A stretch of DNA of 33,314 bases from the IMG/VR virus record IMGVR_UViG_3300050133_000060, positions 1 through 33,314 of that record; one strand, 5' to 3'. A program made the position numbers and the translations under genes. Numbering within the stretch: the stretch's first letter is position 1; each line of letters begins with the position of its first letter. The notes under the pieces were generated by a model that worked only from the letters and a program-made list of their open reading frames with translations, did not search any database and had not been told where the DNA came from. Below are positions 1-33,314 of this stretch, piece by piece. Origin of the DNA: a virus.

Positions 1-114
1 CTTGTGGGTCTCACGGTAGGCGGCCTTCTTGGCGGCCAGCTCCTCCTTGTGGGTCTCACAGTAGGCGGCCATCTTGGCGGCCAGCTCCTCCTTGTGGGTC
101 TCACGGTAGGCGGC
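1..114 (-). repeat. 45-bp tandem repeat array, left portion
   Basis: About 2.5 copies of a 45-bp unit, nearly identical at the DNA level and each coding 15 residues on the minus strand. Differences seen are A at 60 (Arg to Cys codon) and A at 72 (Lys to Met codon). The near-identity implies recent expansion. The array continues at the right edge of the window (33173-33314), so the contig ends lie inside it. Confidence 0.9.
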
Positions 115-312
115 CGAGTATTTTCTGCGCTGTCGTTTTTGATGGAGCTGCTTATGATCGAGCTGGTCGGCAGCAACAAGCTCATCAAGCCATTTGTCAA
201 TCTCTTTATTCTCAAAACCGGCCGAAAATTCAGCGTCGACTTCTTTTTCGATCTCTTCGTCGGAGATCCGCATCTCTTCCAGCTCTTCCGGGGTAAATAA
301 TGGGCGTGACAT
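1..312 (-). CDS. Tandem-repeat protein, N-terminal part (runs off left edge)
   Basis: An open frame starts at ATG 312 and reads leftward without a stop to base 1, giving 104 residues. The ATG overlaps the TAA of the upstream DUF3846-type gene (TAATG), a sign of translational coupling. Residues 1-66 form a unique acidic then basic segment rich in E, D, K and Q. From about residue 67 the protein is a 15-residue repeat, AAYRETHKEELAAKK, encoded by a 45-bp repeat. The same repeat in the same frame sense enters from the right edge at 33314, so this is probably the front of the gene ending at 33055. One unit has R to C and one K to M. Highly charged (R/K)-E-x-x-K-E-E repeats of this kind suggest a long rigid helix. 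I do not recognise a function. Confidence 0.75.
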   Translation of the reverse strand, partial: MSRPLFTPEELEEMRISDEEIEKEVDAEFSAGFENKEIDKWLDELVAADQLDHKQLHQKRQRRKYSAAYRETHKEELAAKMAAYCETHKEELAAKKAAYRETHK

Positions 313-638
313 TACGTGATCCCCTTTCCCGTGCTGATTCCCAGCAACTCACCGACTTGCTTTTCAGTCAAGCTCACGAATTCATCCTCATGGGTGCCGA
401 CAATCAGCGCAGATCCGACGATAAAATCGGCCGTATGGACATAATAGCGAAATATTTTGGTTGCCAGAATATTTTCGTCCAAACCTTTTAATTTGCAGTC
501 TTCGTCGATAATCATGGTAAATTCATCGGCAATCTGCACAGTCTCTATGTATCCGCCGACATGATCCTGCAGAGCTTTTAAAGTGTCATCGATTTCAATT
601 GCATGAGACAAGCCTGGCTTGATTTCAAATGCAGTCAT
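312..638 (-). CDS. DUF3846-like early protein
   Basis: A 108-residue protein of the phage early operon. The stretch ALQDHVGGYIETV (about residues 22-34), followed by a beta segment IIDEDCKLKGLDENILAT and an xxDFIVGSALIVG motif, matches the usual layout of DUF3846 proteins found in phages and plasmids; their role is unknown. The ATG at 638 overlaps the TGA of the upstream gene as ATGA, which is why I prefer it to an in-frame GTG at 647. The stop TAA overlaps the next ATG. Family assignment is by motif memory only. Confidence 0.65.
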   Translation of the reverse strand: MTAFEIKPGLSHAIEIDDTLKALQDHVGGYIETVQIADEFTMIIDEDCKLKGLDENILATKIFRYYVHTADFIVGSALIVGTHEDEFVSLTEKQVGELLGISTGKGIT

Positions 639-1147
639 CTCAAACACACTTTCACTACACCAGCAATTATTGCGAGGTTACTGTCGCATTCAATATTTGC
701 GATTTTTTGTCCGCCTTTTTTATAGCTGATTATTATGGTTTTACCCTCAGAGGTAAGCTCCACACTCTTGATGCTTTCGTCTGCAAGTTTCAAGAACTGT
801 TCTAACACCCAAAAGAATAAAAGATTTGAAGCCGTATTCTCGCCCATTTTTTCTTTTTTACCCGAAACCCGCAGAGCCGCCTCGGCCTGACCCACATATC
901 GATTGCGCGGGGCTTTTTGCGGCAGTGCCTTTTCCATATCTGCCACTGCAGCCTCAAAATCAGGATTAACGGTAATGGCGGGCTTGCCTTTTGCGGCTGC
1001 AATTTTTGGCATGGTAATGCCGAGCTGGCTACGCTTTGCGTAGACATCGTCAATCGTAACGCTGAGTGCTAAGGCAATTTCTTTGTTTGGCACGCCACCT
1101 TTGGCAAGAGCCTCGAGCTGCTTAATCTTTTCGTCCGACCATTTCAT
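635..1147 (-). CDS. SANT/HTH-like early DNA-binding protein
   Basis: 170 residues with a strong ribosome site (AGGAAGGAG) before ATG 1147. Residues 1-45 (KWSDEKIKQLEALAKGG...EIALALSV...KRSQLGI) have the W-S-x-E-x-x-x-x-L pattern and helix spacing of a SANT/Myb-like or sigma-like helix-turn-helix, similar to the N-terminus of the product of 23344-24495. Residues about 100-170 look like a mixed alpha/beta domain ending in several beta strands. The first 26 nt overlap the preceding gene and the stop overlaps the next start, so it sits in a coupled early operon. Likely DNA-binding; its target is unknown. Confidence 0.6.
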   Translation of the reverse strand: MKWSDEKIKQLEALAKGGVPNKEIALALSVTIDDVYAKRSQLGITMPKIAAAKGKPAITVNPDFEAAVADMEKALPQKAPRNRYVGQAEAALRVSGKKEKMGENTASNLLFFWVLEQFLKLADESIKSVELTSEGKTIIISYKKGGQKIANIECDSNLAIIAGVVKVCLR

Positions 1148-1352
1148 GTTTGCTTCTCCTTCCTAAATTTTGCTTCTCATACTCCGTCAGCCTGCGGAAT
1201 TCGCACGGACTGACTATGCCGGTGTAGATCTCGCCGGTGTGTCTGTAATATCTCCCGTCCAGACGGTAGCCAAAAAAATACCGACTACCCACGTGAAATA
1301 ATGCTGTGACGCCCTCAGGCAGTTCCTCAATCGGGGTCATTAACCCATACAT
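1122..1352 (-). CDS. Small early protein, unknown function
   Basis: 76 residues from ATG 1352, chosen because AGGAGG lies 7 nt upstream at 1360-1365. An in-frame ATG at 1397 lacks such a site and would overlap the small gene at 1366-1509. The protein is rich in Tyr, Phe and Gly in its middle (HVGSRYFFGYRLDGRYYRH) and basic at the C-terminus. No family is recognised. It overlaps the next gene by 26 nt, fitting a compact leftward early operon. Confidence 0.6.
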   Translation of the reverse strand: MYGLMTPIEELPEGVTALFHVGSRYFFGYRLDGRYYRHTGEIYTGIVSPCEFRRLTEYEKQNLGRRSKHEMVGRKD

Positions 1353-1365
1353 GGCTTGTCCTCCT

Positions 1366-1509
1366 TCAGAAGCAACCGTGATTGCTCTCTTCATCATACT
1401 TTTCCCGCTCTTCCTCGGTCATTGCTTCGTACCAGTTTTTAGGGATTTCAGAACATATCTGTTGTGTTTCAGAACTGCAAAGCGCTGTACCGGTCTTATT
1501 TTCTTCCAA
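1366..1509 (-). CDS. Small early ORF (47 aa), TTG start
   Basis: A 47-residue frame starting at TTG 1509 with GGAGGTGA just upstream and ending at TGA 1366-1368, directly before the AGGAGG of the next gene. It starts EENKTGTALCSSETQQ and contains NWYEAMTEEEREKYDEE, an acidic amphipathic stretch. It fills what would otherwise be a gap of about 190 nt between the Xis-like gene and the 1352 gene. The good ribosome site, correct strand and exact fit between neighbours support it. No function is recognised. Confidence 0.6.
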   Translation of the reverse strand: MEENKTGTALCSSETQQICSEIPKNWYEAMTEEEREKYDEESNHGCF

Positions 1510-1543
1510 GCTTTCACCTCCACGTCATTTTTCCGCTCGGGGA

Positions 1544-1801
1544 TTATCCTTCCGGTGTCATGAATCTGACGAGGTCAATTACGGAAATGCGTATTGTGCC
1601 GTTGTCGCTGCCCATGCGTTTTGCTTTGATGGCCCCGGCTTTGAGCAACTCGTACATTCGTGTGCGCCCGAGGTTGAGGCACTTCGCTGCCTGCGTTGAA
1701 TTGAGGTAAGGTCCGTATGTCGCGGTGATCACTTCAATCATGCTGGGCAGCTTGTCTATTTTCTTGGGTTGCTGATATGCTTTGAAGTCCGCCTTGGGCA
1801 T
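1544..1801 (-). CDS. Excisionase-like HTH protein
   Basis: 85 residues. ATG 1801 is preceded by a near-perfect AGGAGGTGA. Residues about 32-80 (LNSTQAAKCLNLGRTRMYEL, then AGAIKAKRMG and a wing RISVIDLVRFM) have the layout of the MerR/HTH_17 excisionase fold: helix-turn-helix, then a two-strand wing. Its place just after the Cro-like gene in the leftward early operon fits an Xis-type recombination directionality factor or an early regulator. Which of these it is cannot be told from sequence alone. The CTGTATCA pair at 4629-4646 in attP is a possible target by inference. Confidence 0.65.
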   Translation of the reverse strand: MPKADFKAYQQPKKIDKLPSMIEVITATYGPYLNSTQAAKCLNLGRTRMYELLKAGAIKAKRMGSDNGTIRISVIDLVRFMTPEG

Positions 1802-1839
1802 CCTGTTTCACCTCCTTCCTGATTTGCTACTATGTGTGG

Positions 1840-2064
1840 TTAGGCGTTGGCGGGTGTTATGGAATCCTGCTTTTCAAACAGATACGAAATATCCTTATCG
1901 TTGAATAAATGTTCCTTTATTTTTACGGCTTCATCTAAAGTGAAAGGATATTTCCCGTTTATTTTTGTGCTAACAGTAGATACTGTTTTGTTTAAAAGCG
2001 TCGCTATGTCCTGATTGGCAATATTCGCCCTCGCCATTTCGGCAAGTAAATTCGCATATCTCAT
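1840..2064 (-). CDS. Cro-like repressor
   Basis: 74 residues, first gene of the leftward early transcript. The N-terminal 60 residues form a small XRE-type helix-turn-helix (ANQDIATLLNKTVSTVSTKI as the core, followed by TLDEAVKIKEHLF). ATG 2064 has GGGGGTG upstream. A consensus promoter (2109-2137) lies just upstream and contains one of three operator-like sites, so the protein probably competes with the divergent CI-like repressor at this switch. The size and position are those of a typical Gram-positive phage Cro. Confidence 0.75.
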   Translation of the reverse strand: MRYANLLAEMARANIANQDIATLLNKTVSTVSTKINGKYPFTLDEAVKIKEHLFNDKDISYLFEKQDSITPANA

Positions 2065-2087
2065 ATTTACACCCCCTTTTTATGTGC

Positions 2088-2166
2088 GATATTTCGTTCA
2101 CCTACTATATATTAAATGATATTTCGCACAATGTCAACTACTTTTATAGATTATTTGCGAAATATC
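2088..2166. promoter_or_regulatory. Three operator-like sites of the lysis/lysogeny switch
   Basis: Three copies of GATATTTCG or its complement CGAAATATC lie at 2088-2096, 2118-2126 and 2158-2166. Sites two and three share a longer match, TGCGAAATATCA. The middle site falls inside the -35/-10 spacer of the leftward promoter, the first lies just past its expected start point, and the third lies just upstream of the rightward promoter. This is the layout expected for operators shared by the CI-like and Cro-like proteins. Binding is inferred. Confidence 0.7.
2109..2137 (-). promoter_or_regulatory. Leftward early promoter
   Basis: On the minus strand TTGACA (2132-2137), a 17-nt spacer and TAATAT (2109-2114) form a nearly perfect sigma-70-type promoter. 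It reads into the Cro-like gene and the early operon. An operator-like site fills the spacer, so repressor binding would directly block RNA polymerase. Confidence 0.8.
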
Positions 2167-2177
2167 ACAAATATATA

Positions 2178-2206
2178 TTGCAATCCATTTCCAAATGTTT
2201 TATACT
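2178..2206 (+). promoter_or_regulatory. Rightward repressor promoter
   Basis: TTGCAA (2178-2183), a 17-nt spacer and TATACT (2201-2206) read toward the repressor gene. The expected start of transcription lies a few bases before AAAGGTGGG (2214-2220), the repressor ribosome site. An operator-like site at 2158-2166 sits just upstream, a place from which the repressor could activate or block this promoter. Confidence 0.7.
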
Positions 2207-2227
2207 ATTTTCAAAGGTGGGTATCAG

Positions 2228-2572
2228 ATGAACAGAGAAGATAGAATATTGCAGCTTATTAAAGAAAAGTTTAAAAGTGTTAGAGAATTTTCAAGTGTGA
2301 GCGGAATACCAAACTCAACAATAGTAAGCATGTTAAAAAACGGTTTAGGCGGTACAAGTGTAGATACCGTTTTGTTAGTTTGCAAATTATTAGGTATATC
2401 TATTGAAGACTTGAACAGCACAAAAAATAAGCCCCACGCCGAAGCGCAGAGCTGTCCCTTGTATGAGAAAATCGGAAAACTCGATGTAGAGGACACTGGA
2501 AAAGCTGAAGCTTATATTGACGGGCTGCTTTCTTCTCCTAAATATGAAATAGCGTCGGGAAAAAAGGCGTAG
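2228..2572 (+). CDS. CI-like phage repressor
   Basis: 114 residues from ATG 2228. An ATG at 2195 is in frame but lies upstream of the promoter -10 box (2201-2206) and lacks a ribosome site; 2228 has AAAGGTGGG. The N-terminal half is an XRE-type helix-turn-helix (SVREFSSVSGIPNSTIVSML, about residues 14-33) followed by a LVCKLLGIS-type helix and ISIEDL, as in Cro/C1 domains. It lacks the S24 peptidase domain of LexA-type CI proteins, so SOS self-cleavage is unlikely. It faces the Cro-like gene and leads the lysogeny unit with the membrane protein and integrase. Confidence 0.75.
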   Translation: MNREDRILQLIKEKFKSVREFSSVSGIPNSTIVSMLKNGLGGTSVDTVLLVCKLLGISIEDLNSTKNKPHAEAQSCPLYEKIGKLDVEDTGKAEAYIDGLLSSPKYEIASGKKA

Positions 2573-2632
2573 TAATAGATCTATTTGCGTATGTCCCGAA
2601 AGGGTAAAATACATAAAAGGAAGTGGAAAATT

Positions 2633-3253
2633 ATGGCGGTTGTTCTTTTCTTGCTTTTCCTGGCATCCTTCATTGCTTTCATCGTCGGTCTGGTTAAACC
2701 GAAGCTTGTTTTGCCTAAAAAAATATCTAAGAGGGTATACGCATTAATCTATTTAATAGTTTCATTTATGTTTTTGGGTATTTCAATCGGGCTGATGTCG
2801 AGTGATGCGGCGGCTAACTTCGCGAGCTCCTCGCCTACGAACCAGAATGTGCAGACGGCGTTAAGCGGCGACAGCAAGTTAAATAGCGTTTCTGTAGAGG
2901 GCACCACGGTTACGGTTACGGATTATACCGATTCAGTGTTGACGCTAAAGTCATACGTTCAGTTAAATCAATCGGATTCGGCCGATGTCTTTGAAAAAGT
3001 ATTCAAAAATAAGAAAGTAAGCAAAGTGATATATGTATCTAAAATTGGCGAGACGGATTCATATGGCAAAACGATAAAAGTTACGGCGTTGACCTCGACG
3101 ATGCTCCGAGCTGATGCGGATAAGGTATCAAGTTGGGATACTTTTAAATTCGAAGATGCAAAACAATATTATGGAGTCGTCGATTGTGCGACAGCGTTAG
3201 ACTCTCAGGTCAATGGGCTCAGTGCCGCCTGGACTCAGAATCTGCTTGGGTAA
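2633..3253 (+). CDS. Two-helix membrane protein of the lysogeny module
   Basis: 206 residues from ATG 2633, preferred because AAGGAAGTGG precedes it; an in-frame ATG at 2591 has no comparable site. Residues about 2-20 (VVLFLLFLASFIAFIVGLV) and 36-54 (YALIYLIVSFMFLGISIGL) are membrane helices, followed by an outward or periplasm-like domain of about 150 residues rich in Ser, Thr, Val and Asp. It lies between repressor and integrase and is co-oriented with them, so it should be made in the lysogen. In Gram-positive phages this slot often holds superinfection-exclusion or other lysogenic-conversion genes; that role here is inference. No family is recognised. Confidence 0.65.
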   Translation: MAVVLFLLFLASFIAFIVGLVKPKLVLPKKISKRVYALIYLIVSFMFLGISIGLMSSDAAANFASSSPTNQNVQTALSGDSKLNSVSVEGTTVTVTDYTDSVLTLKSYVQLNQSDSADVFEKVFKNKKVSKVIYVSKIGETDSYGKTIKVTALTSTMLRADADKVSSWDTFKFEDAKQYYGVVDCATALDSQVNGLSAAWTQNLLG

Positions 3254-3296
3254 AATAAACTTGCCCCGTCCAGCAGGGCAGGGTAGAGGTGATCTT

Positions 3297-4457
3297 ATGG
3301 CCTATAAACCGAATAAAGATGGATACTACCGCGCGACGATCGTCGTCGGACATCTGCCCGACGGCCGGGAAAAACGGGAAAACATACGGTCAAAATCCCT
3401 GACAGAGTTTAAGGACAAGCTGCGCTCCGCTCAGAATATGCGTGATCTTGGATATGACTTCGACGCTAAAAATATGACGGTGGGGGAGTGGGCCGATCGT
3501 TGGTTTGAGGTTTACAAGCGTCCTCGTGTCAGCGAGGGAACGGCGACGTCATACGAGATAGACATCCGGCTCCATATTAAACCGGCGATTGGTGGCTATA
3601 AGCTCTCGGATATAAAGCCCTATGTTCTGCAGGAGTTTCTCAATACATACAAGGGCGAGAGTATGAGCCACGTCTCAAAAATTCGGTTATGCCTCAAAGA
3701 GATTTTCCGGCGAGCTCGTATCGACGGTATGATTATCAAAGATGTATCTGAGGATCTGCTGATGCCTGAGACGATAGCAGGAGAGAGACGTCCTCTGACT
3801 GACACAGAGCGCTCGAGCGTGTTGAGGGTCGCGGAAACACACCGCGCGGGCCTGTGGGTGCTCACGATGCTTTACGCGGCACTGCGCCCGGAGGAGACTG
3901 TCGCACTGATGTGGAGCGATATAGACCTCACTGATGGCAACGAGACAATTACGATCAGGCGCGCCGCTTATTGGTCGCACGGTATGCCTGAGATAAAAAA
4001 GCCCAAAAAGAAAGAGAATAAACAGGGTAAGGAGGCGGAGCGGACTATTCCGATCCCGCTCGAGCTCTCGGAGCGATTACGAGCAGCAAAGCATCGCGGC
4101 TTGTTTGTTTTCCCTCCAGCTCAGTCTAACGGGATGATGTCCCGGACCTATCAGGTGCGCATGTGGAGCTCGTTTCATCGGGCCGTCGATATCTACATGG
4201 GCGCGACTATGTATCGGAATAAGATTATAAAGCCCATCTTTGACGAGGATATTACGCCGTATTATCTGAGGCATTCGTGCTGTACTTATTGGTTTGAAAT
4301 GGGACTTGATCTCAAAACGGTTCAATACCTTATGGGGCATGTGGATATCAAAACCACAGCGAACATTTACATGCACTTTATGAGCCGCAGTCTCGAAAAG
4401 GCCGGGGACGTAATACGGGGAAAACTTGACGCGTGCCAAGCCCGTGCCACTGAATAA
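3297..4457 (+). CDS. int: Tyrosine integrase
   Basis: 386 residues; ATG 3297 follows AGAGGTGA, and a longer in-frame start at 3213 overlaps the previous gene. The N-terminus (MAYKPNKDGYYRATIVVG) is an AP2-like arm-binding domain, about residues 60-150 a SAM-like core-binding domain, and about 165-370 the catalytic domain. Visible catalytic residues are R197 (ALRPEE), R325 (YYLRHS), H348 (LMGHVD) and the nucleophile Y358 (NIYMHF). The His usually found before the second Arg (HxLRH) is replaced by Tyr. The gene ends 52 nt before the tRNA-Arg attP core, and two arm-type sites lie inside its last codons or at its stop. It catalyses integration and, with a directionality factor, excision. Confidence 0.95.
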   Translation: MAYKPNKDGYYRATIVVGHLPDGREKRENIRSKSLTEFKDKLRSAQNMRDLGYDFDAKNMTVGEWADRWFEVYKRPRVSEGTATSYEIDIRLHIKPAIGGYKLSDIKPYVLQEFLNTYKGESMSHVSKIRLCLKEIFRRARIDGMIIKDVSEDLLMPETIAGERRPLTDTERSSVLRVAETHRAGLWVLTMLYAALRPEETVALMWSDIDLTDGNETITIRRAAYWSHGMPEIKKPKKKENKQGKEAERTIPIPLELSERLRAAKHRGLFVFPPAQSNGMMSRTYQVRMWSSFHRAVDIYMGATMYRNKIIKPIFDEDITPYYLRHSCCTYWFEMGLDLKTVQYLMGHVDIKTTANIYMHFMSRSLEKAGDVIRGKLDACQARATE

Positions 4458-4508
4458 ATGCGAAAGCGATAGAATGACTTACCTATGCGGTTTACACCGA
4501 CAGGCCGG

Positions 4509-4558
4509 TTTGACTACGAATCAAAGGGTCGGAGGTTCGAATCCTCTCGGGCGCACCA
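4509..4558 (+). other. tRNA-Arg(ACG) 3' fragment (attP core)
   Basis: The sequence folds as the last part of a tRNA: anticodon stem TTTGA/TCAAA around loop CTACGAA with anticodon ACG (4516-4518), variable segment, T stem GGAGG/CCTCT with loop TTCGAAT, acceptor strand CGGGCGC, discriminator A and CCA (4556-4558). The matching 5' acceptor strand GCGCCCG and a D arm are absent upstream, so this is not a working tRNA gene. On integration it would restore the 3' end of a host tRNA-Arg(ACG). Confidence 0.9.
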
Positions 4559-4562
4559 CTGA

Positions 4563-4607
4563 AAAAGGCTCACAAACTGGCTTAGATGTGACGTTTGTGA
4601 GCCTTTT
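4563..4607. terminator. Terminator after integrase/attP
   Basis: A 15-bp perfect stem (AAAAGGCTCACAAAC at 4563-4577 with its complement at 4593-4607) with a 15-nt loop, followed by a T-rich run on the plus strand. T residues also follow it on the minus strand, so it may act in both directions. It closes the rightward lysogeny transcript. Confidence 0.8.
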
Positions 4608-4694
4608 GATTTTGTATTTTTGTTCAATCTGTATCATCCTGTATCAAAAATTATCGCGCGCCACGTGCCAAAGACGTGCCAAATAAACAAAAAG

Positions 4695-4728
4695 AAAGCC
4701 CCGCTGCTCTTACGAGTGGCGGGGCTTT
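4695..4728 (-). terminator. Terminator of the late operon
   Basis: Perfect 10-bp arms AAAGCCCCGC (4695-4704) and GCGGGGCTTT (4719-4728), with a small inner stem in the loop. On the minus strand the hairpin runs into TTTCTTTTTGTTTATTT, a strong Rho-independent signature. It lies about 50 nt past the holin stop and closes the leftward late transcript. Confidence 0.85.
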
Positions 4729-4777
4729 AATTATAGCGTGTTTCGCCGAGTATGTTAGTATGTAAACATACCAACTA

Positions 4778-5035
4778 TTAAAGGCTGGTTGGATCGGTCG
4801 GGTTGTTTACCACGCCGATGATGACAAGCAGCTGCAAAACTGTCGCCGTGACATTGCCGACATACCCTGCGTCAAGGCCGATTGCTTTAAACGCGCCTGT
4901 GAGCTGAAGGATTGCGATAACCTGGGCGACTATTGCCGTCCATAATACCGCCGACTTCCACCGTGACTGTTTTGCTGGGGTTGAGGCTGCCGCTACCGGC
5001 GCTGTGGTTGGGGTTACTACTGTGTTTGCGTCCAT
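4778..5035 (-). CDS. Phi-LC3-type holin
   Basis: 85 residues with a soluble Ala/Thr/Pro-rich start, a first membrane helix at about residues 27-48 (SAVLWTAIVAQVIAILQLTG) and a second at about 58-76, and a C-terminus GVVNNPTDPTSL. The NPTDPT ending is characteristic of the phi-LC3 holin family. Holins form holes in the cell membrane that release or activate the endolysin. It is the last gene of the late operon, following an XhlA-like membrane protein and the endolysin, the normal lysis cassette. The ribosome site is GGGAG before ATG 5035. Confidence 0.85.
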   Translation of the reverse strand: MDANTVVTPTTAPVAAASTPAKQSRWKSAVLWTAIVAQVIAILQLTGAFKAIGLDAGYVGNVTATVLQLLVIIGVVNNPTDPTSL

Positions 5036-5064
5036 TGTTTTTTCTCCCTTTTATTTTAATTTGT

Positions 5065-5430
5065 TTATGCTTTATCTTCTTTTCGGTTAAGGTACCCATA
5101 AGTTTTGTCTCTGATTTCGTCTATGCGGGCATGGGCTTGCTTTACCGACTCTTCGGTACGGATGACTCGCTCAAATATATCGTCAAGTCGTCTGTCGCTC
5201 GCATCCATTTTGTCAACGATACTTATCAGCCTTTTGTCAATTCCGATTAATGCATCAGTCAGCCTCTTGTCGAGTTGACACAATACTTCTGTGGTTTTCC
5301 CATATTCCTGTTGGTGCTCATCCCGTCGCGTCCGGTCAGAGGAGGATTTTTGTTGAATCATCACCACCAGACTTATAAACGCAACGACTAAGCCGCCAGC
5401 AGCCAACAACATGTATGCTATATCTCCCAT
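5065..5430 (-). CDS. XhlA-like membrane/coiled-coil lysis protein
   Basis: 121 residues. One membrane helix at about residues 5-25 (AYMLLAAGGLVVAFISLVVM) at the N-terminus is followed by a long charged coiled coil (heptad-like Ile/Leu spacing through residues 45-110, KRLTDALIGIDKRLISIVDK and after). It sits between endolysin and holin. Similar small proteins with one helix and a coiled coil, such as XhlA-type proteins, occur in Gram-positive lysis cassettes and may assist the holin. The exact family is uncertain. AGGGGAAATG precedes ATG 5430. Confidence 0.6.
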   Translation of the reverse strand: MGDIAYMLLAAGGLVVAFISLVVMIQQKSSSDRTRRDEHQQEYGKTTEVLCQLDKRLTDALIGIDKRLISIVDKMDASDRRLDDIFERVIRTEESVKQAHARIDEIRDKTYGYLNRKEDKA

Positions 5431-5443
5431 TCGTCATTTCCCC

Positions 5444-6544
5444 TTATAATTTAATCAGCGACCCCCAAGTTTGCGGCCCGACTTTACCGTCGACCTGCAG
5501 GTGGTGTGCGGTCTGGTACGCTCTGACTGCCGCGAGCGTTTGCGGGCCGAACCTGCCGTCTATCTGAAGTCCGCCGAGGCGATATTGCAGGTAGTTGACA
5601 AAGCTGCCCGTGCTCCCATGCGAGAGAACCGGATTGACGCCGGTAAGCGAGGCATATGCGTTTTCACATTGTTTACCCCAAATGCCGCTGTCAACAGTGA
5701 GATTCATGAGCTTTTCGAGGCGCACGACCGCCTGCTTCGTTTTGGGGCCGTTGATACCGTCTTCGGCAAGCGCCTGTCCACTGTCGTCGTGAATTTTTAT
5801 AACATTTAGCTTGTGCTGGCAGGCTTTTATTGCAGGGTCACCGCTCGGAGGCACCGGAGCTGGCGTAGGAACCGGAACCGGAACTGGAACTGGCGTAGGA
5901 ACCGGCACGGGCGCTCCATAAACAAATGACTGCGGCAGAATGATGCCCGTCGTGAATTCATTGAGGTCTACGGCTTTGCCGCCAACTTTGCCGCTCCACG
6001 AATACTGAAAGCCGAGCCAGGTTTCAATTAAACCATTTTCGCCCGGTGCATTGGGATTGCGTATATCCGCTATCCATGCGTCCAATTGCTTTATATCTGT
6101 GGTTAAATGCTCCTGAATAAAGGCGGTGTTTGCGTAGACGATGACTTTTGCGCCAGTAGCCGCCTGCACGCAGTGTGCCCAGTCGAGGGCCTGCGCCGTG
6201 ACCGTGGCAGCGTCGACATTGTCATGCCATCCGCCGAGTTCGCAGTCGAGTGCAATTGCGCAGTCAAGCATCTGGCCTTTTATCTGATTTAGAAAGTTTG
6301 TAACCTGGTCTGAAATAGTTGAGACCTTGTAAAAATGTGAGAAGTGATATGCGCCGGTATGCAGGCCAAGCGCCCTGATGGCCGGATTGAACTGTTGGAA
6401 AGATGCGTCAATGACCGTGCTGCCCTCTGATGTCTTCATATAGACAATCTTCTTACCCTGAGCCGCGATATCATTGAATGCTATGCCCGTTTCATAATGT
6501 GAGATGTCTATGCCGGGCAGGTTTGCGGGGTTTCTTTGTTGCAT
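5444..6544 (-). CDS. Endolysin: GH25 muramidase with two PG-binding domains
   Basis: 366 residues. Residues 11-205 form a GH25 lysozyme domain: GIDISHYE (D13) begins the barrel, and ALDCEL holds the catalytic pair D100/E102. A Pro-Val-Thr linker (about 211-234, repeats of VPVPTP) follows. Two peptidoglycan-binding type 1 domains come next (about 237-300 and 308-366), with DGINGPKTKQAV and DGRFGPQT/DGKVGPQTWGSL motifs. It cuts the glycan strand of the host wall at the end of infection. No signal peptide is seen, so it should depend on the holin encoded downstream. AGGAGG precedes ATG 6544. Confidence 0.93.
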   Translation of the reverse strand: MQQRNPANLPGIDISHYETGIAFNDIAAQGKKIVYMKTSEGSTVIDASFQQFNPAIRALGLHTGAYHFSHFYKVSTISDQVTNFLNQIKGQMLDCAIALDCELGGWHDNVDAATVTAQALDWAHCVQAATGAKVIVYANTAFIQEHLTTDIKQLDAWIADIRNPNAPGENGLIETWLGFQYSWSGKVGGKAVDLNEFTTGIILPQSFVYGAPVPVPTPVPVPVPVPTPAPVPPSGDPAIKACQHKLNVIKIHDDSGQALAEDGINGPKTKQAVVRLEKLMNLTVDSGIWGKQCENAYASLTGVNPVLSHGSTGSFVNYLQYRLGGLQIDGRFGPQTLAAVRAYQTAHHLQVDGKVGPQTWGSLIKL

Positions 6545-6577
6545 GAATTTTTACCTCCTAAAATTGATTATAAAAAT

Positions 6578-6593
6578 ACCGCCCGATGGCGGT
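6578..6593 (-). terminator. Short hairpin terminator/attenuator before endolysin
   Basis: On the minus strand ACCGCC-ATCG-GGCGGT is followed by ATTTTTATAAT. It overlaps the stop of the collar-tip mini-gene and lies 33 nt before the endolysin start. Only 6 bp of stem, so it is probably partial; it may also shield the upstream mRNA. Confidence 0.55.
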
Positions 6594-6691
6594 TAATAAA
6601 CGATAATATAATTTACGACTGTATAGGGTTGTAGGTTGTTGTGAGCGCCGCGTAAGCCTTTGTTTGGCGTGTCGAGTTTTTTAATGTTCAT
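6593..6691 (-). CDS. Mini-gene encoding a tail-collar C-terminal tip
   Basis: A 32-residue frame from ATG 6691 with AAGGAGC just upstream. The sequence runs MNIKKLDTPNKGLRGAHNN then LQPYTVVNYIIVY. The last 13 residues resemble the end of phage tail-collar/fibre proteins and parallel the end of the upstream gene product (RPVNIAVNYLIVY). The DNA ends also match: 6593-6614 and 6701-6722 differ at only three positions. It may be the leftover of a second fibre gene, or a small protein in its own right. The intact ribosome site argues that it is translated. Confidence 0.5.
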   Translation of the reverse strand: MNIKKLDTPNKGLRGAHNNLQPYTVVNYIIVY

Positions 6692-6700
6692 AGTTGCTCC

Positions 6701-7318
6701 TTAATAAACAATAAGATAATTAACTGCAATATTCACAGGCCTTGTTTCATTTGCGGTTCTCGGAGTACCGTTTGTACCGTCCGTTATCGGTGAACCAACC
6801 GATGTGTTTAATGACGCAGGGTTCCATCCTGAACCGCTGGTCCCGTTTACCCAACCAATACCCATATCGTGAGCTGCTAATGTGCCGGATGTGCTATGAA
6901 AATGGTTTTGAATTGCATCTAATTGAGAAGTTCCTAATACTCTTGTACCACTTGCACCCCTCAAAAACTGGTCTCTTAAATCGGGCAGTCTGAATGTTGT
7001 CGAACCATCACCCACTGAAAAACTACCTTTTGCGCTTGCACTCCATGCCGCTTCGGAAACAATGTTGCCACTTGTTACCGCAAATGCATATAAATCAGCA
7101 TAAGTTGCCCGAGAAATCAATTGACCTTGCAATAAAAGAGTTTGAGCGGGCGCAGTTGACTTTAAACAGGGTCCAATATGTCCAACCGGAAAGATAGCGT
7201 ACGTCCGCGCGGCGGCGTCGATCTTGCTCATATCTGAATTGTAGTCGCTCCGGGTGGGCTTGTCCGTGCCGAGAAACTGGCTCAGTAGTAGTTTTATGGT
7301 TTTATTTGTGCTTGACAT
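6701..7318 (-). CDS. Tail collar/fibre protein
   Basis: 205 residues. The N-terminal 45 residues (TNKTIKLLLSQFLGTDKPTR...DMSKID) are a virion attachment segment common in tail fibres. Residues about 45-125 have the phage tail collar pattern: PVGHIGPCL, then GQLISRATYADLYAF, then FRLPDLRDQFLRGASG. The C-terminus ends ETRPVNIAVNYLIVY, typical of the collar fold. It should form a trimeric tip that contacts the host surface. It follows the tail hub gene by 13 nt and has AAGGAGG before ATG 7318. The duplicated 3' end (6593-6614) suggests past exchange of its receptor-binding tip. Confidence 0.85.
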   Translation of the reverse strand: MSSTNKTIKLLLSQFLGTDKPTRSDYNSDMSKIDAAARTYAIFPVGHIGPCLKSTAPAQTLLLQGQLISRATYADLYAFAVTSGNIVSEAAWSASAKGSFSVGDGSTTFRLPDLRDQFLRGASGTRVLGTSQLDAIQNHFHSTSGTLAAHDMGIGWVNGTSGSGWNPASLNTSVGSPITDGTNGTPRTANETRPVNIAVNYLIVY

Positions 7319-7331
7319 GGCTCTGCCTCCT

Positions 7332-9347
7332 TTAAATTATGCTATCGCGTTTTGTTATGGTTAGGGCGAACGGCCCTTTGGGGTTTGTTGCTGTCTTGTC
7401 GATGATTACGTCAATATGGGCGTTTGTGACCGGCGGCACGTTTTGCTGACCGCTAAGGTCTGGCCCGTTGTTAAAATCAAATCCGGTAATGGCTTCCACG
7501 ACGGCCGACTCGTCGAAATAAAATATGGTCGTTATATCACTATTTGATCGGATCGGAGGCGTCACGGACGGCGTACCGCTGGTGCCTGTGCCCTCGGCGC
7601 CTCCGCCGATGCATGTCGCGATAAAGTCCATTTGGAGTAGGCTCGCGTTCGGGCTTTCCCCGTTTAAAAATGCCGCGATTTGATTTTTTGCATTTTGGTT
7701 CAAAAGATTTGCCACCACTGACCACTCCTCTATTACGTTTTCGAGCTGGGCGCATGTTTGGCCGAGTGCCTCGAGGGCGCCCCACGTCAAATTGCGGGCC
7801 TCAAAAGCGTCCCATGTTTCGGGCTGTGTGATCTCAAAATCGACTGTGCTCTGTATGCTGATCTCGTTATACGCATAGCGGCCGTCAGCCGCCGGAAAAT
7901 CGGTGCCTATTTTAAAAGACGATTTTTGCTGGGTATATATCAATGCTTTTAATTTATCCCGGTAATTGATATTTGAGGCCTCGATCTCGTACTCCCAAAC
8001 AAGGCCCCCTGCATCGTTTCTGATAATTGACGCTGTGATCGCGCCCACTTTATAGTCCCCGCTTATGCCGTAATACGGTATGCTGCTGTCGCGTAGGGTT
8101 TGCCCGACTTTGTAGCCGGGCACGAGGGTCTTGAATTTCACTGACATGGCCCGCTTGGCATTATCCCGGAGAAAATTCACGCCTGCCGTGGCGGCGTCGG
8201 TGAAACTGGCGAGCGAGTCGTCGGTCAGCGTGGTTTCAATAACGCCGGTTCCGCCACGCTGCGCCTTGATCTCATCCACAAGATCGTCGAGCTGTAGGCG
8301 TGTAAAAATTGTAACCAGTGGGTAGTACGGTATCCTTATGCGGTTTGTTCCGGTCATTGTGGCAAAGGTGAAACCGTTCACGGCGTCAATGTCCGGGCTG
8401 CCGTATGATATCAAAACATCGACATTCGGGTTGTTGTCGTCTATTCCGTGATAGCCTATGCGCGGGTTACAATAGCCAAAATTCATGGCGTACCTCACGG
8501 CGTCGTATTCATAGAACCCGTGGTATTGTGTCCCTGCGTTTAATACTGCGATCGGATATTTAAGGGTGATCTTAGTCGCGGAGATATATGCCGCGTTGTT
8601 TTGACCTGTGGCTGAAAGGTCGGCATATAAGAGCGGCGCCCCCGCCAGTCCTCCGACGACTCGCACAGCGCTGTACATGGTGTATGAGTCCCGGCTCGGC
8701 TGGATGTCGTAAACGTCGGCGTTCTCGTCGAGCTGCAGCGGGGCGTCCTCAGTGGCGGAGTTGTAGCGCATGTTGAATACCATGTCCGGCGTGATCTCCC
8801 ACCACGCGCCTGCGGTGCTACTTAGGCTGTCGAGTTTGTCGCTGACGTATTGGCCCCATAAAAGGGCGGGGTCTGAAAGCGTGTAATTGCTGAAATCGTC
8901 GATCGTGCCGAGCGTGATGCCCTCGGCCGCGAGGCGCTCCTCAAATATGCCATAAAACTCAGCGAACGTCACGGAATAATAGGGCGCGCCCGGATGGTTC
9001 CCAAGGAGGACCTGTGCCATATTCGCGCCGGCGGGAAATTGGAGATCAACAAAAATCGAGGCGATAAAATCGGCATTGCTGGCGATGGTCAGCGTGTATA
9101 TTTTATCGGTTTGGCTGTCGGTGGCCGTGCCCATGTCCTGCTGATCCAGCCCGAGGATCGTGCCGGCGAGGACTGTCTCGGCGCCGTCCGTAATCTTGAT
9201 ATAGTCGCAGCTCTGCAGATCCGTGGAGGCGACGGGCACGGCCGCGCTGATCGTCGACGATGTTTTATGTGCCGCGGTTTGGGAAACGGCGCCGCCGATC
9301 TGCGGGAGGACGTCAGTTCGTAGCACGTTGTTGATATATACTTGCAT
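7332..9347 (-). CDS. Tail tip/hub protein
   Basis: 671 residues, directly after the tape measure gene, the usual place for distal tail or tail-associated (Tal-like) proteins. The start MQVYINNVLRTDVLPQIGG, the segment SCDYIKITDGAETVLAGTIL and a beta-rich body resemble baseplate hub domains. The C-terminal 200 residues include FEARNLTWGALEALGQ, a segment often found in Gram-positive phage tail proteins of this kind. No peptidase motif was recognised. AAGGAGG precedes ATG 9347. A separate Dit gene is not seen, so this protein may cover part of that role. Confidence 0.7.
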   Translation of the reverse strand: MQVYINNVLRTDVLPQIGGAVSQTAAHKTSSTISAAVPVASTDLQSCDYIKITDGAETVLAGTILGLDQQDMGTATDSQTDKIYTLTIASNADFIASIFVDLQFPAGANMAQVLLGNHPGAPYYSVTFAEFYGIFEERLAAEGITLGTIDDFSNYTLSDPALLWGQYVSDKLDSLSSTAGAWWEITPDMVFNMRYNSATEDAPLQLDENADVYDIQPSRDSYTMYSAVRVVGGLAGAPLLYADLSATGQNNAAYISATKITLKYPIAVLNAGTQYHGFYEYDAVRYAMNFGYCNPRIGYHGIDDNNPNVDVLISYGSPDIDAVNGFTFATMTGTNRIRIPYYPLVTIFTRLQLDDLVDEIKAQRGGTGVIETTLTDDSLASFTDAATAGVNFLRDNAKRAMSVKFKTLVPGYKVGQTLRDSSIPYYGISGDYKVGAITASIIRNDAGGLVWEYEIEASNINYRDKLKALIYTQQKSSFKIGTDFPAADGRYAYNEISIQSTVDFEITQPETWDAFEARNLTWGALEALGQTCAQLENVIEEWSVVANLLNQNAKNQIAAFLNGESPNASLLQMDFIATCIGGGAEGTGTSGTPSVTPPIRSNSDITTIFYFDESAVVEAITGFDFNNGPDLSGQQNVPPVTNAHIDVIIDKTATNPKGPFALTITKRDSII

Positions 9348-9348
9348 C

Positions 9349-11472
9349 TCATATCCTCCTTGTCATTTTGTCGCTGTACTGCGCGTTTGTGACGGTGCTC
9401 GCGAGCTTTGTCTTGTCGGCGTACAGGGACACTGCCGCGGGTTGCACAACGATGGTCGTATTTCCGGCCCGCAGTCCTGCCGCACTTGATAGCGAGTTGG
9501 ATATTGCCGCCGTCACACTGCCGGTTGTCGATGGGTCGACCTGCAAGGTGCCTGCTACTTTTGTTGTTACCTTTTTGAGCGCCGTCACAACATAGTCGTC
9601 GTTGCCGGAGAGCTCATCCCCCCACGTTTGCATCATGTCTTTAGGCCAAGACGGGAATTCTTTCAGTGGACCTTCGTCGGGCACGGAAAAATGAAGGAAT
9701 GAACTGATTTTATCAGCAACACCTTTTACAGCGTCGCCAATAGCTCCAATTCCGCTTTTTATGCCGTCTATAAGGTTTTGTATCATGTCCTTGCCCCATT
9801 GCAGCATCTTTGCGGGCAAATCCGTTATAAAACTTATTGCTGTGTCAAACGCATGAATAATTATGTCGCCAATTCCCGCTATGTCATTGCCAACATCTGT
9901 GACAAAACCCTTTATTCCTCCTATGACATCATTCCATAAGCCAGACAGCCAATCTTTTATCTGTGCGAAATGTTGCCATATAAGCAGCGGAATACCGATA
10001 AAAGGTACAAGCACCGCGAGAATAAGCGGCCCCCACTGAGTAAAGAAACCGACAGCCCATGTCCATATACCTTGAAAAAATCCTACAATAGCATTCCACG
10101 CGGTTGTAAGTCCGCTTGTTATGTCCGCCCATAGTTGAGACAAAAATGCGCTTATTTGGCTCCAATGCTGAAATATTAAAAGTGGGATAAGCAGAAAAGG
10201 CAATAAAACCCCTAATATTTCAGGATACCACTTTTTAAAGAAGCCCGTCATCCAACTCCACATATCATTGAAAAATTTTTCAATTCCGTGCCAAGCATTA
10301 ACGAAGGCATTACTTATCGTTTTCCAAAGGTCCACAAAGAAACCACTGATAGGTTTCCAGTATGTCACGATGAGCGCGGTTATTGCAATTAGGGCAGCGA
10401 CGGCGGCGATGACAATCAATATAGGCCATATCACGGCAGTGCTGGCGACGGCGAAAAATCCCATTACCGTAGTTGCAAGCGACATGCCGCCTATTAAAAT
10501 TCCGAGTACCGCGACTACCCCGAGGATAGCAGCCGCAACTTTCGGGTGCTTCTCAATAAAGTCCGCTATCGGGGTTATTATTTTAGATAATCCCTCTAAC
10601 AACTGAGAAAGAACAGGCAGCACTGCCCCACCGATTTGCGTCTTTGCCGCGTTCCACAGGTTAGTATTTTCCTTGACTTGCCCGCTATATGATTCAAGAT
10701 CGGTTTTAGCAGCTCCGCCGAAACGTTTATTAAGCCGGTCTTGCACGTCGGCCATCGTTATGGTCGCACTCTCGCTGTTGCCGAGTTGCTTAACTTCATC
10801 TTTCGAGAGGATGCCGAGGGTCACAAGAGCTCGGGTCTTGCCGTTATACGCATCCGCAACGACGTCGGCAGCACTCGCAAGGTCCATGTTGTTGCCCGCG
10901 GCTACATTGGCAAGGGTGCCCGCCGCTTTAAGCGCGTCGCCAACATCGAGACCCTTTTGAGTTAAAACGGTCAAGGCGTCTCTTGCCTCGCCTCCTGAGA
11001 AACTCGACATGTCCATGATTGTCTTTTTAAAATCAGTTATGTCTTTGCCTGCGGACTTTGCGCTCATGCCTTGATTTTGTAAAAGGTTCGTAAGTGTATC
11101 GGTTGCCTTTTGTGCGGCGGCAGCCGATTCCACTGTGTCCGCTAAAAAGCCCGCAATGCCAACGCCGACCGCACCGAGCGCGGTCTTGATACTTGACGCG
11201 GTAAGGCCGAGTTTTGATGTAATGCGTTGGCCGAGTGTAGCCGCGCCTGAACCATACGCTTTGTCGACCTCGGCGGAGGCAGTGTTTACGCCCGCGACAA
11301 CCTCGTCTCCAGTAGTCTTAGCATCCCCAGCTATTTTTTTACCTGCGCTCTTGGTCGCGTCATCGGCTTGCGCCCCGGCGGACTTTATTTTTTCGAGGGC
11401 CTCTTCGTTGGCCGTGTCGATCCCCGAGGTGTCGCCCTCGTATTTAAATACTACTTTGCCGTCCTCGGCCAT
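9349..11472 (-). CDS. Tail tape measure protein
   Basis: 707 residues from ATG 11472, chosen for GCAGGTGAG upstream; an in-frame start at 11508 lies within the preceding gene. The order is an N-terminal helical region (about 1-100), a segment with TMP signatures (FSGGEARDALTVLTQKGLDV), and a hydrophobic membrane-like block of about 90 residues (AAAILGVVAVLGILIGGMSL...). Then come two similar Trp-rich amphipathic repeats (WYPEILGVLLPFLLIPLLIF and WGPLILAVLVPFIGIPLLIW) and a C-terminal tail. It sets tail length and crosses the host membrane during DNA entry. It follows the two tail chaperone genes as expected. Confidence 0.92.
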   Translation of the reverse strand: MAEDGKVVFKYEGDTSGIDTANEEALEKIKSAGAQADDATKSAGKKIAGDAKTTGDEVVAGVNTASAEVDKAYGSGAATLGQRITSKLGLTASSIKTALGAVGVGIAGFLADTVESAAAAQKATDTLTNLLQNQGMSAKSAGKDITDFKKTIMDMSSFSGGEARDALTVLTQKGLDVGDALKAAGTLANVAAGNNMDLASAADVVADAYNGKTRALVTLGILSKDEVKQLGNSESATITMADVQDRLNKRFGGAAKTDLESYSGQVKENTNLWNAAKTQIGGAVLPVLSQLLEGLSKIITPIADFIEKHPKVAAAILGVVAVLGILIGGMSLATTVMGFFAVASTAVIWPILIVIAAVAALIAITALIVTYWKPISGFFVDLWKTISNAFVNAWHGIEKFFNDMWSWMTGFFKKWYPEILGVLLPFLLIPLLIFQHWSQISAFLSQLWADITSGLTTAWNAIVGFFQGIWTWAVGFFTQWGPLILAVLVPFIGIPLLIWQHFAQIKDWLSGLWNDVIGGIKGFVTDVGNDIAGIGDIIIHAFDTAISFITDLPAKMLQWGKDMIQNLIDGIKSGIGAIGDAVKGVADKISSFLHFSVPDEGPLKEFPSWPKDMMQTWGDELSGNDDYVVTALKKVTTKVAGTLQVDPSTTGSVTAAISNSLSSAAGLRAGNTTIVVQPAAVSLYADKTKLASTVTNAQYSDKMTRRI

Positions 11473-11477
11473 GCTGC

Positions 11478-12068
11478 TCACCTGCCTTTGTTGTTGTTCT
11501 CGGCCCAACCTTTTAACGTTTCAAACAATGAGGCTATACCCTCGCGGAAATTCGTCGTGCTCTCTCCAGACTGATCAAGCGCGAAGGCCTGCTTGGCCTC
11601 ACGGAGCGCCTTGATCTCGTCCCCGTTATATTTGTTCGCTGCGGGATATTCGCGCGCCCTGATGCTCATGATCTCGACGATGCGGGTACCCTCGGGCAGA
11701 CCCTGAAATAAAGCAATAAATTCACGCCAGTCAAGCCGATTTCTTTCGGCAATCAGATCTATTCTATATATTTGCATAAACGCGGCGTATATATATTCCG
11801 CGTCCTGGCTAAAATCAAAAGACTTGGGGCCGATTTTACCCTTCGGCGGTTTCGGCTTTATGCAGTCCTCGTATATCCCATTCCAAAGTTTCACACCCGA
11901 GAGCATAGGACGTGGCCACTTAACGAGCAACTTTAATGCCACATCGACCTTGTCGTTATCTGACAGTAGCTTATCATCCATTGCGTCGAGCACCTGCAGG
12001 ACGCGGTCATACGATAGGTTGAGGCGATGCCCTTTGTACCACCGTGAAACCGGATTTGTGAGTTTCAA
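11478..12068 (-). CDS. Gp15-family tail assembly protein
   Basis: 196 residues with a TTG start at 12068 preceded by GAGGTGG. The pattern matches bacteriophage Gp15 (tail assembly chaperone-like): LSYDRVLQVLDAMDDKLLSDNDKV near residue 18, FDFSQDAEYIYAAFMQ near 85, and LDWREFIALFQGLPEGT near 112. It sits between a small chaperone-like gene and the tape measure gene. In many phages the two chaperones are linked by a frameshift; here they are separate, with 3 nt between stop and start. Confidence 0.8.
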   Translation of the reverse strand: MKLTNPVSRWYKGHRLNLSYDRVLQVLDAMDDKLLSDNDKVDVALKLLVKWPRPMLSGVKLWNGIYEDCIKPKPPKGKIGPKSFDFSQDAEYIYAAFMQIYRIDLIAERNRLDWREFIALFQGLPEGTRIVEIMSIRAREYPAANKYNGDEIKALREAKQAFALDQSGESTTNFREGIASLFETLKGWAENNNKGR

Positions 12069-12071
12069 GAG

Positions 12072-12422
12072 TTACCACCTCGCATATTTCACGAGCTGCT
12101 TTTTACGCTGTTTGACATTCCGCTTAATAATCGGCATGAGACAAAAATGCACCCAGGGCGATATCGTATAAAATAGTGCTTCATAATCTTTGTCGGCCTT
12201 CTCGGCGATCGTTTTCGCATCCTCGGCGCTAAAAATGATCGGCAATATCCGAGCCGTAAACTCGGACAGGTTCTTTTTCACATCGCCGCCGTGCGTAAAC
12301 TCGCGCACCATGTCGTCCTTTGCTTGTCTGTATTCCCCAACAAAAGACATTAGATTCTGATTGACCGGAATTTTTTCACCATTGAATTTAAAAAATATAT
12401 CTGTAATATTTTTATGGAACAT
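12072..12422 (-). CDS. Tail assembly chaperone-like protein
   Basis: 116 residues between tail tube and Gp15-type gene. The start FHKNITDIFFKFNGEKIPVN resembles small tail chaperones that begin with a beta hairpin. The rest is helical (VGEYRQAKDDMVREFTHGGD), ending in a strongly basic tail KRNVKQRKKQLVKYARW. Function is by position: the small chaperone of the tape-measure assembly pair. GAGGGACTT precedes ATG 12422. Confidence 0.6.
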   Translation of the reverse strand: MFHKNITDIFFKFNGEKIPVNQNLMSFVGEYRQAKDDMVREFTHGGDVKKNLSEFTARILPIIFSAEDAKTIAEKADKDYEALFYTISPWVHFCLMPIIKRNVKQRKKQLVKYARW

Positions 12423-12445
12423 AAGTCCCTCGCTTTCAAAAGAAG

Positions 12446-12463
12446 GGCCCGGTTGCCCGGGCC
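12446..12463 (-). terminator. Intergenic hairpin after tail tube gene
   Basis: On the minus strand GGCCCGG-GCAA-CCGGGCC is followed by CTTCTTTTG. It is a strong GC hairpin within the late operon, just after the tail tube stop. It may partly terminate, or protect the 3' end of, the abundant capsid-to-tube message, giving more tube than tail-tip protein. Confidence 0.65.
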
Positions 12464-12469
12464 TGTCAT

Positions 12470-13180
12470 TTATGCGTGTGCTGTGACAGTCGCGATGCCT
12501 GCTTTTACTGCGGCATTTGCAGCCGTAACTTCGGCGATCACTATCTGATTACCTGTTACTGCTGTAATAACGGCCGAGCCGTCCCACGCTGTCCAACCTG
12601 TTGTTAAGATTGCGCCTGCTGCAGGCAGGGTCTCTGTTGCGGCGGTGGCGTATTTGTAACTGTTGCCTCCGGCCTTAGCAGGGTTGACATAGATCGAAGT
12701 TGTACCAGCTGTAGTAGGCCCGGCGACCGATACGACCGACAGAGCACCAAGGTTTGGCGTGAATGTCGGCAGACCGTCGAGATGTACTTCAAAGCTTATC
12801 GCGGTCGCCTCGACTGATTTTCCGCCGGTATCGTCCACTTTGACGAGAGTGCAACCACCCGTAACGGTGCTGCCGTCCGGTGCGACGAGCTTGTAGTTGG
12901 TTTTGCGCGAGCTGCCAAAGCCATACTGTACTCCGACGCCGTAGATGTAGTCCTGCGCAGCGTCGCCTCTTATGCGGTTGCCGGTAAATGTCGTTATGAG
13001 CTGGCCGCCTAAGACCTCGGTCGTGCCCCATCCGTTGTTGGCAAGATACTGGTATGACTGCGTGACCTCATTCAGCGACTTTTTATAGTCATTAATGCCC
13101 GCGCCGATCTCAGCCCATATAGGGCCGCCGCTTACCGGTGAGGTGTCGATAAAAAAGCCATATTGATAGTTGATATCCAA
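12470..13180 (-). CDS. Major tail (tube) protein with C-terminal add-on domain
   Basis: 236 residues from TTG 13180, preferred because GGAGTGG lies 6 nt upstream; the in-frame ATG at 13195 has no ribosome site and overlaps the previous gene. Residues 1-140 are a tail tube fold (PIWAEIGAGINDYKKSLNEV, GGQLITTFTGNRIRGD, EATAISFEVHL). Residues about 144-236 form a second domain (SVVSVAG...TTSIYV...YKYATA...LTTGWTAW...IVIAEVTAANAAVKAG). It clearly resembles the C-terminal domain of the major capsid protein of this phage (14686-15888). It polymerises as the tail tube, with the extra domain probably on the outside. Confidence 0.82.
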   Translation of the reverse strand: MDINYQYGFFIDTSPVSGGPIWAEIGAGINDYKKSLNEVTQSYQYLANNGWGTTEVLGGQLITTFTGNRIRGDAAQDYIYGVGVQYGFGSSRKTNYKLVAPDGSTVTGGCTLVKVDDTGGKSVEATAISFEVHLDGLPTFTPNLGALSVVSVAGPTTAGTTSIYVNPAKAGGNSYKYATAATETLPAAGAILTTGWTAWDGSAVITAVTGNQIVIAEVTAANAAVKAGIATVTAHA

Positions 13181-13181
13181 A

Positions 13182-13559
13182 TCAAACCACTCCATTCTGA
13201 TAAAAAGTTATTTTAAGAACGCTCCCGTAAAGGTATTGCTGATTGTTCGCGTCCTTACCGATGTAATTCGGCTCCGTGCCGGTTGCAATATTACTGATCG
13301 AATAGTCAGAGCCGGGAGGATAGGCTTTAAGCTGCGTAAATTGCTTATGGACGGTTTCGAGTGTCGAAAGTGCAGCGGATTGATCTACGTTTTTGGCGTT
13401 GACCGTGACATAGATTTCATGTTCTTTGCCGCGGTCGAAGTATTCGTCATTCACGCCACCGGCACCGCAATAAAGGGCAATGCCGTTTGCTTCGGGCATA
13501 GCGCCGATTATAGAGCCGGTAATCCCGTCACAAAGGTATTCTAAAATTTCGGCAATCAT
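13182..13559 (-). CDS. Minor capsid/tail completion protein (Minor_capsid_3-like)
   Basis: 125 residues. The pattern fits the third of the three small minor capsid families that follow head genes in A118-like phages: a start EILEYLCDGI, then GIALYCGAGGVNDEYFDRGKE, then a beta strand YVTVNAKN and a late YPPGSDYSISNI, KITFYQ. It likely acts as a tail terminator or joining protein. It lies between the preceding minor capsid gene (2 nt gap) and the tail tube gene (1 nt gap). Confidence 0.7.
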   Translation of the reverse strand: MIAEILEYLCDGITGSIIGAMPEANGIALYCGAGGVNDEYFDRGKEHEIYVTVNAKNVDQSAALSTLETVHKQFTQLKAYPPGSDYSISNIATGTEPNYIGKDANNQQYLYGSVLKITFYQNGVV

Positions 13560-13561
13560 TG

Positions 13562-13897
13562 TTATCCTCCATCCGCAGTTTTTTGGAGTATCTTTTGATA
13601 GGTGCCTTTGTTTTCCTCATAGCCTTTGTGCGCCCACATTAGTGATGCATTTGAGTTGACGTCAGGCGATGGATGGCCGGTATAATACATGCTTTTGGCA
13701 TAAGGGGTATCCCACACAAGCAGACCGTTTTCAAGATCGCTTGCATTGATGCTGCTGTCGATCAGTGCGCCGGAGTCTTCCCTGCAGTAATAATTTGCAT
13801 CCTTGAGGGCCTGTGCCGCCACGGCGAATATACCCTCGTCCCGATTGGCATCAATACGCGCCTTGACAGCGTTTCTGTCGAATGCGATCGTAACCAT
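13562..13897 (-). CDS. Minor capsid protein (Minor_capsid_2-like)
   Basis: 111 residues, starting one base after the previous stop. Features seen: AFDRNAVKARIDANRDEG at the N-terminus, ALIDSSINASD, then LLVWDTPYAKSMYYTGHPSPD, a signature of small minor capsid proteins of the HK97-gp10/Minor_capsid_2 type. It joins head and tail. It is the middle gene of a three-gene run in the canonical order (minor capsid 1, 2, 3). Confidence 0.75.
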   Translation of the reverse strand: MVTIAFDRNAVKARIDANRDEGIFAVAAQALKDANYYCREDSGALIDSSINASDLENGLLVWDTPYAKSMYYTGHPSPDVNSNASLMWAHKGYEENKGTYQKILQKTADGG

Positions 13898-14233
13898 CTA
13901 AATCAACCCGATTTCTAAGTGGTGAGCAGTAACACCCTTGTCATAAAGCGAGTCGGGCTCTATAACCGTGTATGTGCGCCCATTAAATTCGATCACATCG
14001 AGCCCCTTGAACTGCATACCCGTCGGGCTGCTGTCTTGGCAATCGTAATACAGGACGCTTGCAAGCTGTATTTGAGTGTTGTCCTTTGACAATATGATCT
14101 TGCTTGTCGGCTCCATGCGTACATAATTGACCGTGACCGAGGCGGCGTAAGACGGATTGCTCCACGCGTCAGTGCCCGTCCTTGCCTTATATGTGATGGT
14201 ATGAGGTCGCATCCAACGCGGTATCTTCACCAT
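13898..14233 (-). CDS. Minor capsid protein (Minor_capsid_1-like)
   Basis: 111 residues, beta-rich, starting MVKIPRWMRPHTITYK. It contains YYDCQDSSPTG, then FKGLDVIEFNGRTYTV and a closing HHLEIGLI. This is the layout of the small Minor_capsid_1 (head-tail stopper) family. It overlaps the upstream connector gene by 7 nt and abuts the next start. It probably forms the stopper ring that closes the filled head. Confidence 0.75.
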   Translation of the reverse strand: MVKIPRWMRPHTITYKARTGTDAWSNPSYAASVTVNYVRMEPTSKIILSKDNTQIQLASVLYYDCQDSSPTGMQFKGLDVIEFNGRTYTVIEPDSLYDKGVTAHHLEIGLI

Positions 14234-14667
14234 ATCGGCCAGCCTCCATACCCCATAAATTCCCCACCGTGCACCCCAACGTTGCGGCTGAGTAGTCCGG
14301 TGGGTTCAAGCATAGATATTGCCATAGGGCATACACGGGGATCTGTGCGCTGCTGTTTATCGGTCACTCGTTGCTTGATTGAGAATTTGCCTATACTTAC
14401 GCTATCTGATGCGACGCCCTGCCCGCTATTCGCAGTCTCAAGGCCGCCGTTCTGAATAAAATATTCAGTTTGATAAGCGGCGGCCTTTTGAATCTGCGTT
14501 TGAATGCCGGCAGAAAAGGAGAAAATTCCACCGGCGCCGGAGATAGCAAATGCGGTTATAACATCGATTATGTCGCAAGCTCGGAGTATAAGGGCGGCAA
14601 GCGTAGTGCTGTCGGTGCTCGCGCCTTTAAACGTGTTCGTGTAATAAGTCGAATCGATATAAGACAT
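14227..14667 (-). CDS. Head-tail connector (adaptor) protein
   Basis: 146 residues, first gene after the major capsid. The start MSYIDSTYYTNTFKG and helical body LAALILRACDIIDVIT ... AAAYQTEYFIQNGG, then DSVSIGKFSIKQR, match the gp6/gp15-like adaptor proteins that bind under the portal. The C-terminus GLLSRNVGVHGGEFMGYGG is glycine-rich. Family assignment rests on pattern and gene order. Confidence 0.7.
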   Translation of the reverse strand: MSYIDSTYYTNTFKGASTDSTTLAALILRACDIIDVITAFAISGAGGIFSFSAGIQTQIQKAAAYQTEYFIQNGGLETANSGQGVASDSVSIGKFSIKQRVTDKQQRTDPRVCPMAISMLEPTGLLSRNVGVHGGEFMGYGGWPIW

Positions 14668-14685
14668 CTATGCCGCCCCCTTTCA

Positions 14686-15888
14686 TTAGGTACTCGCCTT
14701 TGAAACGATTGTTACGGTGCCGGTGCCTACAGCCTTATTGCTGACCGCGTTGACCTCGGCGACGGTGATAACTTGTCCTGTGGTGAGCGTCAAGTCGATG
14801 CCGGTGCCGAGCGGAGTCCATCCGGTTGTAAGCACGTCGCCATAGGCAACGGAAGTCGCGCCGACAGCCGCCTTATAGATGAGTATCGTGCCCGGCTTGA
14901 GGGACTCGGCCACGCTGATAGTAGATTTGCCCGAAGCAGAGCCTGCAACGGATGTCACGGTCAAGGTCAGAAGCGAAGGGGCGCCGATATTGGCATAGAT
15001 GCCGGTGAGGCGCTGATTGAGGGTAAAGATATCGTAGTAGTAGGACTCATAATAGAGCCACTTGCCGCGCGTCTTGGCATCAGGTGGGGCGATCATGGAC
15101 GTTTCGTAAACGACCGGGGCAATGATCGAAAGCGGATGGAAAATAACCATGTTGATCTGAGAAGCGCCAGAGGCTTTGACCGAACCCTCGGTAAAGTCAT
15201 AGGCAGAATACATCAGATCGGACGGTACCTGCTTAATCATCACGCCATCAAGGTTTCCGATCTCACGGTTGACGCCGCCATCATTCGAAGAACCCACGGT
15301 GAGGAAGCGCGTAAGGCCTGCAGCCTGCTTGAGAAGTTTATACCAGGCAGGGATGATGTAGCAGATACGACCCGCCAGCGGCACGCGTGCGTCCGTCAGG
15401 GTGGCATTGTATGTGTCGAAGGCATCAAGGATGGTATCTGCTGTAAGCGCAGTGGCGTCGACGTTCCCGAAATATGTCGCGGCGGTCGCCAGCGTGGACG
15501 ACGCATAAGAATCCATTTCGGGCATTTTCTGAAACTGATTGAAGGTCTGCGTGATCTTTGCAATGGAATAAACCATGTTTGTTTCGTCGATGTCCTTCTG
15601 GTCGACAAGCGTGTCCCATTCGCGGTACATGCTCATGGTCTTGGGCTCATACTGCGCGTTGAAATTCCTTGTGAAATCTCCCGACAGGCTGTCACGGTCG
15701 ACGTTATGAGCGCCCTTGACGGTCATGGACGGGATCTCCACGGTGCGCGCATTGGTCAGAGACGGGACATAGAGCGAGTTGTTCGGCGTGGCGTAGACCT
15801 CACCGAAATACATGAGATATGGGTATGCGTTCGCGAGTTCCTGCGAATAGGCTACCGCATAGTTGGTAGGTGCCTGAGTAAAAGCCAT
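14686..15888 (-). CDS. Major capsid protein with C-terminal add-on domain
   Basis: 400 residues. The front (AFTQAPTNYAVAYSQELANA, EIPSMTVKGAHNVDRDSL, YEPKTMSMYREWDTLVDQKD) and the core (ARVPLAGRICYIIPAWYKLL, VIFHPLSIIAPVVYE, YYESYYYDIFTLNQR) are an HK97-fold coat of the GP20-scaffold phage type. Residues about 306-400 form a separate domain (LTVTSVAG...TISVAE...IYKAAV...LTTGWTPL...ITVAEVNAVSNKAV) akin to the end of the tail tube protein. It probably sits on the capsid surface as a built-in decoration. It follows scaffold by 16 nt, with GGAAGTG before ATG 15888. Confidence 0.9.
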   Translation of the reverse strand: MAFTQAPTNYAVAYSQELANAYPYLMYFGEVYATPNNSLYVPSLTNARTVEIPSMTVKGAHNVDRDSLSGDFTRNFNAQYEPKTMSMYREWDTLVDQKDIDETNMVYSIAKITQTFNQFQKMPEMDSYASSTLATAATYFGNVDATALTADTILDAFDTYNATLTDARVPLAGRICYIIPAWYKLLKQAAGLTRFLTVGSSNDGGVNREIGNLDGVMIKQVPSDLMYSAYDFTEGSVKASGASQINMVIFHPLSIIAPVVYETSMIAPPDAKTRGKWLYYESYYYDIFTLNQRLTGIYANIGAPSLLTLTVTSVAGSASGKSTISVAESLKPGTILIYKAAVGATSVAYGDVLTTGWTPLGTGIDLTLTTGQVITVAEVNAVSNKAVGTGTVTIVSKAST

Positions 15889-15904
15889 TTAAAACACTTC
15901 CTTC

Positions 15905-16426
15905 TTATTTTTTAGGTGGGACAAAACCCCAAACATCGTTAAATGACGGGGTATCTTTCCCTCCGGGCATTCCGCCTTTGGGCGGTGCGCCGAATTGCGG
16001 CTTTGTGGGAGATGCGGAGTCTTCGGCGGTTGTGAATAAAGTCTTGACGCTCTCGTCTTTGATTAACTCGTCAAGTTGTTCGTCAATGCCGGTCAGCTTG
16101 TCACCATCGAGCTTGATCTTCTCAGGGTCAAGCAGGGCGCGCACGGCCTTGGCCGCATTGTCGCCTTTCACACCTTTGGCCTTGAGGTGGCCAGCGAGGG
16201 CATAGTCGAATTTGATACCGCCGAGCTGCTTTTCAAGGTCGGTTGCCTTGGCAGCCTGCGTCCTGAGCGTATCGATGTCGGTATCTCCAAGTTGCTTTTT
16301 GAGCTCTTCCTCAAGCTGAGATTTAGGGACATAGTCGCTCATTGATGTGCTGTGCAGCGTTGCGACTTTATCTATCAGCTCATCGGTGAGCCCCATATCT
16401 TTGAGTGCTTTACGTGTAAATGCCAT
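15905..16426 (-). CDS. Scaffold protein (GP20-type)
   Basis: 173 residues. The start FTRKALKDMGLTDELIDKV, a central coiled coil (SQLEEELKKQLGDTDIDTLR), the segment DYALAGHLKAKGVKGDNAAK and the ending FNDVWGFVPPKK match phage minor structural protein GP20, the scaffold that guides capsid assembly. It directly precedes the major capsid gene. AGAGG lies before ATG 16426. Confidence 0.85.
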   Translation of the reverse strand: MAFTRKALKDMGLTDELIDKVATLHSTSMSDYVPKSQLEEELKKQLGDTDIDTLRTQAAKATDLEKQLGGIKFDYALAGHLKAKGVKGDNAAKAVRALLDPEKIKLDGDKLTGIDEQLDELIKDESVKTLFTTAEDSASPTKPQFGAPPKGGMPGGKDTPSFNDVWGFVPPKK

Positions 16427-16461
16427 AATTATAACCTCTTTCTTAACGCCTTGGTTAAAGG

Positions 16462-16529
16462 CTATTTGCCGTAGTTTTGCGACTTCGACGCGGTCATCTG
16501 CCGTAGTTTAACGCCATCGACGCGGGCAT
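16462..16529 (-). repeat. Imperfect 32-bp direct repeat coding two coupled 11-aa mini-ORFs
   Basis: Two minus-strand mini-ORFs of equal length: ATG 16529 to TGA 16494 (MPASMALNYGR) and ATG 16497 to TAG 16462 (MTASKSQNYGK). They overlap as ATGA. Aligned, they share M-x-A-S and N-Y-G-(R/K)-stop, and the DNA repeats with a 32-bp step. They occupy the gap between a hairpin (16537-16550) and the scaffold gene. Ribosome sites are weak, so translation is uncertain. It could instead be an RNA element. Confidence 0.45.
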
Positions 16530-16536
16530 GAATAAA

Positions 16537-16550
16537 CCGCCCTGTGGCGG
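16537..16550 (-). terminator. Hairpin between Dps-like and scaffold genes
   Basis: On the minus strand CCGCC-ACAG-GGCGG followed by TTTATTC. It directly abuts the stop of the Dps-like gene. It has the same ACAG loop as the hairpin at 17067-17084. With a weak T tract it may attenuate transcription or protect mRNA ends, not stop transcription fully. Confidence 0.5.
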
Positions 16551-17039
16551 CTACATCATATCGTTATCGTCATCCTCGACGGGTGGGATAGGTGTTACCG
16601 GTTGCGGGGGTGTTGGAGCTGGCCCGCTTGTCGCGCGCAGGAGCTTATAATCAGCTTCTTTGCGGAGCGTCTCGCGATATTCCTGCAGCTTATTGACAAC
16701 GTCGGCATATTGCGGGCCAAGCGATGCTTCGGCAGAGGCGAGTTGTACCATAATGGAATTAAAAATTGACCTGGCCTCAATAAGTGAGGTGCGGGCGTCC
16801 CGGTCTGCAACCGGCAGGGCAGCAGCGCATGTTAAAGCGTCTACAATAGTCATTTCCTTGTAGCCGAGCGCAATGCCGATTTCGGCCACGTCATCAGACA
16901 TGTCGCCGATCATTTCGTAATAGTCCAAAAGTTTCTCGTGCGTTGGGAACCATTCACAGCCGATCACGTTGTGATGCAATGTTAAAAGGTTTTCATAGGC
17001 CATTTTTAGCATTGCTATGAGTTTGAGAAATTCATTCAA
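16551..17039 (-). CDS. Dps/ferritin-like protein in the head operon
   Basis: 162 residues from TTG 17039, which has AAGGAGGTG 6 nt upstream; the in-frame GTG at 17048 lies within that ribosome site. Residues 21-56 (LHHNVIGCEWFPTHEKLL... DDVAEIGIALG) match the first half of the Dps ferritin-like fold. The Dps metal ligands align: H22, H34, D49 and E53 are kept. The usual Asp four residues after the second His is Leu38, with Asp39 next to it. The second half is helical and ends in a Pro-rich, acidic tail (PAPTPPQPVTP...EDDDNDMM). Dps proteins bind DNA or oxidise iron; here the gene lies between minor head protein and scaffold, so it may be a virion or assembly part. Function is inferred. Confidence 0.6.
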   Translation of the reverse strand: MNEFLKLIAMLKMAYENLLTLHHNVIGCEWFPTHEKLLDYYEMIGDMSDDVAEIGIALGYKEMTIVDALTCAAALPVADRDARTSLIEARSIFNSIMVQLASAEASLGPQYADVVNKLQEYRETLRKEADYKLLRATSGPAPTPPQPVTPIPPVEDDDNDMM

Positions 17040-17066
17040 TCCTTTCACCTCCTTATGAATAATAAA

Positions 17067-17084
17067 AAGCGCCCTGTGGCGCTT
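17067..17084 (-). terminator. Hairpin between minor head and Dps-like genes
   Basis: On the minus strand AAGCGCC-ACAG-GGCGCTT followed by TTTATTATTC, a good Rho-independent shape directly after the minor head protein stop. It precedes the strong ribosome site of the Dps-like gene. It likely lowers readthrough inside the late operon. Confidence 0.65.
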
Positions 17085-17089
17085 GCAAG

Positions 17090-18211
17090 CTATTTTATGA
17101 CACGTTCACGATCGGGGCGCCGCGTTCTGCCGGTCTTATCTACAAACGCCCTCATGCGGGTCTGCGCGGCCTTTACTTTAGAATTGGCATTGCTCGCGTC
17201 AAGTCCGGCGCTGTTAAGCATGTCGGATTTACGCTTTGCCGTGCGGATATCCCTCTCAATAGATCGCTGCTGCTGGCTTTGCTTGTATTGCTCGGCGTTC
17301 TCGGCCTCATCTACGGTCGGCTGGTATGTTTTAGCAGACGCACCAGCGATAAACGGGTATTTTGTATGATGGCAGTTAATACCGAATAGGCCCGCAGGTT
17401 CACCGTAACTGGTATCAGACAGAGCGCCATAATGTATTTTGTGACCATCAACGTCGGTCGTTGTACCAGCACCATTACTACTGAGTAGTTTGCCCTGATA
17501 TGGTGCGCACAGAGGCCGAGCCGCCGATACAGATGAAACTTCAAATACATCGACTCCGTAATCGCTCATACGCGCATCCTGTGCTGCTATGGCCGTGTTA
17601 TGGACGGTGGTTTTAATAACCATACCCGTGTATGCCTCAGGCGTCCATGTCCGGCCCGCCTTATCTACAAGAGCAGGGAGCCCTTTATCTGCAAACTCCT
17701 CAATAGTTTGTTTTAAAGCCTGTTGTCTTGAGATAGCCCCGGATGCAGCTGCATAGGTTGTCTTGTTGATGATATCGACGTATGCCTGTTGTGCCTTGTG
17801 TAACATGGTCGTGTTTGTGAGGTTCATTTTATCAATTGCTTGCTTGGTATAGGATGCCAAAACGTTTTTTACTGCAGGAGATATTTCGATATCGATGGCT
17901 TTTCTGATTAGATTATCCTTTGCAGCCTGTTGAAATATCGGCTCAATCTCTTTGATTGCTTCGTTCGCCGCTGTCTCGAGCGCAATCATTGTCATCTCGG
18001 GCACTGTTCCGGTGGCGTCGGCAATGATCTTGATATTTTCTTTTGTGAGGCCACCCATTTCGGCCAGCTTCTTAATCTGCCACTTCGTAGTAGCATCTGC
18101 TTGGTTTCCGCTGTCTCGCAAACGTCGGGCAATAGAGTTTAGCAGGTCGGACTCAAGCCCGTTATAAACGTCAACAATAGGCTGCGCGAGGCTGTCAATA
18201 TCAAGCTTCAC
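17090..18211 (-). CDS. Phage minor capsid protein 2 (minor head protein)
   Basis: 373 residues. GTG 18211 has GGAGGCGG just upstream and overlaps the portal end by 11 nt. The N-terminal half is helical. Residues about 225-310 carry the family signature: ARPLCAPYQGKLLSSNG, then SYGEPAGLFGINCHH, then YPFIAGASAKTYQP, followed by YKQSQQQRSIERDIRTAKRK. This is the layout of phage minor capsid protein 2, which follows the portal and is thought to be a few-copy head component that may enter with DNA. The C-terminus is basic. Confidence 0.85.
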   Translation of the reverse strand: MKLDIDSLAQPIVDVYNGLESDLLNSIARRLRDSGNQADATTKWQIKKLAEMGGLTKENIKIIADATGTVPEMTMIALETAANEAIKEIEPIFQQAAKDNLIRKAIDIEISPAVKNVLASYTKQAIDKMNLTNTTMLHKAQQAYVDIINKTTYAAASGAISRQQALKQTIEEFADKGLPALVDKAGRTWTPEAYTGMVIKTTVHNTAIAAQDARMSDYGVDVFEVSSVSAARPLCAPYQGKLLSSNGAGTTTDVDGHKIHYGALSDTSYGEPAGLFGINCHHTKYPFIAGASAKTYQPTVDEAENAEQYKQSQQQRSIERDIRTAKRKSDMLNSAGLDASNANSKVKAAQTRMRAFVDKTGRTRRPDRERVIK

Positions 18212-19889
18212 CGCCGCCGCCTCCGTCGCCCTCCGGATTTAATACGTCGTCGACAGTAGCACCTGTAATTTGATCTTCTTTAGAAATCTGCGTGATCTCA
18301 TCTTCGGCACCCTGCGGTGTCATTCCGAGCGTCTCGATCATAAAGGTCTTACGGCTTTTAACGCGAGCGCCCATAAGCATGATGCCCTCATTAACCTGTG
18401 ACTGTTTATCTTTGATGATCGAGTCATCAAAGTAGATGTTCTTGGTGTAGCCTTTTTTTATCAGGTCAGCGATCTTGATGCCCTGATACTCGATATCATA
18501 AAGCACAGCGATATCAATGATATTGTCGACCAGCTTCTCGATGGCTGCCTTAAGCGGTATCTCGTGCGAAGTCATGGTCTTGTATGTCTTATCCTTTTCG
18601 CTGATAACCTGCGTCGCCGTTTGGATACCTTTGGCCTTGTCGTCAAATGTCAGCGTACCAGGGGATAGGCTGAGCTGAAAAGACAGGATACCGAGCAGCG
18701 CGTTGATCGCCAGGACGTGTTCGTCAACTCTGATCTCAACGCTATTATCGAGTATCTTGAGGCTTTCGGGGTCATCGGTTGAAAGCGCCTGGTATACCTC
18801 ATCGTTTGCATCGAAGTAGCGAAGCGTCTGCCCAGAGTCGGGGTCAATTACTTGCCGGATTGCGGACGCCGGAACGATAATCCTTTTGCGACCGAGGATA
18901 AACTCACGGATAAATGAGTCAAAGGCAATGTCAAGAGCCTTGAGCGTTGAAAGCGCATTCGCATAGAGTGAAATACCAAGCGGAGAGTTGTCATCAAGGT
19001 TGTTCGCTGTGTTTGGACGATAGTAGGAAAAGAGCGAACGCTTAAGCCCGACAATAGGCGTCTCGGGCGACAGAAATTTATAAACCTCATCAAGCGGGCG
19101 CTGAAATCCGAGGATGTTTTGATTTTCAATGCCCGGTTTCTGTTCGGCCCGATATAACTGATTGCGTATGATATAGGTCGTCCCGTCCCATTGGTGCCAT
19201 GCCAAGGTTGTATAATAATATCCGCCCTTCGCCTGACGGCTGATAAAAAGGCCCTCGGTTATGTCGGAATTAGACCAGGCAAGCGGGACAAACTGATCGG
19301 CCATATAGTAACCAATGACGATCTTCGGTTGCACGTCGGGATCGGTTACGAGCTGGCCATTGTCATCCTGTATCGGGTTGCCTTTATCATCGAGCTTATA
19401 TGTAGGCTCGGCCCATACCATAAGAGCGCCGCCGCCGAGTGCAAGCGTCTGCTCAAGGTGTTCCTGCATTTTGACCGTGAAGTTGTTGCCCTCGATATAT
19501 TCATCGCCGTTAAGTACGGCATTGACAAACAGATTAAGCAGGTCAGGCTTGTCGTCGGTCGCCTCATATCCCTTTTGTGATACAGACACGCCGCACTTTT
19601 CAGACCACATGAGGGAGGCGAGCTCCTGACAAACGGCTTTCGCGGTGTCAAGGCGTTCCATATCGCGCGTGGCTTTTTGGTTTGCGATGGTCGGCGCAGG
19701 GACGAGGTGCCATAACTTATAATATCCTCTATAAATCCACTTCCACGGGAAAATACCTATGTTGTAAAACTGACGGTATGAAGGAACGCCCACTAAATCA
19801 AATACGTCTTTTTTTGCCTGTTCAATACCTGTAACCTGTGCCATCCCGTGAAACATCCCCTTTACTTTGGCAATGAGATTTTCAAACAT
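18201..19889 (-). CDS. Portal protein (A118/SPP1 type)
   Basis: 562 residues. The start FENLIAKVKGMFHGMAQVTG and the stretch KAVCQELASLMWSEKCGVSV, followed by LEQTLALGGGALMVWAEP, are typical of A118-type portals. Later segments PLGISLYANALSTLKALDIA and ATQVISEKDKTYKTMTSHE also fit. The C-terminus is Gly-rich. The portal is a dodecameric ring at one head vertex through which the terminase packs DNA. It lies 4 nt after the large terminase gene and overlaps the minor head gene. GGCAGGTG precedes ATG 19889. Confidence 0.9.
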   Translation of the reverse strand: MFENLIAKVKGMFHGMAQVTGIEQAKKDVFDLVGVPSYRQFYNIGIFPWKWIYRGYYKLWHLVPAPTIANQKATRDMERLDTAKAVCQELASLMWSEKCGVSVSQKGYEATDDKPDLLNLFVNAVLNGDEYIEGNNFTVKMQEHLEQTLALGGGALMVWAEPTYKLDDKGNPIQDDNGQLVTDPDVQPKIVIGYYMADQFVPLAWSNSDITEGLFISRQAKGGYYYTTLAWHQWDGTTYIIRNQLYRAEQKPGIENQNILGFQRPLDEVYKFLSPETPIVGLKRSLFSYYRPNTANNLDDNSPLGISLYANALSTLKALDIAFDSFIREFILGRKRIIVPASAIRQVIDPDSGQTLRYFDANDEVYQALSTDDPESLKILDNSVEIRVDEHVLAINALLGILSFQLSLSPGTLTFDDKAKGIQTATQVISEKDKTYKTMTSHEIPLKAAIEKLVDNIIDIAVLYDIEYQGIKIADLIKKGYTKNIYFDDSIIKDKQSQVNEGIMLMGARVKSRKTFMIETLGMTPQGAEDEITQISKEDQITGATVDDVLNPEGDGGGGGEA

Positions 19890-19893
19890 GCTA

Positions 19894-21231
19894 TCACCTG
19901 CCTAATATGACGGCCCTGCTCTGAGATATAGGGCCGGATTTGATAAGATCGATTATGTCTCGCTGATGCGTCTCTGTGCTGTATTCCTGCGCGTCAAGTG
20001 AGTCGATATTATACTCACCATTATCGAGGCGCACATCGTCAAATTTCTTGCTGTCCCAAACTGCTGTATAAAACGCCTCTATTGTGTGCTTGCAAGTGCG
20101 CACAATCTTGTATCTGTCGTTGGCAAACATCATGTTATAGAATGATATGCGGTCTATGATAGAGCCCTTTGTTGCGGTCTGAACGGGTACGCCGATATGA
20201 GCCCGTACGAGTGCGTTTCTAAACCCACGTATAACCATCGACATTTCAGAGTCGGCGCGTGCTTCGATAACGTTGTAACCTGCTGCGAGCTGCTTTTTGA
20301 CAAAGGCGACGAAATCGTCCTCAAGTTGTGTCGGTGTAAGCGGGTCTTTGGTGTAATATTCATCTATCGTCACAACGCCGCGCATACCGTATTTAAAGCC
20401 CGTGGCTTGAAACGCCTGGGCGGACTTAGTGCCGCCGAAGTCAACGCCGATAATCATGAATTGAATATCATGCGGCGGTGTGTTGATAACATAGCGCTCC
20501 GGGTCATCTGCAAACTGCCGGTAGATAACGCCCTCGACAGGTGTGCGTTTGCCGAGGATGTCGCGCCTGAACCATACGCTTTTCTTATCGTAGGTATTGA
20601 TAACCGTGCGGACTTCCTCGTCCGACATGCTCATATTATCGGAGATTGTCATATGGCCGTAGTTGTAGCCATACGAAGGATCTGCCGCTTGCTTCGCGGT
20701 ATGAAAGTCGAGCACATCCTTGTAATACGGATGGCGAGGGTCTTTTGGGTTGAGATCGTGAAATATCTTGCGGTTTTTGCTTGAGAGCGTGCGGTCAAAA
20801 GCCTCTTTGATGAATGACGGATAACAAAGGTTTGCCTCAGTTATGAGAACCATGCCGTAGGTATTGCCCTGTATAAGCTTCTGATCTCCGTCTTTTCCGC
20901 CGCCTGATATGAGAACGACCTTTTCACCGGTCGCGGTCTGCACATAAAGGCATCTGCGGTTCTTATATTCACCCTCGCGGCATCTGCCTGTGAAATAGTT
21001 CGTCATGCCGAAGCCGTCGCAGTCGATGACATTGAGTTTCGCGGTGGCGATAGAAAAACCGCCCACAAGATGTAAGCGGTTAGGGTGCGTTTCAAGTTGC
21101 ATACAAAAAGCGAGAGTTTCGACGACGTTTTTGCCGCCTCTTTTTCCACCCTCTGCCACATTAAACCACGATGTAAATGTGCGGTCAAAATAAGCCTTTT
21201 GATTTTCGGTGAATGGCGCAATCTTATTCAT
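19894..21231 (-). CDS. terL: Terminase large subunit
   Basis: 445 residues from ATG 21231, chosen for GAGGGAATGG upstream and an 8-nt overlap with the small subunit gene. The ATPase half has a Walker A-like EGGKRGGKN (residues 27-35) and Walker B GMVLITEA (126-133). The nuclease half begins near GVDFGGTKSAQAF, with the first acidic metal ligand. It cuts and translocates genome DNA into the head. The Walker A with Arg/Gly (GKRGGKN) resembles the PBSX/SPP1-like terminase group. Whether packaging is headful or cos cannot be told here. Confidence 0.92.
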   Translation of the reverse strand: MNKIAPFTENQKAYFDRTFTSWFNVAEGGKRGGKNVVETLAFCMQLETHPNRLHLVGGFSIATAKLNVIDCDGFGMTNYFTGRCREGEYKNRRCLYVQTATGEKVVLISGGGKDGDQKLIQGNTYGMVLITEANLCYPSFIKEAFDRTLSSKNRKIFHDLNPKDPRHPYYKDVLDFHTAKQAADPSYGYNYGHMTISDNMSMSDEEVRTVINTYDKKSVWFRRDILGKRTPVEGVIYRQFADDPERYVINTPPHDIQFMIIGVDFGGTKSAQAFQATGFKYGMRGVVTIDEYYTKDPLTPTQLEDDFVAFVKKQLAAGYNVIEARADSEMSMVIRGFRNALVRAHIGVPVQTATKGSIIDRISFYNMMFANDRYKIVRTCKHTIEAFYTAVWDSKKFDDVRLDNGEYNIDSLDAQEYSTETHQRDIIDLIKSGPISQSRAVILGR

Positions 21232-22138
21232 TGTCCATTCCCTCGATCTTTCTATCCGGTACCGGATTGTTGATGATGTCGACGATCTCACGCAACCCTT
21301 CTTTGATCTTCTCAACATCCTCGCTCACTCCGTGGAGTTTGTCCTCCTGAACCTTGACGGCGCGCTCCTGCAGAGCGATGCGGTTTTTCTCAAATTCAAC
21401 CTTGTGCTTATCCTGCGGCATCCACTCAAAATATTGCATGAGCCACTCATAGGCCTTCATGTGGTCAGCAAGCTTTATCTTTACGCCGTCGCGCCCCTGG
21501 CTGATCTCCGAGATCAGGGCTGTGTCGACATAGCGCGCATCATTGAGATCGACATAGTTGACGATCTTTTTGAGATTCTCTTCTTCGCCCTCTGCGTTTG
21601 TGACGGTGATCGGCCCGAACGGTCCCGTGACGTCAACCTCACGCTGCCCGAAAAAGACATAATCGCCAAGGTCAGAAAAGGCTATTCGCATCATGCGCTC
21701 GACGATGTCGTCAGGCTCAAGGTGGAAAGCTTCGCGACGCTGGCGGCGAAGAGCAGCGAGATAAGCCTTTATGTTAGGCTTTGTTAAAAGAGTGGACGCG
21801 CTGGATCGCGCCGAGTCGTATGTGCAGCCATAAGCTTTCGCATAGGCTTGCGTCGCATTGTGGTTTCTATCGAATATCTCACAAAAAAGCCGTTCCTTTG
21901 CTGTCAGCTCTTCAGCTTCAGGTAGCTCAGGTAATGGCTTTTCTTTTGGTGTACGCGCGCTCTTTTTTTGTATGCATACTTTTTCGCCTGTGTGCACACC
22001 ATTGCGCGCCCATTTATAACGTGTCTTCCATGATTTAACGGTATTTATGGTGACGCCGTATTTTGCGGCGAGGTCTTTATATTTCATGCCGCCTAAATAG
22101 TCCTGTTCAACTGCTTTACGGTCTATCTTGTTTGCCAC
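21224..22138 (-). CDS. terS: Terminase small subunit
   Basis: 304 residues from GTG 22138, where AGAGAGG is well spaced; another GTG at 22147 lies too close to that site. An N-terminal helix-turn-helix (YKDLAAKYGVTINTVKSWK, about residues 20-38) binds DNA. A terminase_2-type domain follows (LTAKERLFCEIFDRNHNATQ, then AYAKAYGC and LLTKPNIKAYL). The C-terminal third is charged and coiled. It recognises the packaging site and hands DNA to the large subunit. Its stop overlaps the large subunit start. Confidence 0.9.
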   Translation of the reverse strand: MANKIDRKAVEQDYLGGMKYKDLAAKYGVTINTVKSWKTRYKWARNGVHTGEKVCIQKKSARTPKEKPLPELPEAEELTAKERLFCEIFDRNHNATQAYAKAYGCTYDSARSSASTLLTKPNIKAYLAALRRQRREAFHLEPDDIVERMMRIAFSDLGDYVFFGQREVDVTGPFGPITVTNAEGEEENLKKIVNYVDLNDARYVDTALISEISQGRDGVKIKLADHMKAYEWLMQYFEWMPQDKHKVEFEKNRIALQERAVKVQEDKLHGVSEDVEKIKEGLREIVDIINNPVPDRKIEGMDNE

Positions 22139-22280
22139 CCTCGCCACCTCTCTTCAGCCGTTTTTTACGCCACTCACGCCAATATGCGTCCGCGTCCCTT
22201 GCAACCATGTCAAATAGATGCTCATCCCACACCGGTCTGAAATGCGGATGCCGTTTGTTGTGGGCGCTATGCTGTTCCAT
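22116..22280 (-). CDS. Small protein before terminase, unknown function
   Basis: 54 residues from ATG 22280, overlapping the Cys-rich gene upstream (14 nt) and the small terminase downstream. It has PHFRPVWDEHLFDMVARDAD followed by a strongly basic end WREWRKKRLKRGGEGGKQ. The frame extends upstream to 22439, but that part only shadows the Cys-rich gene, so I take the later ATG. The ribosome site is weak (AAGTGG). No family is recognised. Confidence 0.5.
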   Translation of the reverse strand: MEQHSAHNKRHPHFRPVWDEHLFDMVARDADAYWREWRKKRLKRGGEGGKQDRP

Positions 22281-22467
22281 GTTTATACCACTTACATTTA
22301 GTGAGATCGCGTATAGCCGCATTTCTGCAATGGTTAGAATTATATAGGCAGCCTGTATTGCCGCAACGCCTAAGCTTGAGGAGCTCAGGGCAGACTTCCT
22401 GACACTCTTGCACGCATAAAGGTTTAATCGACGGCTCACATATTTCGCAGGGACTAAACACTTTCAT
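22267..22467 (-). CDS. Cys-rich small protein
   Basis: 66 residues with nine cysteines, several in CxxC or CxxxC spacing (PCEIC, CVQECQEVC, CGNTGC), suggesting one or two bound zinc ions. AAGAAGGCG precedes ATG 22467. It is the first gene after the hairpin at 22515-22544 and stands at the head of the packaging/late genes. Function unknown. Confidence 0.65.
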   Translation of the reverse strand: MKVFSPCEICEPSIKPLCVQECQEVCPELLKLRRCGNTGCLYNSNHCRNAAIRDLTKCKWYKHGTA

Positions 22468-22514
22468 TATAACGCCTTCTTTTTGGCATAAAATAGGTCA
22501 ACCACTGTAAAAGC

Positions 22515-22544
22515 AAAGACACCCGCCTTTCGGTGAGTGCCTTT
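22515..22544 (-). terminator. Terminator between late regulator and packaging genes
   Basis: On the minus strand AAAGGCACTCACC-GAAA-GGCGGGTGTCTTT forms a 13-bp stem with one mismatch and two G-T pairs closed by a GAAA loop, followed by GCTTTTAC. It lies 57 nt after the stop of the RinA/ArpU-like gene and separates the middle genes from the late genes, a place where a late activator or antiterminator would act. Confidence 0.65.
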
Positions 22545-22601
22545 AAAAATAATCATTGTATACATATTACCACTTGACAAGCCTCTATTACTGTCATCTT
22601 T

Positions 22602-23057
22602 TTAGGAAAATTTATTATAAACCCTCAATCCGCGTTCCTCAGCAAACATTCGACGGGCTTTTGAAAGCCAGCGATATATTGTTTTTTCACTTGCAGGAAC
22701 GCCAATTTCAGCCTGATGAACACGCGATGATATATCTCCTTTTTGCAAAGGCTTGTCTGCATCTGTGAAATAAACAATTTCGATGGCCTGCCGCGTGTAA
22801 CAGTCAAGTATTCTCATGGTTTTCTCGACCGCCAGAATATCGAGCAATTCCCCGATGCGCTCCTCGACCTTATTTTCGGCGTTTATTACCGCATTCTCAG
22901 TCGGTTTCGACGGGCCGGAACCCTTGACGTGCACTACGTTTTCGGAGGCGAGCGCTTCGGCGTAAAGGCGGTCGCGGAGTTGCTGATATGTAGGCTTGCC
23001 TATTCGGGCATAAAATCGAAACGCCTCAGTGCAGTAATCACGAAGATGGTCTTTCAA
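22602..23057 (-). CDS. RinA/ArpU-like late transcription regulator
   Basis: 151 residues from TTG 23057, which has AGGAGG 7 nt upstream; a TTG at 23084 has no such site. The first half is helical (KDHLRDYCTEAFRFYARIG). The middle holds KVEERIGELLDILAVEKTMR, and residues about 110-145 form a sigma-like helix-turn-helix (ISSRVHQAEIGVPASEKTIY then RWLSKARRMFAEERGL). Such proteins lie just before the terminase genes in Gram-positive phages and switch on late transcription. The 3' neighbour is a terminator, so it may work there. Family name is inferred from size, place and the HTH. Confidence 0.7.
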   Translation of the reverse strand: MKDHLRDYCTEAFRFYARIGKPTYQQLRDRLYAEALASENVVHVKGSGPSKPTENAVINAENKVEERIGELLDILAVEKTMRILDCYTRQAIEIVYFTDADKPLQKGDISSRVHQAEIGVPASEKTIYRWLSKARRMFAEERGLRVYNKFS

Positions 23058-23080
23058 ACTCGCGCCTCCTTTCAAACTCG

Positions 23081-23347
23081 TCAATTATCGTCGGTATCTG
23101 GTGCATCCTCTGCGCCCTCCTGCGCTTGCTTTATCGCTAAATTAAGCAAACCTGCGACCTCTCCAAGATGTAGAGCAATCTTCATGCGCATTCCAGGGAT
23201 GAGTACGGAGAATTTGTCACGAGCAAGTTCAGCACTAATTTCGACGGGATGATTTTCGATGACGTTGTTACGCACGAATACGGCTATGGTTTTGCGAATA
23301 ACTATGGGGTTTTCTATGGGGTTTTCTGTGGGTTTATTCAATTTCAT
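23081..23347 (-). CDS. Small protein, unknown function
   Basis: 88 residues, starting ATG 23347 in an ATGA overlap with the stop of the SANT/zinc-finger gene, with GAGGTGA upstream. The N-terminus has a repeated NPTENPIENPIV stretch, the middle resembles a beta then alpha fold (FVRNNVIENHPVEIS, MRMKIALHLGEVAGLLN), and the end is acidic. It lies directly before the late regulator. Not recognised. Confidence 0.55.
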   Translation of the reverse strand: MKLNKPTENPIENPIVIRKTIAVFVRNNVIENHPVEISAELARDKFSVLIPGMRMKIALHLGEVAGLLNLAIKQAQEGAEDAPDTDDN

Positions 23348-24495
23348 TCACCTCTTTTATTCATAACCGCCCATTTTCTCTGAGCCTGTTTCTTTCGGTC
23401 AACTTTGCATTTATCGCACATATCCGTTACCTGCCGCTTGAAGAATGTCGTCCCGCAGCGCCGGCAATATTGTTCGCGAATGCGTATAAATGCTGTGCAA
23501 CTGTCGCAGTCGGTCTGATCGGCGGTGCAATGTCCGTCCCAGTTCATACAGAGGTCTTTTTGCCAATAGTCATTATCGCCATAGTACTTTTTGACCTGTG
23601 CCCTGATAATTCCGGCCAAAAGCGCAATATTATTTTTAACCTCTATTTTTTCAGTCACAGTTTGGTTTTTAAAGGTGATTGGTCTCTCCGGACGCCCGTC
23701 GCCCCAGTGTCCGCTACCCATAAGCTTAATGACCTTATCAAGGCTTTCGGTCAGGTACATGTCAAATACCCTGCCTCGGAGTGCCTTTGATGATCTGCCC
23801 AGCTCGTCCGCCATGAGTTCGTAGCTTAAACCCTGCTTGATCATCTCGCCCATGCGCATATAATCGGCGTCGCTCCAAAGCTTGTGATTATCCGCCTTGA
23901 GCGGGCGTTCTTTGAGGCCAAGATCGACAATCCGTCTCTGAATAGCACCCGAAGTACGCTGAAGCCTTTTAGATAATTCGGAATACCCGTATTTAAACTG
24001 TTTAAGCAGTACCTTCAGGTGCTCATCTTCTGTGTGTGTCCAGGGCGTTGTTTTGTATCCCTGCTTTTTACGAGTATCTGCCCTGCGCTGCTCTCTTACC
24101 CATCTAGGTTCTTCGCCCAGCGAATTTTCAGGCACCTTTGAAAAATCGACGAATGTCCGGTTTTGCTCAGCCCATTTCCAAAAGTCATTAAGATAAATAA
24201 TCCTGAAGCTGCAGTTCTCGACCTTTTTGGTTTTGATTGGAAGACCTCGGTTCTTAACCCAGCTGGTGAGCATACCTGAGTAGCTTTGATTTCTGCCGAG
24301 AGCATGCATCATCTGATTTAGCGTTATGTACTCGCCATTATCGAGGAAAGCGCCAAGTCCAAGCCGTTCCCTCATGACTTTTATAGCATTAACGCTTCGA
24401 TTTAAATTTTCCGAAAGCTTTGGGATTGATATCGTGCCGTAATAATCCTGGAGATACTGAATTTCTTCCGGTGACCAGTTCGGTTTCAACCCCAT
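23344..24495 (-). CDS. Multi-SANT/HTH and zinc-finger DNA-binding protein
   Basis: 383 residues from ATG 24495, chosen for GGAGGG upstream; the longer frame start overlaps the nuclease gene. Three SANT/Myb-like segments are visible: about residues 6-50 (NWSPEEIQYLQDYYGTISIP, then VNAIKVMRERLGLG), 150-195 (PWTHTEDEHLKVLLKQFKYG, then SGAIQRRIVDLGL) and 205-250 (LWSDADYMRMGEMIKQGLSY, then SKALRGRVFDMYL). A HTH_17-like segment lies between the first two. The C-terminal 70 residues carry CxxC-type zinc sites (CDSC, CRRCG, CDKC). It is probably a middle-gene transcription factor. Confidence 0.65.
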   Translation of the reverse strand: MGLKPNWSPEEIQYLQDYYGTISIPKLSENLNRSVNAIKVMRERLGLGAFLDNGEYITLNQMMHALGRNQSYSGMLTSWVKNRGLPIKTKKVENCSFRIIYLNDFWKWAEQNRTFVDFSKVPENSLGEEPRWVREQRRADTRKKQGYKTTPWTHTEDEHLKVLLKQFKYGYSELSKRLQRTSGAIQRRIVDLGLKERPLKADNHKLWSDADYMRMGEMIKQGLSYELMADELGRSSKALRGRVFDMYLTESLDKVIKLMGSGHWGDGRPERPITFKNQTVTEKIEVKNNIALLAGIIRAQVKKYYGDNDYWQKDLCMNWDGHCTADQTDCDSCTAFIRIREQYCRRCGTTFFKRQVTDMCDKCKVDRKKQAQRKWAVMNKRGE

Positions 24496-24499
24496 GGTG

Positions 24500-24799
24500 C
24501 TATTCCCTCCCATCAAAAATCTCTTTAACGAATGCTTTAGCCTGATCCAGTCCCTTGATAACCCGAACGTCAACGTTGCGTTCCCTCATTCGGTCGAGCT
24601 GGTAATGCTGTATCCGCTGCATCGTGCCAACCTCGGTTTTCAGTTCAATATAGATCGTCCAGCCGTCCCGAGTAATAACAATTCTGTCTGGCACCCCAGG
24701 CTCGTCGGGAGATAAAAATTTATAACACAGACCGCCGTGCTGCTTAACCATCTCGGAAAACCTTTTCTCAAGTTGGCTTTCTTTCAATGAAGCTTTCAT
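24500..24799 (-). CDS. VRR-NUC nuclease (second copy)
   Basis: 99 residues, close to the minimal VRR-NUC size. It carries the PD-(D/E)xK core: EPGVPDRIV (D), IYIELKTEVG (ExK), and QHYQLDRMRERN (helix with Q). ATG 24799 overlaps the previous stop as ATGA. VRR-NUC proteins of phages are thought to act on branched DNA or as Holliday-junction-like resolvases. It is one of two such genes within 1 kb, and the two are clearly different in sequence. Confidence 0.8.
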   Translation of the reverse strand: MKASLKESQLEKRFSEMVKQHGGLCYKFLSPDEPGVPDRIVITRDGWTIYIELKTEVGTMQRIQHYQLDRMRERNVDVRVIKGLDQAKAFVKEIFDGRE

Positions 24800-25113
24800 T
24801 TCGATCTCCCGTCAAAAATTTTTATGGCCAGCCTGCATTTGTCACAGCCGCCCTTCTCGATCTCTACAAAATACCTTGAAAGCCTATTTCTCATCTGTGC
24901 GGTTTCCTGATATATATTCCAGTTGATTTCGGCATTTTCGTAAACCTTGAGTATCCTGAGCTTTTCGAGATGCGCTTGATCCTTTGTGAGCGCTCCGGTT
25001 TTATATTCACGGTACAGCGACCTAAGTGACAAGAATAGTAACTGTCGAGGTTGAGACAATCCATCCAGCAGCTCGTCACCCCGAGCAGCAGCGCGCTCGA
25101 TCTCTTCAACCAT
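24796..25113 (-). CDS. Small helical protein between two nucleases
   Basis: 105 residues from ATG 25113, which overlaps the TGA of the first VRR-NUC gene (TGATG). Longer in-frame starts lie inside that gene. The protein is almost wholly helical (EEIERAAARGDELLDGL, RNRLSRYFVEIEKGG) and ends with a CDKCRLAI knuckle. It is coupled to nuclease genes on both sides. Not recognised. Confidence 0.55.
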   Translation of the reverse strand: MVEEIERAAARGDELLDGLSQPRQLLFLSLRSLYREYKTGALTKDQAHLEKLRILKVYENAEINWNIYQETAQMRNRLSRYFVEIEKGGCDKCRLAIKIFDGRSK

Positions 25114-25478
25114 CAAGATGAAACGCCCCCCAAATTTATATACCATTCAAGCACTTTTATTGCAGATTCAAATCCATGGCAAACTGTTGAAAAATAACCT
25201 TGTGCAGTCAGTTCTTCGCGCCACCATGCCTGATCCAAGCTTTCCTTCCCGGTCTCGGCTTTCATTTCTATATAGAACCCATGATATCGTCCTCGGGCAA
25301 CAGGTAAAAACAGATCCGGCACACCCCGCTTAACTCCCGCACGTTTCAGATTTTCACCCTCGGCGGCGGAGCATTTCCGTTCATTCGGGACGTGATATAA
25401 AAGGCGCAACTCCGGATATTTCCCTCTGACCGCTAACGACCATTTTATGACGGCTGCTTGATGCTGTGCTTCGGTCAA
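25113..25478 (-). CDS. VRR-NUC nuclease (first copy)
   Basis: 121 residues with a TTG start at 25478 (AGAGGTGG upstream, TTGA overlap with the previous stop). The VRR-NUC core is clear: an N-terminal helix TEAQHQAAVIKW, then LYHVPNERKCS, AGVKRGVPDLFLP (D), HGFYIEMKAETG (ExK) and SLDQAWWREELTAQGY. Such nucleases are common in phage replication modules next to a helicase, as here (25813-27324). It is longer than the second copy and has the usual N-E-R segment. Confidence 0.88.
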   Translation of the reverse strand: MTEAQHQAAVIKWSLAVRGKYPELRLLYHVPNERKCSAAEGENLKRAGVKRGVPDLFLPVARGRYHGFYIEMKAETGKESLDQAWWREELTAQGYFSTVCHGFESAIKVLEWYINLGGVSS

Positions 25479-25816
25479 TGGTTTCCACCTCTTTTAAGAA
25501 ATTCGTAAATAGTGATTTCTGCAAACCCACTTGTTTTGGCAAGAATATGCTTGTTGCTAAAATCTTGTATGACTTTCTTTTGCAATCGATAATGCGAAAT
25601 CCCCCCCCGGTAGAGCTCGACATATTCCGCTTTAAGCCGATCTATAGCTTTTTTATTATTTGCGATGAATTTAGAAAGCTGATTCTGAGTTATTCTCCAG
25701 CGTCCCTTTATCTTTTTGGCTGGAATAATGCCCTGATTTAAAAATTCCAATATTTTAGGATAGGGCGTGCCGAGTTGAAGGGCTATTTCTATCGGTTTTA
25801 TATATTTCTGTTTCAC
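25475..25816 (-). CDS. HTH (excisionase-type) DNA-binding protein
   Basis: 113 residues, GTG start at 25816 overlapping the helicase TGA (GTGA). The N-terminus KPIEIALQLGTPYPKILEFL then GIIPAKKIKGRWRITQNQL is a HTH_17-like winged fold. A second helix-turn-helix-like stretch near the C-terminus (FSNKHILAKTSGFAEITIYE) suggests two DNA-binding parts. Its role in the replication module is not known. Confidence 0.6.
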   Translation of the reverse strand: MKQKYIKPIEIALQLGTPYPKILEFLNQGIIPAKKIKGRWRITQNQLSKFIANNKKAIDRLKAEYVELYRGGISHYRLQKKVIQDFSNKHILAKTSGFAEITIYEFLKRGGNH

Positions 25817-27324
25817 CCCGCCCGCCTCTTTTCTCCCGAAATGACCCTATTCAAAATCATGCTCGCCTGCATCATATTGAGCTCACCAGTTTCAAACCCC
25901 TTGCACCGGCGGCGGATAATGGCGAGTTGCTTCTCACTGGCCGGTTTGGATCCCCAGCGCCGCACCGCGTTTAGATCCCAAAGTGCCCGCTCATCAGCAA
26001 ACTGTTCACAAAGCATTTTATAAGCTTTATCAAAAGCGGTTTGCATAGGAATTTTGATACCGTTTAATTCTGTCATGCCGAGCTCGTCTTGAGCAGGAAC
26101 GGTAATTCGCTTCTTATCCGGTAGGCTGCATACGAAGGATCCGTCCGGTAGTTTAAACCAGTTGACGTCATGCGTCTGATATTTCTGTTCTTTAGCCCAC
26201 AGATTGATAATCTCGATGTTCTTGATCCAGCTCTCCGGGCAATCCGCAGCAGCTGCCGCCTTAGTGGGTAAATCAAATAGTGGCCCTTCAATTTCTGCCA
26301 CCTTGCGTTCAGGCACGTCGTCCAGGTCAATACCGAGCAGTGACGGCGCCGTGCATAGACTAGCCCTGCCGCTGATCCCAACACAATCAATCAGATTCAG
26401 CCGCTCTTTGCCGGGCGATAACCGTAAGCCTCTGCCGACCATCTGCGTATATAGACTGTCCGACTGCGTCGGGCGGGCAATGATTATCGTTTCAACCAGG
26501 GGAATGTCTGTGCCTTCGGTGAATACCATGCAGTTCACCATGCACGGAATTTTCTTATCAGTGAAGTCTTTTATAATCTGGGCTCTATTCTCCGTCTCTC
26601 CCGTCACCACCGCGGCGCCCGGAATCCTCTTGGCGATCTCCTGTGCTTGATGTACCGATACCGCGAAGATCAGCGTCGCTCCTTGTGCCAATTTGGTATA
26701 AGCCTCAGCGATTGCATCTGCCGTGCCGTCCATGGCCTCGTCGAGTTCCCCTGGTGCGAAATCTCCGTGTTGGGTGCGGACTTTTGAAATGTCGTATCCG
26801 ATGTTCACCCGACGGCAGAAGATATCGCTGAGATAATTGTTTTGTATTCCCCATTTGAGATCTCTTTGAAAAATGATATTTTGATAAATATCATCGAGCC
26901 GCACCTTGTCACCCCGGGATGGTGTCGCTGTGAACCCAAGCAGCAGGCGGGGGTGAAAGTATCCGAGCACGTTACGGTAACTTCTTGCAGCGCTGTGGTG
27001 TGCCTCGTCGCACACGACAATGTCGAATTCGTCCGGTGCGAATTGTCCGAGGCGGTGCGTCATGGTCTGAACCGATGCGCTGACTACCTCGTCCCAGGGG
27101 GAAGCGTGGTGCTGAGCCATTTCAATGCCTTTGGTGCATTCAAAGTATTTAAGCGGCTGCGTGACCAATTCTTCCCGATGAGACAGAATGAGCATCCGGC
27201 CGTGACGGGGGATCTGCGAAAACGTGACCGTTTTGCCTAATCCGGTTGCCATTTGTATAAGATAGGCTCCGCTTTCGGGGATGGAATCTATACACTCTTG
27301 CTGATATGGACGTAAAGTTAGCAT
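25813..27324 (-). CDS. SF2 DEAD/DEAH-type helicase
   Basis: 503 residues. Helicase motifs: RPYQQE (Q-motif-like, 5-10), ATGLGKT (motif I, 26-32), VCDEAHH (motif II, 104-110), FTATPSR (III, 131-137), a VFTEGTDIP segment (V, 267-275) and QMVGRGLR (VI, 294-301). It resembles phage SSL2/YqhH-like helicases of SF2 that unwind branched DNA. The C-terminal 130 residues carry an extra domain (SKPASEKQLAIIRRRCKG in part). AGGAGGTC precedes ATG 27324, and a TGTGGAAC site lies two bases upstream of that ribosome site. It begins the group of replication genes after the candidate origin. Confidence 0.9.
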   Translation of the reverse strand: MLTLRPYQQECIDSIPESGAYLIQMATGLGKTVTFSQIPRHGRMLILSHREELVTQPLKYFECTKGIEMAQHHASPWDEVVSASVQTMTHRLGQFAPDEFDIVVCDEAHHSAARSYRNVLGYFHPRLLLGFTATPSRGDKVRLDDIYQNIIFQRDLKWGIQNNYLSDIFCRRVNIGYDISKVRTQHGDFAPGELDEAMDGTADAIAEAYTKLAQGATLIFAVSVHQAQEIAKRIPGAAVVTGETENRAQIIKDFTDKKIPCMVNCMVFTEGTDIPLVETIIIARPTQSDSLYTQMVGRGLRLSPGKERLNLIDCVGISGRASLCTAPSLLGIDLDDVPERKVAEIEGPLFDLPTKAAAAADCPESWIKNIEIINLWAKEQKYQTHDVNWFKLPDGSFVCSLPDKKRITVPAQDELGMTELNGIKIPMQTAFDKAYKMLCEQFADERALWDLNAVRRWGSKPASEKQLAIIRRRCKGFETGELNMMQASMILNRVISGEKRRAG

Positions 27325-27665
27325 TTTGACCTCCTATTGTGGAACAATTATGTATTTTGTGGAACAGCGTGGAACATATGTTCCACGGATTTTATCTGAT
27401 ACCTAAGCCATTTATTGACCTCTGTGGAACTGTGGAACAAATTGCGCACATTTTTCTATACGCGCGAGGTGTGTTAAGAGGATATTCCTGTGGTAATCCT
27501 CTCCTATGACACACACACTTCTCCTATAGGCTATGTTTTGTGTTCCACAGTTCCACACCTTAAAAAAGTGCCATTTTACAGCCTACCTATGGGGTTTTTT
27601 CTGTGGAACATCTGTGGAACATGTTCCACACTAAATATTACCGAATAGCCTTCCTATGCAGTTTC
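27325..27665. other. Candidate replication origin/operator: TGTGGAAC array
   Basis: A 341-bp gap without genes between two helicase genes. I count eleven copies of (T/C)GTGGAAC on either strand, at 27338, 27358, 27368, 27380(rc), 27423, 27431, 27542(rc), 27550(rc), 27602, 27613 and 27623(rc). They form a perfect 20-bp palindrome (27368-27387), a perfect 18-bp palindrome (27613-27630) and two head-to-tail pairs (27423-27438, 27542-27557) that face each other. The midpoint of these pairs is 27490, and a central inverted repeat GAGGAT/ATCCTC (27478-27483, 27496-27501) has its centre at the same place. Several CCTAT motifs are scattered between. This is the structure expected of an iteron origin, though it could instead be a multi-site operator. 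Confidence 0.7.
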
Positions 27666-29507
27666 TCATAAAGGAAGGTCATTTTCATCGTCATATTCAT
27701 CTTCAAATATCTGCAATTTCAAAACAATGCATTCAGCGAGAACGCCATTTATCCGCTTACCTTTTGAAAGCGCTCTGCCCCTCGTTTCAATTAAATTATT
27801 TGTCTTCAACCAGCTTAAAAGTCCTTGCGATGAGATACCTTCGTCATCACAGGCCCGTCGGAATACCGACGATATTATATAGGCCGTATTTCCATCAAGA
27901 TATCCGTAAATTTCGCCGTTATATACCTTATCGCTGCCAGCATCTTCAGGACGAACAAACTTATTTCCGCTCTGCGCAACCCAGTCACACATATAATGGT
28001 ATCCGCGCTCCGGCCCCGAAATGGCCGCCTTGCTCTTGAGGAATTCGGACATCTGTTCCATTGTCAGACACTGTCCGTCTCGGAATATCCATTCAGTTAC
28101 GAGCGCGTCAGCCGTTACGATCAGGGCCGCGCTCATGGCCTGTTTCTCGGTCGTGTTGCTTTCAGAAAGCTCCTTATAATACTTTGCGTATATTTCTTTT
28201 GCCTTGTCGAATCCGGTTTCTTTGAGTTTTTTTATAAAGGCTTTTCCGGCAAATCCGTAATTAACTTTTAAGATCGTCGACAACCCGTGTCCGTCTTCGA
28301 TGATGCGGTCGGCCGTTTTGCATTCAATTTCAATAACCCTGTTCGATGCACCTGAGCCGCTGTTGGCGTTCACGATGGGCGTCTCTCCGGTCGTGATTGT
28401 GCAATTGGCCCATGTAGGGGTCTTATCAATGCCGCCGGTCCGCGTCCCCCTGGTGCGCCCCACGCCCTCGGCCAAAGCGTAGACGTCAAAGTTTAATTTT
28501 CCGCGGTTATCCTTTGCGAGCTGGAGCTCATCAATCATCATCGGCAGGCTGTTGAGAAATGCGGCCAGTTTTTCGCGCCCAACCATGGTGCTGTTGAAAG
28601 TTTGTATGTACCGGCCGATATATGGATCTCCCCACACCGATGCTGCCATCATCAGAGCAACCGTCTTGCCTGTGCCGGATTCTCCGCTCCATAAATGCAG
28701 GAAGAACGGCAGGCAGCCTAATGGTGAAACAAGAGCGGATGCAAACGCCGATGCAAGGACAATTCGGGCAAGCAGACTGTTTTTGCGGATATTAATGATT
28801 GTTTCAAGCCAAAGCTTTCCGCTGCCGTGTGTCTTAATGCTCTCGAAAATACTTTTATAATTTGCGTCTCCGTCAAAAACCAAGCCCTCGACATATGGCG
28901 AAAACCCCTCATCATTTATCCAACCAAGGCGTCCGACGCTGTTCTTCTCGGGGATCAGATCATAATTACGATTCTCAATATCCGACAGATATTCAATCAG
29001 CGTGCCGGCCGACTTTGACGTCACCGCAATACCGTTCCCTGCAAGATCAGTTATTTTATTCGAGCTGGCAAGAATGTTTTTATCAACTATTATGTAGCGC
29101 CACTGCTTGCCCTTCCGAAATGCCAGTTTAAGTTTTTCCATGCCCGTATCAATATTCACAAGCCGCTCAACCGGCATGATCGGATGAGGGCAAGCGTATT
29201 CCTCCGAGCCGAATGCTCCTTGCCTTGAAACCCCGCCCTCATCCGCCCGCCAGTCGCCCGCATCGAGTTCAATCGGCTGGTCAGAGAATTGCGTCACCGA
29301 GCCCTGATAAACCGTCATAGCCTGTTTGCGGAGGCTCTTGACGTAAGCGATGTACATGGTCTTAAAATTTATCACTGCGGCCTTTTTAGCAACTTTGCAC
29401 ATTGCGGCCAAGGCTCGCTCGTGCTGAAACGGATCGCCATGGAGAGCATAAACCTCTTCAAACGGCGCGGTTGTGCTTAAAAAATCGTCTTGTGTGTATT
29501 CGCCCAA
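27666..29507 (-). CDS. DUF927 helicase-like replication protein
   Basis: 613 residues from TTG 29507, with AAGGTGA well spaced upstream. Residues about 105-420 are a DUF927 domain, with a RecA-like ATPase: Walker A GESGTGKT (275-282), Walker B LPMMIDELQ (321-329) and a sensor region TITTGETPIVN. It is probably a ring or monomer helicase for phage DNA synthesis. It lies directly after a gene for a CHC2 zinc finger, so primase and helicase parts seem split. The candidate origin follows its stop. Confidence 0.8.
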   Translation of the reverse strand: MGEYTQDDFLSTTAPFEEVYALHGDPFQHERALAAMCKVAKKAAVINFKTMYIAYVKSLRKQAMTVYQGSVTQFSDQPIELDAGDWRADEGGVSRQGAFGSEEYACPHPIMPVERLVNIDTGMEKLKLAFRKGKQWRYIIVDKNILASSNKITDLAGNGIAVTSKSAGTLIEYLSDIENRNYDLIPEKNSVGRLGWINDEGFSPYVEGLVFDGDANYKSIFESIKTHGSGKLWLETIINIRKNSLLARIVLASAFASALVSPLGCLPFFLHLWSGESGTGKTVALMMAASVWGDPYIGRYIQTFNSTMVGREKLAAFLNSLPMMIDELQLAKDNRGKLNFDVYALAEGVGRTRGTRTGGIDKTPTWANCTITTGETPIVNANSGSGASNRVIEIECKTADRIIEDGHGLSTILKVNYGFAGKAFIKKLKETGFDKAKEIYAKYYKELSESNTTEKQAMSAALIVTADALVTEWIFRDGQCLTMEQMSEFLKSKAAISGPERGYHYMCDWVAQSGNKFVRPEDAGSDKVYNGEIYGYLDGNTAYIISSVFRRACDDEGISSQGLLSWLKTNNLIETRGRALSKGKRINGVLAECIVLKLQIFEDEYDDENDLPL

Positions 29508-29516
29508 GTTTTCACC

Positions 29517-30017
29517 TTACTTCCATGGGTGGCTATCCAGCCACCAAGATAGATATTCAAGTTGTGCCATCCAGCTCGCCCGCCTCTTAATGTCCCGCCA
29601 TGTCACAGGCTTGTCCTTGAGCGCCCACCATATGTACCGGTGTAATTCGACCTTGCGGTCATATTCAGCCCTGTACGCGGCAAGCTGCTCGGCCTTGGCT
29701 GCCTGTTCCCGCTGCCACTGATCCAGCGCCCTCCGATCGGGTTTCTGCCCGCACAATCCGAGCCCGAAATCCCCGTTTAGGCGAAGAACGGCCTGGAAGA
29801 AGCTAATATTAAATAATCGCATTGTAAAATCAAAAACATCCAGGTGCAGATCACAAACGAAACAGTGAAAGCGGTTATTCTTAATGCTACCGGATGGATG
29901 CTGGTCGTCATGGAAGGGACAGAGCGCGTGGCCGTGGATGTCAAAATGAATGCCGTAACGCTCTGTTACTTCCTGAATAGTGAGACGGGATTTGATCCGT
30001 GCGGCGGTGTCGGTCAT
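29517..30017 (-). CDS. CHC2 zinc-finger (primase-type) protein
   Basis: 166 residues, ATG 30017 in an ATGA overlap. Residues 30-60 hold the DnaG-type CHC2 zinc finger: CPFHDD (C33, H36) and FHCFVCD (C52, C55), followed by DVFDF. There is no TOPRIM or other catalytic domain; the rest is helical and Trp-rich (YIWWALKDKPVTWRDIKRR). It probably recognises template for priming, working with the DUF927 protein encoded next. Confidence 0.82.
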   Translation of the reverse strand: MTDTAARIKSRLTIQEVTERYGIHFDIHGHALCPFHDDQHPSGSIKNNRFHCFVCDLHLDVFDFTMRLFNISFFQAVLRLNGDFGLGLCGQKPDRRALDQWQREQAAKAEQLAAYRAEYDRKVELHRYIWWALKDKPVTWRDIKRRASWMAQLEYLSWWLDSHPWK

Positions 30018-30802
30018 TCCAGTTCCCTATAATCTACTATCTCGGTCAGCACCTCAGTATCAGCGCAATAATCACATACCCCGCACCGCTCCGGCTCAAC
30101 AAGTCCGGCCTTTATCTCTGCGAACCGGACAATATTTTCCCGAACAGTCCTGAGAGCATAATCAAGTTGTTCCTGCGGGATGCTGATAATTTTTATCCTG
30201 GTTATTTTTTGCTTTGTCGCACCGGCAATGAAGAACGGCAGCGGTTTAGCGTCAGCGCCTCTGCTCTGTCGCTCTACCTCCTGATATATTGCGGCTTGAA
30301 TGTCGTAGCCCCAAGCCTCAACAAATGGAAGCTTTCCCTGACCATCAACCCAAATCGGCTTAAAATCTTTCATTATTTTCAAATCGACCAGGCACTTCCC
30401 CGGATGATAACTGTCAATCTTAATCTTTACCGGCACGCCCTCGATCTCTCCGGTCATGATAACCTGCGGCTGTCCGGATAAATACTTCATAAACATTTCA
30501 TCCCGTTCAATTCTTCGGATGATGTTTTCAGCCTGAATATAGTCGGATTTCAAGGTACCGGATTTTGTGAATATATCAGGGTTCTTCGCTCTGAATACAT
30601 CCAGCGTGCCCTCAAAATATGCATCCACATACGACCCGACCAATAAGGCCGTAGACTTTTCCTCGGCATATTCGCCGCGGATCTCAGCTAATGCGGATGC
30701 GCTGCAGGATATGAATTTCTTAAATTGTGTACTGCCCATATAAGCGAGCTCGTTATCCTGGCTAAAATATTCCTCAGATGTTATCGAGGTCAACTGGCTC
30801 AT
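30014..30802 (-). CDS. RecE/Cas4-like PD-(D/E)xK exonuclease
   Basis: 262 residues from ATG 30802; the longer in-frame start at 30970 lies inside the previous gene. Core motifs: a substrate helix YMGSTQFKKFISCSASALAE, GSYVDAYFEG (about 57-66), E119, D130 (IKIDSYHPG), D140-x-K142 (LVDLKIMKDF) and YDIQAAIYQEV. The C-terminus has a cysteine cluster CGVCDYC. This matches the phage PDDEXK (DUF3799/RecE-like) nuclease. With the ATPase encoded upstream it could process DNA ends for recombination. Confidence 0.85.
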   Translation of the reverse strand: MSQLTSITSEEYFSQDNELAYMGSTQFKKFISCSASALAEIRGEYAEEKSTALLVGSYVDAYFEGTLDVFRAKNPDIFTKSGTLKSDYIQAENIIRRIERDEMFMKYLSGQPQVIMTGEIEGVPVKIKIDSYHPGKCLVDLKIMKDFKPIWVDGQGKLPFVEAWGYDIQAAIYQEVERQSRGADAKPLPFFIAGATKQKITRIKIISIPQEQLDYALRTVRENIVRFAEIKAGLVEPERCGVCDYCADTEVLTEIVDYRELE

Positions 30803-31346
30803 CTCCCTTCGCAGCGAGCGGATCGTCAATCTTGTCCGCCTTCTCCAAATCGGCACGCCGCTGTGCGCATCCGGCACAGAGCGGCTTTCCATATTTCTTG
30901 TGGGTATATTCGGCCATGTATGCTGCGTTGCGATCGCCAAAGGCCTCAATTTTGCCCGAACAATCCGCACAGTGTGGTATCTCTGCTGTTTGTGTTATCT
31001 TAGGGACAATAGGCTTAATCCTCAGAGCATCTACAACGTCCCCGAAGGCCTTGACCTCTGTGGCGTAGAGCTGAATTTTGCAGCCTATCCACTCCTCAAT
31101 ATAAGGAGTTTTATAAAGTTTGGTTATGATCTTTGCGTTTGTGGCGTTCACGACCATCGGTTTCGGTTCCTCGATGAAGTGCATGATGATGCACTCTCCT
31201 TTTTTGCCTTCGGGGTTCGGAACAGTTTCCTTTGCTACGCTCTTTATGGTATAGATGGGCTCGATCTTCCTGCCATCGTCCGTATAAAGAGAGTAGGCGC
31301 CGAGGTAATCAGGATTATAGAGCTTTTTCCAATGAGTTTTTGTCAT
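30774..31346 (-). CDS. Phage recombination-module protein with zinc ribbon
   Basis: 190 residues from ATG 31346, preferred for GGAGTGA upstream. The frame extends further but overlaps the ATPase gene. The start TKTHWKKLYNPDYLGAYSL and the segments ITKLYKTPYIEEWIGCKIQL and VKAFGDVVDALRIKP recur, to my memory, in phage proteins next to such nucleases. About residues 125-160 carry a CxxC...CxxC pair (CADCSG, CAGCAQ) likely to bind zinc. The N-terminal beta-rich part might be OB-like, but that is inference. Confidence 0.65.
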   Translation of the reverse strand: MTKTHWKKLYNPDYLGAYSLYTDDGRKIEPIYTIKSVAKETVPNPEGKKGECIIMHFIEEPKPMVVNATNAKIITKLYKTPYIEEWIGCKIQLYATEVKAFGDVVDALRIKPIVPKITQTAEIPHCADCSGKIEAFGDRNAAYMAEYTHKKYGKPLCAGCAQRRADLEKADKIDDPLAAKGDEPVDLDNI

Positions 31347-31353
31347 GATTAAA

Positions 31354-32790
31354 TCACTCCATTTCCGTAACGATGAGTTCATCATCATTTGATGTTCTCG
31401 TCGCAATAAATTGAAGCCCCTTAGCCTTGCATTTCTCGTACAGTGCCGCACGGCTCTTATCGTCCAAACGTTCCGCGCCGTCGATTAGGATGATCTGCCA
31501 GCCGCCCGGTTTCGATATGGCCACGTCGACACACAAATCGAGCTTTTCACCATCCGATAAATTGCTTAAAGGCAACCTGTTCACAAGCGGGATACCGTTC
31601 TCGACCGTGAGCCCTTGCACCGGTATTTTCGCTTCCTTCAGAACGATACCAGGCAGTTTGCGCGCGAGTTCGATCTTATCGGTCAAAGCGTCCGATTTAA
31701 CCTGTAACTCGTCAACCTCCAGCTGCATCCGCTTCATGCGGTAGTATTCATTAAGGTGTTTTTTCATAGTCTCGGCCGTTCTGGCCTCCTCAGCCAGCGC
31801 AGTTGTGTCTATTATGGTTTTGTCGGCATATTGTGAAGCGACACCGATATTGCTGTCTAATTCGGACTTGGCTGCCAGGTATTCCGATTCGGCCACCTTT
31901 GCCTTATCCTTAAGTTTGCCTTCCAGCGAAATGATCTGCCCTTCCGCCGCCACGATTTCAGCTTTTAAACGCTCGATCGTTTTGAGCAGCCCCTCACGCT
32001 CGTTTGCAATCGCATCCTTGGCTGCCGATATTGCTATATCCCGGTCGGCCGTAATGCCGCGCAGCTTGTCGTCATAGCTGGCCTTGTACGTCTTTGACTT
32101 TTCGATATTGGCGTTATCGCGGCGGATTTTTTCAAGCTCGGTATATTTCGCAGCGGAATCGTACTCCTCCCATGTTTCGGCCTTGTAACCGTCAGGGATG
32201 GATGCCCCAATATCCTCGGCAGCCTTTTTCTTAAACAGCTTGTCCGAATTGATCTGTTGCCGGGTCTGATAGTACACGCCGTTGTCGGCCTGTATCTGCT
32301 GGAGCACAGACAAAATGTTTTGATGATAATCTACGCCTTTCGGAATTTCGCCGAATTTATCCTGTATCCACTGCATGTCCCACTTGTATTCGATCAGGCT
32401 CAAAATGATACGGTTCTGCTCGGCGATGGGTTTCTGAATGAAATCCACCGGATTCAACTGGAGCGGCGTGAATATGTCGTCAAGAAATGTCTGCGGGCGG
32501 GGAATGTTCATGCCGTTTTCCTTCAGCGACAGGCTGCCAGTTTCCATCCCTGCCTTGATCTTCCGATCAATCCGGAGGCCAGTATCGGTTTCTATGATTA
32601 TCTCTGCCTCATCCGCGCCCTGCTTGACTATGTAATCGCGGTCGCTGCGGTTAGTTAGCGCATACCGAATCGCGTCCAGCACGGACGATTTACCGGCTCC
32701 TTTCGGGCCTCTCAGCTCGACGCTGTTACTGCCGAGATGTGTCTCCGATACACCGAATGCGGTGCGAATTTTAATTAAAGATGTTTTCAT
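31354..32790 (-). CDS. Rad50/SbcC-like AAA ATPase
   Basis: 478 residues. Walker A GPKGAGKSS (28-36), a long coiled-coil middle (about 200-370, e.g. AIANEREGLLKTIERLKAEI), the ABC signature LSDGE (411-415) and Walker B IILIDGAE (433-440) make a short Rad50/SbcC-type ATPase. It probably handles DNA ends with the PD-(D/E)xK nuclease encoded two genes downstream. TTGGAGAA lies before ATG 32790. Confidence 0.88.
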   Translation of the reverse strand: MKTSLIKIRTAFGVSETHLGSNSVELRGPKGAGKSSVLDAIRYALTNRSDRDYIVKQGADEAEIIIETDTGLRIDRKIKAGMETGSLSLKENGMNIPRPQTFLDDIFTPLQLNPVDFIQKPIAEQNRIILSLIEYKWDMQWIQDKFGEIPKGVDYHQNILSVLQQIQADNGVYYQTRQQINSDKLFKKKAAEDIGASIPDGYKAETWEEYDSAAKYTELEKIRRDNANIEKSKTYKASYDDKLRGITADRDIAISAAKDAIANEREGLLKTIERLKAEIVAAEGQIISLEGKLKDKAKVAESEYLAAKSELDSNIGVASQYADKTIIDTTALAEEARTAETMKKHLNEYYRMKRMQLEVDELQVKSDALTDKIELARKLPGIVLKEAKIPVQGLTVENGIPLVNRLPLSNLSDGEKLDLCVDVAISKPGGWQIILIDGAERLDDKSRAALYEKCKAKGLQFIATRTSNDDELIVTEME

Positions 32791-32839
32791 TTGACATTCT
32801 CCAATTTCTCCAATATAATATTGGTGTAATAGATTTTTC

Positions 32840-32974
32840 TTACCAGCTCGCTCGTGCTACAACACGGCGGGCTCTTTTTATTGTGCAATAAGGACATACA
32901 TAACCCTTGTGCGGTATTTTTGCTTTAATGCTTATGTTCCAACTTCTCCGACACTTCTGACATTTTGCGTTCAA
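32840..32974 (-). CDS. Small zinc-ribbon protein (44 aa)
   Basis: A 44-residue frame with TTG start at 32974 and AAAGGGG upstream, ending at TAA 32840-32842. It contains KCQKCRRSW and VCPYCTIKRARR: two CxxC knuckles separated by 18 residues, a classic zinc ribbon, followed by a basic tail. The paired Cys motifs argue that it is a true gene. Function unknown. Confidence 0.6.
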   Translation of the reverse strand: MNAKCQKCRRSWNISIKAKIPHKGYVCPYCTIKRARRVVARASW

Positions 32975-32980
32975 GCTTGA

Positions 32981-33076
32981 TCATCCCCTTTCAGAGCGAA
33001 CGGATCCGGAGCAAGCATCTGATGAATAGATAAATGCAAAGACCATGAAAACGATCAGGTCGTAGATTGTATGCAT
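32981..33076 (-). CDS. Small hydrophobic peptide (31 aa)
   Basis: A 31-residue frame from ATG 33076 with AGAGG 7 nt upstream. Residues 4-17 (IYDLIVFMVFAFIY) form one short membrane helix. It overlaps the end of the repeat protein gene by 22 nt and precedes the zinc-ribbon gene. Probable but unproven. Confidence 0.42.
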   Translation of the reverse strand: MHTIYDLIVFMVFAFIYSSDACSGSVRSERG

Positions 33077-33314
33077 GTTGCTGCCTCTTTTGTCATGCAG
33101 CAGGTAACCACATTGACCCGCCGACGTTGACCTTTTCGATGTGATTCTCTGTAACAGCGCTGATAATCTAAAAGCTCCTCCTTGTGGGTCTCACGGTAGG
33201 CGGCCTTCTTGGCGGCCAGCTCCTCCTTGTGGGTCTCACGGTAGGCGGCCTTCTTGGCGGCCAGCTCCTCCTTGTGGGTCTCACGGTAGGCGGCCATCTT
33301 GGCGGCCAGCTCCT
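33055..33314 (-). CDS. Tandem-repeat protein, C-terminal part (runs in from right edge)
   Basis: This frame is open at the right edge and ends at TGA 33055-33057. It reads three further 15-residue units (AAYRETHKEELAAKK) and then a degenerate one (YQRCYRESHRKGQRRRVNVV) and the tail TCCMTKEAATCIQSTT. It is the likely continuation of the gene at 1-312 if the genome is circular. Joining the edges directly leaves the repeat one base short (a C on the plus strand) and would shift the frame, so a base or whole repeat units are probably missing at the join. An ATG at 33297 lies inside a repeat unit and is unlikely to be a start. Confidence 0.7.
   Translation of the reverse strand, partial: ELAAKMAAYRETHKEELAAKKAAYRETHKEELAAKKAAYRETHKEELLDYQRCYRESHRKGQRRRVNVVTCCMTKEAATCIQSTT
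33173..33314 (-). repeat. 45-bp tandem repeat array, right portion
   Basis: About three copies of the same 45-bp unit as at 1-114, the last cut by the window edge. One copy has A at 33295 (Lys to Met codon). Assembly probably broke here because the repeats could not be spanned. Confidence 0.9.

Follow-up and report, generated by a model that had tools for sequence, protein, structure and literature searches.

The open reading frame at 17039..16551 (minus strand) of the IMG/VR virus record IMGVR_UViG_3300050133_000060 (positions 1 to 33,314, the 33,314 nucleotides analysed here and called the window) is strongly supported as a true Dps-type mini-ferritin. It belongs to a previously unrecognised subfamily, found in 11 distinct phages or prophages of Bacillota, whose gene lies in one slot of the head cluster, after minor head protein 2 and before the scaffold. 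The most likely role of the protein, to which we assign a probability of roughly 0.6, is that of an active Dps mini-ferritin, an iron-oxidising cage made late together with the head proteins. It probably works alongside head assembly and is not stray cargo, since at least ten other gut phages have relatives of it at this position, and these share its iron-binding residues and likewise end in an acidic tail.

Phage-encoded Dps proteins are already known; the fixed position in the head cluster and the conserved tail are new. To our knowledge, phage Dps genes have so far been interpreted as stress-protection cargo. In the available text of the two relevant papers, Dps is described in ‘Gratiaviridae’ and in 36 other gut phage genomes (PMC8008677), and Lactobacillus plantarum phages have their Dps gene near DNA-metabolism genes (PMC6669764). 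The ‘Gratiaviridae’, the Flandersviridae and the L. plantarum myophages resemble our case in having a Dps-type protein in phages of gut or fermentative bacteria, but no conserved head-slot position is described for their Dps in that same text (PMC8008677, PMC6669764). A Dps in the head cluster was not found in the literature searched, a body of work that leaves out most subscription journals.

Gene and Fold

The dps-like gene (16551..17039, minus strand) encodes 162 amino acids from a TTG start at 17039, with AAGGAGG 8 nt upstream; the ribosome-binding site region, AAGGAGGTGAAAGGA (17040..17055, minus strand), was read from the sequence directly. We consider TTG to be the right start because of this spacing, because the alternative GTG (17048) falls within the AAGGAGG itself and because the start column is common to all homologues in the alignment. 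Upstream lies the minor head protein (Phage_min_cap2, 17090..18211; PF06152, E 4e-100), preceded by the portal protein (18201..19889), and downstream the head scaffolding protein (15905..16426; PF06810, E 1e-21) and the major head protein (PHROG 422, 14686..15888), which has an extra C-terminal SbsC-like domain, all on the minus strand. Both the open reading frame and its placement between minor head protein and scaffold, as given in the preliminary description of the window, are thus confirmed. The order portal, minor head protein 2, scaffold, major head protein is also that of the head cluster of Listeria phage A118, in which, however, nothing is encoded between the minor head protein and the scaffold.

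Used alone as a phmmer query against PDB chains, the window protein matched solved Dps proteins (E 4e-6 to 5e-5), and it also matched PHROG 3636 (E 9e-9). It stayed under the cut-offs in Pfam (Ferritin included) and NCBIfam profile searches, and a homologue from the same slot (L091) exceeds the curated cut-off of Pfam Ferritin (28.5 vs 24.5 bits). The AlphaFold2 monomer model built with nine homologues (pLDDT 87.9, pTM 0.78) had low confidence only in the tail past residue 140, and its helices (3-24, 30-57, 65-69, 82-106 and 109-137) make up a four-helix bundle with a short helix in the B-C loop. All of the best Foldseek matches to this model were Dps (Listeria Dps, TM 0.75/0.81), and with a second structure aligner, which reached a best Z of 20.3 and an rmsd of 1.5 Å over 138 residues, the leading matches were again Dps-type proteins. 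A model made without an alignment (pLDDT 57.8) was poor, and it was discarded together with the meaningless fold search run on it. The Dps/ferritin-like identity first suggested from a residue pattern is therefore borne out by sequence and structure matches, and the predicted fold is the ferritin four-helix bundle and not another one.

Compared with the Dps family (Listeria innocua Dps, HP-NAP, TpF1 and Streptococcus suis Dpr), the window protein shares the fold of the whole core (Z 18-20), the short B-C helix and the four main ferroxidase ligands at identical spacing. It differs in being only about 14-21% identical, in missing the auxiliary Asp, in beginning at helix A without an N-terminal tail, in the added linker and acidic C-terminal tip, and in the location of its gene in a phage head cluster.

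The Predicted Ferroxidase Site

The pattern H-x11-H-x14-D-x3-E, formed by H22, H34, D49 and E53, occurs once in the 63,972 six-frame residues of the window. Among 764,128 ORF residues of the loci compared there were five matches, four of them Dps and the other an unrelated chance frame, so that a match is informative here. Sequence alignment places window residues 7-76 on residues 16-86 of Listeria Dps (1qgh), and residue 1 of the model corresponds to Listeria residue 10 or 11; H22/H34/D49/E53 are consequently the counterparts of H31/H43/D58/E62, and the pattern that had drawn attention to this gene is real and maps onto the known ferroxidase site of Listeria Dps. Ferroxidase ligands of Dps come together across the subunit interface, and on the evidence of this alignment and of the monomer model the four residues are predicted to meet in one inter-subunit site.

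An alignment of nine proteins, the window's and eight homologues that are 33-42% identical to it, has only 15 invariant columns, among which are the four ligands and an Asp in the C-terminal tip. The chance of the four ligands all falling among 15 invariant columns out of about 150 is about 7e-5. Codon comparison within the subfamily gave dN/dS values of 0.05-0.15 where dS was measurable, that is, strong purifying selection.

One usual ligand is missing, as had been described (L38, with D39 adjoining). The auxiliary Asp position (D47 in Listeria) is occupied by Leu38 in the window and by D, E, G or L in the homologues. This Asp is common in Dps, though not universal, and in the alignment the position is likewise not Asp in a solved Dps, Deinococcus Dps-2, so the residue does not decide membership of the family. 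With Leu in the window protein and Gly in several homologues, the second metal may be bound weakly.

A dodecameric cage and the oxidation and storage of Fe(II) are hallmarks of Dps, or mini-ferritins. For the window protein, twelve subunits would accordingly be expected to build a hollow shell, in which Fe(II) would be oxidised by peroxide or oxygen at sites between two subunits, with H22/H34 contributed by one and D49/E53 by its neighbour, and the iron would be stored as ferric oxide. The position of the gene within the head cluster suggests that the cage would be produced late, alongside the head proteins. Its effect would be to clear Fenton-active iron and peroxide from the surroundings of newly formed heads and phage DNA in gut hosts that live anaerobically. 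That a subfamily locked to the head cluster keeps both its catalytic residues and its tail suggests that, in such hosts, building the virion or keeping it safe involves the control of iron or peroxide.

A Subfamily in the Head Slot

When bacterial genomes were searched with the major head protein, 20 prophages were retrieved, five of which (L091-L095, from Bacillota) carry a Dps in the slot. An alignment of these homologues was then used for searches by Dps sequence only, and these produced six further distinct phages. The gene was in the head slot in all but one of the six, the sole exception being a 102-kb phage (L132) with its Dps member elsewhere. The 11 in-slot phages are therefore the window, L091, L092, L093, L094, L095, L124/L125/L133, L126/L127, L128, L152 and L155 (those joined by a slash are counted once). 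Members of the subfamily scored 138-255 bits against the profile vs 27-44 bits for chromosomal Dps. Weak matches at about this lower level (L130, L131, L135-L143 and L145) were not counted, as they resemble chromosomal Dps, have no acidic tip and have no head genes nearby.

Dps was absent from 80 related IMG/VR head-cluster loci, the window Dps by itself gave no match in exact-peptide scans of viral and genome collections, and tblastn of the subfamily against 50,697 public phage records gave no confident match. These searches were empty because the subfamily is divergent, its relatives being reached only by alignments. The link between the Dps gene and the head cluster that had been proposed for the window is thus not only upheld but enlarged, with the slot conserved in 11 distinct phages.

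In the 102-kb phage, at least five proteins encoded around the Dps gene (L132, 2833-6777 and 8118-8648) start with MS(Q/N/K)LLMEKxA, a start that the Dps of this phage does not have. This shared start is reminiscent of a targeting sequence common to proteins inside the virion.

The Acidic Tail and a Possible Association with the Head

In the window protein a Pro-rich linker (ca. residues 140-157) leads to an acidic tip. The unusual tail noted earlier is real, and its acidic tip is kept in the in-slot homologues: past helix D the linker differs between members in both length and composition, while an acidic cluster, typically EYDDD, ends every in-slot member. Nine cellular Dps proteins from Clostridia have no such tip. 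At the other end, DNA-binding Dps of the E. coli type has a Lys/Arg-rich N-terminal tail, whereas the window protein, whose first residue aligns within the Listeria protein, has none, and the net charge of the in-slot proteins is about -10 to -16. E. coli-type DNA binding is consequently unlikely, and the DNA-binding property mentioned in the preliminary description is not supported for this protein.

A packaging or head-assembly role for the window Dps is plausible. In its most specific form, which we put forward only tentatively, the acidic tip on its flexible linker would anchor the Dps cage, whether to the scaffold, the portal or the inside of the capsid; the cage would in this way be built into the procapsid or virion and might be delivered to the DNA or retained near it. 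The constancy of the terminal motif behind a variable linker, together with its absence from the cellular proteins, speaks for such docking, as does a slot common to 11 distinct phages, five of which were found by Dps sequence alone; besides, virion-like fibre or Ig-like proteins can fill the slot in relatives without Dps. However, a short acidic tip is low in sequence complexity and could merely aid solubility, shared descent of the cluster could also fix the gene order, and most relatives have a head cluster without Dps.

Encapsulin shells have the phage capsid fold and often enclose ferritin-like cargo, and the head-slot Dps offers a way of testing the idea that encapsulins arose from phages. 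If true, a tag-loaded Dps would show directly, in a virus, the pairing of iron-handling cargo with the phage capsid fold that encapsulins exhibit. In these, the gene of the ferritin-like cargo adjoins that of the HK97-fold shell, and a short C-terminal peptide loads the cargo (PMC7355545), which is a precedent for docking to the head. The likeness to encapsulin cargo (FLP, IMEF) is one of analogy, a ferritin-superfamily gene beside a capsid-type shell gene and a conserved C-terminal peptide after a linker, and the window Dps is not claimed as a member. The differences are that the shell here is a DNA-packaging phage head with its own scaffold and portal, and that the tip is acidic. The boldest reading is of a virus with cargo loading like that of encapsulins: a C-terminal acidic tag would place an active ferritin-like cage in or on the head of the tailed phage that encodes it. 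We regard this as possible but less likely than not.

Hairpins, Gene History and the Accessory-Gene Alternative

Two hairpins flank the dps-like gene on the minus strand. One is terminator-like, AAGCGCCACAGGGCGCTT followed by TTTATTATT, and lies upstream of the dps-like gene, in the interval that separates it from the minor head gene (17067..17084); its look-alike, GCCGCCACAGGGCGG followed by TTTATT, is directly 3' of the dps-like gene (16535..16552). The shared sequence CGCCACAGGGCG has exactly two occurrences, with 0.18 expected even when one mismatch is allowed. Stringent terminator-like hairpins were also present between the minor head and scaffold genes of 22 out of 52 relatives vs 0.2 expected, the commonest position being 74-87 nt ahead of the scaffold start. 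The look-alike hairpins pointed out earlier are thus both real but not specific to the Dps gene; as they are found in relatives lacking Dps, we regard them as a general feature of the head cluster. Nor do we read them as a scar of transposition or as marking the insertion of Dps, because similar hairpins precede the scaffold in such relatives. Consensus promoter and terminator scans of the window gave counts at chance level, with no promoter identified.

In the major-head tree the window stands apart from the other Dps carriers, a single clade of all Dps-bearing major head proteins being rejected (AU p 0.0007). Gain, loss or exchange has therefore happened, and we do not claim that the cluster as a whole was simply inherited vertically. 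A quick tree of the portal is compatible with one group of Dps carriers, and one locus without Dps (L014) combines a carrier-type major head protein with a non-carrier portal. Judging from this one case and the quick tree, the dps-like gene may move together with the genes on the portal side.

These data bear on whether the gene is an accessory one (a moron), providing iron storage and peroxide resistance to the lysogen or infected host from a slot that merely tolerates insertions, which we consider rather unlikely. The slot is indeed variable, as relatives have small zinc-ribbon, Ig-like, fibre-like or resolvase genes in it, hairpins lie on both sides of the gene, the window is separated from the other carriers in the major-head tree, and published phage Dps proteins have been interpreted likewise in the available text of the papers concerned (PMC8008677, PMC6669764). 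However, a gene that moves freely would be expected in other positions as well, and in five of the six distinct phages from the Dps-only searches it is the head slot that contains it; clusters without Dps have the hairpins too, and the portal tree fits one group of carriers. Last, a purely structural role, in which a Dps cage with a degenerate metal site would serve, for instance, as a core for assembly or as decoration and would do no iron chemistry, would agree with the unconserved auxiliary Asp but is very improbable given four main ligands strictly conserved in nine divergent members in which most other columns have changed. The active iron-oxidising cage produced with the head proteins remains the reading that we favour.

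Other Features of the Slot and the Window

By a simple pattern, a small zinc-ribbon gene with a K/R-rich tail was found in the slot in about 44 of the 62 Dps-less loci and in 9 of the 11 Dps carriers counted, among which are some near-copies (for example L092, 3731-3900; L128, 5836-6000; L007, 3240-3533). In several loci it is directly upstream of the dps-like gene and overlaps it; the slot of the window has no zinc-ribbon gene. Ig-like or fibre-like virion-type proteins fill this slot in Dps-less relatives (L018, L021, L025 [slot ORFs], L027, L052 and L053). The minor head protein of L002 (171-2333) is extended by a fused C-terminal domain, possibly a metallopeptidase, that has an HEYGH motif.

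In the window, the interval between the dps-like and scaffold genes contains a 32-nt sequence twice in tandem (16464-16527, 81% alike), which is possibly regulatory. The C-terminal SbsC-like domain (PF18316) of the major head protein (14686-15888) is shared with the protein in the tail-tube position (12470-13195), scoring below the curated cut-off in the former and above it in the latter; it is present in some related major head proteins and absent from others. Finally, both ends of the window (1-160 and 33136-33295) have the same 45-nt tandem repeat, which encodes AYRETHKEELAAKK on one strand, and the record may be a circular genome broken within this repeat.
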